In this document: positions 1 through 64,000 of the stretch, in pieces
How the letters are laid out: every line of letters begins with the position of its first letter
Position numbering within the stretch: position 1 is the first letter of the stretch
Origin: Verrucomicrobiaceae bacterium
Lineage (GTDB): Bacteria; Verrucomicrobiota; Verrucomicrobiia; Verrucomicrobiales; Verrucomicrobiaceae
Assembly: GCA_016795485.1 (NCBI GenBank)
Contig: JAEUHM010000007.1
Coordinates: forward strand, 1-64,000
Length of the DNA stretch: 64,000 nucleotides
Reading direction: 5' to 3'
The notes under the pieces: generated by a model
The model's database searches: none
What the model saw: the letters and a program-made list of their open reading frames with translations, nothing else
What the model was told of the DNA's origin: nothing
Position numbers and translations under genes: made by a program

Positions 1-30
1 TTTGCGGTGGTTTGCAGTAGTTTGCAGTGG
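1..30. repeat. 10-bp tandem repeat, three units
   Basis: Three back-to-back 10-mers, TTTGCGGTGG, TTTGCAGTAG and TTTGCAGTGG, differ from each other by one or two bases. A decayed fourth unit may follow. The window starts inside the array, so its full length is unknown. No function can be read from it. Confidence 0.6.
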
Positions 31-50
31 TTGAGCGATGAGTCTGAAGG

Positions 51-79
51 GTAGGGCGAGGTGTCCCCACCGAGCCGTC
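51..79. repeat. 29-bp dispersed repeat, copy 1
   Basis: This copy reads GTAGGGCGAGGTGTCC, then C, then CACCGAGCCGTC. A second copy at 172-200 differs at one base (T for the middle C). The 92 bases between the copies are not repeated. Such GC-rich non-coding repeats are typically spread through a genome, but that cannot be tested here. Confidence 0.75.
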
Positions 80-171
80 ACAGCAGGCCAAAGGACTCCC
101 TTCATCCCAATAACCAACAGCCCACCCCACGCCCCCAACAATCGCCAACCATCGCCAACGTCCCCTGGGAG

Positions 172-200
172 GTAGGGCGAGGTGTCCTCACCGAGCCGTC
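172..200. repeat. 29-bp dispersed repeat, copy 2
   Basis: Second copy of the repeat at 51-79, in the same orientation with one C-to-T difference. It is preceded by a short imperfect duplication of ATCGCCAAC around 141-159. No ORF with coding character spans the repeat. Confidence 0.75.
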
Positions 201-617
201 GTGGCAGTCCAATCAACATCATCTCCTGCCCAGTGCGAAGAAGACGGAAGACTGAAATCCAAACACAACACCGCTCTCTGTCTCAGACGTTGAATCACTC
301 CTTCATTCAGGTCTGGCGTCTGCTGTCTTCCCCTAACATTCTACTGCCACCATTCTTCTGCCATCCCGTCAAGAACCAAGCACCAGGAACAAAGAATAAA
401 CCTCCACCACCCCACCCCAAGGCAGTTAATCCGATCAAAATGTCAGCGCAATATCGATTGATCAAGATAGGCGTATGATCACAAAAGCCTCATGACTACC
501 GACATCCAAGCAAAAGGGCCCCAACCTTGACAGAACAAGCCCTCACCACCATGATTCGCCATGAAACAGTCCCAGAAATATCACTCGGTAGTGATATCGC
601 CTCACACTAATTAGACT
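201..617. other. gene-less stretch upstream of the cassette array
   Basis: No convincing gene is seen. The reading frames that cross this stretch are low-complexity Pro/His/Ser-rich shadows. A perfect 8-bp palindromic hairpin, ATATCACT-CGGT-AGTGATAT, lies near 577-596, shortly before the first core site at 618. It could be a promoter-proximal operator or part of a decayed recombination site. No integrase gene or attI-like site could be recognised. Confidence 0.5.
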
Positions 618-646
618 GTTAGCCCAACTTCAACCTCGCCCTCTAA

Positions 647-1471
647 ATGTCAGCTACGTTTACCAGTGGAGCCATCAAGCGCAGCATACGCAAGTTTACG
701 GACTATGCTGGCGATCTCTTGAAGTCAGACTACAATACCTTTGAGGATCGGCTGAACGTCTTCATACAGTTTTGTAGCTCAGACGAAGTGTTTTCCCGCA
801 TCCACGAGCAGCTCATTTCAGTTCCAAACGCTGACTTCGATTCGTGGTTTGCCGAGAGGCAGGCTACTGTTGGCAGCTTTGCTGGCAGCGGAAAGCTCAT
901 TTTCCCAGCTCAGCCTGAGGAGCGGCTGTCGATCATGTATCAGCTCCTTTACGGGGTATATGCCGGGAGCGTTCCTTTTCAGTCGTTCACGTTGCACTTT
1001 TTCGCCTTAGGGTCGAGCCGCTACGACGACTACATTTACGCTTTTAATGAGTCGGTGACTCAGCCGCTAGTTCGAGAGTTGGCTTATCGTCTTGACGAGT
1101 TAGACGAGCAACTCCCCGCCGAAAAGACGACAGAGGTATCACCTTCAGTGATACAGATCATTCATCACGCCACTAATGTTATTCAACAGCACGCCTCTGG
1201 AGAGAACATCCAACAGAGTGCCACTATTTCTTTGTCACCTGATCTTGCAGGTCTATTCGCACAGCTTCGATCTGCTGTGGCGTCCGCTGGATTGCCTCCT
1301 GCCGAGGCCAGAGAAGCCGAGGAGATTGTTGAGAGTGCTGCGTCTGAAGCTTCCCAACAGCGCCCTCGCTCATCTGTTCTACGAGCCCTTTTTCGCAGCC
1401 TTCCTGCATCGGATGCTATTCTCTCAATCACATCTTCAATCATCGAGATTATTTCCAACACAATGGGCTAA
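647..1471 (+). CDS. hypothetical cassette-borne protein, 274 aa, C-terminal hydrophobic helix
   Basis: I do not recognise the family. The N-terminal two thirds is a mixed, probably globular region. From about residue 165 it changes: a His/Gln segment (IIHHATNVIQQHASGENIQQ), then two predicted amphipathic helices rich in Ala/Glu, a short basic stretch (RPRSSVLRALFRSLP), and a hydrophobic helix at about residues 255-274 ending at the stop. A globular head, an N/Q-rich linker, paired helices and a C-terminal hydrophobic tail together resemble several small proteins of defence islands. That comparison is inference only. The ATG lies 23 bases after the core site GTTAGCC, and the stop TAA overlaps the inverse core GGCTAAC, so the gene fills its cassette. 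Confidence 0.75.
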   Translation: MSATFTSGAIKRSIRKFTDYAGDLLKSDYNTFEDRLNVFIQFCSSDEVFSRIHEQLISVPNADFDSWFAERQATVGSFAGSGKLIFPAQPEERLSIMYQLLYGVYAGSVPFQSFTLHFFALGSSRYDDYIYAFNESVTQPLVRELAYRLDELDEQLPAEKTTEVSPSVIQIIHHATNVIQQHASGENIQQSATISLSPDLAGLFAQLRSAVASAGLPPAEAREAEEIVESAASEASQQRPRSSVLRALFRSLPASDAILSITSSIIEIISNTMG

Positions 1472-1553
1472 CAATAAAGGCCGTATTGCTGCGAGGGGTT
1501 GAGTTTGTTGCTTTTGGGTTTCATCGAGCCAGCAACTACGGCCAGGGTTGAAC
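1466..1553 (+). repeat. attC-like recombination site A
   Basis: It starts with the inverse core GGCTAAC and ends at GTTGAAC (1547-1553), which fits the core consensus GTTRRRY. Inside, GGCCGTA+TTGCTG (1479-1491) pairs with CAGCAA+TACGGCC (1530-1543), leaving one unpaired C at 1536. This is the bulged-stem layout of attC sites. The 72 bases 1470-1541 are identical to 3101-3172. The outer heptamers are complementary only at AAC/GTT, as expected when the downstream core belongs to a different cassette. Confidence 0.6.
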
Positions 1554-1900
1554 ACTGCCATGCCGCGATAGCGGCTCCACTGCTGAGCTAGGCTTTAGAA
1601 TGGACATCGAGGCCCAAATACAATACTTCTTTGTTCATCTTTGTATGTGGTGTGTTGATTGCACTTTACTTCGCTCGCCGGATCAGGACTCCACGTCCTT
1701 CCCCGAACATGCGGATAGGCCTCGCCAGAAGCAGTCCGCGATTGATGAACGCTGCCGCGTTCACCCTAGCGGGAAAGCCGTTGGCTTTTCTGTCTCACTC
1801 CGTTCGGCTCATAAGCGGCCAGCACACCACGCCTTTTCAATCAGTCACGCTGCACCTCCGACTAGCTTGCGCTGGCTGGGCCGCAGCCATAAAGTCTCGG
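1470..1900. repeat. long imperfect repeat, copy A
   Basis: The first 72 bases (1470-1541) are identical to 3101-3172. After a divergent middle, similarity resumes: around 1679-1711 (GGATCAGGACTCCA against GGATCAAGACTCCA), at 1807-1837 (shared GGCCAGCACACCACGCC) and at about 1880-1900 (CCGCAGCCATA..GTCTCGG). Copy A carries about 77 extra bases (roughly 1729-1806) absent from copy B, including the putative core GTTCGGC. No convincing ORF lies within it, so it may be an ORF-less cassette copied behind two different genes. Confidence 0.6.
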
Positions 1901-1971
1901 CATCAAAAGAACGCGCAGGGTGGTCGAAGGCCCCCGAATACGGTACCACAGGCCACTGGTCATAACTATCC
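1554..1971. other. gene-less stretch between cassette ORFs
   Basis: Two overlapping frames are open here (1600-1965 and 1631-1975), but they overlap each other, have no protein-like composition and are not preserved in the paralogous copy B. I treat them as non-coding. The stretch holds the rest of long repeat A, a perfect small hairpin AAAGCC-GTT-GGCTTT near 1775-1790, and the putative core site GTTCGGC at 1802-1808 that would open the next cassette. Confidence 0.5.
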
Positions 1972-2442
1972 ATGAACGCGGAAGAAGCCGAAAAAATCGT
2001 CTGCCAGAAAAACAATGGCGAGCTTTTCGCGATGCTTGCACACCCTGAAGAATGGGTTCCAGAGGTGCTTGGAGCAGCTAAGGATCAGCTACGGACGAGA
2101 GGTATTGAGTTTACCCAAGCCATCCCGCAGAGCCAACCGCCACCACGCAGAGGCAACCCAGGCAACACCCATCGCGGTTTCATGCTTCTAGCAGTAATGG
2201 TTGCCATGGCAATCTTTGCCCAACCCAACATCGAAAATCCGCAAGAAAAGTTTCAGACGCTTCTGCGTTCGCAGAAGGCGAAAATCTACGAGGATGGCAA
2301 TCTGGTCACCACTGCCAAGCGATGTCTCTCTTGTGGTCGGGAGGTTCCTTTAGATTCTCAAGTTGGCCAGACCTGTCCACACTGCAGAGTTCGCTGGTCC
2401 AAAGAGGTCATTGGTCGAGCTGACCGTGGAGACGCTCAGTGA
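1972..2442 (+). CDS. membrane-anchored zinc-ribbon protein, hypothetical, 156 aa
   Basis: Three parts are visible. The N-terminal helical segment, residues 1-45, includes HPEEWVPEVLGAAKDQLRTR, a pattern seen at the start of assorted small bacterial membrane proteins. One transmembrane helix lies at about residues 64-78 (FMLLAVMVAMAIFA). The C-terminal zinc ribbon has two CxxC knuckles, CLSC and CPHC, about 17 residues apart. No catalytic motif is present. It may be a small adaptor or a redox- or nucleic-acid-contacting protein. It sits between a core-like GTTCGGC at 1802 and the attC at 2530-2655, so it is probably a cassette gene, although the 163-base leader is long for one. Confidence 0.7.
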   Translation: MNAEEAEKIVCQKNNGELFAMLAHPEEWVPEVLGAAKDQLRTRGIEFTQAIPQSQPPPRRGNPGNTHRGFMLLAVMVAMAIFAQPNIENPQEKFQTLLRSQKAKIYEDGNLVTTAKRCLSCGREVPLDSQVGQTCPHCRVRWSKEVIGRADRGDAQ

Positions 2443-2529
2443 GCAAACCATGTCGCCAAATAAAAATCCACAGATTAACATAAGTCCAGCATCCGTCTTA
2501 GACCTAGCCACTTCTGGGGTAACTCCAAG

Positions 2530-2655
2530 GCTGAACAAGGAGCGGCTGGACAACCGCTGGGGCTGCAGTGTCGGCCATGGTTTCCGTAACTTTAACCCGC
2601 CATCCCGTTTCGACGCTCATCCCGTCCCAGCGGCGCCAGCGCTTGAGCGTTCGGC
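2530..2655 (+). repeat. attC recombination site, classical architecture
   Basis: The outer boxes GCTGAAC (2530-2536) and GTTCGGC (2649-2655) pair over seven positions with one G-T wobble. Unpaired spacers of 4 and 5 bases follow. The inner box AGCGGCTGG (2541-2549) pairs with CCAGCGCT (2636-2643), leaving a single extrahelical G. A 4/2 internal loop follows, then CCGCTGGG (2554-2561) pairs with CCCAGCGG (2626-2633). This R-box, spacer, bulged L-box and terminal-stem layout is the known recognition structure of integron integrases. It is the strongest site in the window. Confidence 0.75.
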
Positions 2656-2677
2656 TTAAACTCGCAAGGTCACTCGA

Positions 2678-3133
2678 ATGACTTCTTCTGAGATCATCAC
2701 AGCAATCAGCATCCATTTGTTGGTTCCAGTCGCAGGTGTGGTGGCCTATCTCGCTCTTTGTCGGCGTCTATTCGTTGCTGGTGCCTCCCCCATGTTCTTG
2801 GCACAGCTTTTCCTGCTCTTTGTTTGCTACGGAGGCGTTCTTCTCGTCGTCCTGACCAGTTTGTTCTGGTATTGGTCTGGCATGGCGTCGTTGGGGGTAT
2901 TCTTCCTGATCCTGGCTGCACCGATTCTGCTTTTGCCTGTCTTGCTCAGTTTGTGGAAGCAGAAGAATCATTCATTAGCACACCGTATCGCGTTCCGAGC
3001 TTGCGGTGGGTATTACGTTCTAATTGCCGTGCTGCTGTGCTCGCTTCCATTGATGCGGAGCATGGTGAGCAGCCATACGCCCGAGTCCTCCAACAAGCCG
3101 AACAATAAAGGCCGTATTGCTGCGAGGGGTTGA
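2678..3133 (+). CDS. small integral membrane protein, hypothetical, 151 aa
   Basis: About four transmembrane helices are visible: roughly residues 9-27, 38-62, 67-90 and 104-125. Loops are short and no catalytic or metal-binding motif is seen. The ATG lies 23 bases after the core site GTTCGGC (2649-2655), the same spacing as the first cassette gene. The last ten codons (NNKGRIAARG) are encoded by the attC-like repeat at 3097-3172, so the reading frame runs into the recombination site, which is common in cassettes. The natural function is unknown. Confidence 0.7.
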   Translation: MTSSEIITAISIHLLVPVAGVVAYLALCRRLFVAGASPMFLAQLFLLFVCYGGVLLVVLTSLFWYWSGMASLGVFFLILAAPILLLPVLLSLWKQKNHSLAHRIAFRACGGYYVLIAVLLCSLPLMRSMVSSHTPESSNKPNNKGRIAARG

Positions 3134-3193
3134 GTTTGTTGCTTTTGGGTTTCATCGAGCCAGCAACTACGGTCCCGCAGAGCGGGATTGAAT
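3097..3193 (+). repeat. attC-like recombination site B
   Basis: The inverse core GCCGAAC (3097-3103) is perfectly complementary to the cassette's own 5' core GTTCGGC (2649-2655). Bases 3101-3172 are identical to site A. The bulged stem is CCGTA+TTGCTG (3112-3122) with CAGCAA+TACGG (3161-3172), again with one unpaired C. The 3' core aligned with site A's GTTGAAC is degenerate here (ATTGAAT, 3187-3193). An extra hairpin TCCCGC-AGA-GCGGGA (3173-3187) precedes it, so this end may be decayed. Confidence 0.55.
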
Positions 3194-3557
3194 GGGCTCG
3201 GTGTGATTCGTTCTGTTCGGTGAGTGAGCGATCCGCAGTGTCGTTGATGATGGTGATCTCCAGCAGATTGACTTCGTCTGTCTGGATGACTCGGCTCATG
3301 GAGGCCAGCAGATTCTTCTCTGATGGGTTGGAGTGTTGGTGGGCGTGAACGGGGGCGGTGGATGGCAATGACTGGTGTTTTGTGGCCGGTCCTTATTTGC
3401 GGGATCAAGACTCCATTTCCTTCGCTAACCATGAGCCCCAGCCTTTCCAGAAGGGGCCCGAGGCTCACAAGTGGCCAGCACACCACGCCTTTTTTAGTCA
3501 ACCGTGCCGCGCCCCAGATCAGCTCATGCTGATCAGTCCGCAGCCATAGGGTCTCGG
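3101..3557. repeat. long imperfect repeat, copy B
   Basis: Paralogue of 1470-1900: the first 72 bases are identical, then blocks of strong similarity are separated by divergent sequence. The best later block is 3463-3493 against 1807-1837. It follows an unrelated ORF, so the repeat moved or was copied independently of the gene in front of it. Confidence 0.6.
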
Positions 3558-3785
3558 GTGTGACAACGCGTTGTTTGAGTTAGTTGGTCGTTGAGCCAGG
3601 GCGTTTATAGCCAAGCCAACGACGCCTCAAGTGAGGGGAAGGATGCGTATTCTCATCGTCACCACCCTGAGCCCTGACTGTGAAATGGTCGATTTGGTGT
3701 TTGCTCGGCTCATGATTTGGATTGGAGAGTGAAAGGGTAAAAGGTTGCACGGACACTTGGCTCGGGTTATGCGCCTAGTGCATCC
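3194..3785. other. gene-less stretch before pyruvate kinase
   Basis: No supported gene. Frames such as the minus-strand one at 3013-3501 cross the upstream gene and the repeat, and lack family resemblance. The stretch holds the tail of long repeat B, a palindrome CAACGCGTTG near 3564-3573, an orphan core-like GTTGAGC at 3590-3596, and a possible hairpin GTCGTTG/CAACGAC around 3587-3623. It marks the switch from accessory to core chromosome. Confidence 0.5.
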
Positions 3786-5198
3786 ATGACCCGTAAGACA
3801 AAGATCCTCTGCACGCTCGGACCTGCTACCCAAACCCCCGAAGTTATTCGCGAACTCATCGCCAAAGGCGCTGATATCATCCGGTTAAACATGAGCCATG
3901 CCTCCCATGACTGGGTGAGGACGGTTTATGCCCGCGTTAGAGAGGCGGCCACTTCTTTGGATAAAGAGGTATCCGTATTGATGGACCTCACAGGCCCATC
4001 CATCCGCACGGGCGATGTGCCTGAGCCTTGGCAACTCTTGGCAGGAGACAAAGTGGAGTTTCTCCTCAAGGCTGACGCAAAGCCTACTCAAAAGTACTGT
4101 ACCACCGTCAACTACCCCGACCTCGGACGCGATTTGAAGAAAGCCGACACGATTTATGTGGATGGTGGCATGATCCAGATACGTGTCACAGAGCTCTCGC
4201 AGTTTCGGGTGGTCGGAGAAGTGCTGACTCCAGGGGAAATGAAGAGCCGACGGCACATCAATCTCCCTGGGGTGCCTGTGCGCTTGCCTCCACTGACGCA
4301 GAAGGACTATGTTGATCTTGACCTTGGCGTTGAACTTGGTGTCGACTTCTTCGCGCTCAGTTTCGCACGCGAGCCCGGTCATGTGCAGCACGTGCAGCTC
4401 TTGCTTGAGCAAAAAGGCAGCAAAGCTCGCGTCATCGCTAAAGTTGAGAATCAGCAGGCACTCGAGAATCTTGATGCTTTGGTGGAAGCTTCTGCGGGTA
4501 TCATGGTGGCGCGTGGAGATCTTGGTAGCGAATGCCCACTCGAGGATCTCCCCATCATCCAGCGACGTATCGTCGAGCGTTGTTCCTATCACGGGCGCAA
4601 GGTCATCGTAGCTACCCAGATGCTGGAAAGCATGATTGAAAACCCCGTGCCCACCCGTGCAGAAGTGACGGACATTTTCAACGCGGTGATTGAGCAAGTG
4701 GATTGCGTGATGCTAAGTGGCGAGACATCCGTAGGCCGCTATCCCGTTCGTTGTGTCGAGCTTTTGGATAAAGTGATTCAACGCATTGAAAAGCAATACC
4801 CCGCGGGCCGATTTGCTTCAGATGCACCTCTCAAGACGAACAAACACAAGACGGTGAAGTCAGCTATCGTTTTGGCCAACTCTATACCGGGCTCAAAGCT
4901 CCTCGTTTTCACGTTGCGCGGAGTCATGGCGCATCTCCTGGCACATCAGCGGCCTGAGTTTGCTCCAATCTATGCGTTCACACCCCATGAACACGTGAGC
5001 CGCACGCTCACAACAGCCCGCGGAGTCCACCCATTGCTCATGGATTTTAGTCCAGGCAACCCAGATGCCACGGTGCGCAACGCCATCCGCCTGCTGCGTG
5101 AGCGCGGGGTCGTGAAGGCAGGTGACCCGATCGTGATCCTATCCGATGCTCTCTACAACGACACGAATGTCGACGCGATTTTGCTGATGGAGGCTTGA
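3786..5198 (+). CDS. pyk: pyruvate kinase
   Basis: Catalyses phosphoenolpyruvate + ADP to pyruvate + ATP, the last step of glycolysis, in the cytoplasm. The N-terminus TKILCTLGPATQTPEVI and RLNMSHA are the usual start of the barrel. RVIAKVENQQAL matches the family signature around the catalytic Lys. VARGDLGSECP and the MLSGETSVGRYPV block are the metal and phosphate-binding segments. About 470 residues is the normal length, with the C-terminal regulatory domain from roughly residue 350. The B domain, residues 70-165, is present but divergent. It is monocistronic, faces the convergent epimerase and follows the accessory region. Confidence 0.97.
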   Translation: MTRKTKILCTLGPATQTPEVIRELIAKGADIIRLNMSHASHDWVRTVYARVREAATSLDKEVSVLMDLTGPSIRTGDVPEPWQLLAGDKVEFLLKADAKPTQKYCTTVNYPDLGRDLKKADTIYVDGGMIQIRVTELSQFRVVGEVLTPGEMKSRRHINLPGVPVRLPPLTQKDYVDLDLGVELGVDFFALSFAREPGHVQHVQLLLEQKGSKARVIAKVENQQALENLDALVEASAGIMVARGDLGSECPLEDLPIIQRRIVERCSYHGRKVIVATQMLESMIENPVPTRAEVTDIFNAVIEQVDCVMLSGETSVGRYPVRCVELLDKVIQRIEKQYPAGRFASDAPLKTNKHKTVKSAIVLANSIPGSKLLVFTLRGVMAHLLAHQRPEFAPIYAFTPHEHVSRTLTTARGVHPLLMDFSPGNPDATVRNAIRLLRERGVVKAGDPIVILSDALYNDTNVDAILLMEA

Positions 5199-5213
5199 GA
5201 GCCTCGGTGATTG

Positions 5214-6179
5214 TCAGACCACGTTGCCTTCGGCACGCATTTGGCGGAACCACTCCACGAACTTTGGGATGCCTTGTTCGATGTGAGTCGTTGCTTTGAA
5301 TCCTAGGTCACGAATGGCTTTGGACACGTCTGCCGATGTCAGTGGAACGTCACCTGGCTGCTCAGGCATTTGGTTGATGATTGCCGTTTTGCCCACTGCG
5401 CGCTCGATGGACTCGATCATTTCATTGAGCGACACGGTTTGCGACCCACCGAGGTTGTAGATCGAAGCTAACGGCTCGCCATTAAAGTTAAGTGCGCCCA
5501 TGATGCCGTCTACGATGTCGGTAATGAAGGTGTAGTCGCGCTTTGTGTTCCCGGCTCCGTACTTGTCGATCGGCTTCCCGTCCTCAATGGCACGAGTAAA
5601 CTTTGAGATGGCCAAATCGGGGCGCTGACGTGGTCCGTAAACCGTGAAAAAGCGCAATGACACAGTGCGGATTTTGTAAAGCTGAGCGTAGTTGGAGCAG
5701 ATTTGCTCGGTAGCCATTTTGGTCATCGCGTAAGGCGAAATCGTCTGCAAAATGGGATCATCTTCGTGGAAGGGGATCTTTGTGTTTACGCCATACACAG
5801 AAGACGACGAGGCAGAGACGAAGCGTTTTACGCCCTGTTTCCGGCACTCTTCCAGTAGGTAAAAGGTGCCCTTGATATTGGTGTCAATGTAGAGCTCTGG
5901 GGCCTCAATCGATGGCCTCACGCCCGCACGTGCTGCTAGGTGAATGATCGCATCAGGTTTCGCTTCGGCAAAGACCTTGGCGACCTGCTCTGGGTCGCGG
6001 ATGTCATATTCAAAAACCTGGACGTCTGATTGCATCCCACGGATATTGGCCCGCTTGATGGCGGGATTGTAATAGTCGTTGAAGTTGTCGAGGATGGCCA
6101 CGCTATGGCCATCACGCAGGAGGCGTTCGGAGGTGTGGGAGCCGATGAATCCGGCTCCACCAGTGACGAGGACTTTCAT
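5214..6179 (-). CDS. NAD-dependent epimerase, UDP-glucuronate 4-epimerase type
   Basis: Extended short-chain dehydrogenase acting on a nucleotide sugar, most like the UDP-glucuronate/UDP-galacturonate epimerases that supply surface polysaccharides. The Rossmann motif TGGAGFIGS is at residues 6-14. SASSSSVYG and Y150-x3-K154 (SPYAMTK) form the catalytic site. RFFTVYGPRQRPD is the substrate-binding segment typical of the family. I start at the ATG at 6179, which gives the canonical MKVLVTGG. The frame stays open 25 codons further but adds a non-conserved tail. There is no Shine-Dalgarno. The exact substrate is inferred. Confidence 0.92.
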   Translation of the reverse strand: MKVLVTGGAGFIGSHTSERLLRDGHSVAILDNFNDYYNPAIKRANIRGMQSDVQVFEYDIRDPEQVAKVFAEAKPDAIIHLAARAGVRPSIEAPELYIDTNIKGTFYLLEECRKQGVKRFVSASSSSVYGVNTKIPFHEDDPILQTISPYAMTKMATEQICSNYAQLYKIRTVSLRFFTVYGPRQRPDLAISKFTRAIEDGKPIDKYGAGNTKRDYTFITDIVDGIMGALNFNGEPLASIYNLGGSQTVSLNEMIESIERAVGKTAIINQMPEQPGDVPLTSADVSKAIRDLGFKATTHIEQGIPKFVEWFRQMRAEGNVV

Positions 6180-6252
6180 GAAGGAGGAAGGGAAGACGTG
6201 TCCACCCGGTGAAGGGGGCCGAAAAGTTCGCCTCGTTCGGAGTATTTGCAAC

Positions 6253-6266
6253 AATTGCGAGCAATT
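6253..6266. promoter_or_regulatory. perfect inverted repeat, possible operator
   Basis: AATTGC-GA-GCAATT is a perfect 6-2-6 palindrome between the divergent epimerase and Pro-rich genes. Two direct copies of ATGCATT follow at 6277-6283 and 6296-6302, 19 bases apart. The position suits a shared regulator site. No regulator can be named. Confidence 0.35.
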
Positions 6267-6300
6267 TGAGCGAAGGATGCATTCGATTTTGAGAAATGCA

Positions 6301-6330
6301 TTGACGCATTAGGCACGGAACCGCTAAATA
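6301..6330 (+). promoter_or_regulatory. candidate sigma-70 promoter
   Basis: TTGACG (6301-6306) and TAAATA (6325-6330) are spaced by 18 bases, placing a start about 30 bases before the ATG of the Pro-rich membrane protein. The -35 is one base off consensus and the -10 is weaker. It would drive the run of genes from 6368 to 10590. Confidence 0.4.
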
Positions 6331-6367
6331 AACGCTAGTTTACTTTTTTCCCTGATCACCCGTAACC

Positions 6368-7336
6368 ATGAGCGACGAAACACCCTCAAATAAGACTTCT
6401 TCCATTCCACCTCCGGGCCAGTCCAAGACGGCTGCTGTCCCTCTGAAGAAGGAAACGGTCCGAATCACTTTGCGGGCTCGTCCAGGCGCTGGCGTCACGC
6501 AACCTCGGGAAGCTACCGCGCCGATCAGCCCTGCTACGGCGGGCGTTCCACGGAAAACCACCGCTCAGGTCAATCTCCCTGCGGCTCCATTGCCACCAGC
6601 TTCGTCCAAGGCACCCACGAATCCAGTAAAGCTCCCTCCGGCACCGATTCCGCCACCTGGGCGCAAAACCATGAATGTTACTCCGGCACCTACTGCTGGG
6701 GTTCCTGCTCCTTCATTACCTGCTCCTGCTGCCGCTCCACGGCCACCCGCTCCGGGTGGGGCTCCACGCCCAGCCGCACCGGCAGTGGCCGGTGGCGCAC
6801 CGCGGCCACCAGCTCCAGGCGCGCCAAGGCCTCCGACTCCTGGTGCCGCTCCCGCGCCTAAAGTGGAAACTGGTGCTGCCACTCAGCCTCTCACGGCAGC
6901 TCCACGTCCTCCGATGGCTGGACCACGGCCTCCAGCCGCAGGTGCCACAGCCCCTATGGCGGCTGGAAGCACTGCTAATCTTCCAAAGGCTACCCAGAAG
7001 ATTGGTGCGGCTCCTGCACCAATGTCCCGACCCGCGATCGCAGCGCCCCAGAGTGCGCCTGTCAAACGCGCTGCCATGGCTGATTCTCAGCAGTTCTACG
7101 AGGAGAAAGATCCGGATGCGGGTCTGATGCCACTTTCCATTGTGTGCTTCTTGTTTGCCGCAGTGCTTTTGGGGGTTCAGATTCTTTCGACAGACAAATT
7201 GACCTTCTCTCCAGAGGGTGAAGATAGCCCATACAAAGTTCCCGCTGCTAGCCCAGCAAAGTGGGAAGAGCGTAACGACGAGACTGGTGAGTACACCAGC
7301 AAATGGCGCAGTGCTCTCCCTACCATTCCTGAATAA
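6368..7336 (+). CDS. Pro/Ala-rich protein with C-terminal membrane anchor, hypothetical
   Basis: No enzymatic domain is seen. Residues 1-50 are charged with a conserved-looking KKETVRITLRA patch. Residues about 55-235 are a low-complexity Pro/Ala/Gly region with repeated APRPPAPG-type units, probably extended and flexible. After a short acidic linker a single transmembrane helix lies at about residues 254-272 (LSIVCFLFAAVLLGVQIL), then a 50-residue polar tail. It could be a cell-envelope spacer. The repeat-rich centre makes length variation likely. It leads a tight same-strand run with a tiny membrane ORF, an M48 protease, a LutA-like protein and a PLP enzyme. Confidence 0.85.
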   Translation: MSDETPSNKTSSIPPPGQSKTAAVPLKKETVRITLRARPGAGVTQPREATAPISPATAGVPRKTTAQVNLPAAPLPPASSKAPTNPVKLPPAPIPPPGRKTMNVTPAPTAGVPAPSLPAPAAAPRPPAPGGAPRPAAPAVAGGAPRPPAPGAPRPPTPGAAPAPKVETGAATQPLTAAPRPPMAGPRPPAAGATAPMAAGSTANLPKATQKIGAAPAPMSRPAIAAPQSAPVKRAAMADSQQFYEEKDPDAGLMPLSIVCFLFAAVLLGVQILSTDKLTFSPEGEDSPYKVPAASPAKWEERNDETGEYTSKWRSALPTIPE

Positions 7337-7347
7337 TCTTTTCCGTC

Positions 7348-7431
7348 ATGCCTTTCGCACTTCTTGTCTTTATCCTGGCAGTTGCCACCCTGGTTATCAA
7401 CTTCATGACCCGCAGTGGAGCGGGCATGTAG
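7348..7431 (+). CDS. 27-aa single-helix membrane peptide
   Basis: Short ORF between two same-strand genes: ATG at 7348, TAG at 7429-7431. It starts MPFALLVF and continues as one hydrophobic helix of about 17 residues, then a short tail TRSGAGM. The upstream gene ends 11 bases before it and the M48 protease starts 17 bases after it, so it fits an operon. The strongly hydrophobic composition and snug position argue for a real small protein. Conservation in relatives would be needed to be sure. Confidence 0.5.
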   Translation: MPFALLVFILAVATLVINFMTRSGAGM

Positions 7432-7448
7432 TCTGAAGTCTGCCCCTG

Positions 7449-8684
7449 ATGCGGCTAGACAATCCCTGGTTTGTGATGGCGCTCATTGGCGTCATCGGTT
7501 GGTTCCATGTCAAGCTGTTGGCGGACTTCCTCAATCTCCGTCGTCTTTCTGATTCGGTTCCCGAGTCATTAAACGACGTCGTCTCCGAGGAAGATCACCT
7601 CAAAGCTAAGGACTATCATATCGACCACGCACGGCTAGACGTGTTGTCAGAGGCCGCTGGTTTGGCGGCTCTGGTCGGATTTTGGTGGGTTGGTGGATTT
7701 CAGTGGCTTGCTCTTCAGGTGCAGGGGTTAGGCTGGGGATCAATTTCATCCGGACTGCTAATCCTTGGCTCACTGGTGGTGGCATCATCGTTGCTGAATC
7801 TGCCATTTGAATGGTATAGCACCTTCAAGATCGAGGCAGCCTATGGACTAAATCGCACTACTCCGGGCACGTTTGTCGCAGATCGCGTAAAAGGGCTTGT
7901 GATGGCATGTGCTCTGGGTGGTCCTCTAGTCGCAGGGATTCTTTGGGTTCTGGCGAATGTTCAAGCAGCTGCCTTTTGGGCTTGGGCTCTCACTAGTTTG
8001 TTCGGTCTCCTTATGACCTGGATTGCTCCACGCTTCCTGATGCCCATCTTCATGAAGTTCACTCCAATGGAACCTGGGGAACTCCGGGACGCGATTCTCG
8101 CTCTCGCTCGGAAGCAAAACTTCCCTGTCCAGGAGATTTACGTGGTTGATGGTTCACGCCGGAGCACCAAGGCGAATGCATTTTTTACCGGCATTGGAAA
8201 CACTCGGCGCATTGCTTTATTCGACACACTTTTGGCGACCCATTCTACGGATGAAATCATTGCTGTCCTGGCGCATGAAATTGGCCATGCAAAACTGGGC
8301 CATGTTCCGTGGATGATCACTGCTGGTCTGTTGCAGTCGGCTGCAATGTTCGCGTGCCTACACTTTGCGCTGTCTGATGTGCGATTTTATGAGGCGTTTG
8401 GAGTTCAGGGGACACTTCCCGCACTTGGTCTCGCTTTGTTTTCGATTGTCTGGAAGCCGTGGAGCGTTGTTTTAGACATCTTGCATGGCATGCTGAGCAG
8501 AAAACACGAGTTTCAGGCCGACGAATACGCTAAAGTGGCGATTGGAACGGGCGAGCCTCTCATTTCTGCCCTGAAGAAGCTTTCTCGCGATCATTTGGCG
8601 CATCTTACACCTCATCCTTTTTACATTTTGCTCCATCATAGCCACCCTCCGGTCTTGCAGCGTATCCAGGCGCTGTCAGCTTGA
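7449..8684 (+). CDS. M48-family zinc metallopeptidase (Ste24/CAAX-protease-like)
   Basis: Membrane protease of the Ste24 type, thought to work in membrane-protein quality control in bacteria. There are several transmembrane helices (about residues 7-23, 70-90, 100-118, 150-192) before the catalytic domain. The zinc motif HEIGH is at residues 276-280, and the third ligand Glu lies in the SRKHEFQADEYA segment around residue 355. A further hydrophobic pair lies between them. The length of 411 residues matches the Ste24 group rather than the shorter HtpX. An N-terminal EE/K-rich loop (SEEDHLKAKDYH) matches Ste24 homologues. It is separated by 4 bases from the next gene. Confidence 0.93.
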   Translation: MRLDNPWFVMALIGVIGWFHVKLLADFLNLRRLSDSVPESLNDVVSEEDHLKAKDYHIDHARLDVLSEAAGLAALVGFWWVGGFQWLALQVQGLGWGSISSGLLILGSLVVASSLLNLPFEWYSTFKIEAAYGLNRTTPGTFVADRVKGLVMACALGGPLVAGILWVLANVQAAAFWAWALTSLFGLLMTWIAPRFLMPIFMKFTPMEPGELRDAILALARKQNFPVQEIYVVDGSRRSTKANAFFTGIGNTRRIALFDTLLATHSTDEIIAVLAHEIGHAKLGHVPWMITAGLLQSAAMFACLHFALSDVRFYEAFGVQGTLPALGLALFSIVWKPWSVVLDILHGMLSRKHEFQADEYAKVAIGTGEPLISALKKLSRDHLAHLTPHPFYILLHHSHPPVLQRIQALSA

Positions 8685-8688
8685 CACT

Positions 8689-9456
8689 ATGAACGTTCAG
8701 ATTCGTCCAGCGCCAGCAGAGCCCCGGCGTGTGCAGTTCATGCTCACCTGCCTAGCGGATGCATTCTTCCACACCGTGGGCACAGCGACTGTGCAAGTCC
8801 TGGAACACGCAGGCTGCAAGATCGACTTCCCTGAGAATCAAACCTGCTGCGGACAGCCTGCATTCAATGCAGGTGACTGGCCGGCATCACGTGAGGTAGT
8901 CCGCCACACATGTCAGGTCTTTTCTGGGCATCGGCCTGTTGTGGTGCCTTCTGGATCGTGCGCGGCCATGATGTTCCACGGTGCACCACTCGAGTTCGAA
9001 AAAGAGAGCGACCTTCATCAAATTGAGGCTTTTGGAGAGCGGACCTGGGAACTCGCAGACTACTTGGTCAATGCTCTTGGGATCGAGAGTTGGCCTGGCA
9101 GATTTCCTCACAAGATCGCATTCCATACCTCGTGTCACTCACGCGGCACTCGCAGCGGAGCAGCAGCTCTGAAGTTACTATCCTCACTCAAAGACTGCCA
9201 AATCACACCCGTTGGCGATGCTGAACAGTGTTGTGGATTTGGTGGTGCTTTCTCCGTAACATTTCCAAACATCTCTACCGCAATGGGACAGCTCAAGATT
9301 GAGCACGCCTTGGCAGGAACTCCAGATTACCTTGTTTCCTCCGACATGGGGTGCCTCATGCACCTCGGTGGCCTGATCAACCGCGAGCACAAGCCCATAA
9401 AGACGCTGCATCTGGCAGAGGTGCTAGCTGCATCCCTGACCACAGACACTCCCTAA
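8689..9456 (+). CDS. (Fe-S)-binding CCG-domain protein, LutA/YkgE-like
   Basis: Two cysteine-rich CCG domains are visible: ENQTCCGQPAFNAG in the first half and EQCCGFGGAFSV with SSDMGCLMHLGG in the second. This is the layout of LutA, a subunit of the L-lactate dehydrogenase LutABC. At 255 residues it has normal LutA length. No LutB or LutC partner is nearby, which is unusual; they may be elsewhere, or this copy may serve another oxidoreductase. It lies 4 bases after the M48 gene and 3 bases before the PLP enzyme. Confidence 0.88.
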   Translation: MNVQIRPAPAEPRRVQFMLTCLADAFFHTVGTATVQVLEHAGCKIDFPENQTCCGQPAFNAGDWPASREVVRHTCQVFSGHRPVVVPSGSCAAMMFHGAPLEFEKESDLHQIEAFGERTWELADYLVNALGIESWPGRFPHKIAFHTSCHSRGTRSGAAALKLLSSLKDCQITPVGDAEQCCGFGGAFSVTFPNISTAMGQLKIEHALAGTPDYLVSSDMGCLMHLGGLINREHKPIKTLHLAEVLAASLTTDTP

Positions 9457-9459
9457 TAA

Positions 9460-10590
9460 ATGAACTTCACCACACGCGCCATTCATGTCGGTCAGGACTA
9501 TCGTGCAGAAACGGGATCGGTCATTCCGCCCATCTACGCCACGTCCACTTTCGCTACCGGCAACCCGGGCAAGTTCGACTACACACGCTCCGGCAATCCC
9601 AACTTTCGCAATCTACAGGCAACTCTTGCCGCACTTGAAAATGCCCAGCACTGCACGGTTTACAGTAGCGGCGTTGCCTCAATCACCGCCATTGTGGCCA
9701 ATCTCTCTACGGGCGACCTTATCCTCTCCGAAGAGAACATCTACGGTGCCACTTATCGCCTCTTTGAAAAAGTCCTCAGACGGTGGGGCGTCAAGATCAA
9801 ATATGCAAATCTCGCCAATCCGGCTAACTATAATCTGATTGAGCAACTTAAGCCCGCAATGGTGTGGCTAGAGTCCCCCACAAACCCGATGCTCAAGATT
9901 CTTGATATCGCGGCCATCTCCAAAGCCGCCCACTCTGTGGGTAGCACCGTGGTGGTGGACAACACCTTTGCTTCGAGCTTCCTTCAGCGCCCGCTTGATC
10001 TTGGTGCAGATCTTTCACAACTAAGCACAACCAAATACACCAACGGTCACTCGGATTGTCTCGGCGGTGCCGTTTGCTCAAATAGCGCTGATTGGCAAGA
10101 TAAACTTCTCTTCTCCCAAAAGGCTCTCGGCCTTAACCCATCGCCCTTTGATGCTTGGCTCGTCTCCAGAGGTGCAAAAACAGAGGCTCTGCGCATGGAG
10201 CGTCACAGTTCCAACGCTCTAGAACTCGCCAGCCGCCTTGAGCAGACCAAAGGCATCAAGATGGTGCGCTACCCATTCTTGAAATCACATCCTCAACATG
10301 AACTCGCCCGGAAACAGATGAGTGCAGGCTCTGGCATGTTCATCGCCGATCTTGGAAAGGGCTACGATGAAACTCTCCAGTTTCTGAAACGCCTCAACCT
10401 TTTTACCCAAGCCGAAAGCCTGGGCGGAGTGGAGTCATTGGTCGCGCATCCCGCTTCCATGACCCACGCCTCAATCCCTCCCACCGAGCGCGCAGCAGTC
10501 GGTATCACCGATGGCCTCGTTCGCTTCTCCGCTGGCATCGAAGACGTGGAAGACCTGTGGCACGACATCGCTCAAGCACTGGGGTTGTGA
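9460..10590 (+). CDS. trans-sulfuration PLP enzyme (cystathionine gamma-synthase/lyase family)
   Basis: Fold-type I Cys/Met metabolism enzyme using pyridoxal phosphate. The PLP lysine is K192 in [11 protein letters not shown]. The N-terminal TRAIHVGQ and [10 protein letters not shown] and the YSSGVASI loop are family marks. The C-terminal [17 protein letters not shown] is the alpha-carboxylate binding region. At 376 residues it is normal. Family members (MetB, MetC, CGL, methionine gamma-lyase) cannot be separated from the sequence alone, so I give no symbol. It sits last in a run with only 3 bases to the LutA-like gene. Confidence 0.92.
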
Positions 10591-10666
10591 AGAATATGGT
10601 GGCGGGCGCATCCACTTCTTTCTTGCGACCGGAAGATGTGCCCTTGTTGATTCGTTGCGTGGGGTG

Positions 10667-12082
10667 ATGTTGAAAATAGTGACGTTATTCGCGGTCCAAG
10701 TGATGACTTTCGGCTTGGTGGCTGCTAGTCCGAATGTGGTGATCATTTTTTGTGATGATCTAGGTTATGCTGACATTGGGCCTTTTGGTGCCAAGGGCTA
10801 CAGCACGCCGCACCTCGACAGGATGGCAGCCGAGGGTACGAAGTTCACCAACTTTCACGTGAGCCAGCCGGTCTGCTCGGCCTCGCGAGCGAGCTTGTTA
10901 ACGGGTTGTTACTCGAACCGTTTGGGCATTCACGGCGCACTTGGGCCAAGTGCACGTCATGGCATAGCTAACGAGGAGGTGACGATTGCTGAAGTGATGA
11001 AACAGAAGGGCTATGTGACTTGTGCCGTTGGAAAATGGCATCTTGGTCACCACGCCAAGTTTTTGCCCACGCGGCATGGCTTTGATGAATACTTCGGTCT
11101 GCCGTACTCAAATGACATGTGGCCGTTCCATCCGGAGGCAAAACCTGGGACTTATCCCAAGCTGCCATTGATCGACGGAGAGAAGGTGGTTGATGAGGAT
11201 GTGACGCCGGAGGATCAAACGCAGTTGACGACGCGCTATACGGAGCGCGCTGTGGACTTCATCAGGAGGATGAGTGACAAGCCGTTCTTTTTGTACCTGG
11301 CGCATTCCATGTGTCACGTGCCGCTGTATGTGAGTGAGAAGTTTGCGGGTAAGTCGGAGCGTGGTTTGTTTGGCGACGTCTTGATGGAGATTGATTGGTC
11401 TGTGGGTGAGGTGTTGAAGGCGCTTAGTGACGCGGGGGTAGAGAAGGACACACTGGTGGTCTTCACTTCTGACAATGGTCCATGGTTATCGTATGGCCTT
11501 CACGCTGGCTCTGCTGAGCCGTTTCGTGAAGGGAAGGGGACCTGCTGGGAGGGCGGTGTGAGAGTGCCTTGTGTGATGAAGATGCCCGGGCGGATCAAGG
11601 CGGGGCACAGCTCAGATGCGATGCTTATGACGATTGACCTGCTGCCTACGCTTGCAGCCCTGGTGGGGGCGGATTTGCCAAAGCAGAAGATCGACGGTGC
11701 AAATGTGTGGCCATTGCTCACGGGAGAGAGCGGTGCTGCGAACCCGCAGCGCTTTTATGCTCACTGGTATGAAAACAATCAACTGCAGGCCGTAACGTCA
11801 GGTGATGGAAGGTGGAAACTACAGCTTCCGCATCGCTACCGGAGCATGGGCACTCAGCCGAAGGTCCCTGGGCCTAAACCAGGGAAGTATGAACAGGTGA
11901 AGATTGACCAAGCGGAACTCTACGACCTCAAGAATGATGTTTCTGAATCGACCAACGTAGCGGACAAACACCCTGATGTGCTCGCGAGGCTGCAAGGCTA
12001 TGCCGAGGAGGCCAGAAAGGCCTTGGGGGACAGCCTGACGAAAACACAGGGCGGAGAGAATCGACTTGCCGGACAGCTTTGA
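10667..12082 (+). CDS. secreted sulfatase (arylsulfatase family), CSASR type
   Basis: Hydrolyses sulfate esters, most likely on polysaccharides, in the periplasm or outside. A signal peptide covers about residues 1-20. [14 protein letters not shown] supplies the calcium-binding Asp pair. C70 in [11 protein letters not shown] is the residue converted to formylglycine. GKWHLG and TSDNGPW are further active-site motifs. The classical C-x-P-x-R has Ala for Pro, a known variant. I start at the ATG at 10667 because it yields the signal peptide; the upstream open frame overlaps the PLP gene. No maturation enzyme lies in the window. Confidence 0.93.
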
Positions 12083-12108
12083 GGAAATCAGCTTGGTGAG
12101 TGTGAAGA

Positions 12109-13296
12109 TCAACGTCTGAGCACCATGAGGCATGTGCGCTCAGGGTTGTACATGTATCCGACACCAAAGCTGAGCGGTTGGGCACCATAGTCACGCCTCG
12201 CATATGCCTCAATAAGGTCGGGTTGGTTGTGCTCGCTGAACATTTCGAGCGTGCCAGTGTAGTTGCCGTAGAGCCTGAGTTTCATTCCGGAAGCCCGAAC
12301 ATCGCGGAAAGGAATGCCGGATGGGTCTTGGACGATGGCGCGGCACTGGGTGAGCAGGTAATTGCGGATGACGCTGAAGCCCCCCTCATGCATGAGGTAG
12401 GAAGCGCTCTTCACGAAAGCCGGTGGTTGGCCCAATGAACTGGCGAAACGCAAAATGGGGCTGCCAGGATTGAGTGATCCATCAGAGAGGTCCTGGCGGA
12501 AGTAGAAGACGCGGCGGAAAGCACCATTTGGCCCGTAAGCGCGAATCATGAGGCCCGAGCCCGAGGGGTTGATGACCGGGGAGCCACTGGCATCCAGCGA
12601 TACGAGTTCCACTGACTCAATCTGATGACCGGTTCTGGCCATGAATGCTAAGATAAGCGGCAGAACTCCTCGGAAGCGCGTGCTCACTAGGTCTCGGCGC
12701 ATGTCTTTGGTGATGAAGAAGCTAAACTGCATGACGCTACTTACCGAGGTCACGAGACCACCGAGTCCCGCTGCGGTTTCCTGGGGGGTAATGACATGCA
12801 GCGGAGGCAAAGGTTCACACGGCTCTAGGCCGCACAAAATGATCGTATCCGCCCCTGGGAAGAAGGTGTGGGCAAAGAGAAAATCAGGTCCGCTGAATGG
12901 GTAAAATAAGCCGTGGCTGCCACGAATGTCAGAGATTTCGCTGCCTGCCCAAGTGTCAATGGGAGCCCGGTGTCGCCATTCGAAGTTGCTCCAAAGTTCA
13001 TCCATCCGGCTTTGGTGATTTTGCCACTCAGGGCTGGTCCTGACCGACGAAAAGTAATCCCGGCTTCCGAGGGCCGGCAGACCTGCAAGCAGGCGAGCGG
13101 TGTCGGTAAGAGTGGCGTTGCCCGATGGTAAGTTGAACCCACGAGGGGCCAGGAAGAGACTCCGCCCATCGGCGCTTTCGGCGCGTCTGACTTCAGATGA
13201 CGCCGGAGAGCCGTCGGCGGACTGTTGGGGATTGCGGCAACTAGGCAGAATCGTGAGAACTGCGGTAAAAATCAGCAAGGCGCGAGAGGACTTCAT
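12109..13296 (-). CDS. predicted lipoprotein, hypothetical, 395 aa
   Basis: An N-terminal signal with a lipobox (LTILPSC, Cys at about residue 20) suggests a lipid-anchored envelope protein. The mature part has no motif I recognise. It contains a DTWAGSEISDIRGS segment, a hydrophobic ADTIILCGLEPCEPLPP stretch with two cysteines, and a long C-terminal half with an extended beta-like pattern. It stands alone, convergent with the sulfatase and divergent from nothing close. Function is unknown. Confidence 0.8.
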   Translation of the reverse strand: MKSSRALLIFTAVLTILPSCRNPQQSADGSPASSEVRRAESADGRSLFLAPRGFNLPSGNATLTDTARLLAGLPALGSRDYFSSVRTSPEWQNHQSRMDELWSNFEWRHRAPIDTWAGSEISDIRGSHGLFYPFSGPDFLFAHTFFPGADTIILCGLEPCEPLPPLHVITPQETAAGLGGLVTSVSSVMQFSFFITKDMRRDLVSTRFRGVLPLILAFMARTGHQIESVELVSLDASGSPVINPSGSGLMIRAYGPNGAFRRVFYFRQDLSDGSLNPGSPILRFASSLGQPPAFVKSASYLMHEGGFSVIRNYLLTQCRAIVQDPSGIPFRDVRASGMKLRLYGNYTGTLEMFSEHNQPDLIEAYARRDYGAQPLSFGVGYMYNPERTCLMVLRR

Positions 13297-13464
13297 GTGG
13301 CGATGAAGCTAGCGATTTCTACGATAATCAAAACGAATGTAAGTGGCGTTATTTCTGGTCTGAACGCCTGGCTATGGTTTCTCGAACGTTTTTTCTAACC
13401 CTTGTGAACGAATGGGAGGGTCTTGGCTCCAAAAGGGTCGAAGTTTGACGATACCGATGGGCCT

Positions 13465-14478
13465 CTACCCACCGATGGCGATCATTCGCCTCTGCGGCTG
13501 GTAGTTGTTCCTAAAGTCATGCTCTTTTGGTTTCCGGGCGACTGTCGCGAGAATCAAAGAACGAAGTTCTTCGTCACTAGCGCCTGAACGAAGAGCTGTC
13601 CTAAGGTCAAACTCAAGGTGAGAGCCCAAACAAGGCCGCAGCTTTCCATCTGAGGTAAGGCGCAGTTTGTTGCAAGACTCACAGAAGTGAAGATTGGTAA
13701 GAGCGCCGATGAAGCCGATGAGTTGCTCTGTCCCAGGCACTTTGTAGTAAGTGGAAGGGCCATTGGTCTTGAAATCTGGCACGGGAACAAGGGGGCCTAG
13801 CTGTGATTCGATGAGTTTGCGTGCGGTTGCTGTGGGCAGGAAGTTGTCGTCATGCAGCACTTCACTCGTTGAGACTGGCATGAGCTCAATGAAACGCAGG
13901 AGGGCTTGCTTTTGCCTGGCGAACTCGACCAGCGGAATCAGTGCTGACTCAGTCTGGTGCTTGATGAGCACTGCGTTGAGTTTAATGGACTGAAATCCGG
14001 CATCAATGGCGGCGTCAATGCCCTCAATGACGGCGGGTAGTAGATCACGCCCTGTGGTCCGCTGGTAAGCGGCACGGTCGAGGGTGTCGAGCGAGATGTT
14101 TGCCGAGCGAACTCCCGCATTCACGAGTGCCTTGGCCAGGGTCAGGCCTTCGGAGGTCTTTTTGCTTAGCATGGTTCCATTGGTGGAGATGCCAACGTCA
14201 CGGATGCCGGGAAGGGAGGCGACAGCAGCACAAAAGTCCTCAATCCCTGGGCGGGTGAGGGGCTCACCACCAGTGATGCGAATCTTGGTGATGCCAAGTG
14301 TAGCACCAACCCGGATCAACCGAAGAAACTCATCGTAGCTGAGAGTTTCGTCTTTGGGCGTCCAGTTCTGAATCTCCTCAGGCATGCAATAGCGGCAGCG
14401 CTCGTTGCATCGGTCGGTGACCGAAACGCGCAGGTAGTTAATGAAATGTCCGTGAGAGTCTTCCAAGGGGGCCTCCAC
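13465..14478 (-). CDS. moaA: GTP 3',8-cyclase MoaA (molybdenum cofactor synthesis)
   Basis: Radical-SAM enzyme that, with MoaC, turns GTP into cyclic pyranopterin monophosphate. The SAM cluster is C24-x3-C28-x2-C31 (RCNERCRYC). The second cluster is in FCESCNKLRLTSDGKLRPCL. RITGGEPLTRPG is the usual SAM-binding segment, and the chain ends in IAIGG, the C-terminal GG needed for activity. The start codon is GTG at 14478, one base from the earliest start of the divergent methyltransferase. No other moa gene is close, so the pathway is dispersed. Confidence 0.95.
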   Translation of the reverse strand: MEAPLEDSHGHFINYLRVSVTDRCNERCRYCMPEEIQNWTPKDETLSYDEFLRLIRVGATLGITKIRITGGEPLTRPGIEDFCAAVASLPGIRDVGISTNGTMLSKKTSEGLTLAKALVNAGVRSANISLDTLDRAAYQRTTGRDLLPAVIEGIDAAIDAGFQSIKLNAVLIKHQTESALIPLVEFARQKQALLRFIELMPVSTSEVLHDDNFLPTATARKLIESQLGPLVPVPDFKTNGPSTYYKVPGTEQLIGFIGALTNLHFCESCNKLRLTSDGKLRPCLGSHLEFDLRTALRSGASDEELRSLILATVARKPKEHDFRNNYQPQRRMIAIGG

Positions 14479-14479
14479 T

Positions 14480-15841
14480 ATGCTGATTGGGTGCGGATGG
14501 GCAATGAATATGCCTTTCGTCTGGCTACTTTTGTCTTATCGCTACAGACGCAACAAACCCACCTCGCTCTTGGCCGCCTCATCTTCATCATCCCCAGGTC
14601 CTACGTCTCAGCCGCTTCATTATCACTTGATCCGTGAAGTGGTGGAGGCCTTGGTCGACATCTTCTCCCACGGCTACTACGCGGATAAGGTGATCGAGCG
14701 TCGATTCAAATCTCATCCCAAGTGGGGCAGCCGGGATCGCAGGCAGTTCGCAGAGACTGTCTATGAAATCACGCGCTGGTGGCGGTGGCACTGGTATCTT
14801 GCACGGCTGCCAGATGCCGATTGCCTCGTAAAGGAGTGCATTACGATCCCGAGGGCGTGGCTGGTCTGGACTGCTTTCTGGATTTCGAAGACTGGACGGC
14901 AGCCTGACTTCGATGAGTCAGCTGATCTCAGTGCAGACGATGTGGCAGCGCGCTCTGAGAAGCGTGTAGCACCTGCGATACGCGCTGCCATACCTGATTG
15001 GCTCAATGATTTGGCCAAAGAAGAACTTGGTGAAGCATGGCCTCCACTGCTTCGGGCGCTGAATCGTCCCGCTGACGTCTATTTGCGCACGAACTCGCTA
15101 AAGATCGAGCCCAAGCCATTACTCATCAACCTCGAGAAAGAAGGCATTCAGGCAGAGTTGATGCCTGATCTGCCCTTGGCGCTAAAGCTTGCCAAACGGC
15201 AAAGCATTTTCCAGACCACCGCGTTCAAGGCAGGGCTGTTTGAAGTCCAGGACGCGGCCTCTCAATCCGTCGCTCCGATGTTGCAGGTGCAGCCAGGCCA
15301 TCGCGTTATTGATGCCTGTGCAGGAGCGGGTGGAAAGGCGCTGCATCTTTCCTGCCTGATGAAGAACAAAGGCAAGATCATCGCTTTGGACGTGCACCAA
15401 TGGAAGTTGGATGAACTCCGCAAGCGTGCCAGACGAAATCAGGTAGACATCATCGAAACACGGGTGATTGACGATGCAAAAGTCCTCAAGCGGCTCCACC
15501 AAACGGCCGATCGCGTGCTTTTGGATGTGCCATGCTCTGGATTGGGTGTCATTCGCCGAAATCCAGACACGAAGTGGAAGCTCAGCCAGGCCGAACTCAA
15601 TCGCTTACGCACGCTACAGGCGCAGTTGCTGGCAGATTACAGCCGAATGGTCAAACCCGGCGGCAAGTTGGTCTACGCTACGTGCTCAATCCTACCATCT
15701 GAGAATGAGCTTCAGGTCAAGGCATTCCTCAAAGATCATCCGCAGTGGACGCTCGAAGAGGAACTGCATGCACGACCAGACAAAAAGAATGAAGATGGCT
15801 TCTATGCCGCACGGCTTAGCCTCGCGAACGCTGTAGGCTAA
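14480..15841 (+). CDS. rsmB: 16S rRNA m5C methyltransferase, RsmB/NOL1-NOP2-Sun family
   Basis: S-adenosylmethionine-dependent cytosine-5 methyltransferase of rRNA. SAM motif I is IDACAGAGGKALHLS, motif IV DVPCSGLGVIRRNPD and motif VI ATCSILPSEN, with the two cysteines of the family. An N-terminal NusB-like helical region precedes the catalytic domain. The true start is uncertain: ATGs at 14480, 14504 and 14510 give an odd hydrophobic/Ser-rich leader, and homology-like sequence begins only near 14620. RsmB against RsmF is a judgement; the RrmJ-like N-terminus favours RsmB. Confidence 0.88.
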   Translation: MLIGCGWAMNMPFVWLLLSYRYRRNKPTSLLAASSSSSPGPTSQPLHYHLIREVVEALVDIFSHGYYADKVIERRFKSHPKWGSRDRRQFAETVYEITRWWRWHWYLARLPDADCLVKECITIPRAWLVWTAFWISKTGRQPDFDESADLSADDVAARSEKRVAPAIRAAIPDWLNDLAKEELGEAWPPLLRALNRPADVYLRTNSLKIEPKPLLINLEKEGIQAELMPDLPLALKLAKRQSIFQTTAFKAGLFEVQDAASQSVAPMLQVQPGHRVIDACAGAGGKALHLSCLMKNKGKIIALDVHQWKLDELRKRARRNQVDIIETRVIDDAKVLKRLHQTADRVLLDVPCSGLGVIRRNPDTKWKLSQAELNRLRTLQAQLLADYSRMVKPGGKLVYATCSILPSENELQVKAFLKDHPQWTLEEELHARPDKKNEDGFYAARLSLANAVG

Positions 15842-15845
15842 CTCT

Positions 15846-17066
15846 TCAGGCTGGAACTGCACTGCTGATCAAAACGCCAGGTTGCACCGAGCGCGGCTCG
15901 GTGATCAACCGTATCATTTTATCAAACACTTCTTGGCCTCGAAGGATCTCGATCTGCACCCGCATGAAGTAGATGGGGATGTCCTGCTTTTCGATGTCAG
16001 GAAAGCGCACGATGTCTTTCTCGGTGGTGACAATCATCTCCACGTCACGGCGATCACAGCGATCCAAGAAAGGAAGAAGGTCCTGCACATGAAAGCGGTG
16101 ATGATCTGGGAACCGGGCGGTGACTTCTACTTTAGCCCCCAGCTTCTTGAGACCATTTTCAAAACTTTCCGGCACGGCAATGCCCGAGAAAGCACCAACA
16201 AACTTGCCGTCTAGGGCATCAATCTCCAGGCGCTCACATGTGTGCATGTTTTGAAGGTAAACGGGACGGTGTCTGCACTCAATGATCTCTGCAACGCGGT
16301 TGTACTTCCTCAGATTGGCGATGAGATCGGTGTTGGGTGCATCCTCGCTCTTGGTGATGAAGATATAGCTGGCTCTCTTCAAGTGGCGAGCGGGCTCTCT
16401 CAGAGTGCCACGCGGGAGCAAGTAACCGGTGCCAAAGGGTGCTGTCCGGTCTACTAGCACAATGTCCAGCCGATGCTGTAGCTTCAGATACTGCATGCCG
16501 TCATCCAGAACGAGAGCGTCCACATTGAAGTTCTTGATCGCGTATTTGCCTGCCTTGACCCGGTTCTTGTCCACTAGGACCGGCACGCCTGGAAGATTGT
16601 TCGCCAGCATGCGGGGTTCGTCGCCTGCCATGTGCGAGTCCAACAACACATTGCGTCCATCAGATACGACCCTGGGCGGAGTTTCCGGCGGGCGCTCCAT
16701 CAATCCAAGACCGTAAGCCAAGCGCTTGAGTAGAGGCTCAGGACGGGACTTCTTGCTCTTGTAGCCGCGACTCAGGATGGCGACACTTCGGCCTTTCTCG
16801 TGCAGTGTGCGTGAGATGAGTTCCACGACAGGGGTCTTGCCGGTGCCGCCCACCGTTAAGTTACCAATCGCAATGACAGGAACACCGAGGTGACTGGCGT
16901 GGATGTAGCGGTTCTTGAATAACCAAACGCGCGCCGACACGACAGCGCTATAAACCGATGATAGAGCCCAGAAGATGACGCGGCAGATTGCTGCGTTCCA
17001 TCCTCTCCGGTTATTGAGGATGACATCCGTGATGAAGTTGCGGAGATCTTCCAGCGTGTCCTTCAT
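15846..17066 (-). CDS. lpxK: tetraacyldisaccharide 4'-kinase LpxK
   Basis: Phosphorylates the 4' position of the lipid A disaccharide at the inner membrane, so the organism makes lipid A. The Walker A motif GGTGKTP follows the conserved IAIGNLTVG at about residues 65-80. [19 protein letters not shown] and the Arg/Pro-rich [17 protein letters not shown] stretch are LpxK marks. A hydrophobic N-terminal helix (about residues 27-46) is the membrane anchor. At 406 residues it is somewhat longer than the usual 330-360, with an insert after RGYKSKKS. It runs just downstream of the parvulin gene, 12 bases apart. Confidence 0.95.
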
Positions 17067-17078
17067 GCCATTGAACTT

Positions 17079-17972
17079 CTAGTGGCCGCAACCGCAGTTC
17101 TCGGGTGGATCAGTATCGACAATGGACGCAGACTTTTTCAACTCGGCGAGGAACTCGTTAAATCGACGGTCACGTTCGGCTTCTCGATAGCTAAGGGTCA
17201 CTTTTTCTCGGATCTCATCCAGTGGCACTGCCGTGGCAGGCTTCCGATCCATGAGCTTGCACAAATGAAAGCCCAGTTGGGTGGTAAACACGGGGCTCAC
17301 TTCACCTACATCCATGGAGAAGGCAATGGTTTCAAACTCTTCCATGTATTCACCGCGCTTGAACCAGCCGAGGTCGATCTGTTGTTGCTCATTACCTCGT
17401 TCTGCTTCCGCGAGTGCTTCAAAATCCTCGCCAGACTTCACGCGAGCCCGCAGTTCTCGCATTTTCTCGTAAACTTCCTGGCGGCTTTTTGCTCCATCCA
17501 TGCCTTTGGTGATGTGCACCACGCGGATGAGTTCATCCGACTTGAACTGTTCAATTGATTTCTGGTAGAACTCCTGAAGTTCCTCTTCCGTGGGTTCCTT
17601 CTCCTCGCCGTAGACGCCCGTGAGCAGGCTGTCCAAGCGCACTCCGTTCGCTACGTTGTCCCGAATGATATCTTCGTTTCCCTGCAAAGGCATGCCGATC
17701 CGAATGGCGAACTGATGGTCGCCACCAGCTTCTTCAATGAGTTTCTCAAGTCGCGCTGAGACTGCCGCCTCATCCACACCCGGGAATCGGAGACGCGCTT
17801 CGTTATTAAGGATGACTCTGGAGATGATGTTGTCCTTGGCGGTTGCGCGGAACTCGGGGTCGCGTTCACAGCACGCAACTTGAAGCGTGCGCTCGTAGTG
17901 CCCTTTGATCTGCCGGAACTCGGTCTCGATTGCTTCGTCGTCGATTTCCTCGCCATTGATGATTAGTGCCAT
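17079..17972 (-). CDS. parvulin-type peptidyl-prolyl isomerase, cytosolic
   Basis: Catalyses cis-trans isomerisation at prolyl bonds. The rotamase domain covers about residues 130-265: IRVVHITKG, then GEDFEALAEAE, LGWFKRGEYMEEFE and TTQLGFHLCKLMDRK. An N-terminal helical region (residues 1-120) resembles SurA/trigger-factor-type chaperone arms. I start at the ATG at 17972 (MALIINGEEID). No signal peptide is visible there, so the protein is probably cytosolic. The C-terminus ends in CGCGH, a possible metal-binding tail. It shares a strand and close spacing with lpxK. Confidence 0.88.
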   Translation of the reverse strand: MALIINGEEIDDEAIETEFRQIKGHYERTLQVACCERDPEFRATAKDNIISRVILNNEARLRFPGVDEAAVSARLEKLIEEAGGDHQFAIRIGMPLQGNEDIIRDNVANGVRLDSLLTGVYGEEKEPTEEELQEFYQKSIEQFKSDELIRVVHITKGMDGAKSRQEVYEKMRELRARVKSGEDFEALAEAERGNEQQQIDLGWFKRGEYMEEFETIAFSMDVGEVSPVFTTQLGFHLCKLMDRKPATAVPLDEIREKVTLSYREAERDRRFNEFLAELKKSASIVDTDPPENCGCGH

Positions 17973-18088
17973 GGCGCACGCTGTAGCGGCGGACCGCTTT
18001 TTCAATCGACTTCTGGCACATCCCTGGCTTATCACCTTGCCACGGGCGGCCAAGACGCCAAAATGGGCCGACCCCATCCCTACCAGCC

Positions 18089-19069
18089 GTGCGTTTCTCG
18101 ATGTTTGCCCTCACCAGTCTGTCCATCATCATCCTGAGTTCCTGTCAGGCACCCGCACCGTCTGCGAGTCCGTACGCAAATACAGCCTACTATGGCGCTT
18201 CAGGTTATCAGCAGCCCGTTTACCAGCAGCCAGTCGTTCAAACCTACCAGCAGCCTACCTATGCGGCTCCTGTCCAAGCCCAACCGGCCTTTCAATATGC
18301 TGGTGTGGATGCCCAGGCTCAGCACACAGCCTCCAGCGCGCCGATCATTCGCGCTGAAAGCTATCTTTTGATAGATGCCAACTCGGGTCGGCCCCTCGTG
18401 GCGAGGAATGCTGACACCGTGCGCGGAGTTGCAAGCACGCAAAAGCTCCTGACGGCATTGGTGGTGCTCGATGCGGGAAACTTAGACAAGAAAGTGAAGA
18501 TTCAGTCCACGGACACCGCCGTAGAGCCCACCAAACTTGGTGTGCGGGCTGGGGAGATCTACACCCGCCGTGAGTTGCTCTATGCTTTTCTCGTCAAGAG
18601 TGCCAACGACCTCGCCAAAGTGCTGGCCCGTGACAATGCAGGTGGTCAGGCAGCATTTGCAGCAAAAATGAACGCCAAAGCGCGGTCACTTGGCATGCGA
18701 TCATCCTATTTTGTCAATCCTCATGGCCTCACAGCTCCGGGGCAACACTCAACCGCACGTGACATGGCGAGGGTAGCCATGGCAGCTTATCGCAACGACG
18801 TCATCCGCGATGCCGTTCGCCGTAAATACTTTACATTTCGCTTTAACAGCGGCCGCAAGATCACTCTAGAAAACACCAATGATCTGTTAGGTGCCATGCC
18901 CGAGTGCAATGGCATGAAAACTGGCTACACCAACGCGGCGGGCCGGTGCTTGATATCCTCTGCATCTAGCGGTGGACGAGCCGTCATCCTCATCCAACTC
19001 GGCACCAAGACAAAATACATCTGGGACGATGCTCGAGTGCTCATGTCCTGGGGCTTGAGGAATCTCTAG
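18089..19069 (+). CDS. D-alanyl-D-alanine carboxypeptidase (PBP5/6-like, S11), lipoprotein
   Basis: Trims the terminal D-Ala of peptidoglycan pentapeptides in the periplasm. The three penicillin-binding motifs are present: SxxK at S116-K119 (STQKL), SxN in the VKSANDLA segment and KTG in CNGMKTGYTNAAG. The signal ends in a lipobox (ILSSC, Cys19), so it is probably lipid-anchored. A Gln/Pro/Tyr-rich linker covers about residues 35-70. The start codon is GTG at 18089 or ATG at 18101. The C-terminal beta domain of classical PBP5 is absent, which is usual for the shorter S11 enzymes. Confidence 0.92.
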   Translation: MRFSMFALTSLSIIILSSCQAPAPSASPYANTAYYGASGYQQPVYQQPVVQTYQQPTYAAPVQAQPAFQYAGVDAQAQHTASSAPIIRAESYLLIDANSGRPLVARNADTVRGVASTQKLLTALVVLDAGNLDKKVKIQSTDTAVEPTKLGVRAGEIYTRRELLYAFLVKSANDLAKVLARDNAGGQAAFAAKMNAKARSLGMRSSYFVNPHGLTAPGQHSTARDMARVAMAAYRNDVIRDAVRRKYFTFRFNSGRKITLENTNDLLGAMPECNGMKTGYTNAAGRCLISSASSGGRAVILIQLGTKTKYIWDDARVLMSWGLRNL

Positions 19070-19123
19070 TCTGGCTCCCGAAACTGACCGCAATTTCTCT
19101 TCTGCCTAGTTCGTTCACCGGCG

Positions 19124-21052
19124 ATGTTATCTCGTGGACTTGTTTTGTTCTTGGTATTGTTGAGTCAATCGTCGGTTTTGGAGGCTGGTTCGCGGCCCAA
19201 TGTGGTGTTGTTTCTTGTCGATGACATGGGGTGGCGTGACTGTGGCGTTTTCGGATCAAAGTATTACGAGACACCGCGGATTGATGCGTTTGCTAAGCAG
19301 GCTGTTCGTTTCACTAATGCCTATGCTCAGCCCCTGTGCTCTCCCACTAGGGCTAGTTTGCTCACTGGGAAGTATTCGGCACGTCACGGCATAACGAGCG
19401 CCACGGGCCATAAGCCACCACAGCCAGACGGCTTTGCGTTCTTGCCCAAAGCAGCGCCCGCCAATCAGCCGCTGCTGATGCCGGAGAGTAAAAACTACCT
19501 TGATCCGAGTGAATACACTTTGGCCGAGGCTTTGCGCGATGCTGGGTATCGCACGGCGCACATCGGAAAGTGGCATTTGGGTATGACTGAGCCTCATTGG
19601 CCCGAGCAACAGGGTTTTGATGTGACGTTTCACTGCCACCCCGACCCTGGGCCTCCGGGGAACTATTTTTCTCCGTATGGTGTGGTGCCGAATGGAAAGC
19701 CAAACGGCAAAACTCGAGTCGGAAACATTACGGATGGTCCTGCGGGCGAATACATCGTTGATCGCTTGGCGGACGAGGCCGTGAAGTTTATTGAGAGCAG
19801 TGAGGACAAACCGTTCTTCCTCAATCTCTGGCAATACGGAGTGCATGGGCCTTGGGGGCACAAGGAGGCTTACACGGCTCAGTTCAAGGACAAGGCCACG
19901 TCAGAAGGGCAGGGCAACCCCATCATGGCCTCAATGTTGAAAAGCGTGGATGACAGCTTCGGGAAGGTGCTTGATGCGTTAGACCGCCTCGGTTTTGCGG
20001 AGAATACGATTGTCATCTTCAACTCGGACAACGGCGGAAACACCCACAGCAATGTAGAGTCCGAAGCAAAAACGAAGAAGAAAAAGGCGGATGATCCGCT
20101 TCTAACTAACTGGCGCAAGTGGGCAGGAAATCAGCCGCCTACCAACAACACGCCGTTGCGTGACGGGAAGGGGAGTCTTTACGAAGGTGGTGTGCGTGTC
20201 CCGCTGATGTGGCGTTGGCCTGGCAAGTTCTCGGCTGGTGCTGTTAGCGAGCAGGTGGTCGCGCATATCGATTTGTATCCGACCGTTTTGGAGTTGGTGG
20301 GCATCAAACGTAAGCCAGAGCACATCGTGGATGGCGCGAGTTACGCATCGTTGCTCACTACTGGGCGAGGTGCGATGACTCGGGAAGCATTGTTCAACTA
20401 CTTCCCGCATGGTGCTGCTGGTCGTGGCGGTGTGACGGTCCGTGCAGGCAATCTCAAGCTGATCCGCTGGTTCTCCAGTGACCCTGCTGATCCCGCACGG
20501 CACGAACTGTATGATCTCTCTCGCGATCTTGGTGAACAAAACAACCTAGCAATGGAGCGTGCGAGCGATGTTGCGAGATTGGATGCACTGATTGACCGCT
20601 TCCTAGCGGATACGAAGGCCAACTACCCAAGGCCAAATCCTGATTTCAAAGGAGCGATCAAGAAGACTTCCGAGAGGCGCCCTTTCATGGGTTGGGTGCC
20701 AAAAGGATGTGAGGCTGTCATGGTAGATGGCGTGCTGAAGCTCACTGCTACCGGGCGAATGCCATTCGTAGCAATGACCAACCTTGATATGGTTGGACCA
20801 CTGAAGTTGATCCTCCACACCAAGGATGGTTCTGGTCAGGCGAGTGCTACATGGCGTCTGGTGACGCAGGAAGAGTTTGTTGCGGGTGACTCGCAGACTA
20901 CAAAGTTTGACGTCAGCCCGGGAACAAGGGAGATCATGTTGCCTGTAAATGGGAACATGCGTCACATTCGGCTCCAAGTTCCAATGCCTGTAGCCCTCGA
21001 TAAGGTCGAAATCATCCCCGCGACCGGGGATGCACGAACTTGGGACTTTTAG
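19124..21052 (+). CDS. secreted sulfatase, CSPTR type, with C-terminal extension
   Basis: Formylglycine sulfatase. The signal peptide is at residues 1-22, NVVLFLVDDMGW gives the metal Asp pair, and C72 in CSPTRASLLTGKYSARHG is the modified residue. GKWHLG and SDNGGNTHSN follow. After the catalytic domain (to about residue 500) there is a further region of about 140 residues beginning near TSERRPFMGWVP, beta-rich and of unknown role, perhaps carbohydrate contact. It is larger than the other sulfatase in the window and aligns only at the motifs, so the substrates probably differ. Confidence 0.94.
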   Translation: MLSRGLVLFLVLLSQSSVLEAGSRPNVVLFLVDDMGWRDCGVFGSKYYETPRIDAFAKQAVRFTNAYAQPLCSPTRASLLTGKYSARHGITSATGHKPPQPDGFAFLPKAAPANQPLLMPESKNYLDPSEYTLAEALRDAGYRTAHIGKWHLGMTEPHWPEQQGFDVTFHCHPDPGPPGNYFSPYGVVPNGKPNGKTRVGNITDGPAGEYIVDRLADEAVKFIESSEDKPFFLNLWQYGVHGPWGHKEAYTAQFKDKATSEGQGNPIMASMLKSVDDSFGKVLDALDRLGFAENTIVIFNSDNGGNTHSNVESEAKTKKKKADDPLLTNWRKWAGNQPPTNNTPLRDGKGSLYEGGVRVPLMWRWPGKFSAGAVSEQVVAHIDLYPTVLELVGIKRKPEHIVDGASYASLLTTGRGAMTREALFNYFPHGAAGRGGVTVRAGNLKLIRWFSSDPADPARHELYDLSRDLGEQNNLAMERASDVARLDALIDRFLADTKANYPRPNPDFKGAIKKTSERRPFMGWVPKGCEAVMVDGVLKLTATGRMPFVAMTNLDMVGPLKLILHTKDGSGQASATWRLVTQEEFVAGDSQTTKFDVSPGTREIMLPVNGNMRHIRLQVPMPVALDKVEIIPATGDARTWDF

Positions 21053-21064
21053 CCACAGTGAAGA

Positions 21065-23410
21065 CTACTTTTTCCCTTTCGAGACAGCGGCACTGAACCA
21101 GTCGCCACCACCACCGCCACCTCCAAATGGGTTGCCCATGCCGCCACCGCTACTGCGGTAACGATCCTGACCACCACCTCCTCCGCCATTTGGACGTGGG
21201 CCGCCCTGTCCTGGAGGCCCAGACTTCTTCTTCTCGAAGTCAGGTTTGGATTTCATGCTCAGTGAGATGCGCTTGCGCGGCAAATCCACTTCGATGACGG
21301 TCACCATGACCTTCTGCTGCACCTTGACGACTTCGGAGGCATCGCGCACGAAGTTATCACTCAGTTGACTGACGTGGACGAGTCCGTCCTGGTGAACACC
21401 GATGTCTACGAATGCTCCAAAGGCGGCTACGTTGGTCACGATGCCAGGGAGCTTCATCCCTACCTGCAAATCCTCAGGTTTCTCCACTCCGTCTTGGAAC
21501 TTGAAGACCTCGAACTGCTTGCGCGGATCGCGTCCTGGCTTGGCGAGCTCGTTGATGATGTCTTGGAGGGTAGGAAGCCCAACTTCTTCCGTGACATATT
21601 TCTTGAGGTCGATGCGAGAGCGAAGATCGGCCTTAGAAATGAGATCTGGCAAGGTGCAACCGAGGTCGCTCGCCATACGCTCGACGAGCGGATAGCGTTC
21701 AGGGTGAACCGCGCTCGTATCCAGCGGATGCTCGCTTCCACTAATCCGCAAGAATCCCGCAGCTTGCTCAAATGCCTTGTCGCCGAGTCTTGGAACCTTC
21801 TTGAGTTCTGCCCGCGACTTGAAAGGCCCATTCTCATTCCGGAAGGTGACGATACCTGATGCCAGCGATGAATTGAGTCCTGAGACATAGGCAAGCAATT
21901 GCTTGGATGCGGTATTCAGTTCCACTCCCACACCGTTCACGCAGGAAACCACAGTGTCGTCCAGACTGCGTTTGAGCATGGACTGATCCACATCATGCTG
22001 ATACTGACCAACCCCGATGCTTTTGGGATCGATTTTGACGAGCTCTGCGAGTGGGTCCATCAAGCGGCGACCAATCGAGACTGCTCCACGAACGGTGACG
22101 TCGTGATCGGGGAACTCCTCGCGAGCCACTTCACTTGCAGAGTAGACGGATGCACCTGCTTCACTGACCATGAGAATCGGAATGTGTTTGGGAACGCCGA
22201 TCTTGTTCACGAAAGACTCCGTTTCACGACTTGCCGTGCCGTTTCCAATCGCGATGGCCTCAATCTGATGATACTTGATGACGTTGAGCAACAACTCCTT
22301 GGCTTGCAGCAGAGTGTTGCCACTGCCGATGAGGTAAATGACGTCGTTGAAGAGCAGTTTGCCCTGGGCGTCCAGCGCCACGACTTTACAACCCGTGCGG
22401 AAGCCGGGGTCGATCCCGAGCACGCGTTTTTGTCCAAGCGGGGCGGCTAACATCAGTTCGCGGAGGTTGTCGGCAAACACCTTCACCGCCTCAGCATCCG
22501 CCTTCTTTTTGGATTCCATGCGGGACTCAGTTTCCATGCTCGGACCAATGAGGCGCTTCAGCGCATCAAGAGCCGCAAGTTTCATCTGCTCACAAGACGG
22601 AGTGCGCCCAGGTACGTGCAACCGCTCGATGATGGCTTGCGCCTCGACTTCAGGCGGGGTGATACGCATCATCAGGAAGCCTTCGGTTTCGCCACGTCGT
22701 ATGGCTAGGATGCGATGGGAAGGGATCGTCTTGAGGGGCTCGTTCCAGTCAAAGTAATCGCGGAACTTGGCGGCTTCTGGATCCGCTTCTTTCCCAAACA
22801 TGACTTTTGAGGTGACAGTGCCTTTCTCTAGGTAGAGCTGACGAAGTGCGGCGCGAGTTGGAGCGTCATCGCTGATGCGCTCAGCGAGAATGTCACGCGC
22901 ACCAGCAAGGGCTTCGTTGGCGTCTTTGACTTTCAGATCGTCGGCGGCTTCCAGATTGATGTATTTGGCTGCCTCGGCTGTGGGATCAGAGTTGTCGGCG
23001 AGATGAGAGACGATCCAATCCGCAAGTGGCTCAAGTCCCTTGTCTTTGGCAACTGTAGCACGTGTGCGGCGCTTTGGTTTGTAGGGGGCAAAGAGGTCTT
23101 CTAGCACGGTGAGTGTCTCCGCGCGGTCAATCTTCTCGCGGAGGCCGTCCGTCATGAGGTTGCGCTCTTCAAGAGACTTCACGATGCTGGCGCGCCGATC
23201 ATCGACCGCAATAAGTTGCTCCAAGCGATCTCGGACATTCGCGATTTGCACTTCGTCCATCTCACCGGTGGCTTCCTTCCGATAGCGGGCAATGAATGGC
23301 ACTGTGGAGCCTTCAGACAGGAGGTGTGCGGTCGCTCCTACATGAATCGCCTTGAGTTTGAGTTCACCGGCTATCTTCTGAACGTGAGCGACATTGATTT
23401 TGAGTTCCAT
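21065..23410 (-). CDS. tex: Tex-family RNA-binding transcription accessory protein
   Basis: Cytoplasmic protein of the Tex/Spt6 group. In order: an N-terminal helical region with YRKEATGEMDE, a YqgF-like RNase H fold (VLGIDPGFRTGCKVVALD), a helix-hairpin-helix segment (LNSSLASGIVTFRNENGPF) and one S1 RNA-binding domain (GIVTNVAAFGAFVDIGVHQDG). A Gly-rich tail from about residue 735 ends with SKGKK. The body is the normal 730-770 residues, and the Gly-rich tail is an addition. It is monocistronic. Confidence 0.96.
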   Translation of the reverse strand: MELKINVAHVQKIAGELKLKAIHVGATAHLLSEGSTVPFIARYRKEATGEMDEVQIANVRDRLEQLIAVDDRRASIVKSLEERNLMTDGLREKIDRAETLTVLEDLFAPYKPKRRTRATVAKDKGLEPLADWIVSHLADNSDPTAEAAKYINLEAADDLKVKDANEALAGARDILAERISDDAPTRAALRQLYLEKGTVTSKVMFGKEADPEAAKFRDYFDWNEPLKTIPSHRILAIRRGETEGFLMMRITPPEVEAQAIIERLHVPGRTPSCEQMKLAALDALKRLIGPSMETESRMESKKKADAEAVKVFADNLRELMLAAPLGQKRVLGIDPGFRTGCKVVALDAQGKLLFNDVIYLIGSGNTLLQAKELLLNVIKYHQIEAIAIGNGTASRETESFVNKIGVPKHIPILMVSEAGASVYSASEVAREEFPDHDVTVRGAVSIGRRLMDPLAELVKIDPKSIGVGQYQHDVDQSMLKRSLDDTVVSCVNGVGVELNTASKQLLAYVSGLNSSLASGIVTFRNENGPFKSRAELKKVPRLGDKAFEQAAGFLRISGSEHPLDTSAVHPERYPLVERMASDLGCTLPDLISKADLRSRIDLKKYVTEEVGLPTLQDIINELAKPGRDPRKQFEVFKFQDGVEKPEDLQVGMKLPGIVTNVAAFGAFVDIGVHQDGLVHVSQLSDNFVRDASEVVKVQQKVMVTVIEVDLPRKRISLSMKSKPDFEKKKSGPPGQGGPRPNGGGGGGQDRYRSSGGGMGNPFGGGGGGGDWFSAAVSKGKK

Positions 23411-23557
23411 TGTGAGTGAGAAATTGGCTAGAAAGAGTTTGGGGAGTTTGGTTTTAGCATGAGCGGCTGTTCTGCCAAGTGAGAGCGCGCGTTGTGAATA
23501 AAATTAAATCTGAACTGAGCGTTGACAGGCATCGCGCTGCTCGTTCAAGCTCTGACG

Positions 23558-24214
23558 ATGAAGCTTTCACTGCTGTTTGTTCTCACTGTTTCCATTGTTG
23601 CCAGCGCCCAGACGGGCGAGTGGGTTAGTTTGTTTGACGGAAAGAGTTTTGCTGGTTGGTCACAACCCGGTGGGAAAGCTCCAGAAGCTGGTTGGATGGT
23701 CGAGGACGGAATGATTCACCTTAAGGGCAAGGGTGGGAACCTCATCACCGAGAAGCAGTATGGAACCTTTGAGTTGGAGTGGGAATGGAAGCTTGCGGAA
23801 GGCGCAAACAATGGCGTCAAATACTGGGTGGTGCCGATTGGCGAGAAAAAAGAGTATCTCGGCATCGAGTATCAGATGATCGACGACAAAAGGCATCAGG
23901 ATGCTCTTCGAGGCGGCTCCCACACCACAGCTTGCATCTACGACATTAAGGAAGCCGTGGCTGACAAGCCCGTGAAGCCCGCAGGAGAATGGAATGTCAG
24001 TAAGATCGTGGTGAAGGGCACCAAATTGGAGCATTGGCTCAACGGAATGAAGGTCGCGGAGGCCGATACAGCGTCCCAAGAATGGAAAGACCTTGTAGCG
24101 AAAAGCAAGTTTAAGTCCAAGCCTGGGTTCGCTCCTGGCAAAGGCCACATCATGCTAACCGATCACCAAGATGAAACTTGGTATCGCAGCATTCGCATCA
24201 AAGAGCTTCAGTGA
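23558..24214 (+). CDS. secreted DUF1080 (3-keto-disaccharide hydrolase-like) protein
   Basis: One DUF1080 domain, a concanavalin-like fold abundant in Planctomycetota and Verrucomicrobiota and linked to sugar hydrolysis. The family start WVSLFDGKSFAGW follows a signal peptide (residues 1-17). GTFELEWEWKLAEGANNGV and the closing HIMLTDHQDETWYRSIRIKEL are typical. I start at the ATG at 23558. The last 7 bases overlap the convergent NuoM-like gene. Confidence 0.92.
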   Translation: MKLSLLFVLTVSIVASAQTGEWVSLFDGKSFAGWSQPGGKAPEAGWMVEDGMIHLKGKGGNLITEKQYGTFELEWEWKLAEGANNGVKYWVVPIGEKKEYLGIEYQMIDDKRHQDALRGGSHTTACIYDIKEAVADKPVKPAGEWNVSKIVVKGTKLEHWLNGMKVAEADTASQEWKDLVAKSKFKSKPGFAPGKGHIMLTDHQDETWYRSIRIKELQ

Positions 24215-25470
24215 GACTCTGAGTCGCTGACACCGTAGGCTTTTGCCGCGGGGATGGCGTAGTGCATGATGGCTCTGGGAACTAGTCCGAAGCCGACCAG
24301 TGCACACGCGGCGATTGCCAGCGGCCAGCGCTCGCGTGGGAGTGCATCCGGCACATTTGGGACATGCTTGGGAAGCACTCCGAGGAACAGCACTCCAAAG
24401 AGGCGGATCAGATTGATGGCATTGAACGCTGTTGCTACTGGGAGCGCTATGCCAAGAATGAGATGCTCTTCGAGCGCACCGTGGAAGAGCAGATCCTCTG
24501 CACAATATCCAAGCGTTCCGGGAAGGCCAATGAGAGCGACAGCAGATAGCAAAAAGAAGACTGCGAGGCGAGGAGTGTGGACCGCGAGACCTAAGTGCGA
24601 TTTCGGGTCTTGAGCACCGGCCACCCGCACCTCTACAGCACGGATGATGCAGGCGATGCTAACACATGTGATGCTCACGACAAACCAATGAAGCAGCGCC
24701 CCTGTCACACCTGTGCTGTGTTTGAGAGTGAGTCCTGCGAGAATAAAGGATGCCTGTGAAAGACTGATGTGCGCCAGAATGCGGCGAGGTTTCCTTTCCG
24801 TGAACGCCCTGATCGAAAGAAGAACTGAACTGGCCAGAGCTGCTGCCCCAAGCCAGTCCAGTGAATGATGGTCGGGCATCTTGGTGACTAGGACGGCACC
24901 TAGATGGCTATTGAACAACAGTGCTGATGGGATGAGCGAGCCATGTTCAAACTTGGCCAGTGCTCCCCCTTGAAATGGAAAAACTCCTTTGCGCAAGACC
25001 ACTGCAGCGATCAAGAGCGAAACGCTTCCCGTCCAGGCTCCAATCGTGAGTGCCAATGCACTTAGGACCAGAAACGCTTGTGACCAGCGCTGTTCACGGT
25101 GCTCGCCAAACATGTTTGCAAGAAAAGGTGTCAAAGTAAGCCACCAGCCTAGTGCTTCAATCTGGAGTGTTGAAGCGCTGTAGCAGAGTTGAGTGGCTCC
25201 TGCGAGGATCAGCATGCCTGCCAGTGACTTGGATGTCGCGTCCTGCCGCGGGAGCAATAGCAAAGAAATCAATACCAGCACGCCATGGGTGATGGCTGGC
25301 AGCAACATCACGGGATCACGTCCAGGCGTGACCGCTACGAGGAAGAGGGAGAGCAAGGACGCTGCAACAGCGAGCGACCTACCGGAGTCGGACTTCCGAA
25401 CTAGGAGAACGACAGCAGCCAAGAATGGCACGCAGATGCCAGACAACAGAATCAGTTTGGAAACAGGCAT
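24208..25470 (-). CDS. NuoM/NuoN-like proton-conducting membrane protein of the DAB operon
   Basis: Member of the antiporter-like subunit family of complex I, with about 12 predicted transmembrane helices. K161 in VLRKGVFPFQGGAL corresponds to the conserved lysine of the half-channel, and a membrane Glu (E105) precedes it. It lies 18 bases downstream of DabB in an operon that encodes no other complex I subunits, so it probably works with DabA and DabB. Most described DAB systems have one such subunit, so this would be a second proton-conducting partner. That role is inferred. Confidence 0.82.
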   Translation of the reverse strand: MPVSKLILLSGICVPFLAAVVLLVRKSDSGRSLAVAASLLSLFLVAVTPGRDPVMLLPAITHGVLVLISLLLLPRQDATSKSLAGMLILAGATQLCYSASTLQIEALGWWLTLTPFLANMFGEHREQRWSQAFLVLSALALTIGAWTGSVSLLIAAVVLRKGVFPFQGGALAKFEHGSLIPSALLFNSHLGAVLVTKMPDHHSLDWLGAAALASSVLLSIRAFTERKPRRILAHISLSQASFILAGLTLKHSTGVTGALLHWFVVSITCVSIACIIRAVEVRVAGAQDPKSHLGLAVHTPRLAVFFLLSAVALIGLPGTLGYCAEDLLFHGALEEHLILGIALPVATAFNAINLIRLFGVLFLGVLPKHVPNVPDALPRERWPLAIAACALVGFGLVPRAIMHYAIPAAKAYGVSDSESH

Positions 25471-25488
25471 AAAGAAATGGGGCAGAAC

Positions 25489-26763
25489 TTACTTGGAGGT
25501 GCGCTCAGATACGGCCAGAACACGGCCTATGGCTTGAATGGGAGCTACAATGAAGCGATCGATAGCTGCATCGTAGAATCCGCGAGCTAAGGCGATGCGG
25601 TAGAGCCAGAGTTGAATGGAAGGAGGCAAAAGCCGCTCGTAATGGGCTCCTGTGGAAGCAAGGTGACCACCAGCTGCGGCATGGAGCTTGTGATGATCGT
25701 GAAGCAATGATGGTGCTCTGAGGAACTGCATCATGCGCAGAAGGGCATGGCCAATAATGTGCCAGACGGCGAATGTGGTCCAACCAAGGCCAATCTCGAC
25801 GAAAATGATACCGAGCTGCGTCTGGGCGGCATAAGCGATAGACGTCTTTGCATCGGTGCAGGTGCGGTGAACCAAGGTCCCTACAATGGCAGTGCCTGCT
25901 CCAATGAAGATCAAAACAGCCTGTGCTAGAGTCGAGGACAAGATCAGCGGAGCAGCGCGAAGAAGCAGGTAGGCACCGGCGTGGATTGAGATTGCACCGT
26001 AGAACACGGCTGAGCTCGGAGTTGGGCCTTCCATTGCTCTGGCCAACCAGCCACCGAACGGGCCTTGGGATGCCTTACCGCTCGCTGCGAGCACTAGCAG
26101 TATCGATATGATCGTGATGCCGGAATCTTGAATCGCAGGCGAGAGATTTGGCCAGACACCTCTCACGAGATCGTCCCAGGATGCGGTGTGATACCAGCAG
26201 TGAAGCAAAAGGATCGCCATCAGGATGTTGACATCGGCCACACGATAGGTGGCGAAGACACGAAGGGCATTGCGGATTGGATCTCGGCGATATTGGAAGA
26301 AGCCTACTAACAGCACAGAACTGATACCAACGAGTTCCCAACCAGCGACGAGAAGGTCTAGTGAGCCGGCGAGGAAGATGATCAATGCCCCCTGGGCAAA
26401 GACATGCAACAGAAGGAAGAACCTGAAGAACCCAGGGTCCCTGTGCAGATAGCGCTGAGAGAAGGTACCAGTAATGCCCGCCAAGACGACTGTCATGAAG
26501 GCAAATGGAATAGAGAGTTTGTCGGCGACCAATGTGATGGGGTAGTGATAACTGCCGATCTCAAACCACGATCCCAGATCCACCTCGAAGGAGTTGGCTT
26601 CGAACATTAGCCAGCCAAAGCCGAGTGAGAGCAACGCGTACAGCAGCTTCGTGCTCCGAGTCAGAGCGCTTTCTGGAAGGTTGACTCCGACAAGCCAAAG
26701 GCAACCCAACACGATGATAAAGAGGCCTGGCAGAGCAGTAAGGTAAGGTAAAAGGTCGTACAT
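25489..26763 (-). CDS. dabB: DabB, proton-conducting subunit of the inorganic-carbon transporter
   Basis: NuoL-like membrane protein with about 13 helices that, with DabA, forms the energy-coupled DAB dissolved-inorganic-carbon pump. E143 in AGWELVGISS and K230 in AASGKASQGPFGGWL are the proton-channel residues. AMEGPTPSSAVFYGA is a family signature. The length of 424 residues is shorter than NuoL (about 600), as usual for DabB. It starts 2 bases after dabA ends, so the two are probably translated together. Confidence 0.9.
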   Translation of the reverse strand: MYDLLPYLTALPGLFIIVLGCLWLVGVNLPESALTRSTKLLYALLSLGFGWLMFEANSFEVDLGSWFEIGSYHYPITLVADKLSIPFAFMTVVLAGITGTFSQRYLHRDPGFFRFFLLLHVFAQGALIIFLAGSLDLLVAGWELVGISSVLLVGFFQYRRDPIRNALRVFATYRVADVNILMAILLLHCWYHTASWDDLVRGVWPNLSPAIQDSGITIISILLVLAASGKASQGPFGGWLARAMEGPTPSSAVFYGAISIHAGAYLLLRAAPLILSSTLAQAVLIFIGAGTAIVGTLVHRTCTDAKTSIAYAAQTQLGIIFVEIGLGWTTFAVWHIIGHALLRMMQFLRAPSLLHDHHKLHAAAGGHLASTGAHYERLLPPSIQLWLYRIALARGFYDAAIDRFIVAPIQAIGRVLAVSERTSK

Positions 26764-26765
26764 GA

Positions 26766-29618
26766 TTAGGCGGCGCGGCTTGGAATGATGCGAGCAACAG
26801 GAAGATGTTCCATTTTGCCCTGGTAGAACTGGATCGATGATGGGGCTGTTGGGAGCGGCTCCTCATCTCCTTCGAGACGCTCAAAAATGCCGTCTCGATA
26901 GACCTCTATGTGCCCATCGTCTGGGTCCATGGTGCTGACACGAATCCATCGATTACTCACGAACTCATTCAACTCCGGGTTCGCTTTAATGACCTTCATC
27001 AAGCGTGCGGGAGTGGTTTCGATCACGAAAAGAATGCGCACAGGTTCGTGAATCTCGACCATTTGCAGCGGCAAACCAGTGCGGAGGTCGCCTTGGAACC
27101 CGTTCATGACTCCGATGAGACCAGTCACATTGTGGGGTAGTTTTGTGCCGCAGCCGTAGCCCTCGTTGTCCACGAAAGAGAAGTAATACTCCAAACTGAT
27201 ACCGCCACAGACCGGAATGACGGCCCCAAGGACTCTTCCAAGTGCTCCATCGTCTGGATCTACCGTTGGATCATAGCTCACAAGGAATGCCCTGCGGTCA
27301 AAAAACAACCCACGGGTGAACTTACGTCTCCCAACGATGCAGACTGCGTTCGTGCAGTGGCCGTATTCAGGACGTGGCTCCGCAAGGTGGGCCGCACGTT
27401 CTTGCACATGTTTCAGCCCCTCTTCGGGATCAATATCGCTCGCAGCCATCTCAAATCGACGTGCCCTCTCGTGGGCACTTAGAGCCCTTGCTTTGTCTAA
27501 TGAATTGCGTAGGCGCTCAAGTATTCCGGCATGGGAAGCTGGCACAAGGTCCAGATCAGAAAGCTCCACTTCATCACTACAGGTGTCGTGGTATCCGCCG
27601 ATGAACCAAGTGTCTTCCGGGATGAAGATGCCACGGGACTTGAGTCCTTCGCGAACTTCTGGGCGGTTTGCCATAGCTGCAAACAAGCGAGCGTTAGGAC
27701 CTCCACGCCGTCCGCCGCATGCTCCGCAATCATGAGCTGATTCATGGGGATTATTCCAACTCGTAGATCCGTGTCCAAGCACACAAACGATGCGCGCATG
27801 ACCTCGTAGCATGCCTGCCGTGCCAAGCACAGCGGCCACTCGGTCAATCTTTTCAGTGGTAGAGAAACCCGCGAGCAAAGTGCCTTCCGCGTTCCTGGCT
27901 TCTGCGTCTTCACGCAGAAAGGATAGCTCCGTTTTGGGCTCTGGAAGCATCAACTTCACCAGACGTTCATGAAGTTTGGCCCACGCAAGTGGGCGCAAGA
28001 TGCGTATTATCAAAGGGAATGCGGAGAAGAATCCCAAAATGGTGGATGTGACCCATCCGCGGACTAGGGAGCGTGATGAAACGTGATCCCAATGTGCAAG
28101 TTTTGCCCAGGCACGCCGCAGGAGTTGGCGCTTTTCGTGAACTTCAGCGTGTTCAGGCGCTGGCACTTCCACAACTTGATGAGCTGGAGTTACAACGACA
28201 GGGCACAAGGATACTCCATGCGCATCGTCGATGCCCGTGTAGTCCATGGCGCATCCAAAGAAACCAGCTGCCCCATGAGTTTCGATCTGCGGATCAACTT
28301 CTTCCAGTGCACGGCGAATCGATTCCTCGCGTTCATCAATGCAAAAAATGACTTGAGCTGCCAATTGGTCGCTGGCTGGTGCAGACTCTGGGTCCACCCG
28401 GTGTTTTTGAAGCGGGATCAAAATGCGGCGCTCATGGCGGCGTTCATAGGCGAGATGCAGCAGCCGTCTGCGTTGGATGTTGTCAAAGCCGAGAACCTCA
28501 TCTCGAAAGCTGCGAAACTCATCTGCAGTGAGTGAGGTGATGCGAGTGCTGGAGAGCCCGGCAAGTTGGGCAGCGTCAAAAAGTTGTGCAGTGATGAGAC
28601 GATGGTCCTCAGAAGGCTTGGCCAGGGGTGTTGTTCGCCAGGATTTGGTGTCTCCAAGCATGTTTCGCAGTGCGATGACGGTGAACGTCAATCGAAGCGC
28701 CATGTAGTCCATGAGCGATGCCGGAACCGTCTCATGCGGGGCCAAGTTGGGCTCATTTTCCAGTTTGTGTATCATGCCAGCCCATCCTGGAAGACCAAGG
28801 AGCTCTGCGGTGATCAAACCGTCCCATTCGTCCTCTGATACACCCAGCTCACTAAGTTGCTCACGGAGTGCTTGTTCAGCTGAGAGAGCTCTACGTTCTT
28901 GATCTAGAAACACTTCAAACGCCCCAGTCAGGTGGGCAGGAAAGATCGCGCGTTTGTGCGACAAAATCTTCCTTGAGGCCGCATAAAGGCCCAATTCACG
29001 CAATGGCATTGGCCAATAAGCCACGCCCTGATCCAAAAAGGCTCCGGCGAGACGAATGAGCGCCGGATTAACGATCTCGTCCAACAGTTCGCCGTTCAGA
29101 CTGAGAACTGCGTCAGCAGGGCGCGCTGGTTTGTAAGATTGGCTGCCGCTGGGTTGTGGTAATCGGGATTCAATAGCCTTCCAAAGCGTCGTTGGTTTGT
29201 CGTCACCTGTCGAAGGAACGTCGGAACGGAACTTGGTCAGCCAGTCTCCTTCTTCCAAATGCCAAGCAACGGTCGAAGCATCAATGGAGCGCACTCCTGG
29301 GAGCAGCATAACTTGCCGAAGGCGATGACGGTCTAGACCTTTGCAGATGGAGCTATTGGGCTCTGATTCCACTACAACCCTTATGTCATCGGGAAGGATG
29401 CGGTCTGCTTTCAATTCTGCCTGATAGGCTGCTTCAGCCATGTAGGGCTCAGTGTGATAGATGCTCGCTGCTTCAGTGACAGCTTCCTCAAACGTCTTGC
29501 TTTGGAACGCGTGAAGGGTGTTATGGTGAATGAACACACCTATCGGCCCTTGGGCTGGAAGGTAGTGTGCAGCGTGGTCGAGAAGATGCTGCAGATGGTT
29601 CGAAGTGGTTGCACTCAT
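26766..29618 (-). CDS. dabA: DabA (DUF2309), zinc-containing subunit of the inorganic-carbon transporter
   Basis: Large cytoplasmic, membrane-associated partner of DabB, with a carbonic-anhydrase-like zinc site thought to hydrate CO2 directionally. Counted from the GTG at 29633, the ligands are C431 and D433 (IFCIDEREES), H621 (VLGHGSTSWNN) and C636 (AHDCGACGG). The H-to-C spacing of 15 equals that of characterised DabA. I start at the ATG at 29618 (950 aa); the GTG would add five residues. Full length with no gaps. It heads the operon dabA-dabB-NuoM-like and is divergent from a SulP transporter. Confidence 0.95.
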   Translation of the reverse strand: MSATTSNHLQHLLDHAAHYLPAQGPIGVFIHHNTLHAFQSKTFEEAVTEAASIYHTEPYMAEAAYQAELKADRILPDDIRVVVESEPNSSICKGLDRHRLRQVMLLPGVRSIDASTVAWHLEEGDWLTKFRSDVPSTGDDKPTTLWKAIESRLPQPSGSQSYKPARPADAVLSLNGELLDEIVNPALIRLAGAFLDQGVAYWPMPLRELGLYAASRKILSHKRAIFPAHLTGAFEVFLDQERRALSAEQALREQLSELGVSEDEWDGLITAELLGLPGWAGMIHKLENEPNLAPHETVPASLMDYMALRLTFTVIALRNMLGDTKSWRTTPLAKPSEDHRLITAQLFDAAQLAGLSSTRITSLTADEFRSFRDEVLGFDNIQRRRLLHLAYERRHERRILIPLQKHRVDPESAPASDQLAAQVIFCIDEREESIRRALEEVDPQIETHGAAGFFGCAMDYTGIDDAHGVSLCPVVVTPAHQVVEVPAPEHAEVHEKRQLLRRAWAKLAHWDHVSSRSLVRGWVTSTILGFFSAFPLIIRILRPLAWAKLHERLVKLMLPEPKTELSFLREDAEARNAEGTLLAGFSTTEKIDRVAAVLGTAGMLRGHARIVCVLGHGSTSWNNPHESAHDCGACGGRRGGPNARLFAAMANRPEVREGLKSRGIFIPEDTWFIGGYHDTCSDEVELSDLDLVPASHAGILERLRNSLDKARALSAHERARRFEMAASDIDPEEGLKHVQERAAHLAEPRPEYGHCTNAVCIVGRRKFTRGLFFDRRAFLVSYDPTVDPDDGALGRVLGAVIPVCGGISLEYYFSFVDNEGYGCGTKLPHNVTGLIGVMNGFQGDLRTGLPLQMVEIHEPVRILFVIETTPARLMKVIKANPELNEFVSNRWIRVSTMDPDDGHIEVYRDGIFERLEGDEEPLPTAPSSIQFYQGKMEHLPVARIIPSRAA

Positions 29619-29633
29619 GGCGTTTGGGAACAC

Positions 29634-29795
29634 TACTCAGAATCGGCCCTGCCGCGTATAGCCTTGTCACGGGATATTCTCCCATGAATAGGGGGGTACC
29701 ACGGAACGAGGAGGAAAAATACCCCGCCGGGGGGATAGGGGCACGGAAATCGATGTGCGTCATTATCAGTGACTTCACAACCTCTCATATCGATC
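29634..29795. promoter_or_regulatory. divergent control region of dabA and sulP
   Basis: This 160-base intergenic region must carry both promoters. Visible elements: an imperfect palindrome GGGATATTCTCCC at 29671-29683, two direct ATAGGGG motifs (29688-29694 and 29735-29741), and a C/G run CCCCGCCGGGG between them. Some of these could be binding sites for the NarL-type regulator encoded nearby, but no consensus supports it. Confidence 0.4.
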
Positions 29796-31415
29796 ATGTC
29801 AGCAACTCCAACAAAGACCGTCACCGCCTCTGGGCCAAAGCCTGTAGGAAACCTCGCTGGATTCAAAACTTACCTCAAGAATGACCTGTTGTCAGGTTTC
29901 CTCGTGTTCCTCATCGCACTTCCGCTATGTTTGGGAATCTCCATTGCTTCGGGTGTGCCTCCCATTGCGGGTATCTTTACGGCGGTTATTGGGGGGATGA
30001 TCACACCATTCCTAAGTAACTCAGAACTCACCATCAAGGGTCCTGCAGCAGGTATGATTGTCATCGTGCTAGGGACGGTTCAAGAGCTCGGCTACGAGAA
30101 GGCTCTTGCAGTTGGTGTCGTGTCAGGCGTCATCCAGATTCTGTTTGGAGCGCTCAAACTTGGTACGCTTGGCGAGTTTTTCCCAGTAGCAGCCGTCCAC
30201 GGAATGCTCGCTGCTATTGGTGTGATCATCATATCAAAGCAAGCGCACGTGGCTCTTGGCGTGGCGGCCCATGCGAAGGAGCCGCTAGAGTTGCTAGCAG
30301 AGATCCCCCACAGCATCATGAACATGAATCCTGAGATCGCGCTGATCGGAGCTATCTCGCTCGTCCTGCTTTTTGGGCGACTTTTTGTGAAAAACAAGAT
30401 CGTTCAAACCATTCCTGGACCCGTGCTTGTGCTTTTGATCGCCACCCCACTTGCCTTTTACTTCGATATCCAGCATCAGCACATGTATCAGTTCCATGGC
30501 CACGACTACGAAGTTGGACCGAAGAACCTCGTGGCGCTTCCAATGAACATGCTCAGCGCTATCAAAGGGCCGGACTTCTCTGAGATCACCAGCATGGCTA
30601 GCCTGAAGTGGATCATCATGTTTGCCCTTGTTGGCACGCTTGAGTCACTATTGAGCGCAAAGGCGATCGATCTTCTCGATCCTTGGCAACGCCGCACCAA
30701 TCTTAACCGTGACTTGCTCGCTGTGGGGATGGCAAACACTGCGGTTTCGATGATTGGCGGCATTCCGATGATTAGTGAGATCGTGAGATCTTCTGCCAAT
30801 CGCAACAACGGAGCGCGCACTCGCTGGGCTAACTTTTGGCACGGTTCTTTCCTTCTTGTTTTGGTGGCATCAGTGCCGTGGTTGCTAAACAACATCCCAC
30901 TTGCAGCTTTGGCCGCCATGTTGGTGTTCACAGGATTCAATCTTGCGTCACCGAAGGAGTTCTTTCACATGTGGCATGTTGGCAAAGGCCAGCTTTTGGT
31001 CTTCCTTGCCACGATGGTCGTTACCCTCGCCACCGACCTTCTGATCGGGATTGCCGCAGGTATTCTTGTGAAGCTGATCATCCATGTGGTCACTGGCGCT
31101 TCAATTGGAAATCTTTTCGTTCCGCGGGCTGAAGTTGGCAACTGCAAAGTGGATGGAACTCCGGTGGTTAAAGTTAAAGACGCAGCTTTGTTTAGCAACT
31201 GGCTGCCGCTCCGGAAGCGATTGCTCGAGCTTACCGATCACCCAAAGGTGAAAGTAGATCTTTCTGAGACTCGTCTTGTTGATCACTCGGTGATGAAAAA
31301 ACTGGAAGAGTTGATGCAGGATTGGGCTCTGGAAAATAGGGAACTCATCATTGAAGGTCTTGAAGACCACGCTCCCGTTTCGCACCACCCGCAGGCCGCT
31401 CGTTTGAAGCGCTAG
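29796..31415 (+). CDS. SulP-family anion transporter with STAS domain (bicarbonate/sulfate type)
   Basis: Inner-membrane transporter with about 10-14 helices. The N-terminal [20 protein letters not shown] and [13 protein letters not shown] match the SulP core. A C-terminal STAS domain is at about residues 470-539 ([18 protein letters not shown]). I start at the ATG at 29796. SulP members carry sulfate, bicarbonate or other anions. The divergent position next to dabAB makes bicarbonate (BicA-like) the better guess, while sulfate remains possible. Confidence 0.9.
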
Positions 31416-31452
31416 TCACCCAAAACTACAAACCCCTCTCACAACCAATCAC

Positions 31453-32184
31453 ATGCTCCGTCGTTTCTTAGCTGGTTTCGTCATCTTAGGTGCCACTGTC
31501 GCATCTGCTGACGAGTTTGACTCCAATGGTAATCTTTGGCTAAACTACGTGGGTGATCACCCACTATTTGGGTCCAAATGGGGTCTACACCTTGAATCGC
31601 AGGTGCGCCGCGCCGATTTTGGCGATGATTGGCAGCAACTTCTCCTGAGGCCAGGGCTCAACTACAGCCTCAATCCGAACACTGTCATCACTGCTGGCTA
31701 TGCGTGGGTTAATACGTGGCCTTATGGTGACTACCCGGCGGTGCATGAGTTTCCTGAGTATCGATTTTGGGAGCAGATAAGCTACACTCATCCTTGGTTG
31801 GGCTTGGACTGGACACATCGTCTACGCCTTGAGCAGAGACGCATTGGCGAGATGGAGGAGGACGATGGTGACTGGCGCGTTGGAAACTGGCGCTACGAGA
31901 ATCGCATCCGCTACATGGTGAGGACGTCAGTACCGCTCAGTAGTGACAAAAAGTGGTATCTGGCTCTTTGGGACGAAGTTTTCTTCAACTTCGGCAACAA
32001 CGTGAGCAAGAACTACTTTGATCAAAATCGTGCGTTTGTTGGCTTGGGACGCAAACTCAGTGATACAACGAGGCTCGAAGTTGGTTATATGGAGCAGACT
32101 TTGCAGAAACGGGGCGGTGACATTTGGGAGAACAATCACACGATCTCGGTGTGGTTGCTATCCAAATGGCCATTTGGACGCTAG
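31453..32184 (+). CDS. DUF2490 outer-membrane beta-barrel protein
   Basis: Signal peptide at residues 1-19 (cleavage near ASA-DE), then a pattern of alternating aromatic strands. NLWLNYVGDHPL, GLHLESQVRR, LLRPGLNYSLNPN and HRLRLEQRR are DUF2490 traits, and it ends in a strand with a C-terminal basic residue. It is predicted to be an outer-membrane barrel of unknown function. It follows the SulP gene by 37 bases, so it probably shares its transcript. Its end overlaps the convergent histidine kinase by 4 bases. Confidence 0.85.
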   Translation: MLRRFLAGFVILGATVASADEFDSNGNLWLNYVGDHPLFGSKWGLHLESQVRRADFGDDWQQLLLRPGLNYSLNPNTVITAGYAWVNTWPYGDYPAVHEFPEYRFWEQISYTHPWLGLDWTHRLRLEQRRIGEMEEDDGDWRVGNWRYENRIRYMVRTSVPLSSDKKWYLALWDEVFFNFGNNVSKNYFDQNRAFVGLGRKLSDTTRLEVGYMEQTLQKRGGDIWENNHTISVWLLSKWPFGR

Positions 32185-33113
32185 GACTTGTTTAGTGGCA
32201 CTGTCGCGCTGATCTGGAGGCCCTTGGGTTGATTCTCGGCAAGATTGAGTTCGCCACCGCAATGCCTCGCCCGCGCTCTCATGCCGACCATACCTAGCGT
32301 TGGAGGTTTCTCCGTGTTCTGGGGTAACCCTTTTCCATTGTCTGAGATAGTGAGGGTGAGATTGCCATCGGAAGATCGCAGTTTCACATCGACTCTGGAA
32401 GCGTTCGCATGGCGTGCCACATTGGTGAGCGCTTCCTGTGCTATGCGAAAAAGATGAGTTTCAATTTCCTCATCAAACCTGCCGTTCACCGAACTGCTGT
32501 AGCTCACATCTATCCTCGTTCGTTGAGCGAATCCATCGGTTAGCCAGCGCAATCCAGCATCCAATCCAAAATCATCCAAGATCACTGGCCTTAGCAGTTG
32601 GGACAGCTCCCTAACGTTAGCGATAGCCCCGTCTACAAGCGAGAGGGTGTCATGGCGGAGAGATTCGATATCCGTCAGGTTCTCTTTCGTGAGATTGGAG
32701 CGAACTGCTGCAAGTGATTGGCCAAGTTCGTCATGCAGTTCGTGCGAAAATCTGCGCGCTGTCTCTTCTTGAGTCTGCAACATGTGCCATGACACGCGAT
32801 TCAGTTCATCCTGATGCGCCTCAATGCGCCGCACGGTGTGTTTGACAAACTGAATCGTCCCCAGCGCACAAGCCGCAGCGACAAGAAGACACACACCAAT
32901 GATGAAGATCGACTCCAGTGCCAACTCCCTTGAGTGATCCATGAGCTTTTGCTGTTCCTGAATGCTTGCAGCGCGCTGTTGCATTTCATTGGCTTCCCAG
33001 AATGCCACGCTGCCTGCGAGGACGAGAAGAATGAGAACAAGCCCGAAACCGACCGTCAGCACACGAACGATGGTTTTTGGACCTATGCGCGATGCCACTT
33101 CCAAGGTATTCAT
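32181..33113 (-). CDS. NarX/LiaS-type sensor histidine kinase
   Basis: Two transmembrane helices (about residues 17-38 and 68-90) frame a very short periplasmic loop, so the stimulus may be sensed in the membrane. The HisKA_3 phosphoacceptor is His127 in SHELHDELGQSLA. The ATP-binding domain has LTISDNGKGLPQ and GMVGMRARA. There is no extra input domain. It lies 10 bases downstream of its response regulator. It may serve the inorganic-carbon genes next door, but nothing in the sequence proves that. Confidence 0.93.
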   Translation of the reverse strand: MNTLEVASRIGPKTIVRVLTVGFGLVLILLVLAGSVAFWEANEMQQRAASIQEQQKLMDHSRELALESIFIIGVCLLVAAACALGTIQFVKHTVRRIEAHQDELNRVSWHMLQTQEETARRFSHELHDELGQSLAAVRSNLTKENLTDIESLRHDTLSLVDGAIANVRELSQLLRPVILDDFGLDAGLRWLTDGFAQRTRIDVSYSSSVNGRFDEEIETHLFRIAQEALTNVARHANASRVDVKLRSSDGNLTLTISDNGKGLPQNTEKPPTLGMVGMRARARHCGGELNLAENQPKGLQISATVPLNKS

Positions 33114-33123
33114 GGCTAAAATG

Positions 33124-33762
33124 TTAGTCGATTAAGCCATTGCGCATGGCAAAGCGGACGAGTTCGCCAGTGGAGTGAAGATTGAGCTTCTCCATTATGC
33201 GACCACGGTGAGCTTCCACTGTGTAAACACTAAGTGAAAGACGGTTTGCTATGTCTTTGTTAGTTTGACCTTCGGCTATGAGTTGAAGAACCTCGCGTTC
33301 CCGTGAAGAAAGTAGGTCGATGGGATTAGTGACGTGCTTGCGGTAGTCATCCAGCACGGCGTGAGACACTTCGGGTGAAAGGTAGCCATTTCCTTGCGAT
33401 ACAGAGCGCACTGCTTTGAGAAAGTCAGCCTCGCTGCTGTCCTTGAGGAGGTAGCCTCGTGCGCCAGCCCTCAAAATCTCGCGGACATACACGGCATCTT
33501 TGTGCATGGAGAGCGCTAGCACTTTGGTGCGGGGTGCGGATGATTGAATCCGTCGTGTGGCTTCGATTCCGTTAAGGCCAGGCATCGTGACGTCCATGAC
33601 CACGACGTCGGGTCTGAGATTTTCAGTCATTTCGACTGCCTGTAAGCCATCAGCTACTTCTCCCACCACCTCCATGTCCCACTGAGAGGCAAGGATATGA
33701 CGAAATCCCGTGCGCACCACGGCGTGGTCGTCAGCGAGCAAGACTTTGATGGTTGATGCCAT
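33124..33762 (-). CDS. NarL/FixJ-family response regulator
   Basis: Receiver domain, residues 1-120, with phospho-acceptor D57 (VVMDVTMPG), the acidic pair DD11-12 and a conserved Lys at LLKDS. A LuxR-type helix-turn-helix at about residues 145-205 begins LLSSREREVLQLIAEGQ and ends near MEKLNLHSTGELV. It is the first gene of the two-gene unit with the histidine kinase. A gap of 73 bases separates it from the amidohydrolase upstream. Confidence 0.94.
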   Translation of the reverse strand: MASTIKVLLADDHAVVRTGFRHILASQWDMEVVGEVADGLQAVEMTENLRPDVVVMDVTMPGLNGIEATRRIQSSAPRTKVLALSMHKDAVYVREILRAGARGYLLKDSSEADFLKAVRSVSQGNGYLSPEVSHAVLDDYRKHVTNPIDLLSSREREVLQLIAEGQTNKDIANRLSLSVYTVEAHRGRIMEKLNLHSTGELVRFAMRNGLID

Positions 33763-33835
33763 GATCGATATACTAGAGGGACTCTGATGCGCGGAAAGTC
33801 GTGCTTTTCAAATCAGGCTGATCCTGGAGAGGACC

Positions 33836-34645
33836 TCAAGCGTCAACTAGCATCAAAGCGTTCTTGGTTGTGATGCGATCCAACTGGTTGGCACTCAGCA
33901 ATGACTCCTTCAGTTTTAAGTAGTTTGATTCCCAATAGAACAGTGGCGTGAAGGAACCAAACGCCACTTGCTCCACTGGCCAAGACGACAGCAGATTCTC
34001 AAGCCCTCCGACGCCCTCGATCATTCCTGTGTCTAATGTGACTGCCGTGCCACGGAGTGAGGTGCTGATCTGAGCTACATTTGTATTCAGCACCATCACG
34101 CGGGCACCTGGGATTTTCGTGAGTGCTTCTCCCAAAGGCTTGAGGTCGACTGGAGCTACCTCCATAAGGCTCGGTTGAGTCCTTTCATCTTCCATTTGGG
34201 CCACGATTTGTAGAACGAGGCGCTCGTCATCAACAAGTTGGAGGAGTTTGACGAACTCTGGTGATGCAAGCGACCACGAGTGGTAGTTTGGGTGTACTCG
34301 GAGCACACGCATCGCGTGATCGCGTACGCATCGTTCGAGATCGTCTCGCCAAGCAGGCAACGATAAGTTGATTTCGCCGACGGCACGAAGTTTGGCATTA
34401 GATTCACGAGCTATTAACCCGGTGCGTGCATTGGCCGCCGAGAGATCGTTGTGAAAAATGGCTTCAAAGCTCGAAATCCAGCGCTCGGAACAACCGACCA
34501 GTGCAGGCGAAGGCAATGCACGAAACGGCCAGTGACCGATGTAGCTGTTGCAATCAATCAGAGTCGGTGACTGCAACGAAGAGTCCGCTATAGCAGATGA
34601 AACTGCAAGTGCGGTGGAGGTGGCGACAAATCGGCGGCGGTTCAT
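33836..34645 (-). CDS. secreted amidohydrolase-like TIM-barrel protein
   Basis: A Tat-type signal, MNRRRFVATST followed by a hydrophobic stretch, opens the ATG at 34645. The mature part begins with LIDCNSYIGHWPFR, which fits the start of metal-dependent hydrolases of the amidohydrolase-2 group. RVLRVHPNYHSW and VMVLNTNVAQIS suggest barrel strands. The canonical HxH is replaced by CNSYIG, so metal binding and activity are doubtful. It begins 2 bases after the Nif3-like gene ends, so they are an operon. Confidence 0.72.
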   Translation of the reverse strand: MNRRRFVATSTALAVSSAIADSSLQSPTLIDCNSYIGHWPFRALPSPALVGCSERWISSFEAIFHNDLSAANARTGLIARESNAKLRAVGEINLSLPAWRDDLERCVRDHAMRVLRVHPNYHSWSLASPEFVKLLQLVDDERLVLQIVAQMEDERTQPSLMEVAPVDLKPLGEALTKIPGARVMVLNTNVAQISTSLRGTAVTLDTGMIEGVGGLENLLSSWPVEQVAFGSFTPLFYWESNYLKLKESLLSANQLDRITTKNALMLVDA

Positions 34646-34647
34646 GG

Positions 34648-35415
34648 CTAGAGACCTGTGGGGTGATCCACAAACTGCCATTCAAGACCAAACTTATCCG
34701 CTAAGTGACTCGCCAGCGCTTTTACGCCGAAGGTCTCAGTCGCGTAGTGACCGGCGTAAAGCACATTGATGCCCAGCTCCTCGGCTAAGGTGTAGCTCCA
34801 GTGTGGGCCTTCACCGCTAATAAGTGTGTCAATGCCCGCAGCTTTCGCTGCGGCCACTTCAGAACCCGCGCCACCCGTGCAGATGCCGATTCGCTTAGGT
34901 CGTGACGAGCCTCCCCGACAGACATGAACGTTTCCTCCGCCCACGGCAAGTTGAGTTCGCTCCACCAGTGCATCCAGTGTTAGATCCGTGTCCGCAATAA
35001 GACCGATTTTTGTGCCCTTGTAGTCGAGCCAAGTTCCAGATGGAGACAGGCCGAGCGATCTCGCCAAAAGCGCATTGTTGCCCCAGGTAGGATGCACATC
35101 CAAGGGAAGATGGGCACTGTAGATGGCAAGGTCTGCATCCACGCATGTGCTGATCTTCTCAAACACACTGTTCACCACTGGCTGTAGGCCATTCCAGAAC
35201 ATACCGTGATGCACCAACAGTAGATCTGCTTTAAGAACGGAGGCCTTCCTCATTACCGGCAGGCAGGCATCCACTGCAGCGACAATCTTCGTGACCTTCC
35301 CGCTTCGATGGGCCATTTGCAGTCCATTGAGAGCATTGGAATAGTCCACGATCTCACCGATGCGCAGTTCGGAATCGAGGTAGTCGACGAGGGTGGGAGT
35401 TGAGACCAAGGGCAT
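34648..35415 (-). CDS. Nif3-like dinuclear-metal-centre protein (YbgI/DUF34)
   Basis: Conserved family forming hexameric toroids with a two-metal site; recent work links relatives to GTP cyclohydrolase-like or metal-insertion roles. DYSNALNGLQMAHRSG, LLLVHHGMFWNG (metal His pair), YSAHLPLDVHP and the C-terminal GHYATETFGVKAL are the signatures. The ATG at 35415 gives 255 aa, the short form without the CutA-like insert. Confidence 0.93.
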   Translation of the reverse strand: MPLVSTPTLVDYLDSELRIGEIVDYSNALNGLQMAHRSGKVTKIVAAVDACLPVMRKASVLKADLLLVHHGMFWNGLQPVVNSVFEKISTCVDADLAIYSAHLPLDVHPTWGNNALLARSLGLSPSGTWLDYKGTKIGLIADTDLTLDALVERTQLAVGGGNVHVCRGGSSRPKRIGICTGGAGSEVAAAKAAGIDTLISGEGPHWSYTLAEELGINVLYAGHYATETFGVKALASHLADKFGLEWQFVDHPTGL

Positions 35416-35563
35416 GAGAAGTGTTAGAATACGTGTGGCCAACAATTACTCACATTCGCTCCGATGTCATTGATCACATCATTAGTCTGTCAAACTGACA
35501 GGACGCAGCGCTTGAGGCTTTGGCAAATCCACTCACTAACCCTTTGACTAGGTTCACCCGGCA

Positions 35564-36403
35564 CTACTTCACTAGTGGGGAGATGACGCGCATCGCTCGT
35601 ATTGATCCATCGCTTAGCCATCCGCTCGGGCGGATGATGACACCGCGTATCTCAGTCTTGATTCCCTCAGGGATTGTTTCCGCGATAGTAGTCTCCATGA
35701 CAAGGTGACCATTGGGCGCCAATCGAAAGGTCTGGGGCTTATTCGAGTCAGCTACACCGTCTTCCGTAAAGTAGATCATCTTTTCTACCTCCACGAGGGA
35801 CAGGGGTCGGGCTGATGATAGGGGTTTGAGCGTGATTTGAAGCTTCGGGCCGGTCAATTTGGCGGTAGATGCCCACCCCGACATTTCCGAGATACCACGA
35901 TTCAATTCAAGTCCGATCTCGGTGTTCCAACGATCATTTGGTTCACCATCGCCGAGGGAGAGAGTGATCTCCAGGTCCTTGAAGCCTGGATTGCACTTGG
36001 TTGCACAACACATCCAGGCCGCCTGCCCCTTGAACGTCAGGGACTTTCCTGACGGCATCTTTTTCGGCGGATAGACCGGGATGGGGAGGCAAACATCGCG
36101 GTCGTAGCCCTGTGCCTTGATCGAAAACATGTAAGTTCGCTCCGGTTCGGGCCACTGGATTTCGCCCACACGAAAACCTCGAGGAACGCTTTTCCATTGG
36201 ATTTGCGTTGGAACACCCACAATTCCTGGGTGCTTCCAGTAAGTATGGTAACCGGCGCCATGTTTGAGTGCTAGAGCCAGATAGAACGGCTCGCCTGGCT
36301 TAATGGAGGTTACATTACTAACAAGTTGAATATCCAGTGGTTCAGCCCTGGCCGACAGGGCAAGGACGAGAGGGACAAAGATGATTGCACATCGGTGAGT
36401 CAT
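35564..36403 (-). CDS. periplasmic DsbD N-terminal-domain-like protein
   Basis: Signal peptide (residues 1-20), then a domain like the N-terminal immunoglobulin-type region of DsbD: VSNVTSIKPGEPFYLALAL, GYHTYWKHPGIVG and QWPEPERTYMF. Cysteines in YDRDVCLPIP, AAWMCCATKC may carry the redox pair. No DsbD membrane or thioredoxin domain follows in the frame, so the protein stands alone at 279 residues. A role in reducing or presenting periplasmic thiols is inferred. Confidence 0.8.
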   Translation of the reverse strand: MTHRCAIIFVPLVLALSARAEPLDIQLVSNVTSIKPGEPFYLALALKHGAGYHTYWKHPGIVGVPTQIQWKSVPRGFRVGEIQWPEPERTYMFSIKAQGYDRDVCLPIPVYPPKKMPSGKSLTFKGQAAWMCCATKCNPGFKDLEITLSLGDGEPNDRWNTEIGLELNRGISEMSGWASTAKLTGPKLQITLKPLSSARPLSLVEVEKMIYFTEDGVADSNKPQTFRLAPNGHLVMETTIAETIPEGIKTEIRGVIIRPSGWLSDGSIRAMRVISPLVK

Positions 36404-36633
36404 GAAACCAAGGTGTATGCTCTCTGCGCCATATGTCCAATGGGAGGCAAAAGATGTTCAGAAAGTCTTAAAATCGGCTTGCGCACCATTCCTTTTGTGG
36501 CACTGGAGTAGGCTCCCCCTGAGCCACCCCGTTTTCTGGGTGGCCTTTTCGACTCGCTGAAGAGTCAAATGCCACAGGGGACTTCCTTGTTTACCCTAGT
36601 TAGTCTGTTCCTTCATTTAGTCGATAGCCATCC
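36404..36633 (+). promoter_or_regulatory. leader of the ribosomal L36-S13-S11-S4 operon
   Basis: The 230 bases between the divergent DsbD-like gene and rpmJ must hold the operon promoter. Two hairpins are visible: GGCTC-CCCCT-GAGCC at 36511-36525 and GCCACCC-CGTTTTCT-GGGTGGC at 36523-36544 followed by CTTTTC. They are mutually exclusive and the second looks like a weak terminator, the layout of an attenuator or S4-type autoregulatory leader. Function is inferred. Confidence 0.45.
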
Positions 36634-36747
36634 ATGAGAGTCCGCCCTTCCGTCAAACAGCTCTGTGAAAACTGCCGTATCATTCGGCGCCAAGGCGTTG
36701 TTCGCGTTGTTTGCAAGAACCCACGTCACAAGCAGCGTCAGGGCTAG
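36634..36747 (+). CDS. rpmJ: 50S ribosomal protein L36
   Basis: A 37-residue ribosomal protein ([14 protein letters not shown] at the start). The zinc-binding form is complete: C11 and C14 in CENC, C27 in VVCKNPRHK and the following His. The standard length is 37-38. It leads the operon, with rpsM 44 bases downstream. The ATG is at 36634 and the TAG at 36745. Confidence 0.97.
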
Positions 36748-36791
36748 AATCAGCAGCACTTTTTTCCAACCAGCATAGTTTCACACTCATC

Positions 36792-37187
36792 ATGGCGCGT
36801 CTCCTCGGTATCGACATCCCTAACGACAAGAAGATCGAATACTCACTGCCTTACGTTTATGGCATTGGTCTTCCGTTGAGCAGAAAAATCCTCGCTTCTA
36901 CCAGCATTGACCCAAATATTCGTGCCGGTCAGTTGACTGACGATCAGCTTGCTCAGTTGGTGCAGGCTATCCAGGCGATGAAGATCATCACCGAAGGTGA
37001 CCTCCGTCGTGAGCAGCAGCAGCACATGAAGCGTCTGCTGGGGATCAATTGCTACCGTGCTCAGCGTCACCGTCGTGGCCTTCCGGTTCGTGGTCAGCGC
37101 ACCAAAACCAATTCACGCACTCGCAAGGGTGGTCGTAAAACCGTGGGTATCCAGCGCAATCCTGGTGCGAAGAAGGGTAAGGTCTAA
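36792..37187 (+). CDS. rpsM: 30S ribosomal protein S13
   Basis: MARLLGIDIPNDKKIE opens a normal-length (131 aa) S13. YVYGIGLPLSRKIL, REQQQHMKRLLGINCYRAQRHRRGLPVRGQRTKTNSRTRKG-type basic segments and the Lys-rich C-terminus are all as expected. I start at the ATG at 36792; the longer open frame upstream overlaps L36. It binds 16S rRNA in the head of the small subunit. Confidence 0.97.
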   Translation: MARLLGIDIPNDKKIEYSLPYVYGIGLPLSRKILASTSIDPNIRAGQLTDDQLAQLVQAIQAMKIITEGDLRREQQQHMKRLLGINCYRAQRHRRGLPVRGQRTKTNSRTRKGGRKTVGIQRNPGAKKGKV

Positions 37188-37229
37188 TCCATCCCCGCAC
37201 ATCGGTTTTAAATCTCTTTCTCTATAACT

Positions 37230-37757
37230 ATGGCATCGCCTGAAAATAACGAAATCCCCGCAGCTCCGGTCAGTGCTGCCCCAGAAGCCGCTGCGCCCGC
37301 TCCAGTCGCAGTTGAGGCTCCTCGTCCGCAAACCATTAACGACGTTTTTGCCAGCCTAGATGGTGGTGCGTCAGACGCCCCGAAGATTGTTCGTGCTAAA
37401 GGTTCCAAGAACATCAGTAGCGGTATCGTTCATGTCATCGCTACCTTCAATAACACCCTTGTTACCGTAACAGATCGTCAGGGCAACGTGCTCGGTTGGT
37501 CGACGGCTGGTAAGATGGGCTTCCGTGGGTCCCGTAAGGGCACTGCATATGCCGCTCAGGTTGTTGCGCAAGACGCATGCCGCCAAGCAATGGGACATGG
37601 TCTCCGCGAGGCTGAGGTTCGTCTTCGCGGACCTGGCTCTGGTCGTGATTCTGCTGTTCGTGCCGTGCAGGCGCTCGGTATTGAAGTTGGAGTGATCAAA
37701 GACGTTACTCCGATCCCTCATAACGGTTGCCGTCCTCCGAAGGCTCGCCGCGTCTAA
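37230..37757 (+). CDS. rpsK: 30S ribosomal protein S11 with long N-terminal extension
   Basis: The S11 core starts near residue 57 ([15 protein letters not shown]) and ends in [12 protein letters not shown], as usual. Ahead of it are about 55 extra residues, Ala/Pro-rich then acidic ([20 protein letters not shown], later [10 protein letters not shown]). Canonical bacterial S11 is about 129 residues; this one is 175. The extension is in frame with a good ATG 43 bases after rpsM, and no ATG follows at the core boundary, so it is probably translated. Its function on the ribosome surface is unknown. Confidence 0.96.
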
Positions 37758-37789
37758 TTCATCAAAATCACTGACTCCGACCTTCTACT

Positions 37790-38401
37790 ATGGCTCGTTA
37801 CTCTGGACCTCGCGAAAAAATCGCTCGTCGCTTTGGTGTTCCGCTCTTTGGACCTTCCAAAGCTCTGGAAACCCGCAATTTCCCTCCCGGTCAGCACGGG
37901 GCGCGCAATACTCGCCGCAAAATGTCTGAATACGGAACTGCTTTGGCTGAGAAGCAAAAGCTCCGTTATCAATATGGTGTGCTTGAGAAGCAGTTCCGCC
38001 GCTTCTTTGCAGAGGCTCAGCGTCGTAAAGGCGTGACGGGTGAGAATCTGCTTCAAATGCTGGAACTCCGCCTCGACAACGTCGCTTATCGTCTCGGATT
38101 CGCTAACACGCGCTTTGCTTCACGTCAGTTGGTGGCTCACGGCCATCTCCGCGTCAATGGCACCGTGGTGAATGTGGCAAGCTATCAATGTAAGCCCGGC
38201 GATGTGGTCACCGTGAAGGGTTCTCCGCGTTCCCAGCAGCTTGTGGGACGATTCCTTGAGATGACTCAGGGTGTGCCAGTGCCTGATTGGGTCACAGTGG
38301 ATCGCGATAAGCAAGAAGGCAAAATCAACCGCCTTCCTTTGCGTGAGGACATCAACCCGATTGCTAATGAGCAGTTGGTGGTTGAGCTTTATTCCCGTTA
38401 A
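37790..38401 (+). CDS. rpsD: 30S ribosomal protein S4
   Basis: Primary 16S rRNA binder and assembly protein, 203 residues. MARYSGPREKIARRFGVPLFG, LRLDNVAYRLGFA and RQLVAHGHLRVNG (S4-type RNA-binding loop) are typical. No cysteine zinc site is present in the N-terminus. It is the last gene of the operon: a strong terminator follows directly. The usual next genes rpoA and rplQ are absent. Confidence 0.97.
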   Translation: MARYSGPREKIARRFGVPLFGPSKALETRNFPPGQHGARNTRRKMSEYGTALAEKQKLRYQYGVLEKQFRRFFAEAQRRKGVTGENLLQMLELRLDNVAYRLGFANTRFASRQLVAHGHLRVNGTVVNVASYQCKPGDVVTVKGSPRSQQLVGRFLEMTQGVPVPDWVTVDRDKQEGKINRLPLREDINPIANEQLVVELYSR

Positions 38402-38420
38402 TCAGGTTTGCTATTTTTCG

Positions 38421-38457
38421 AGACGCCGCAGGTTAGAAATCTGCGGCGTCTTGTTTT
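38421..38457 (+). terminator. Rho-independent terminator after rpsD
   Basis: A perfect 11-bp stem AGACGCCGCAG / CTGCGGCGTCT (38421-38431 and 38441-38451) with a 9-base loop is followed by TGTTTT. It lies 20 bases after the rpsD stop and closes the ribosomal operon. Confidence 0.92.
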
Positions 38458-38503
38458 ACTAATCCGTGACCTATTGTCTAGGAGCCAATGCACCACGGGA
38501 CAT

Positions 38504-39652
38504 TCAGAGCCTGAACCGGTTCAGGTACCAGTCGATCCACTGCGGGCCCCAGAACACGAAGAGGCCGGCTCCGGCTGCCAAGTAGGGGCCGAAGGGGATG
38601 CGTGAAGCCCAGTCTTGCTTGCCGATAAGGCGTGGAAACACCGCAAAGATGGTTCCGATGATGCTAGCGGCGAATACGGTGAAGAGGACGCCTTTCCAGC
38701 CTGTAAAGGCACCGATCATTGCGATGAATAAGACATCGCCGAAGCCCATCGCCTCGCGTGGGATGGTGATGTGACTGCATTCTCCATCGATGCGCTTCAC
38801 ATCGGCTAGTGGGATTGAGTCGCCTGTTTTGGCTTTAGGGTCTGACTTGACGGTGATCGTTTCCATTTTGACCTCCGCAATCACATTGGACCATGAACGT
38901 TCCTCTACTTGTAGTTTGCTACAGGTGATGATGAGGCGATCTGAATCACGGGTAAAGATGTCCTGCCAGCTCAAGTCGTCGCCTTGGCAACGGAGCACTG
39001 GCGGGTCGTCAGCATTGGGTTCAAAGATGCTGAACTTCTCTGCAGAGTCGAACTTGAGGTTGAGGCGACCAAACATCATCTTTCCGAGTTCCACCACAGA
39101 CCACAGCAGACCGAGTCCGAGAAAGGCAGAGAGAAATGACACCAACACGCCCATCTGGTGCCCCTCTTGACCGACAATCGCAGGTGCCCAAAACGCGAAT
39201 AGAACGCCAGTGACGGCTCCACCGATGGTGATCTCGTGCGGAAGAATGAAGTGTTCGAGGTCGATGAAGGTGCCAGACACGAGAAGGGCAAAGAATACCC
39301 AGTAGGCGAGAACGATCGGCCCCCACTGACTGATTTGGTTCCATGGCCCTGCAAAAGAGAGAAAGATGGCGTAGAACAGCACGCCCACTAGGAGCTCGAC
39401 CAGAAAGTAACGGACCGAGATGGGGCTGCCGCAGTCTGCACATTTTCCTCTCAGTGCCAGCCAACTGAAGAGCGGAATGTTGCGATAGAAGGGAATCTGT
39501 TTCTTGCAGCTAGGGCAAAACGACCGGACTGGCTTGTTGACGCTCATGCCGAGTGGCAGGCGATAGATCACGACATTCAGAAATGAGCCAATACCTGCCC
39601 CCATGAAGAAGACGAGGATATGAAGAAAAAGATTGAGAGTTTCGTATGACAT
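38504..39652 (-). CDS. pilD: type IV prepilin peptidase with large cytoplasmic insert
   Basis: Membrane aspartyl peptidase that cleaves and N-methylates prepilins and pseudopilins. The N-terminal GAGIGSFLNVVIYRLP and the zinc-type pairs C46xxC49 and C71xxC74 are standard. The catalytic Asps are D131 (GTFIDLEHFILP) and D306 (MGFGDV). Between them lies an insert of about 100 residues (roughly 195-298), mostly polar and beta-like, absent from typical PilD. About eight helices flank it. It is convergent with the ribosomal operon. Confidence 0.92.
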   Translation of the reverse strand: MSYETLNLFLHILVFFMGAGIGSFLNVVIYRLPLGMSVNKPVRSFCPSCKKQIPFYRNIPLFSWLALRGKCADCGSPISVRYFLVELLVGVLFYAIFLSFAGPWNQISQWGPIVLAYWVFFALLVSGTFIDLEHFILPHEITIGGAVTGVLFAFWAPAIVGQEGHQMGVLVSFLSAFLGLGLLWSVVELGKMMFGRLNLKFDSAEKFSIFEPNADDPPVLRCQGDDLSWQDIFTRDSDRLIITCSKLQVEERSWSNVIAEVKMETITVKSDPKAKTGDSIPLADVKRIDGECSHITIPREAMGFGDVLFIAMIGAFTGWKGVLFTVFAASIIGTIFAVFPRLIGKQDWASRIPFGPYLAAGAGLFVFWGPQWIDWYLNRFRL

Positions 39653-39673
39653 CGAGGCGAGGGTGGCGATGAA

Positions 39674-40393
39674 ATGTTGATGAAGCGAAAAAGTTCGCTT
39701 TCTCTGGGGCGCATGGAAAGCGGAAAAATGATTTACTTGCTCTTTGCGGTCTTTTTGATCGTGGGGTGTGCTTCAGGAAAGCGTCAACAGGTCGAACCAC
39801 ATGAGATTGCTCGAAGGGCAGGGGAGTTTGACCTTGTAGACGTGCAGGCCGTTGTCCCCGACGTCTATATAGACTTACGGTACCGATCTTCCGATAACGT
39901 TTTGAAGCGGTCACTATACCCATCGGACATGCCGTGTCTGTTGAAACGCAGCACTGCTCTCAAGCTTCGAAAGGCCGCAGAGTTTGTGGGCAAATATGGC
40001 TATGCCCTCAAGGTTTGGGACGGATGGAGGCCACCTGAAGTGCAGGCGCTGTTCTACGACAAGTTGGGCCACACTGGTATGTTTATGGACCCGAAACTGA
40101 TGTGGTCCAGGCATTGCACTGGGACGGCGGTGGATATCACGCTGGTTAGCCCGGGAGGCAAGGACCTGGACATGCCCACCGACCACGATGAGGAGGGCGA
40201 CCTTGCCCGTTACGATGCCAAGGGTGCCGCACCAGACGTCCTTCACCGCTTGGCGATCCTACAAAATGCCATGTCGAAAGCTGGTTTCTTGCTCATCGAC
40301 ATTGAGTGGTGGCATTTCGATGATGGGGAGTTCGTCTTCAGGCAGCCTCGAGTCGTCTCAGCAGGCGACCTGGGCTTGACGCTCCCCGAGTAG
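39674..40393 (+). CDS. D-Ala-D-Ala dipeptidase, VanX/DdpX-like lipoprotein
   Basis: M15D zinc dipeptidase acting on D-Ala-D-Ala. SRHCTGTAVDITL supplies the zinc His and Asp, and IEWWHFDDGEF the catalytic Glu and last zinc His. YIDLRYRSSDN and WDGWRPPEVQ are family blocks. A hydrophobic signal ending in IVGCASG suggests lipidation, so it acts outside the cytoplasm on released peptides, pointing to cell-wall recycling rather than vancomycin resistance. Starts at 39674, 39680, 39713 or 39728 are possible; the later ones give a cleaner signal. Confidence 0.88.
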   Translation: MLMKRKSSLSLGRMESGKMIYLLFAVFLIVGCASGKRQQVEPHEIARRAGEFDLVDVQAVVPDVYIDLRYRSSDNVLKRSLYPSDMPCLLKRSTALKLRKAAEFVGKYGYALKVWDGWRPPEVQALFYDKLGHTGMFMDPKLMWSRHCTGTAVDITLVSPGGKDLDMPTDHDEEGDLARYDAKGAAPDVLHRLAILQNAMSKAGFLLIDIEWWHFDDGEFVFRQPRVVSAGDLGLTLPE

Positions 40394-40435
40394 CTGGTGT
40401 TGAGACCAGTAGTGGCCCCGAGTGAACGGTGAGCA

Positions 40436-41995
<1,560 letters not shown>

Positions 41996-42015
41996 TCAGA
42001 CCACTTCCCCTCCAT

Positions 42016-43353
42016 ATGAAACACATCATAGCACTCGGCGCCCTCTTTCTCGGTTCGCACAGTCTGCTCGCCCAAGCTGGACGAGTAGACCTCACCAGTC
42101 TGGCGAACTACGCGAACCAAGCGCGTCCGGCGTACATTCAGCGCAACAACACGACCGTCGGAAATGCGATCACTGACGCTGGTGCAACGTTGGGGCGGGT
42201 GTTGTTTTATGACAAGCGTCTCTCCAAAGACAACACGATCTCGTGCTCTTCATGCCACAGGCAAGAAACCGCTTTTTCCGACACCTCAACCGCAAGCACG
42301 GGTGTGGCAGGTACGACTGGCAGGCATTCCATGCGTTTGATCAATGCACGGTTCGCTACCGAAGCACGCTTCTTTTGGGATGAGCGCGCCGCTACATTGG
42401 AAGCTCAGACCACAAGGCCGATTCAGGACCATGTTGAAATGGGCTTTAGCGGCACTTCAGGAGATCCAGCCTTTTCCGACTTGGTTGTGAAGTTATCTGC
42501 CATCGACGAGTATCGCGTGCTGTTCGCCTTGGTGTTTGGTGATGCCACCATCACAGAGAACCGCGTCCAACGAGCGCTGGCTCAGTTTGTCCGCAGCATC
42601 CAGTCTTTCGACTCCAAATATGATGCGGGAAGGGCTACTACCCCAGACAATCAGCCCTTCCCCAACTTCACGGCCCAAGAGAATACAGGGAAACAACTCT
42701 TCCTGAACCCGCCCAATGGCGGTGGGGCTGGGTGCGCGGGTTGTCACAGGCCCCCTGAGTTCGACATTGACCCAAACAGTGGGAATAATGGAGTCACTGG
42801 ATCCCTTTCAGGAGGCACCGATCTCACCAATACAAGATCGCCAACCCTCAGAGATCTCGTGGCGGCCAATGGTGTGCCAAACGGCCCAATGATGCACAAC
42901 GGGGTATTTGGCACGCTTGCACAGGTCATCAATCATTACGCAGCGATTCCAGGGGACAATGCGGGGCTTGATCCGCGTTTGAGAAGGCCCGGCGGAAATG
43001 TTCAGACGCTCAATCTGAGCCCTCAACAGCGGAATGATCTGGCTGCATTCCTCCGCACACTGACCGGAACCAGCGTCTACACCGATCCGAAGTGGTCCAG
43101 CCCCTTCAACGCCAGCGGCGAACTCGAGTTGATTCTGTTCCCGGCGGCTAGTGTGAACTCCGTTACGGTCACGGGAGGAATGATGACGGTCGTTAACAAG
43201 GCTGCCCCCGGCCTCACTTATCAGTTGGAGTCATCGCCAGACCTAGCGGTTTGGACACCCGTCTCTACCGTGAGTGCGGACGGTAATGGGAATCTATCCC
43301 AGTCAGTGCCAGCGGTTTCCGGACTATTTTATCGCTATACGTACACTCCCTGA
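42016..43353 (+). CDS. di-heme cytochrome c peroxidase / MauG-family protein
   Basis: Periplasmic c-type cytochrome with a signal peptide (residues 1-20). The heme sites are CSSCH at residues 77-81 and CAGCH at 240-244. ARFFWDERAATLEAQ and RSPTLRDLVA with MMHNGVFGTL are family motifs of the peroxidase/MauG group. A C-terminal domain of about 80 residues (from about residue 370) has the YQLESSPDLAVWTPV pattern, a short beta module seen at the end of many secreted verrucomicrobial proteins. I start at the ATG at 42016. The substrate is unknown. Confidence 0.9.
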   Translation: MKHIIALGALFLGSHSLLAQAGRVDLTSLANYANQARPAYIQRNNTTVGNAITDAGATLGRVLFYDKRLSKDNTISCSSCHRQETAFSDTSTASTGVAGTTGRHSMRLINARFATEARFFWDERAATLEAQTTRPIQDHVEMGFSGTSGDPAFSDLVVKLSAIDEYRVLFALVFGDATITENRVQRALAQFVRSIQSFDSKYDAGRATTPDNQPFPNFTAQENTGKQLFLNPPNGGGAGCAGCHRPPEFDIDPNSGNNGVTGSLSGGTDLTNTRSPTLRDLVAANGVPNGPMMHNGVFGTLAQVINHYAAIPGDNAGLDPRLRRPGGNVQTLNLSPQQRNDLAAFLRTLTGTSVYTDPKWSSPFNASGELELILFPAASVNSVTVTGGMMTVVNKAAPGLTYQLESSPDLAVWTPVSTVSADGNGNLSQSVPAVSGLFYRYTYTP

Positions 43354-43412
43354 TCACAAAAAGATTGCTTCGTTCTGGGAAGTCGGGTTCACTCGCACGG
43401 ATTCATCCTCTC

Positions 43413-44498
43413 ATGAAATACAACTTCGTCTCCCTACTCACCCTCGCCGCCGCTAGCGCGCTTCATGCTGGCACTCCCGCGAAATCTCCAGTGCCTCCGG
43501 TGCTTCCCCCTGAGGAGCCCTCATTCGGGCGTGTCACGCTCGGTGGTAAGTTTGCGGAAGACCTGCAGAGCGGTTATCTTGATACGGTTCTGGGTCTCAG
43601 CACAGGAGACGCCCATGCGTTCTTCCTCAATCTCCGGGGCACGATGGACGATTCCAATCAGGAGATTTTCAACGCTGGTCTCGGATTCCGTTATTTGCTT
43701 GAAGACCCGGGCGTCATTCTCGGAGCCAATGTGTTCTATGACCACATCAACAGCGCTGCTGGGAACAATTTTGATCAACTTGGCTTCGGTGCCGAGGTAT
43801 TGAGCAAGTGGGTTGATGCACGTTTCAACTACTACATGCCACAGAGCGATGCCAAATCCGTCGGCAGCTACACAGAAGAGACTGGATCACGCACGACTTT
43901 TGGTTCTCGCCGCCGCAGTGGCAATCGGATTGTTCGCGATGTGATTGAGACGGTCGAAACGACCCGCTTTAATCTCGTGGAGGTCGCTCTTGAAGGCTGG
44001 AATGCCGAAGTGGGCTTCCTTGTTCCGGGATTGGAGAAATACCTTGAGCTCCGGCTTTTCGCTGGAGCTTATGGCTACAACAACCCGATCGGCGGCGACT
44101 TTGAAGGCTTCAAGGCTCGCGCTGAAGCACGAATCAACCGCTATATCACTCTTGACCTCGAGTACTGGGATGATGCTAACCTCGTTGGCGGAAACCTCGT
44201 TGGTGGTTTCCGTGTTAGCCATCCTTTCGATCTTGGAGCATTGCTGACTGGCAAGAACCCTTTCCGGACCGGACCTGCTTCGACAGAGTTGCCTAGCAGT
44301 CGCTCGCTGAAGTCTCGTATGGATGAGATGGTCATCCGTTCTCACCGCGTCTACACCACCAGTGGTCAGCCTGAGCCATCAGGAACCTCCAGCAACAGCT
44401 CTGTCACTGGACAGCAAACTGTTGGTTCCGTGGCACCACCTCCACCGCCACCTCCTCCTCAATCAGGTGGCGGCAAGGGGGAGGAACAAGAAGGGTAA
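43413..44498 (+). CDS. inverse-autotransporter-type beta-barrel protein without passenger
   Basis: Signal peptide (residues 1-20) and a Pro-rich linker, then a domain resembling the intimin/invasin beta-barrel. Visible are RVTLGGKFAEDLQSGYLDTV, FNAGLGFRYLLEDPGVILGANVFYDH-like strands and a GWNAEVGFLVPGLEKY strand, also FEGFKARAEARINRYITLDL. Intimins carry extracellular passenger domains after the barrel; here only a Ser/Thr tail with eight prolines and a Gly/Glu end follows (total 361 aa). It may be a barrel-only member, or may have lost its passenger. A strong terminator follows. Confidence 0.8.
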   Translation: MKYNFVSLLTLAAASALHAGTPAKSPVPPVLPPEEPSFGRVTLGGKFAEDLQSGYLDTVLGLSTGDAHAFFLNLRGTMDDSNQEIFNAGLGFRYLLEDPGVILGANVFYDHINSAAGNNFDQLGFGAEVLSKWVDARFNYYMPQSDAKSVGSYTEETGSRTTFGSRRRSGNRIVRDVIETVETTRFNLVEVALEGWNAEVGFLVPGLEKYLELRLFAGAYGYNNPIGGDFEGFKARAEARINRYITLDLEYWDDANLVGGNLVGGFRVSHPFDLGALLTGKNPFRTGPASTELPSSRSLKSRMDEMVIRSHRVYTTSGQPEPSGTSSNSSVTGQQTVGSVAPPPPPPPPQSGGGKGEEQEG

Positions 44499-44521
44499 AA
44501 CCCACCAACAAAATGAATCTC

Positions 44522-44552
44522 AAAGGCGTGGAGGTGACTCCACGCCTTTTTT
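44522..44552 (+). terminator. Rho-independent terminator after the barrel gene
   Basis: A 12-bp perfect stem AAAGGCGTGGAG / CTCCACGCCTTT (44522-44533, 44538-44549) with loop GTGA is followed by a T run. It ends the plus-strand transcript. The stem A/T ends also make it usable from the convergent phosphodiesterase gene, that is bidirectionally. Confidence 0.9.
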
Positions 44553-44557
44553 GTGGG

Positions 44558-45961
44558 TCACACTCCCATGGATGAGTAACCAGACCCACTCATGCAGTGC
44601 GCTAGCAGCCGCTTGAAGACTTCGGTAGACCGGATGGTGCCGCCCACTGGCAACTCGCCGATGTCCCCAATCAATACCGGCCAGTCTTGTGTGTCCTCTG
44701 GAATGCGTCCGTGTGAGCCACGCACCAGCATGGCATCTAGTGGAATCACATCCATCAGCATGCGCATCCCCAGTTTCTTTTTGGCCAGCTTAAAGCCTAT
44801 CTTCAGCTTGGGGAAGCGAATGGCCGGATCGAGAAACAGCTCTACTGGGTCGTAGCCGCACTTGCGGTGGATGTCCACGCATCGCGCATAGTCCGGTGCC
44901 AGCGCATCATCCATCCAGTAGTAGTAAGTGAACCATGAACGTGCATCAGCCACCGCCACCAGATCTCCAGATCGCTCATGATCTAGGCGCTGAAGGAACT
45001 TCTCCTGCTTGGCAAGAACTTGGCCCACTCCCTCGGTGGATTCCAGTACGGCCCGCACCTCATTGTAAAGCCCTGGCTCCTGAATGTAGACGTGCGCCAC
45101 CTGGTGGTCAGCAATCGCAAAGACTTTGGAGCCACCTAAGTCGATCGCTTCTGTTCCCAGCTCGTTTTTGATCGAAATCCAGCCTTTCTGGCGAAACACA
45201 CGATTCAAGTGCACCGGACGATCCACTGGAGTGATGCCATACTCAGAGAGCAGCACCACTTTGATATGACGCGTTTCGTAGAAACGAAGCAAGTCACCCA
45301 CCACATCGTCGATCTCACGCAGGTCCCTCGCGATGATGGATGGATCTAGCCCTGCACGCTGAAGATTGTAATCGAGATGCGGCAGATAGACGAGAGAGAG
45401 GCTAGGCCAGCACTTATCCTCTACCCACTTGGCCGATTCAGCGATCCACACCGTGCTTCTAATGTCGGACGCAGGACCCCAGAAGTGCTGGAAGGGGAAC
45501 GGGCCAAGGTCACGCTTCAAGCGGTCCCGCATACCCATCGGTTGAGTGTGTATATCGAATACCTTGCTGCCATCGGCGGGGTAGAGCGGGCGCGGAGTGA
45601 TGCTAAAGTCGGCCGTGGAGTACATGTTGTACCACCAGAACAACTTTGCGCATGTGAACTCCGGATCACTCAGTCTCTTCACTGCCTCCCACAGTTTTTC
45701 CCCGCTTACGAGGTGATTGCTCTGCTTCCAAAAGCGATGCTCGGCGTAGACTCGGTCATACCAGCCATTGGCTACGATTCCGTGTTCCTTCGGTGGTCTT
45801 CCTGTCAGGTAGGTTGACTGGGCCGAACAAGTCACTGCGGGCAGCACAGGCTCCACCCTAGCCAGGGTATTCGCCTCCATAAACCGCCGTATTTTTGGCG
45901 TGTGCTCGCCGATCAGTCGCGGTGTCAGTCCTACGACATTGAGGATGGCAGTTCGTTGCAT
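44558..45961 (-). CDS. alkaline-phosphatase-superfamily phosphodiesterase (nucleotide pyrophosphatase type)
   Basis: Type I phosphodiesterase/nucleotide-pyrophosphatase fold. LPAVTCSAQSTYLTGRP holds the nucleophile, probably T44. VYLPHLDYNLQ and DREYGITPV-like LLSEYGITPVDRPVHL carry metal ligands, and the C-terminal RGSHGRIPEDTQDWPVLIG gives the last His. The first metal motif is NVVGLTP rather than the usual VDG. There is no signal peptide. It is directly joined (0 bases) to the DUF3307 membrane gene, so the two probably work together. The substrate is unknown. Confidence 0.86.
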   Translation of the reverse strand: MQRTAILNVVGLTPRLIGEHTPKIRRFMEANTLARVEPVLPAVTCSAQSTYLTGRPPKEHGIVANGWYDRVYAEHRFWKQSNHLVSGEKLWEAVKRLSDPEFTCAKLFWWYNMYSTADFSITPRPLYPADGSKVFDIHTQPMGMRDRLKRDLGPFPFQHFWGPASDIRSTVWIAESAKWVEDKCWPSLSLVYLPHLDYNLQRAGLDPSIIARDLREIDDVVGDLLRFYETRHIKVVLLSEYGITPVDRPVHLNRVFRQKGWISIKNELGTEAIDLGGSKVFAIADHQVAHVYIQEPGLYNEVRAVLESTEGVGQVLAKQEKFLQRLDHERSGDLVAVADARSWFTYYYWMDDALAPDYARCVDIHRKCGYDPVELFLDPAIRFPKLKIGFKLAKKKLGMRMLMDVIPLDAMLVRGSHGRIPEDTQDWPVLIGDIGELPVGGTIRSTEVFKRLLAHCMSGSGYSSMGV

Positions 45962-46360
45962 TTACGCGGCCCAGCCTAGCCCGATCACGGCCACATACCC
46001 GGCTTTGCACACATAGTGCAGCGCTTGGTCAGTGTTGAACGAGGTCTTGCCATCACATTTCACAAAATCGATGATCCAGTGCAGAACGAGTTCGATCAAC
46101 GCAAAGGCCCAAGCCAGCTTAAAGCTTCCTAAGATCACCCACACGACCCCGGCATGCACCAGGCAGTGAGCTGTTAACACGTGAATCCACATGCTGCTTG
46201 CTCGGCCATCATCCGTGTCTTTGGAGACAAGATTGCGGTTCTTGTTGATGGCCATGAACTGAGATTGCCAAGCAAAATCGGCAAACGCATGTCCTATCGC
46301 GAGCGCGAAGAACCACAGTCCAAGCTGTCCAGCAAAGGGCATGTCGGAAGGAACCACCAT
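45962..46360 (-). CDS. DUF3307 membrane protein
   Basis: A 132-residue protein with about four hydrophobic helices. GHAFADFAWQSQFMAINKNR, WIHVLTAHCLVHAGV and LHWIIDFVKCDGKTSFNTDQALHYVCK-type segments match DUF3307 (His/Asp-rich, of unknown role). It is followed without gap by the phosphodiesterase. Confidence 0.85.
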   Translation of the reverse strand: MVVPSDMPFAGQLGLWFFALAIGHAFADFAWQSQFMAINKNRNLVSKDTDDGRASSMWIHVLTAHCLVHAGVVWVILGSFKLAWAFALIELVLHWIIDFVKCDGKTSFNTDQALHYVCKAGYVAVIGLGWAA

Positions 46361-46439
46361 GTCAATATTGCGTCACCCTTGCCAGCAACCCAGAGCCCGC
46401 AAGGCCTTTTGCTAAGCCAGACGGAGACCCCTGTGGACC

Positions 46440-47297
46440 TCATTCCTTTAATCGCCCCTTGGCAGAGACCCACTTATTCTTCTTCGTTACTTTCTTCGTC
46501 CACTCAATACCCACCTCTTCTGCTGCGGCGAGGCACTCGTCTGCATAGGATTTGAGAATGCCAGACACCACAAGCGTTCCACCCGGCTTGAGGGCTTTTA
46601 CAATCGTTGGGAATGCTTGCATCAGCACGTCAAAGAAGATGTTGGCCAGTACCATATCCCACTTCTCCTTCGGCTCCCATTTCAGCACGTCTGCCTGAAC
46701 GAACTTTGTCTTGTCCACGCCATTACGAATGATGTTCGCCTTGGCTACTTTGATCGCCAGGGGATCAAAGTCACATCCCCAGACCTTTTTTGCACCCAGT
46801 TTGCGTGCCGCGATGCCGAGGATGCCACTTCCACAGCCTAGATCACACACCGTCCATCCAGTGCCTGCACGCTGATGCTCAGTTGCCTCATCAGCCACAA
46901 AGCCAAGCACGGTTTCCGTGGTCGCATGATGCCCCGTGCCAAAGGCTAGTTCTGGGGGCACCGCCACCACCTCGCGATTTGGGTGCATCTTGGCCATGGA
47001 AGCGATCTTCTTTGGCGTGTCCGCATCCACCACCACCAGAGACTTCCGGATGAGAATCGGTTCGCTCGGTTCGGGGGCCATCGCCGCCCAGTTCTGATGT
47101 TTCACGGGCCTCACTGTTCCGCCAAACGCAGCTGCTATGGCCTTGGCGTCTTGCGCGCTCTCACAAAATGCCTCTACACGCACCGTTTTGCGTCCTGGCA
47201 CTTCAGTGATCACCACTTGCACGCCGTGAAAGCCGCCGAGACGCTCCATCCAGGCGTCAGCCCAGCGGACAGGTGAGAGTTTGGACCAAACGTGCAT
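46440..47297 (-). CDS. prmA: ribosomal protein L11 methyltransferase
   Basis: Trimethylates ribosomal protein L11 using SAM. VPPELAFGTGHHATTETVL and CDLGCGSGILGIAARKLG (motif I) are the PrmA signatures. ADVLKWEPKEKWDMVLANIFFDVL includes the substrate NI-type motif. An N-terminal alpha/beta domain of about 90 residues binds L11. Normal length, 285 aa. A tRNA-Gly gene lies 29 bases upstream on the same strand. Confidence 0.95.
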   Translation of the reverse strand: MHVWSKLSPVRWADAWMERLGGFHGVQVVITEVPGRKTVRVEAFCESAQDAKAIAAAFGGTVRPVKHQNWAAMAPEPSEPILIRKSLVVVDADTPKKIASMAKMHPNREVVAVPPELAFGTGHHATTETVLGFVADEATEHQRAGTGWTVCDLGCGSGILGIAARKLGAKKVWGCDFDPLAIKVAKANIIRNGVDKTKFVQADVLKWEPKEKWDMVLANIFFDVLMQAFPTIVKALKPGGTLVVSGILKSYADECLAAAEEVGIEWTKKVTKKNKWVSAKGRLKE

Positions 47298-47325
47298 AAT
47301 TGATTGCGCTGCACCGGAGGCAAAG

Positions 47326-47400
47326 TGGAGCGGGTGACGCGATTCGAACGCGCGACATCTTCCTTGGCAAGGAAGTGCTCTACCACTGAGCTACACCCGC
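47326..47400 (-). tRNA. tRNA-Gly (anticodon GCC)
   Basis: Read on the minus strand, a full cloverleaf: acceptor GCGGGTG/CACCCGC, D-arm AGCTCAGTGGTAGAGC, anticodon stem CTTCC-TTGCCAA-GGAAG with GCC, T-arm CGCGCGTTCGAATCGCG-like, discriminator T and an encoded CCA at 47326-47328. It is upstream of prmA on the same strand. Confidence 0.96.
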
Positions 47401-47464
47401 TTTGCGCTTGGGGCCGCTATGGTGCCAGTTCCGCCGAAATGTTCAACAAGAAAAAAGCCCAACA

Positions 47465-48664
47465 CTAAAAATCTGTCGGCAGCCCTGGCAGCGTTGCTTT
47501 GAGGATTGTTCGAATCTGCTTACGCTCCACCGGCGAAATGTAATTGAACTCAGGCAGCCCTCGGTCACTCAGGGCCGATCTCAGCCCTGCATAGACCCGG
47601 TCCTTGATCACTGACGGCAGGGCTTGAAAGCCCGGAGTGTAGATCATGTAGCTGCACCGATGTTTGAATAGGCGGCTTCTCAGGTCAAAATCTCGCAGTG
47701 AAGTGCCATCCGGTGCCGCCTTCTTCGCACTCAAGAAGTCCTGCATAAACGTCCCGTCTGGTTTCACTCCACCAGAAGGAAGTTTTGCTTCATTGGCGAA
47801 CAATAAGTAGCGCACCATGTCGCGCGCTATGCCGTTGATCTCGCCGGTATCCACCTTCTCCCTGGCTCGATACACCGCTAGCGTCACCAGATTGTGAAAC
47901 TCCAATTGATGCTCATGCACCAGATGCGCCAGCAGGTCACTCGTTTGTACAGGGTAGGGAGACCAGTCAAACTGGCTGCCCGGCGGGTTCTTGATGTGGA
48001 CGATCTTTGAGCCGTCTGAGCGCCCCAGCAGATTCGCCAGTGGAAATTGTTTTTCATGCGGCCCTGTCACGTGCCACCCGCCGAACCGCTCCTCCAGCGG
48101 CACCGTGTGACCTACCAGATTCCGTCGAAAACCATCCAGACTACCACCCGCAGCACTCGGGATGACCGACTCGGTGAAAAATCCAGGCAGACGCCGCATC
48201 GCATTGCCCGCGTGGCAGTTCATGCATCTGTCCGTGCGCTCCACCCTTGGCGGGCCACCTTGCGTGCGGGACAAGATTTGGAAAACTGGCCCCATCTCTG
48301 GGTCAATCGAACTCAGTTCCAGCCGCCCTCCTGGCACGTAGCCGATGTAAGTCTCCTCGTTAAAATACAGCGCCCTTGGGTTCGTCGCCTTGATCAGGCC
48401 CCCTTGCAGGCTCGTGGCAGAGTAGACCAGCAGTTGCGAACTCACTGGAATATTGAGCTCCTTCAGCAGCGCCAGCAGGAATCCCTTCTCGTCCGTGAGG
48501 TTTAGGTCCAGTTTTCCCTCCCGCAACTTCTCAACCACCTGCGTCACGGCATCTTCCGGCTTCCTCTTCCAATAATCATGCGGACTCTCGCCAAACGGCA
48601 CCGGCTGAGCCAGCAGCACATCGCTCACGCAGAGCGTAACGAGAAAAACAGACGACAACTTCAT
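47465..48664 (-). CDS. mono-heme c-type cytochrome domain protein, hypothetical, 399 aa
   Basis: Signal peptide (about residues 1-19), one heme site CMNCH at 147-151 after a segment KATNPRALYFNEETYIGYVPGG, and a long C-terminal part without a second heme. FNEETYIGYVPGG-SSIDPEMG is a pattern of periplasmic heme proteins of planctomycetes and verrucomicrobia that I cannot name more precisely. It lies between tRNA-Gly and the rhodanese gene and is probably monocistronic. Partner unknown. Confidence 0.78.
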   Translation of the reverse strand: MKLSSVFLVTLCVSDVLLAQPVPFGESPHDYWKRKPEDAVTQVVEKLREGKLDLNLTDEKGFLLALLKELNIPVSSQLLVYSATSLQGGLIKATNPRALYFNEETYIGYVPGGRLELSSIDPEMGPVFQILSRTQGGPPRVERTDRCMNCHAGNAMRRLPGFFTESVIPSAAGGSLDGFRRNLVGHTVPLEERFGGWHVTGPHEKQFPLANLLGRSDGSKIVHIKNPPGSQFDWSPYPVQTSDLLAHLVHEHQLEFHNLVTLAVYRAREKVDTGEINGIARDMVRYLLFANEAKLPSGGVKPDGTFMQDFLSAKKAAPDGTSLRDFDLRSRLFKHRCSYMIYTPGFQALPSVIKDRVYAGLRSALSDRGLPEFNYISPVERKQIRTILKATLPGLPTDF

Positions 48665-48678
48665 GCAGAGAGGGGGAT

Positions 48679-48716
48679 TAAAAAAAAGCTGCCGGTTGAA
48701 TGGACAACCGGCAGCT
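48679..48716 (-). terminator. Rho-independent terminator of the rhodanese gene
   Basis: A 12-bp perfect stem AGCTGCCGGTTG / CAACCGGCAGCT (48687-48698, 48705-48716) with a six-base loop is followed on the minus strand by a run of eight to nine T (48679-48687). It lies about 30 bases after the rhodanese stop. Confidence 0.92.
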
Positions 48717-48747
48717 TCACATGGGTCGGGGTTAGCCCGGAAACCGA

Positions 48748-49134
48748 TTACTTCTCGGTTCCTTCACCAGCCTGGAGCCATCCGCTGATGCCGACGCTCA
48801 AGTGCTTGATGTTGGTGTAGCCCAGCTCCTTAGCTGCGTTAGCAGCGCGGGTGTAAGCACTGCAAGAAGGGCCGCCGCAGTAGGCCACGATCAGTGAGCC
48901 CTTGTCAGCAGGAAGCTTGGAAGCCAGATCGCCCTTCACTTCAGCAAAGTTCAGTGCGGTAGGAACGTGGCCATTCTTGTAGGAAGTAGCGCCGTTCACG
49001 TCGATCACGGTCACCGCCTTGTCAGCGATAGCCTTTTTCAGTTCAGCGATGCTGATGTCAGGATACTCACCAGCAAAGAGGCTGGTAGCACTGGCAACGA
49101 GCACTGTGCAGATGGTAGCAAGCAGTTTTTTCAT
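48748..49134 (-). CDS. periplasmic single-domain rhodanese
   Basis: Sulfurtransferase-fold domain of about 100 residues behind a signal peptide (residues 1-21). The active loop CGGPSC (C86, C91) differs from the classical CxxxxR, and C86 would be the catalytic position. VTVIDVNGATSYKNGHVPTAL is the CH1/CH2 pattern. Role inferred: transfer or sensing of sulfur in the periplasm. Confidence 0.9.
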   Translation of the reverse strand: MKKLLATICTVLVASATSLFAGEYPDISIAELKKAIADKAVTVIDVNGATSYKNGHVPTALNFAEVKGDLASKLPADKGSLIVAYCGGPSCSAYTRAANAAKELGYTNIKHLSVGISGWLQAGEGTEK

Positions 49135-49312
49135 AGTACAGTTAGGTTTGGGTTGTGGTGTTAGTTGAGGGTCCTCCAGGCAGATCTAGGCACTCGCCCA
49201 AGCCCGCCCAAAATGACTTCCCCTTCATTACGGCACATCTGGTTGGATTGATCATCTATTTTTTCGGTCCCACTGGGAAACTTCATCGCCCCCCAAGCGT
49301 ATCCTGCCTGCC

Positions 49313-49855
49313 ATGAAGCAACTATTAGCCACTCTCACCCTCTCCCTCTCCATCCTGGCCGTCAGCGCCACAGCCAAGGATCTCAGCGCCATCCCCCTCA
49401 AGGACATCAACGGCAAAGACACCTCCCTCAAAGCCTACGAGGGCAAGGTTGTCCTCGTCGTCAACGTCGCCTCCAAGTGCGGCCTCACCAAGCAATACAC
49501 CGCCCTTCAGGCCCTCTACGACAAATACAAGGACAAGGGCTTCGTCATCCTCGGCTTCCCATGCAACGACTTCGGCGGCCAGGAGCCTGGAACCCTGGAA
49601 GAGATCAAGACCTTCTGCTCCAGCAAATACAGCGTCAGCTTCCCCCTCTTTGAGAAACTCCACGTCAAAGGCCCAGAGCAGCATCCCCTCTACGCCGGGC
49701 TTACTGGCGAGAGAGGAGCCTTCCCAGGCGATGTGAAGTGGAACTTCGGTAAGTTCCTGCTCGACAAAAAAGGCAAGCCCATCGCCCGCTTCGAGCCCCG
49801 CACCACCCCAGACGACGAGTCCGTCACCAAAGCCATCGAAGAAGCCCTCAAGTAG
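49313..49855 (+). CDS. secreted glutathione peroxidase-family protein
   Basis: Thiol peroxidase of the GPx family: peroxidatic C56 (NVASKCGLTKQY), Q90 (FGGQEPG), W143-N144 (KWNFGKFL). FPCNDFGGQEPG also holds the second loop Cys. A signal peptide of about 20 residues (LLATLTLSLSILAVSA) sends it to the periplasm. Cys rather than selenocysteine, 180 aa. Codon use is strongly C-ending compared with neighbours, in keeping with high expression or a different origin. Confidence 0.94.
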   Translation: MKQLLATLTLSLSILAVSATAKDLSAIPLKDINGKDTSLKAYEGKVVLVVNVASKCGLTKQYTALQALYDKYKDKGFVILGFPCNDFGGQEPGTLEEIKTFCSSKYSVSFPLFEKLHVKGPEQHPLYAGLTGERGAFPGDVKWNFGKFLLDKKGKPIARFEPRTTPDDESVTKAIEEALK

Positions 49856-50660
49856 CCTCCAAGTTTGCACATCCAGTTGCTCCAGAGGTCTCAGCCATCT
49901 CTGGAGCGACTGTTCCAGGGGAGCGACATCCCCTCTCGTGTTTAGGGTCGCGCGGCTTAGTTTTCCAAAATCTTCTGACGAGGGCTCCGAACCTCCTTTG
50001 CGGTGAGACGCGCACCGCCAAATGCAGGCCATGGATGGCCAATAGACGCCACCGTCCCCAAGCAACCGCGCTCGTGGGCCCCCCTATGGAGAAGCGCGCT
50101 AGGACCAAAGTTTGTTTGCACCGATGCTGATGGCTCAGATCGTCCCTCTGCGGTATTTTGCCCTTCTTCGCCAGCAGGCGAAACAATCCCAGGGGCGGCG
50201 TAATGAAGGTACAGTCCGCCGCGGTGGATCGTTGGTGCCTTTGGTGCGACAGGATACTGCTGAACGCTATTCCCGGAGCCGTTGGAAACCCCGTTTTGGC
50301 TAGTATTGCGGGGCGTTTTCGGCCCTAAAGAACGATTTTGCACCATCGCAGAATGGTTTTGCACCGTCACAGAATAGTTTTGCACCGTCGCAGAATGATT
50401 TTGCGCCTTCACAGAATGGTTCTGCAAAGGCACAAAACCATCCTGGGAGGCTCTGGACGTGTCCGAAAGTTTGTGGTTCTGGGATTGGGTTTAAGTTAGA
50501 CCGATAGCAGGGCTGGCTGACAACTATCACACCCATTCTGAGGAAGCGCAAAATGGGCCCTACCTGGGTTTTCGGGGTCGCTCTTGTGGATTGCGAGAGC
50601 TTTTGGTGAGGCTCTTTTCTCGGTTGCCCTTGTCACTCGCTCGACGACGATCGAGCCATC
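49856..50660. other. gene-poor stretch with low-complexity frames
   Basis: No supported gene in about 800 bases. A minus-strand frame at 49957-50433 (GTG start) and a plus-strand frame at 50003-50203 are open but lack family character. The 21-bp tandem repeat at 50337-50440 is the only structured element. The composition is less regular than in flanking genes, consistent with a relict or insertion site. No tRNA, promoter or terminator was recognised. Confidence 0.5.
50337..50440. repeat. 21-bp tandem repeat, five units
   Basis: Units at 50337, 50358, 50379, 50400 and 50421, each 21 bases. Units 1-4 start TTTGC and contain CAGAAT; unit 5 is degenerate. Read on the plus strand they give a heptapeptide FAPSQNG, FAPSQNS, FAPSQND, FAPSQNG; nearly all differences among the first four are at third codon positions. 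The frame is open from 50304 to 50507 but has no start codon. Confidence 0.85.
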
Positions 50661-51017
50661 ATGGAGAACACTTTGCGCAGAGTCCCAGCGGAGAGCTTGC
50701 CTTTCCGGTGGTGGTTTTTCTATCTGCTGTTGGTTTGTAGCTGGACCTCCTTGAAGCCGTACTTTGCTAATCCAGATGCGCGGTATTGGACGCCAGAGAT
50801 CGTCATGTCTGATAAGGACGGTGTTCCCATTCAGGAAAAGATCCTGATCGATAGCCGGACTTATGCTCGGCTGAACAACGAGCCGGAATATAACCTCTTC
50901 TTTTGGGTGTTTGGCCTGGAGGTCATCATTTTTGGTGGTGGTCGGCTTATGATGTTTTTGCGCTCGAAGATGATGCCGTCGGGGCAATTGGCGGAGTCTT
51001 CAAGTGGGAGACGATGA
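50661..51017 (+). CDS. small membrane protein, hypothetical, 118 aa
   Basis: ATG at 50661. Two hydrophobic segments, about residues 17-32 (WWFFYLLLVCSWTSL) and 78-97 (YNLFFWVFGLEVIIFGGG), frame a polar middle with YWTPEIVMSDKDGVPIQ. No known domain. The frame is open and the composition protein-like, so I think it is real, but no homologue is named. Confidence 0.6.
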   Translation: MENTLRRVPAESLPFRWWFFYLLLVCSWTSLKPYFANPDARYWTPEIVMSDKDGVPIQEKILIDSRTYARLNNEPEYNLFFWVFGLEVIIFGGGRLMMFLRSKMMPSGQLAESSSGRR

Positions 51018-51126
51018 GGTGTGACAATTGGGCGTGGTCTCCGTGCCGGGAGTTTGTTACTTATCGGCTCTGAGTGTGGGTTGACGATTTTGTTGCTGCT
51101 TCTACGGAGTGAAGGGCGTATTTGGC

Positions 51127-51633
51127 ATGGTGATGGATTATTCTCAGCGCTTTCGGTTCACGTTGCTCCTCCGCAGGTCGGTGGGGCTGCGGTGTCTGGT
51201 GGCGTGCCTGTGGCTGGCGGGTTGGGCGCTGAGTGCTGAGGGTCTTGGGCCAACGATGGGTGGCTGGCTGGCTGGGCTGGATGGTGATCACCATCGGCAC
51301 TTGACGGTGGATGTGGCTGGCAGGGCGCAGTTGGTGTTGTCTCACTCCAGAGAGTTGTGTGGCGACGAGCCTGCGGATTTATCCTGGACTGCTGCTGACG
51401 ATGGGGCTGCGGGCGAGGATCACTTTATTTTGTTGGATGGAGCAGATAGCTCGACGCGGAGGCGGGGAAGGCTGTGGGGGGAAAGGGGAGCGCAGGAAGT
51501 GGCTTTTTCTCCCATGGAGAGATTTGGCGGTGTCTTGGCTGGGGTGCAGTGTGTCCTGGGGAGACGTGGGGTAACGGTGGTCAGTCATGCGGCTGCCATC
51601 GTGAGGCGGAGTCGGACGGTGATGCTCTGTTGA
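51127..51633 (+). CDS. predicted secreted protein, hypothetical, 168 aa
   Basis: Starts with a basic n-region and a hydrophobic stretch with cleavage after GWALSAEG, then a segment with HHRHLTVDVAGRAQLVLSH and a C-terminal Arg-rich part. I do not recognise a domain. Several starts are possible (51109 GTG, 51127 ATG, 51133 ATG); 51127 has the best upstream AGGG. It is separated from the previous ORF by about 110 bases. Confidence 0.5.
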   Translation: MVMDYSQRFRFTLLLRRSVGLRCLVACLWLAGWALSAEGLGPTMGGWLAGLDGDHHRHLTVDVAGRAQLVLSHSRELCGDEPADLSWTAADDGAAGEDHFILLDGADSSTRRRGRLWGERGAQEVAFSPMERFGGVLAGVQCVLGRRGVTVVSHAAAIVRRSRTVMLC

Positions 51634-51739
51634 GAGCGAGGGGAACGGTGCACCGCTGCCGTGTGGCGGTGGTGCTTGGTTTACCCGGCGGATGATTGCA
51701 TGCCGCCTTTTGTGCTCTCACCTTTATTTTTTCTGATTA

Positions 51740-52744
51740 ATGACTGACTTTTCTGCCGCTGGTGCGGCTCGCGTGGATGGATGTATTTTGTGCCGTGGTA
51801 CGGAGTTTTTGCCTGTGGCAGACCGTGATCGGCACGGGAATGAACTGAGGACGGTGCTCTGTGAGGGATGTGGGTTTGTGTTCACATCTCCCAGGCCCTC
51901 TCAAGCGGAGGTAGATCACTTTTACCGCTCGGATTACAGGCGGGAGTATAAGGACTCGTATTCGCCAAAGCCGAAGCACGTGTACCGTGCAGGAAAGGTG
52001 GCGCTCTCTCGGCTGGCTTACCTGAAACCTCTGCTAAAACCTAACGCGCGTGTGTTGGATGTGGGCGCGGGTGGAGGGGAGATGCTGTATTTGCTCAAGG
52101 AGATGGGGCTGACGGTGCAAGGGATCGAGCCGAACCTCGGCTACGGTGGAACGGCGAGGGATGTGCTGGGGCTGCCAGTGCAGGTGACTAGCTACAAGGC
52201 GGCAGAGGTGGAACCGCTGAGCATGGATGTGGTGACGTCCTTCCACGTGCTGGAGCATTTGCTGGATCCAGTGGAGGCGCTGTCGATCTTTTCCCGCTGG
52301 CTAAAGGATGACGGGCAAATATTGATTGAGGTGCCGAACGTGTTCTCTCGCTGCCAGTGGCCGCAGAGTCGATATCACCGCGGGCACTTGCAGCACTTCA
52401 GTGCATCGACTCTGAGCTTGGCGGGGCATCTAGCTGGGCTCGTGGCGGTGGATAGCTTTACGTCTGAGGATGGTGGCAACGTGATGGTGGTGTTCCGGAA
52501 GGCACCAGATGCTGCCGCGCATCGTTTGGTAGCAGGTGTGCTGCCCGGTCATGCCGCGCGAGTAAAGGCGCACCTCACGCAACACACACCGCTGAGACAC
52601 TTCTTCACCCTAGCACCATGGAAGCGACCGCTGGAACGCGCTGTAGACCGCCTGGCAGAAAAAGTGAGCCTCGGCTCAATGTCGAGCGGCCAAGAGGTGC
52701 TAAAAGCGGTGTCTTCCCGGCTAACGACGGTGACGTTGGCCTGA
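51740..52744 (+). CDS. class I SAM-dependent methyltransferase with N-terminal zinc knuckle
   Basis: An N-terminal zinc-binding pair C15xxC18 / C41xxC44 (GCILCRG, LCEGCGFVF) is followed by a Methyltransf_23-type domain: VLDVGAGGGEMLYLLKEMG (motif I), SFHVLEHLLDPVEAL (motif IV region) and a C-terminal helix region to residue 334. Such proteins often methylate sugars or small molecules in envelope polysaccharide or secondary metabolism. The target is unknown, and it is not in an operon with a recognisable partner. Confidence 0.9.
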   Translation: MTDFSAAGAARVDGCILCRGTEFLPVADRDRHGNELRTVLCEGCGFVFTSPRPSQAEVDHFYRSDYRREYKDSYSPKPKHVYRAGKVALSRLAYLKPLLKPNARVLDVGAGGGEMLYLLKEMGLTVQGIEPNLGYGGTARDVLGLPVQVTSYKAAEVEPLSMDVVTSFHVLEHLLDPVEALSIFSRWLKDDGQILIEVPNVFSRCQWPQSRYHRGHLQHFSASTLSLAGHLAGLVAVDSFTSEDGGNVMVVFRKAPDAAAHRLVAGVLPGHAARVKAHLTQHTPLRHFFTLAPWKRPLERAVDRLAEKVSLGSMSSGQEVLKAVSSRLTTVTLA

Positions 52745-52913
52745 GGCGAGTGGACACGGAGGTATGACCAAGCGTAGGACGCTGCACTTCTAAGATGATC
52801 GCAAACCAATGAGCGCCTGTCGCCTCATCCCCTAACTTCATTTCGCTCCCACTGGCGGCACGCAGGTCATCCAAGCGTTACTCAGTTTCGTTGCTGCGGA
52901 ATGACGGCTCTCT

Positions 52914-53909
52914 CTAGGGGAGGGATTTTGAGGGTGGACGCAGAGCGCCGATCTTCTCTAATATGGCAATGACGGTGTTGATCGCGTTGCCTTCCAGTCG
53001 GTTGTTAACGTAGATGAAGGTCTTTCGGCCTCGGGTTTGATTTGCTTGTCTACGTTGGATTATGCTCGCAGCTCCGGAGCGGGCTTCTTCATTGACCTCA
53101 TGGGTGTGCGTGTAGGGACTGAATGAGGCCACGGCCTGCTCATAGGCCCTCCCTGGCCGCAGAAGCAGGCGGGCTGTGTCGAAGTCGGTGGTGTGCGCGC
53201 CTGGAAGCGCATCTTGCTCGGTGATGGGTGGCATTCTCTCCCAGTGATTGAAGACATGGGCGACTTGATGACGACTCAACATCTCGAAGTAGGGCTCGCA
53301 GAGGAAGGTGCGATTGCGTATCTCGACGGAGTATTGCCACTCGGGCGGAAGATCGGCCAGAAATGCGTCCAATGCTGCAACGAAGTCCCGTCCGCGTGTG
53401 AAGTCGCGTGGGTGGAGATGACTGAACTCGAAGATCAGTGTGCCGATGTAGTCGCGGAAAGGGGCGAGAGAACTCAAAAACGCGCTCTTGAACAGTGCTG
53501 CGTTGAGGAAATGCTCGTTTCGCTTGCCTGCCTTGGCTCCGTGACGCGGCAGGTTGGGAAAAGTGCACGCGGTGATGTCGTCGGTGACTTTGAACGAGAA
53601 GCGAAACCCTGGGCGCACTTGTTTGACGAGACCCTCGATGTATTGAGGAGAAGGGAATCGATAGTAGCCTGCATCCACGCAGACCGTTGGGAAGACTTCG
53701 GCGTATTCAGTCAAACAGTCGCGCTCAAATCGTGCCTCTGAGGCCTTTCCGCGATACAAGTAGCGAGACTCGTCATAAATCATGCCGATCCACCCAGGAT
53801 ACTTCCATGATGAGGTGCCGATCCACACGTTCTGTTCATCAGCCAGCCGCCGAAGCGCCTCGGAGAGCTCCTTGATTGGGAGAGAAGAACTGGAGCCCAA
53901 CAGATTCAT
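52914..53909 (-). CDS. DUF72 family protein (YecE-like)
   Basis: TIM-barrel family of unknown activity. IGTSSWKYPGWIGMIYD at the start, FSFKVTDDITA and a C-terminal TFIYVNNRLEGNAINTV segment are DUF72 marks. I start at the ATG at 53909, so the start codon overlaps the uvrC stop by 4 bases (ATGA), implying translational coupling. The length of 331 is a little above typical DUF72 (about 250), with an N-terminal extension. Confidence 0.92.
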   Translation of the reverse strand: MNLLGSSSSLPIKELSEALRRLADEQNVWIGTSSWKYPGWIGMIYDESRYLYRGKASEARFERDCLTEYAEVFPTVCVDAGYYRFPSPQYIEGLVKQVRPGFRFSFKVTDDITACTFPNLPRHGAKAGKRNEHFLNAALFKSAFLSSLAPFRDYIGTLIFEFSHLHPRDFTRGRDFVAALDAFLADLPPEWQYSVEIRNRTFLCEPYFEMLSRHQVAHVFNHWERMPPITEQDALPGAHTTDFDTARLLLRPGRAYEQAVASFSPYTHTHEVNEEARSGAASIIQRRQANQTRGRKTFIYVNNRLEGNAINTVIAILEKIGALRPPSKSLP

Positions 53910-55675
53910 CGGCAAGACTCCAAGAAACGCACCAGTTCTTCAGCTAAGCCTTTGCCGATGCCGGGTATGGCACTGATTTGTTCGGCGGTCGCTTTGCGTA
54001 ACCGCGCCATCGAACCAAAGGTCTTCAAAAGGGCTGTTTTGCGTGTTTCACTGATGCCTGGGCAATCATCTAGCAGACTTTCTTCAACACGGCGACGTAG
54101 CAACAGTTGGTGATAGCCATTTGCCCAGCGGTGGGCCTCATCCCTGATGCGCTGAAGCAATCGAAGCGCGCCGCGCTCGTGTGGAATGAGGATCGGCTCC
54201 GACTCACCAGGTCGAAAGACCTCCTCGCGCTCTTTCGCCAAGCCGATGATGGGCAGTCCACCAAGTCCGAGACGTTGGAGTTCTTCCACCGCCACTCCGA
54301 GTTGGCCCTTGCCCCCATCCACGATGATGAGGTCTGGCAGCCTGACGAAAGGGCGGCTGATGACGGTGCCACGGCGCTCTTCATGACGTGACTGTGGAGG
54401 AGCCGGGCGGTTAGCTGTCACACTCCCATCTTCCATTTCGACCTCGTCATAAACATCTTCCGTGGGCTCTTCGTTCTCGTCAGATTCAAGACGGCGCATG
54501 GCATCGATGACGTTCTCCTGCGTCACATCCGCTGCGTCTTCGCCCATGCGCTCACGGCCTTCTAGGAGGATGCGGGAGTAACGCCGTCTCACCACCTCGG
54601 CCATGCTGACAAAGTCGTTCTGCCCCGTGACAGCGCGTATGCGGTAGCGGCGGTAGTTGGAGTTGTCGGGCACACCATTTCTAAAGCGCACCATGCTCGC
54701 CACACAGTGAGTCTGACCAATGTTGGCAATGTCAAAGCATTCCATCACGAGTGGTGGGCGCTCCAGATGAAGAATCTCTTGGAGCTCTTTGACATCCGCC
54801 ATGGGGTCGATGGTGCTCACCACCCTGGCGCGTGCTCCACGCTCGAATCGCCGCGCGGGCTTGAGCGTTTTGCGCAGATCTTCGATCATGTCTCGGAGTT
54901 CCGCAGCGCGCTCGAAGTCCATGCGTGCAGCAGCCTTCTTCATCTCTTCCTCAAGCGCGTCCACGAGATCCTTGTTCTTGCCTGACAAAAACTCGCACGC
55001 TTCATCCACACGGCGTTTGTAGTCCTCGGCTGAGATGCGCCCGATGCAAGGTGCGGCACAGTTTTTGATGATGTCGTTGGAGCAGTGGCGGTAGTCGTCT
55101 TCGCCTGGGTTGGTAGGCCGACACACGCGCAAGCCGAAGTGCTTGTTCAGCCAGTTCAACGTCGTGCGGAGTGCACCGCTGTGGGCAAAGGGACCGTAGT
55201 AGCGCGCACCATCGTCTTTCTTCAACCGCGTGAGCGAGAACTTGGGGAATGCGTCCGCCATCTGAAGACGTACGAGCAGGAACCGCTTGTCGTCACGGAA
55301 GCTGATGTTGTAGCGGGGTCTGAACTCCTTGATCAACTTGCCTTCCAACAGAAGAGCCTCGGGTTCATTGCGTGTGAGATGAAGGTCAAAGTCCCAAATG
55401 CTCTCAATCAGCGCACGCGTCTTGGTGTCCACGCGGCGTGCGCGGCTGGGTTGGAAGTAGTTTCCCAGGCGCTTTTTGAGATCACGGGCTTTGCCAACAT
55501 AAATGACGCGGTTGAGCCTGTCGCGCATGACGTACACGCCGGGCTGATGCGGCACATCGCGCAACCGCGCTTGTAAGTCTGGCTTTTGTTGAGGGGTTCC
55601 CACGGTGACAGTGGATACTTCGGATAGAATGCCCGGGATTGCAGGTTTTTTTGCGCTGAAACCAGATGCAGGCAC
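53906..55675 (-). CDS. uvrC: excinuclease ABC subunit UvrC
   Basis: Makes the dual incisions in nucleotide excision repair. The GIY-YIG N-terminus is PGVYVMRDRLNRVIYVGKA, then LLEGKLIKEFRPRYNI. The UVR motif is KNKDLVDALEEEMKKAAARMDFERAAELRD. The RNase H-like domain has RYRIRAVTGQNDF and DLIIVDGGKGQLG, and helix-hairpin-helix motifs are at the end (LPGIGKGLAEELV-type). The start is a GTG at 55675. It includes a roughly 60-residue acidic insert after VTQENVIDAMRRLES. It is coupled to the DUF72 gene. Confidence 0.96.
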   Translation of the reverse strand: MPASGFSAKKPAIPGILSEVSTVTVGTPQQKPDLQARLRDVPHQPGVYVMRDRLNRVIYVGKARDLKKRLGNYFQPSRARRVDTKTRALIESIWDFDLHLTRNEPEALLLEGKLIKEFRPRYNISFRDDKRFLLVRLQMADAFPKFSLTRLKKDDGARYYGPFAHSGALRTTLNWLNKHFGLRVCRPTNPGEDDYRHCSNDIIKNCAAPCIGRISAEDYKRRVDEACEFLSGKNKDLVDALEEEMKKAAARMDFERAAELRDMIEDLRKTLKPARRFERGARARVVSTIDPMADVKELQEILHLERPPLVMECFDIANIGQTHCVASMVRFRNGVPDNSNYRRYRIRAVTGQNDFVSMAEVVRRRYSRILLEGRERMGEDAADVTQENVIDAMRRLESDENEEPTEDVYDEVEMEDGSVTANRPAPPQSRHEERRGTVISRPFVRLPDLIIVDGGKGQLGVAVEELQRLGLGGLPIIGLAKEREEVFRPGESEPILIPHERGALRLLQRIRDEAHRWANGYHQLLLRRRVEESLLDDCPGISETRKTALLKTFGSMARLRKATAEQISAIPGIGKGLAEELVRFLESCR

Positions 55676-55699
55676 CTGCGGGTTGGCTAACTGCTCGCC

Positions 55700-56584
55700 A
55701 TGTCGTTCCGTCTGGAAATGCTACAAGTGGCCAGAGTGGCTCCCAAGGTCTTGGGAGACTCTACTGAGTTGGTGGAGTCGTTCTTCCGGCGTAAACACCT
55801 CGCGGATGGTGGGTTCGAGGATCGGCAGGGACGTTCTGACCTCTACTACACTGTCTTTGGCTTGGAGGGCATGCTGGCGCTTCAGGCTGAGTTTGACCGA
55901 GAGCGCTCGGGTAGCTTTTTGAAGCGCTATGGCAGCGGCGAGACGCTGGACTTCGTTCACCTCTGCTGTTTGGCCAGATGTCACGCAGCGCTGAAGAACG
56001 AGTTCTGGAGTGTGGAGCAGCGGGAGGCTTTCGTCGCGCGTTTGGAGGAGTTTCGTTGCGAAAAAGGTGGCTACCACTCCGCAAAAGGTCGCGAGTGGGG
56101 CAGTGCTTATGGCTGCTTGCTCGTGGCAGCTGCTTATGAAGACACACAGATCGCTCTGCCAGAGCCGGAAGGGCTAAAATCTTGTCTCGATGCTCTCCGC
56201 ACTCGTGATGGAGCATGGAACAACGAGCGCCATGTGCCTCTCGGCACAGCACCTGCCACGGCTGCTGCTCTTTGCCTCTATCGCCGCATGGGCTGGGATG
56301 TTGGGCCGGAGCCTGTCCGCTGGCTTTTCACCTGCTTTGTCCCTGAAGGTGGTTGCAAAGCCTTCCCTGCGGCACCCATGCCAGACTTGCTCTCCACTGC
56401 GGTCTCATTGCACGGTCTGAGTGGTGCTGGTGCAGATTTGAAACTGGTCCAAGAGAGTTGTCTCGACTATGTGGACAGCCTGTGGAGCAATGAAGGTGGC
56501 TTTCATGGCAACTGGACGGATCACGTCTTGGACGTGGAGTACACCTACTATGGCCTCCTCGCGCTCGGTCACCTCACAGCATGA
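55700..56584 (+). CDS. prenyltransferase/squalene-cyclase-like alpha-barrel protein
   Basis: Repeats of the alpha6-alpha6 barrel type: DGGFEDRQGRSDLYYTVFGLEGML, KGGYHSAKGREWGSAYGCLLVA, DGAWNNERHVP and NEGGFHGNWTDHVLDVEYTYYGLLALG-like units, like the beta subunit of protein prenyltransferases. The Cys and His zinc ligands of that family are not clearly present (the last unit has EYTYYG where a His is expected), so catalysis is uncertain. It is translationally coupled to dinB: the TGA and the ATG share 4 bases (56581-56584). Function inferred only. Confidence 0.78.
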   Translation: MSFRLEMLQVARVAPKVLGDSTELVESFFRRKHLADGGFEDRQGRSDLYYTVFGLEGMLALQAEFDRERSGSFLKRYGSGETLDFVHLCCLARCHAALKNEFWSVEQREAFVARLEEFRCEKGGYHSAKGREWGSAYGCLLVAAAYEDTQIALPEPEGLKSCLDALRTRDGAWNNERHVPLGTAPATAAALCLYRRMGWDVGPEPVRWLFTCFVPEGGCKAFPAAPMPDLLSTAVSLHGLSGAGADLKLVQESCLDYVDSLWSNEGGFHGNWTDHVLDVEYTYYGLLALGHLTA

Positions 56585-57672
56585 GTCAGCCCAGGGTCAT
56601 CTTCCATCTCGACATGGATGCATTCTACGCATCGGTGGAGCAGCGAGATAACCCACAATGGATGGGTCTGCCGGTCATCGTGGGTTCTCCGCCGGATCGC
56701 CGTGGCGTGGTTTGCGCGGCTTCCTATGAGGCGCGGAAGTTTGGTGTGCGTTCCGCTATGCCCAGCAGCACAGCGGGCCGACTTTGCCCTGACGGCGTCT
56801 TCGTGCGGCCTCGGATGGAGGTCTATCGCGATGAATCACGCCAAATCATGAGCATCGTGAAGCGATTCGCGGGGGAACTCATTCAACAAGTGTCTGTCGA
56901 TGAGGCTTATCTCGACGTGACGGGCAAAGTTGAGCCAACATCGGATAACGACTCTCTACTGGAGAGTGCGCTGACGATTGCTCGTGAGATCAAACAGACG
57001 ATTAAAGCAGAGCGGCGTCTTACAGCGACCATTGGCGTTGCTCCCAATAAGCTGTTAGCCAAGATCGCTTCCTCCAACTTTAAGCCGGATGGCCTTACTT
57101 TGGTGAAGGAGAGTGGTAAAGCGGCATTCATGCGGCCGCTGCCGGTAGGTGCCATCCACGGGGTGGGAAAAGTCACCGAAGGCACACTCGTGCGTGCTGG
57201 ATTCAAGACCGTGGCGGATCTTCAGGACACAGATCGTGATCTCCGCAGCATCGTGGGCTCCTGGGGGCCAGAGCTGAAGCGCATGGCCTTCGGTGAAGAT
57301 GATCGTGAGCTAGATCTCGGAGATGACATCAAGAGCATAAGCAGCGAGAACACCTTTCTCAAAGACACGGCGGATCGTGTGGTGCTCCGTAAATGCCTTC
57401 GTGAGCAGGCAGATGAGATCACGGAGAAACTGAGAAAACGTCGGCTCGCTGCGGTCACCGTTCAGGTAAAAGTTAGGTACTCCGACTTCACCACGCTTAC
57501 GCGCCAACTTTCCGTGGAAGAGCCCATTGAGGACTCAAAGCAAGTCTATCGCCTCGCTTGCTGGTTGTTGGCGAGGCATGATTTGGTCCGCAGACCTTTG
57601 CGTCTCATCGGTGTGGGCGTATCAGGCCTCCATGAAGTGACCTTGCGGCAGTTGACGTTGCCGTTTCAGTAG
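56581..57672 (+). CDS. dinB: DNA polymerase IV (translesion synthesis)
   Basis: Y-family polymerase. HLDMDAFYASVEQRDNP is the catalytic start, SYEARKFGVRSAMP the second block, QVSVDEAYLDVTG the catalytic Asp/Glu pair. A helix-hairpin-helix region (residues about 180-240) and a little-finger domain from about residue 240 follow. No beta-clamp motif is obvious at the C-terminus (ends TLRQLTLPFQ), though QLTLPF itself fits the clamp-binding pattern. Normal length, 363 aa. No SOS box identified. Confidence 0.95.
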   Translation: MSQPRVIFHLDMDAFYASVEQRDNPQWMGLPVIVGSPPDRRGVVCAASYEARKFGVRSAMPSSTAGRLCPDGVFVRPRMEVYRDESRQIMSIVKRFAGELIQQVSVDEAYLDVTGKVEPTSDNDSLLESALTIAREIKQTIKAERRLTATIGVAPNKLLAKIASSNFKPDGLTLVKESGKAAFMRPLPVGAIHGVGKVTEGTLVRAGFKTVADLQDTDRDLRSIVGSWGPELKRMAFGEDDRELDLGDDIKSISSENTFLKDTADRVVLRKCLREQADEITEKLRKRRLAAVTVQVKVRYSDFTTLTRQLSVEEPIEDSKQVYRLACWLLARHDLVRRPLRLIGVGVSGLHEVTLRQLTLPFQ

Positions 57673-57675
57673 TGC

Positions 57676-59655
57676 TCAGCGCTTAGTGACTTCCCAGAAC
57701 TCGCCAAAGAAGTCCGCCGCCACCACTTTGCCTGATGCTTCAGCGTTCGGTGGCACGATGATGTCCAGGATGGCCCAATCAGGCAGTTTGGGGTTCTGCA
57801 GCGAGTTGGTGCGATCATGCGCCTCTCTGAACGTAAGGCCGGAGTTGATCACCACATACTTAGCCGGGTTCATCGGGTTGGGTTGAATGAACACAGGTAC
57901 GCTGGTAGCTGCTGGCGCTTCGTGTGTCCCGATCTTCACGAGTTGGTCGTCCCAAGTGAGCACTTTTTTGATCGCCATGGTGGTCATCAGCTTTTGGAGA
58001 AAGCTATTCGTCTTCGGTGTGCCCCACACAATCAAATGAGCGTCTTCAGCTTCCCGATCCGTCAACTTATCGGCAGGGAGTGCCTTCAAATCTCCGCGCA
58101 TGAGTGATCTCCAGCGTTGCCGGAAGTGGGCAGCCTCAGCGCGAGCCCACTCGTCTGCTTTGCTTCCGTCAGCGGGCTGATCTGGGAGCACTAGCACGAA
58201 CTTCGACTTGAACGCATCATCGATAGGACCTTGAAGCCCTGGCTTCTTTGACACAGACGTGCTCGAAGTGCTCGTCTCCGCGATCCAGTTCCATAGAGGC
58301 TGCTCGCCCTTGATGACTAAGCCGGGCTCTTCTTTGCCATTCACCATCACTTTGGTCACTCCGGCGGGTAGCATCATGGAGAGACCCGCAACATTCTGCG
58401 TGGTGATGCGGACTTCATGCTTGGTATCATCCCATTCAGCATCCGCCCGCGCCTCTTCCCACTGTTTCTCCATGCGCGTGATGGCCAGCCAATGCATGCG
58501 GGCATAAGCCAGTGTGCGTGTCTGTAAATGGACAGTCTTTGGCCACACATTGCGGCCCTGGGTCACATGCTGTTCTATTTTTGCCTGCACTTCCTTGATG
58601 ACTTCTGGGTGATACTTATGCCCCATGCCTGGACCGATCAAATGTGGCGGCTTGAGGCCGATCTTTGCTAGCACCTCCGTCATGTATTCCGCGCTATCAC
58701 GCTGACTGTCGTTCTCGCCGCTGTAGCACACCAACGGCACGTTCAGAAAGTTCCGCGCGTAATCCGGCACGTCGTACACGCCCCACAGCTTCTGCTCATA
58801 CCAGACGGGCATCTTGTCTGGAGTCAGCTTTTGGTAGCGCTTCACATCCACAAAACCAGCTCCCGTGTGCACGCAGGCCCATTGATCCGCAAAATGCGCT
58901 CCCATGTGCCAAGCTCCAGCTCCACCCATGCTAAATCCAGCAAGTGCGATGCGGTTCTCATCCACATTGAGCTGCCGCACGGCGTCATCTCTGCATTCAA
59001 ACACATCGGTTTCGCCAGCGCTCTTCCACCCATTGCAATAACGTCCGAATGGGTGAATCACAATCGTTCCTGCCGGCTGAAACTGCCCCGGCTTCTTTGC
59101 CATGAGTCTGGAGTAGACGAAATGCATGTCCGTCGTCGTATCGCCTCTTCCGTGAAGCCAGATCCACATCGGCACGGCTTGCTTCTTGAGCATCTGATCC
59201 ACCCCTTCTGGAATCTCCACTCCATACGGTTGAGCTGAGCCATCGATGGAAGAGTAGAAGCCCAAAAGTTTGAATCCGCTGCCTTCCAGCCACGGTGTCT
59301 CGCCTTTCTTGAGTGCTTCGATTCTCTTGTTGGCCTCATCGAGAAGAGCGTTGGCTTTCTTCACGCCGTCTTCGGCCTTCTTGTCATACCATTCATCAAA
59401 CTCAATCGCATAGCGCACCGCTTTGAGCAGGATCTCCACATCGGCCGCACGCTTGTGGTTTGCAACAGTCTTGAATGCCTCAGACGCAACATTCAGCCTT
59501 TTGGTGAGCGCATCTTCATGTTCGGCGCTCAGTGCCGCAGTGGGTTTAGGCGGCAGTGCGCCCTTCCATGATGCCGTGGCTCCGTTGGGGCCGAGTTGTG
59601 CGTGACAGAGCAGGGGAGTGATGACGGCCAGTGCGGCCAGAGAGCGAGAACGCAT
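57676..59655 (-). CDS. secreted alpha/beta-hydrolase (prolyl-oligopeptidase/esterase-like), large
   Basis: Signal peptide (about residues 1-19) and an N-terminal helical region, then an alpha/beta-hydrolase domain. The nucleophile elbow is GFSMGGAGAW (Ser near residue 245). An Asp and the His in GPGMGHKYHPEV come later. PMWIWLHGRGDTTTDMHFVYS is the oxyanion strand. The C-terminal 250 residues contain a beta-rich domain of unknown role with a SSTSVSKK linker. It may act on esters of polysaccharide. It is the last gene of a three-gene minus-strand run with a 24-base gap. Confidence 0.85.
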   Translation of the reverse strand: MRSRSLAALAVITPLLCHAQLGPNGATASWKGALPPKPTAALSAEHEDALTKRLNVASEAFKTVANHKRAADVEILLKAVRYAIEFDEWYDKKAEDGVKKANALLDEANKRIEALKKGETPWLEGSGFKLLGFYSSIDGSAQPYGVEIPEGVDQMLKKQAVPMWIWLHGRGDTTTDMHFVYSRLMAKKPGQFQPAGTIVIHPFGRYCNGWKSAGETDVFECRDDAVRQLNVDENRIALAGFSMGGAGAWHMGAHFADQWACVHTGAGFVDVKRYQKLTPDKMPVWYEQKLWGVYDVPDYARNFLNVPLVCYSGENDSQRDSAEYMTEVLAKIGLKPPHLIGPGMGHKYHPEVIKEVQAKIEQHVTQGRNVWPKTVHLQTRTLAYARMHWLAITRMEKQWEEARADAEWDDTKHEVRITTQNVAGLSMMLPAGVTKVMVNGKEEPGLVIKGEQPLWNWIAETSTSSTSVSKKPGLQGPIDDAFKSKFVLVLPDQPADGSKADEWARAEAAHFRQRWRSLMRGDLKALPADKLTDREAEDAHLIVWGTPKTNSFLQKLMTTMAIKKVLTWDDQLVKIGTHEAPAATSVPVFIQPNPMNPAKYVVINSGLTFREAHDRTNSLQNPKLPDWAILDIIVPPNAEASGKVVAADFFGEFWEVTKR

Positions 59656-59679
59656 AGTGTAAGTGACGAATGTAAAAGG

Positions 59680-61092
59680 CTACTTCAGTGCTCGGCGCAA
59701 GAGGTTGCTGGTGATGCGTTGCACGCGCTTGTCCACACCGTGTGGACGGGAGTAGTGGCTCCAGACAGGCATGTGACCTGGTGGTTTCGAGAGCGCTTGC
59801 GGCCACCAGATCGTCGAGGCATTGAATACAAAGTTGTTCTTTGGGCCATCGTAGATCACCGCCTGCCACTGCTGAGGATTGCGGCCACCTTGCCAAGCAG
59901 TCCCCGCTGCTACGATCTCTAGTCCGCGCAAGTCCGCTGGAGGGTCGCCGTGGTATTCCCAGCCGATCAGGCCCGGTATGGATTCCCCCTTCTTCATGCC
60001 CGTCCCTTCAAAGATCCAATGCTCAGGCTTCTGGCACGTCCAGTCTCCTCCGCCGTTCACAGGGTCGATGTTACGCACGCCCATCAGATAGCCCTCGTCT
60101 GGGCCGCGGTGCGGATAAGGTCCGTGGTCGCGTTCACGATCCACCGCATACTTGTAGTCGCCACCGTACGGGCCACCTCGAAAGATACGGCGCAAGGGCT
60201 TGCCTTGCCCGTTCTCGGAGAACGGCGTCACCCAGCACACGGAGTTGCCAGAGAGGAAGAGCAGATTCACCCCAGAGTCGCGCATGGTTGTTACGCTCTC
60301 GTATTGCCGGATGTCCCAATACTCGTCGTGACCGCTGCTGATGAATGCCTTACACTTTACTCCACGTGCCGGGTCGATCATGTCCGCATTGGAGCAGTAG
60401 GTCACATCATAGCCCTGCTCCTCTAGCCAGTAGGCCAGAGGAAACTCAAAGCACAGCCACTCACCCGAGCCCACGGATTGCGGATTGGTGTAAATCTGAG
60501 CGTAGTTCGCATAAGGCCGATCAAAACTCACCTTTGGCCACGGCCCTTGGTTGCCCTTTGGGTCCGTGTAGAGGGAGTAGTTGTCGGGCCACTTGTTATA
60601 GGCTTGCCACGTGTTGTCACTGCATTGCAGGAGGACGTCGGCCGGTCGGTCATCCGTGACGATGAAAACCACGTAACTTTGCCAGTAAGGCAGGTCTGCA
60701 CTTTCTGGTAAGGTCGTCAGGCGGCCCAGGTAGACGCCACTCAGCCAATCCTTCGGCACCGTGATGGTGTGACTCACTTCCCACTCACACTCTCGCAGTC
60801 TCATCTCGCCTATGCCGGGCACCTTCTGGGTTTTGGCCTCCAGCGGGCCATACTCCGCCACCTTCCTCGCTCCCTTGCCTCCGTAGTAGCCCGTGCGGAA
60901 GATCTCCAGCTTGTATTTGGAAACAGGTGCGGCACTCACATAGAAGTCCAGCGTCTCGCCAGCCTTCACGGACTGACGCGAGCAATAGCCCTCGATCACT
61001 GGTGAGCGAAAACCGCTCCCGTCTAGCCTCATTCGCGTGAGTTGCCAATCCCTAGCGCCCTCGCGTTGGTTCTCGATCTGGATTGGATTCAT
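59680..61092 (-). CDS. dimethylformamidase-beta-like protein
   Basis: Resembles the large subunit of N,N-dimethylformamidase C-terminal region and related DUF6605 proteins. Visible: LEIFRTGYYGGKGARKV, SGVYLGRLTTLPESADLPYW, FISSGHDEYWDIRQYESV and RDSGVNLLFLSGNSVCWV. The metal ligands of that amidase (Tyr/Glu type) have plausible equivalents in YWDIRQYE but are unproven. I start at the ATG at 61092; the frame opens earlier. No small subunit is adjacent and no signal is seen. Real substrate unknown. Confidence 0.82.
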   Translation of the reverse strand: MNPIQIENQREGARDWQLTRMRLDGSGFRSPVIEGYCSRQSVKAGETLDFYVSAAPVSKYKLEIFRTGYYGGKGARKVAEYGPLEAKTQKVPGIGEMRLRECEWEVSHTITVPKDWLSGVYLGRLTTLPESADLPYWQSYVVFIVTDDRPADVLLQCSDNTWQAYNKWPDNYSLYTDPKGNQGPWPKVSFDRPYANYAQIYTNPQSVGSGEWLCFEFPLAYWLEEQGYDVTYCSNADMIDPARGVKCKAFISSGHDEYWDIRQYESVTTMRDSGVNLLFLSGNSVCWVTPFSENGQGKPLRRIFRGGPYGGDYKYAVDRERDHGPYPHRGPDEGYLMGVRNIDPVNGGGDWTCQKPEHWIFEGTGMKKGESIPGLIGWEYHGDPPADLRGLEIVAAGTAWQGGRNPQQWQAVIYDGPKNNFVFNASTIWWPQALSKPPGHMPVWSHYSRPHGVDKRVQRITSNLLRRALK

Positions 61093-61149
61093 GAAAGTCC
61101 AACGCCCGTCACGTTCCCGCCTTTGCAAGTGTCTCAGTGCGTCTGTACC

Positions 61150-62271
61150 TCACTTCACCAGCGCATCCGTGGTCTTGAGGTCAAAGCGCACGCTCACCAC
61201 ACTGTGCTTTTCTTTACCCGGCGCGTACTTCACGTAAGTCGTGGCAACGATGGTGCCATCCGCCAGCAGTTCCATGCCGGGATAGCCACAGTCGCTCACT
61301 CGTTCAGCGTGACTGTGCAGTAGCTTCACGCGGTATTGACCGGGCTTAGCGTTCTTGATGTCGTCATAAGTGCCCACCCACGCCACAAAGTGACCCTTCG
61401 TCGGACTGTTCAGCGCTTGATCGCGGAAGGCGATGACCATCCGCCCGTCTTTCGTGAATACACCAGCATGGCGATCCCCCGTCAGTCCCCAACTCGTGTT
61501 CACGGGCTTGCTCCATGTTTCGCCTTCATCACTGCTGACCATCACCAGACTGCGTTCCTTATGCGTGTTCTCACGCAACAGGCAGCAGAGCTCCTTGCCG
61601 TCCGGTGAGCGAAAAACAAACGGTTCGCACGGATTCTTTCCCGTCACGCTCGCCACGACCGTTGGCTCGCTCCAGGTGAATCCTCCATCGGCAGTGATCG
61701 TTTGCAGCACTTCGAGCGGTGCTTTGTCTGCACCTCCGGGGCCTTTGTGATAGAGGCCGAGGTAACGACCATCCTTGAGCCGCACGATGCTGCTGAAAGT
61801 CATCACACAGGGAAAACCCAGCGGCGGCATCTCCTTCCAAGTCTTGCCCGCATCCTCGCTCATGATGCTCGGCATGCCCGGCCCTTTGCGAGTGCCTTTC
61901 GCGGCGGAAAACACCCACAGGCGCTCTTTGCCTGCCGCATCCGTCATGCGGTAGATGCTGGGGCAGTTCTGATGCGTCTTAAAACCTTCCGGCAAGGTGT
62001 CGTCGATCCGCGTCCACGTTTTGCCGCCGTCATCACTGCGTGCCATCGGCCCCGCGGCACCACCGTGATTGATGCACCACACGCAGAAGATCGTCTTGCC
62101 ATCCGCGAGCAGTGTCGTCGTCGGATGCCCCTGATAAACTTGCTCCGTGCCAGCCGCGATGACTGTGTGGCGGTTCTTTTGATCTGAGAGATCAACAATC
62201 GGTAGGTCGGGCTTTTCTTCAGCAAAGACAAAAGCAGTAGAGGTCAGCAAACAGAGGGCGAGGTGGCGCAT
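61150..62271 (-). CDS. secreted sialidase/BNR-repeat neuraminidase-like protein
   Basis: Six-bladed propeller glycoside hydrolase-like protein. Signal peptide at residues 1-18. Asp-box repeats [16 protein letters not shown] and SSDEGETW mark the propeller blades, and an Arg/Glu/Tyr triad is plausible but not certain. The final segment has [16 protein letters not shown] and [16 protein letters not shown] start at the ATG at 62271. It heads the run sialidase, dimethylformamidase-like, esterase (gaps 57 and 24 bases). It may hydrolyse sialic or related acid linkages; the exact activity is inferred. Confidence 0.88.
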
Positions 62272-62384
62272 CTGATACCAAACGTTCGGTTCATCAACCC
62301 ATTGCAACCCATTCAGAGACACTCAATAGCGACTGCTAAGGCGCTGTCTCTCTGGCACTAGCCGACGGATCACTTGAGGGGTAC

Positions 62385-62421
62385 AAAAAAGGATTACCCA
62401 AGCCCAAGGCCGGGGTAATCC
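62385..62421 (-). terminator. Rho-independent terminator after the di-heme peroxidase
   Basis: Stem GGATTACCC / GGGTAATCC (62391-62399, 62413-62421) with a 13-base loop is followed on the minus strand by six T (62385-62390). It lies 20 bases past the peroxidase stop. Confidence 0.88.
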
Positions 62422-62441
62422 TCTCTGGTGATGGTTCTGGA

Positions 62442-64000
62442 TTACTCCAAGAAGTTCCTGAACGGCGCTCCACCGTTGCGCCCAGTGGCGGGCAACTCGA
62501 GCAGGAGATCGCTCGCACGTTGTTGGCCATCATCAGAGACGGCATTTTCGTTGCCCACGTGTCCGTTAGGAATGATCAACTGAGGGTGATCGAATGGGGC
62601 CTTACGGTATCGCACTCGATCATCCGTGAGTGACTTCAGGAATGCAACGAGCGCCTCTTTTTCTGACTCGCTCATCCCCAGTTCGGTGATGTCAGGGTCA
62701 AGGTCATTGATGTTTCGCTCCTTAAAGTTTCCGCCACGATTGTAGAAATCAACGACCTCACGAAGTGTGCGAGTGCCTCCATTGTGGAAGTAGGGAGCGG
62801 TGAGTTCGACATTCCTAAGCGTTGGGGTCTTGAATGCACCGTCAGCAGCCACTCGACCACCGGGCTTGATCTTGAGATTTGGATCAGCGACCAGGACCTT
62901 CTTAAATGTCTTCTCACCGTGGTCACGGAGCAAACGAGACTCGGACAAAGGAAAGCCAAATGGATCTGTGCCACCCACACCGAGGTCTTCAAGCGTGGGA
63001 GTAACTCCAATGTTATAGAATCCATTGTCGTAAACGGCCTCCTCATTGTTGCCCATGATCATGCGCTCCAAGCGGTCTTTTTTGATGTGATGCACCGTTG
63101 CCTTTGTAAACTCAGCCTCACCGTGGCAATTGGCGCACTTGCCTTTGCCAAAGAATAAGTCCAACCCTTGCTTTTGTTGAGCAGTCAGGGACTCAGAACG
63201 GCCTTCTGCATAGCTGTCGAAAGGTGTTCTGTCAGAAACGAGGGTCGCTTCATACAACTGAATGGCCAATCCAAAGTAGAGACTAAAGTTTGCCTCCATG
63301 TGGGTGAAATCAGTCAGTGTGGGCTTGGCTTTGCCAGGTCTCGTTCCTTTTGCCTTGGCAACTTTCTTCTTCACTTCGGTCGCTAGACCCGTCAGTCCCA
63401 TCGTCTCCGCCGCTCCGCCTACTGGATCTGTTGGTCCTGAGTCCAGAGCAGTCTCACCTTGCCACCATTCTGGTTTGAAGGCCCTCTTGATCAGCTCGGC
63501 GTAAGTTGGAATATTGATTCCAGGCTCCGCTCCACGGCTTACTGCACCTAACACACTGTCATCTGGGTGGACTTTCTGAAGGGAGAGCGGGCGCTGATTC
63601 AAGAGCTTCCTGCCCAACTCTGGAAACAATCGATTGGACGCGCTCATTTCGAAGCTGCTCAACGGCGGACCTACAGCCTGGGATGCGAGACTGGCGTTGT
63701 CCAAGTCAACCACCACCCGCTTTAGGTCCTTAGGCTTATCGGCCTTCCAAACATAAGCACCAGCATCTCGCTGGCCAAATGGATTGACTCCATTGAAGCT
63801 TTCTTGAGCTCGTCCATCCCAAAAGTTCCGCAGATTGAAGATGGCGTTGATGACTGTTGGTGTGTTGCGAGGTTCGACTCGCCTCGTGTTGATTCCCCGG
63901 ACATGAAACACGTCATCGGGCAGGACATTTCTCACCTCATTGCCGTTTGGAAGGAGGCCACCGAAGTCTTCGAGGAACACACCTTGGGAACTCACAACAT
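62442..64000 (-). CDS. di-heme cytochrome c peroxidase-family protein (5' end outside window)
   Basis: The window cuts the N-terminus. Visible: NTPTVINAIFNLRNFWDGRA (the MauG/peroxidase signature), one heme site CANCH in GKGKCANCHGEAEF, and a C-terminal FKTPTLRNVELTAPYFHNGG with an axial His region. The first heme site must lie upstream of 64000. A hydrophilic insert VKKKVAKAKGTRPGKAKPT sits between the domains. It is secreted or periplasmic by family. Compared with the 445-aa paralogue at 42016 it is longer and lacks the YQLES module at the C-terminus. Confidence 0.9.
   Translation of the reverse strand, partial: VVSSQGVFLEDFGGLLPNGNEVRNVLPDDVFHVRGINTRRVEPRNTPTVINAIFNLRNFWDGRAQESFNGVNPFGQRDAGAYVWKADKPKDLKRVVVDLDNASLASQAVGPPLSSFEMSASNRLFPELGRKLLNQRPLSLQKVHPDDSVLGAVSRGAEPGINIPTYAELIKRAFKPEWWQGETALDSGPTDPVGGAAETMGLTGLATEVKKKVAKAKGTRPGKAKPTLTDFTHMEANFSLYFGLAIQLYEATLVSDRTPFDSYAEGRSESLTAQQKQGLDLFFGKGKCANCHGEAEFTKATVHHIKKDRLERMIMGNNEEAVYDNGFYNIGVTPTLEDLGVGGTDPFGFPLSESRLLRDHGEKTFKKVLVADPNLKIKPGGRVAADGAFKTPTLRNVELTAPYFHNGGTRTLREVVDFYNRGGNFKERNINDLDPDITELGMSESEKEALVAFLKSLTDDRVRYRKAPFDHPQLIIPNGHVGNENAVSDDGQQRASDLLLELPATGRNGGAPFRNFLE

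What the first reader, a model, noticed from the sequence alone, without database searches (positions are those of the whole stretch)
618..3193. Integron-like gene-cassette array in a verrucomicrobial chromosome
Seen directly: heptamer pairs GTTAGCC/GGCTAAC, GTTCGGC/GCCGAAC (both perfect) and GTTCGGC/GCTGAAC bracket ORFs; a 126-base site at 2530 folds as R-box, spacer, L-box with one bulged G, then a terminal stem; two other sites share 72 identical bases beginning exactly at the conserved AAC. Known: this is how attC sites of integron cassettes are built. No intI is in the window. Cassette arrays in this phylum are little described and may deliver unknown functions.
Basis: partly seen in the sequence, partly recalled or inferred. 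Interest (0 to 1): 0.75.

Follow-up and report, generated by a model that had tools for sequence, protein, structure and literature searches.

The report
Gene-cassette array at orphan integron docking site
The first 3.6 kb of the window is a real integron-type row of exchangeable genes in a Verrucomicrobiales bacterium, and it starts at one of about 13 scattered copies of an integron docking site with a built-in promoter, although the single integron enzyme gene found in the genome lies elsewhere and has a different docking site.

Summary
The array is real. The genome has one integron integrase gene (contig C16, 382 bits against a cut-off of 265) followed by canonical attC sites. The window's site at 2530-2655 belongs to an attC family found in that array and beside intI in other genomes. 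The 72-base sites (1466, 3097) belong to a family with about 18-20 copies in this genome.

Two things change the reading. First, the sequence after both 72-base sites is an internally deleted IS110-family remnant inserted in the attC core. Second, the sequence before the first cassette (519-620) matches the attI site plus cassette promoter found divergently upstream of three integrases of another subclass in relatives. This genome has about 13 copies and no such integrase. Three loci share the chassis (92-94% identical) but carry unrelated cassettes.

I call this a new variant of a known kind: intI-less mini-arrays headed by dispersed attI/promoter sites. Whether the C16 integrase serves them in trans, or they are relics of lost integrons, is open. 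Cassette 1 resembles a candidate anti-phage family (PDC-M14B).

The parts
519..620 (+). attI/Pc-like site (beta): TTGACA, 17 bp, CATGAT, hairpin ATATCACT/AGTGATAT, CACACTAATTAGACT then the core GTT at 618
   Evidence: about 13 copies in own genome; same layout divergently upstream of three intI genes in relatives
618..1465 (+). cassette 1: core GTTAGCC, ORF 647-1471 (274 aa), PADLOC PDC-M14B-like (candidate anti-phage)
   Evidence: core complementary to R'' at 1466
1466..1549 (+). attC of cassette 1 (alpha family); R'' GGCTAAC, stem with one bulged G; the following GTT core is interrupted by the IS remnant
   Evidence: fold of the circular form
1550..1897 (.). internally deleted IS110-family remnant A: reverse complement of transposase start plus 5' non-coding end, ending GTCT next to CGGC of the next cassette
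1898..2529 (+). cassette 2: ORF 1972-2442 (156 aa), zinc-ribbon-like at low scores, function unknown
2530..2655 (+). attC of cassette 2 (gamma family), R'' GCTGAAC, R' GTTCGGC
   Evidence: 83% identical to an attC in the C16 intI array; same family beside intI in G034, G031 and G013
2649..3096 (+). cassette 3: core GTTCGGC, ORF from 2678 (151 aa to 3133, running into the attC), hydrophobic, probable membrane protein, no family match
3097..3189 (+). attC of cassette 3 (alpha family), R'' GCCGAAC
3190..3554 (.). second, diverged IS110-family remnant C, ending GGTCT; array end before pyruvate kinase (3786)

Best explanation
The region is a small integron cassette array without its own integrase. 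It begins at an attI-like site that also carries a cassette promoter (519-620). An integron integrase inserted promoterless gene cassettes at the GTT core of this site and at attC cores behind it; the first cassette is then transcribed from the built-in promoter. Later, IS110-family elements that home on attC cores landed between GTT and the next cassette, and decayed. The genome repeats this layout at about 13 places with different cassettes. Shown by sequence: the attC families, the attI-like site and its match to intI-linked sites, the IS remnants, the shared chassis. Inferred: that an IntI did the insertions, and that TTGACA/CATGAT is an active promoter. Open: which IntI, and whether it still works.
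For: intI on C16 above cut-off with delta and gamma attC sites next to it. Window gamma site matches C16 attC, 83% over 102 bases, E 3e-22, and intI-linked arrays of other genomes. Delta attC found in 34 of 57 genomes of the order. Alpha sites share arrays with delta and gamma sites on C13 and in the window. Cassette-start and cassette-end cores match in 14 mini-array units better than shuffled pairing (60 of 70 against 48.7, p 4e-5; several values were read by hand after a parsing error). Mostly a single ORF per unit starting shortly after the core. attI-like layout at intI genes G019:C70, G019:C24, G013:C7; pattern 13 hits in 289 genomes, reversed control 0. C18, C49 and C53 share upstream flank and alpha-IS block at 92-94% but carry unrelated ORFs.
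Against: No movement was observed; all is sequence inference. The only intI in the assembly (C16) is about 43% identical to the integrases that own this attI type, and its own upstream region lacks the site. Nearly every alpha copy is followed by GTTGA/ATTGA-type repeat sequence, so alpha could be linked to the IS rather than be a plain attC. No reference attC covariance model (IntegronFinder) was available. The genome is a 61-contig draft with many of these loci at contig ends.
Confidence: 0.72

Rival explanations
1. The beta sites are fossils: a second integron (subclass 2 IntI with this attI) once existed in several copies and its intI was lost, leaving attI/promoter and cassettes behind (CALINs by integrase loss).
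For: The matching attI sits beside subclass-2 intI in G019 and G013; no such intI in this genome; intI loss is a proposed origin of CALINs (PMC8618304).
Against: No intI remnant was found beside any of the beta sites, several of which have 4-10 kb of flank fetched, and upstream flanks mostly differ from each other. Promoter and attI parts are retained in about 12 of 13 copies.
Confidence: 0.45
2. Dispersed docking sites: the C16 IntI acts in trans on all beta sites, so one integrase fills many promoter-bearing platforms.
For: Shared chassis with different cassettes at C18, C49, C53; attC families gamma and delta occur both behind beta sites and in the C16 array; beta-like sites without intI in the fetched flank also in G003, G201, G015.
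Against: IntI proteins usually prefer their own attI (established knowledge); C16 attI looks different; an unassembled subclass-2 intI or a plasmid cannot be excluded.
Confidence: 0.35
3. Off-target insertion: cassettes entered ordinary chromosomal attG-type sites by chance, with no docking site.
For: attG insertion is documented (Loot et al. 2024, cited in PMC12444791); arrays are scattered.
Against: attG sites share little sequence with classical att sites, whereas beta is a 105-bp conserved block ending exactly at the core in about 13 places and matches intI-linked attI.
Confidence: 0.08
4. Alpha is not an attC but the end of an IS110-family element; the cassette-like edges come from IS insertion specificity.
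For: Nearly all alpha copies are followed by repeat tails that look like IS ends.
Against: Full-length IS copies on C16 and C27 lack alpha and sit in delta cores; alpha ends a cassette after a delta attC on C13; alpha R'' is complementary to the cassette start and folds with R boxes paired in the circular form; the alpha model weakly hits sites in relatives, two of them on contigs with delta arrays.
Confidence: 0.12

Closest known systems
Sedentary chromosomal integron (intI, attI, Pc, attC cassette array)
   Same: C16 intI plus attC array; mostly single-ORF cassettes with complementary core sites
   Different: the window array and about 12 others have an attI/Pc-like head but no intI beside them
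CALIN (clusters of attC lacking integrase; IntegronFinder, PMC9024848)
   Same: cassettes and attC sites without nearby intI
   Different: these clusters start at a conserved attI/promoter-like site, present about 13 times
attG insertion sites (Loot et al. 2024, cited in PMC12444791)
   Same: cassettes scattered over the chromosome
   Different: attG sites diverge from classical att sites (PMC12901181); beta is conserved and related to an intI-linked attI
Delta-attI-type cassettes of class 1 and 2 integrons (PMC12901181)
   Same: attI pieces found away from intI, inside arrays
   Different: there attI pieces replace attC downstream of an ORF; here the promoter-attI unit is upstream and heads the array
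IS1111-attC group insertion sequences (Tetu and Holmes 2008; seekRNA paper PMC11187229)
   Same: DEDD transposase IS inserted at attC sites
   Different: here mostly internally deleted remnants repeated at several loci; IS110 versus IS1111 group not settled

Membership tests
Integron cassette array | attC sites of a family found next to an intI gene | tested here: met
   gamma site 2530-2655 matches C16 attC and intI-linked arrays in other genomes
Integron cassette array | cassette starts and ends with complementary core sites | tested here: met
   14 units, p 4e-5 against shuffled pairing; not significant from the window alone
Integron cassette array | attC folds as single strand with R boxes paired and extrahelical base | tested here: met
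   bulged-G stem in gamma; alpha of cassettes 1 and 3 folds with R boxes paired in the circular form; the fold energy of the gamma site itself is not better than shuffles (z 0.50)
Complete integron | intI adjacent to the array | tested here: not met
   no intI in the window; contig begins at window base 1; the only intI above cut-off is on C16
attI site with Pc promoter | divergent position upstream of intI, conserved sequence to the G^TT insertion point, promoter | tested here: inconclusive
   met at three intI genes in relatives and sequence-conserved here, but no cognate intI here and no activity test
Integron cassette array | hit by a reference attC covariance model (IntegronFinder, HattCI) | not testable with these tools
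   models not available; own models used instead
IS110/IS1111 insertion sequence | DEDD_Tnp_IS110 plus Transposase_20 domains in a full-length copy | tested here: met
   C16 copy, both above Pfam cut-off; window copies are deleted remnants
PDC-M14 candidate defence system | both genes A and B present | tested here: inconclusive
   only a B-like protein matched (E 1.4e-20); the neighbouring cassettes gave no defence match; that the system has two genes is inferred from its name
Mobile cassette | excision and integration by IntI | not testable with these tools
   needs a recombination assay

The most novel reading that the evidence does not exclude
A one-to-many integron: one integrase (C16) serves about a dozen dispersed docking sites, each with its own promoter, so many first-position cassettes are expressed at once instead of one.
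Probability: 0.3. Interest if true: 0.75.

Novelty: new variant of a known kind. Interest (0 to 1): 0.52.

Why it matters
In textbook integrons only the cassettes nearest the single attI are strongly expressed. A genome with about 13 promoter-attI heads would relax that limit, or would record repeated loss of integrases. It also bears on how integrase-less cassette clusters arise, for which several routes have been proposed, and shows a shared attC family in more than half of the Verrucomicrobiales genomes searched.

Tried and rejected
A rule-based attC finder found the C16 sites and window 2530 but also 21-24 hits per 60 kb of background per strand, so it was not used as proof. Rfam gave no match. 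AlphaFold of cassette 1 was poor (pLDDT 39.6) and not searched further. Cassette 1 has no relative in the other genomes of the order searched, at E 1e-5 (289 genomes, own included). Considered GTTCGGC at 1808 as a cassette start and rejected it: it lies inside the IS remnant conserved at other loci. The first core-pairing test misread several right ends; one search repeats it with corrected values.

Full report
What was checked. The window is contig C18 from its first base, in a 6.5 Mb, 61-contig genome (99.87% complete). The heptamers, the 126-base site and the 72-base identity are all present. By themselves the heptamer brackets are not significant: 5 ORFs observed, 4.2 expected from re-pairing, P 0.40.

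Is there an integron? Yes. One gene on contig C16 (64-1071, minus strand) scores 382 bits with the integron-integrase model TIGR02249, cut-off 265. Divergently beside it lie canonical attC sites of two families, here called delta and gamma. C27 carries a longer run of delta and gamma sites. Delta sites occur in 34 of 57 genomes, often 95% or more identical; 21 of 57 have an intI above cut-off. Both counts include the own genome.

How the window connects. The site at 2530-2655 is a gamma attC: 83% over 102 bases to the C16 site, E 3e-22, and the same family lies beside intI in G034, G031 and G013. The 72-base sites belong to a third family, alpha: 18 hits in this genome by covariance model and one good hit in another family of the order. 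Alpha and delta share an array on C13; alpha and gamma share the window array. Units mostly hold a single ORF, unrelated between loci: HNH nuclease, glyoxalase-like, BamE-like, ankyrin and many unknowns. Start and end cores match better within units than between units (60 of 70 against 48.7, p 4e-5).

What lies between. Window 1550-1897 is 92-94% identical at C49 and C53 and similar at C57, C45 and C44. Its middle is the reverse complement of the start of an IS110-family transposase; longer copies lie on C16 (cut by the contig end) and C27. On C27 the element splits an attC core as GTT, element, CGCC, and the next cassette ends in GGCGAAC, complement of GTTCGCC. The window copies are internally deleted forms in alpha cores. 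attC-targeting elements of the related IS1111 group are known (PMC11187229 and references there).

The head of the array. Window 519-620 recurs about 13 times: C18, C49, C53, C57, C54, two on C51 (one partial) and six on C36, with the complete copies ending at a cassette core. It has TTGACA, a 17-base gap, a CA-box, a short hairpin and ACACTAATTAGACT^GTT. The same order of features, with TTGACT-17-CATTCT, lies divergently upstream of three integrases of another subclass (G019:C70, G019:C24, G013:C7; motif about 520-620 bases from the matched start of the gene). A 17-base pattern of its end had 13 hits in 289 genomes of the order and none for the reversed control. Some relatives also have it without intI in the fetched flank. 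This genome has no integrase of that subclass and no remnant of one that a protein search could see.

Interpretation. The simplest reading is a promoter-bearing attI that heads a small cassette array. Loci C18, C49 and C53 share chassis but not cargo, which points to cassette exchange after duplication. Whether C16 IntI acts on these sites in trans or they are relics of lost integrons cannot be decided here; I lean slightly to relics (0.45) over trans use (0.35). These two are readings of how the array is kept, and both are compatible with the best explanation above.

Cassette 1 matches PADLOC candidate family PDC-M14B over nearly its full length, E 1.4e-20. That is a family label, not a tested function. 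Limits: draft assembly, no reference attC model, no experiment, and a literature library that lacks most subscription papers, so an earlier description of dispersed attI sites cannot be excluded.

Noticed in passing
window 1550-1897 and 3190-3554; C16:5421-6987; C27 about 63.9-65.9 kb: IS110-family element inserts between GTT and the rest of attC cores; internally deleted copies recur in alpha sites. Its non-coding end could hold a guide RNA matched to attC cores; not tested.
   Followed up: partly
34 of 57 genomes of the order; own C16, C27, C1, C60, C54, C13: A delta attC family is nearly identical across several families of the order, suggesting a shared cassette pool.
   Followed up: partly
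L150 (G054:C119) 2131-2222: A single alpha-type site with a similar following tail in a different family of the same order, without intI in the fetched flank.
   Followed up: partly
G279 C330:53, C333:1138, C341:13764 (L183, L184, L185): The attI end motif with a different, shared upstream sequence and no hairpin, three copies in one genome of another family.
   Followed up: no
window 1-518, also C49 and C53 upstream flanks: Repeat-rich flank shared at 92-94% by three cassette loci; contains short repeats such as gaggtgtccccaccgagccgtc.
   Followed up: partly
L190 (G000:C4:44.8-48.6 kb): Further degenerate alpha, delta and IS-end matches: another decayed array.
   Followed up: no
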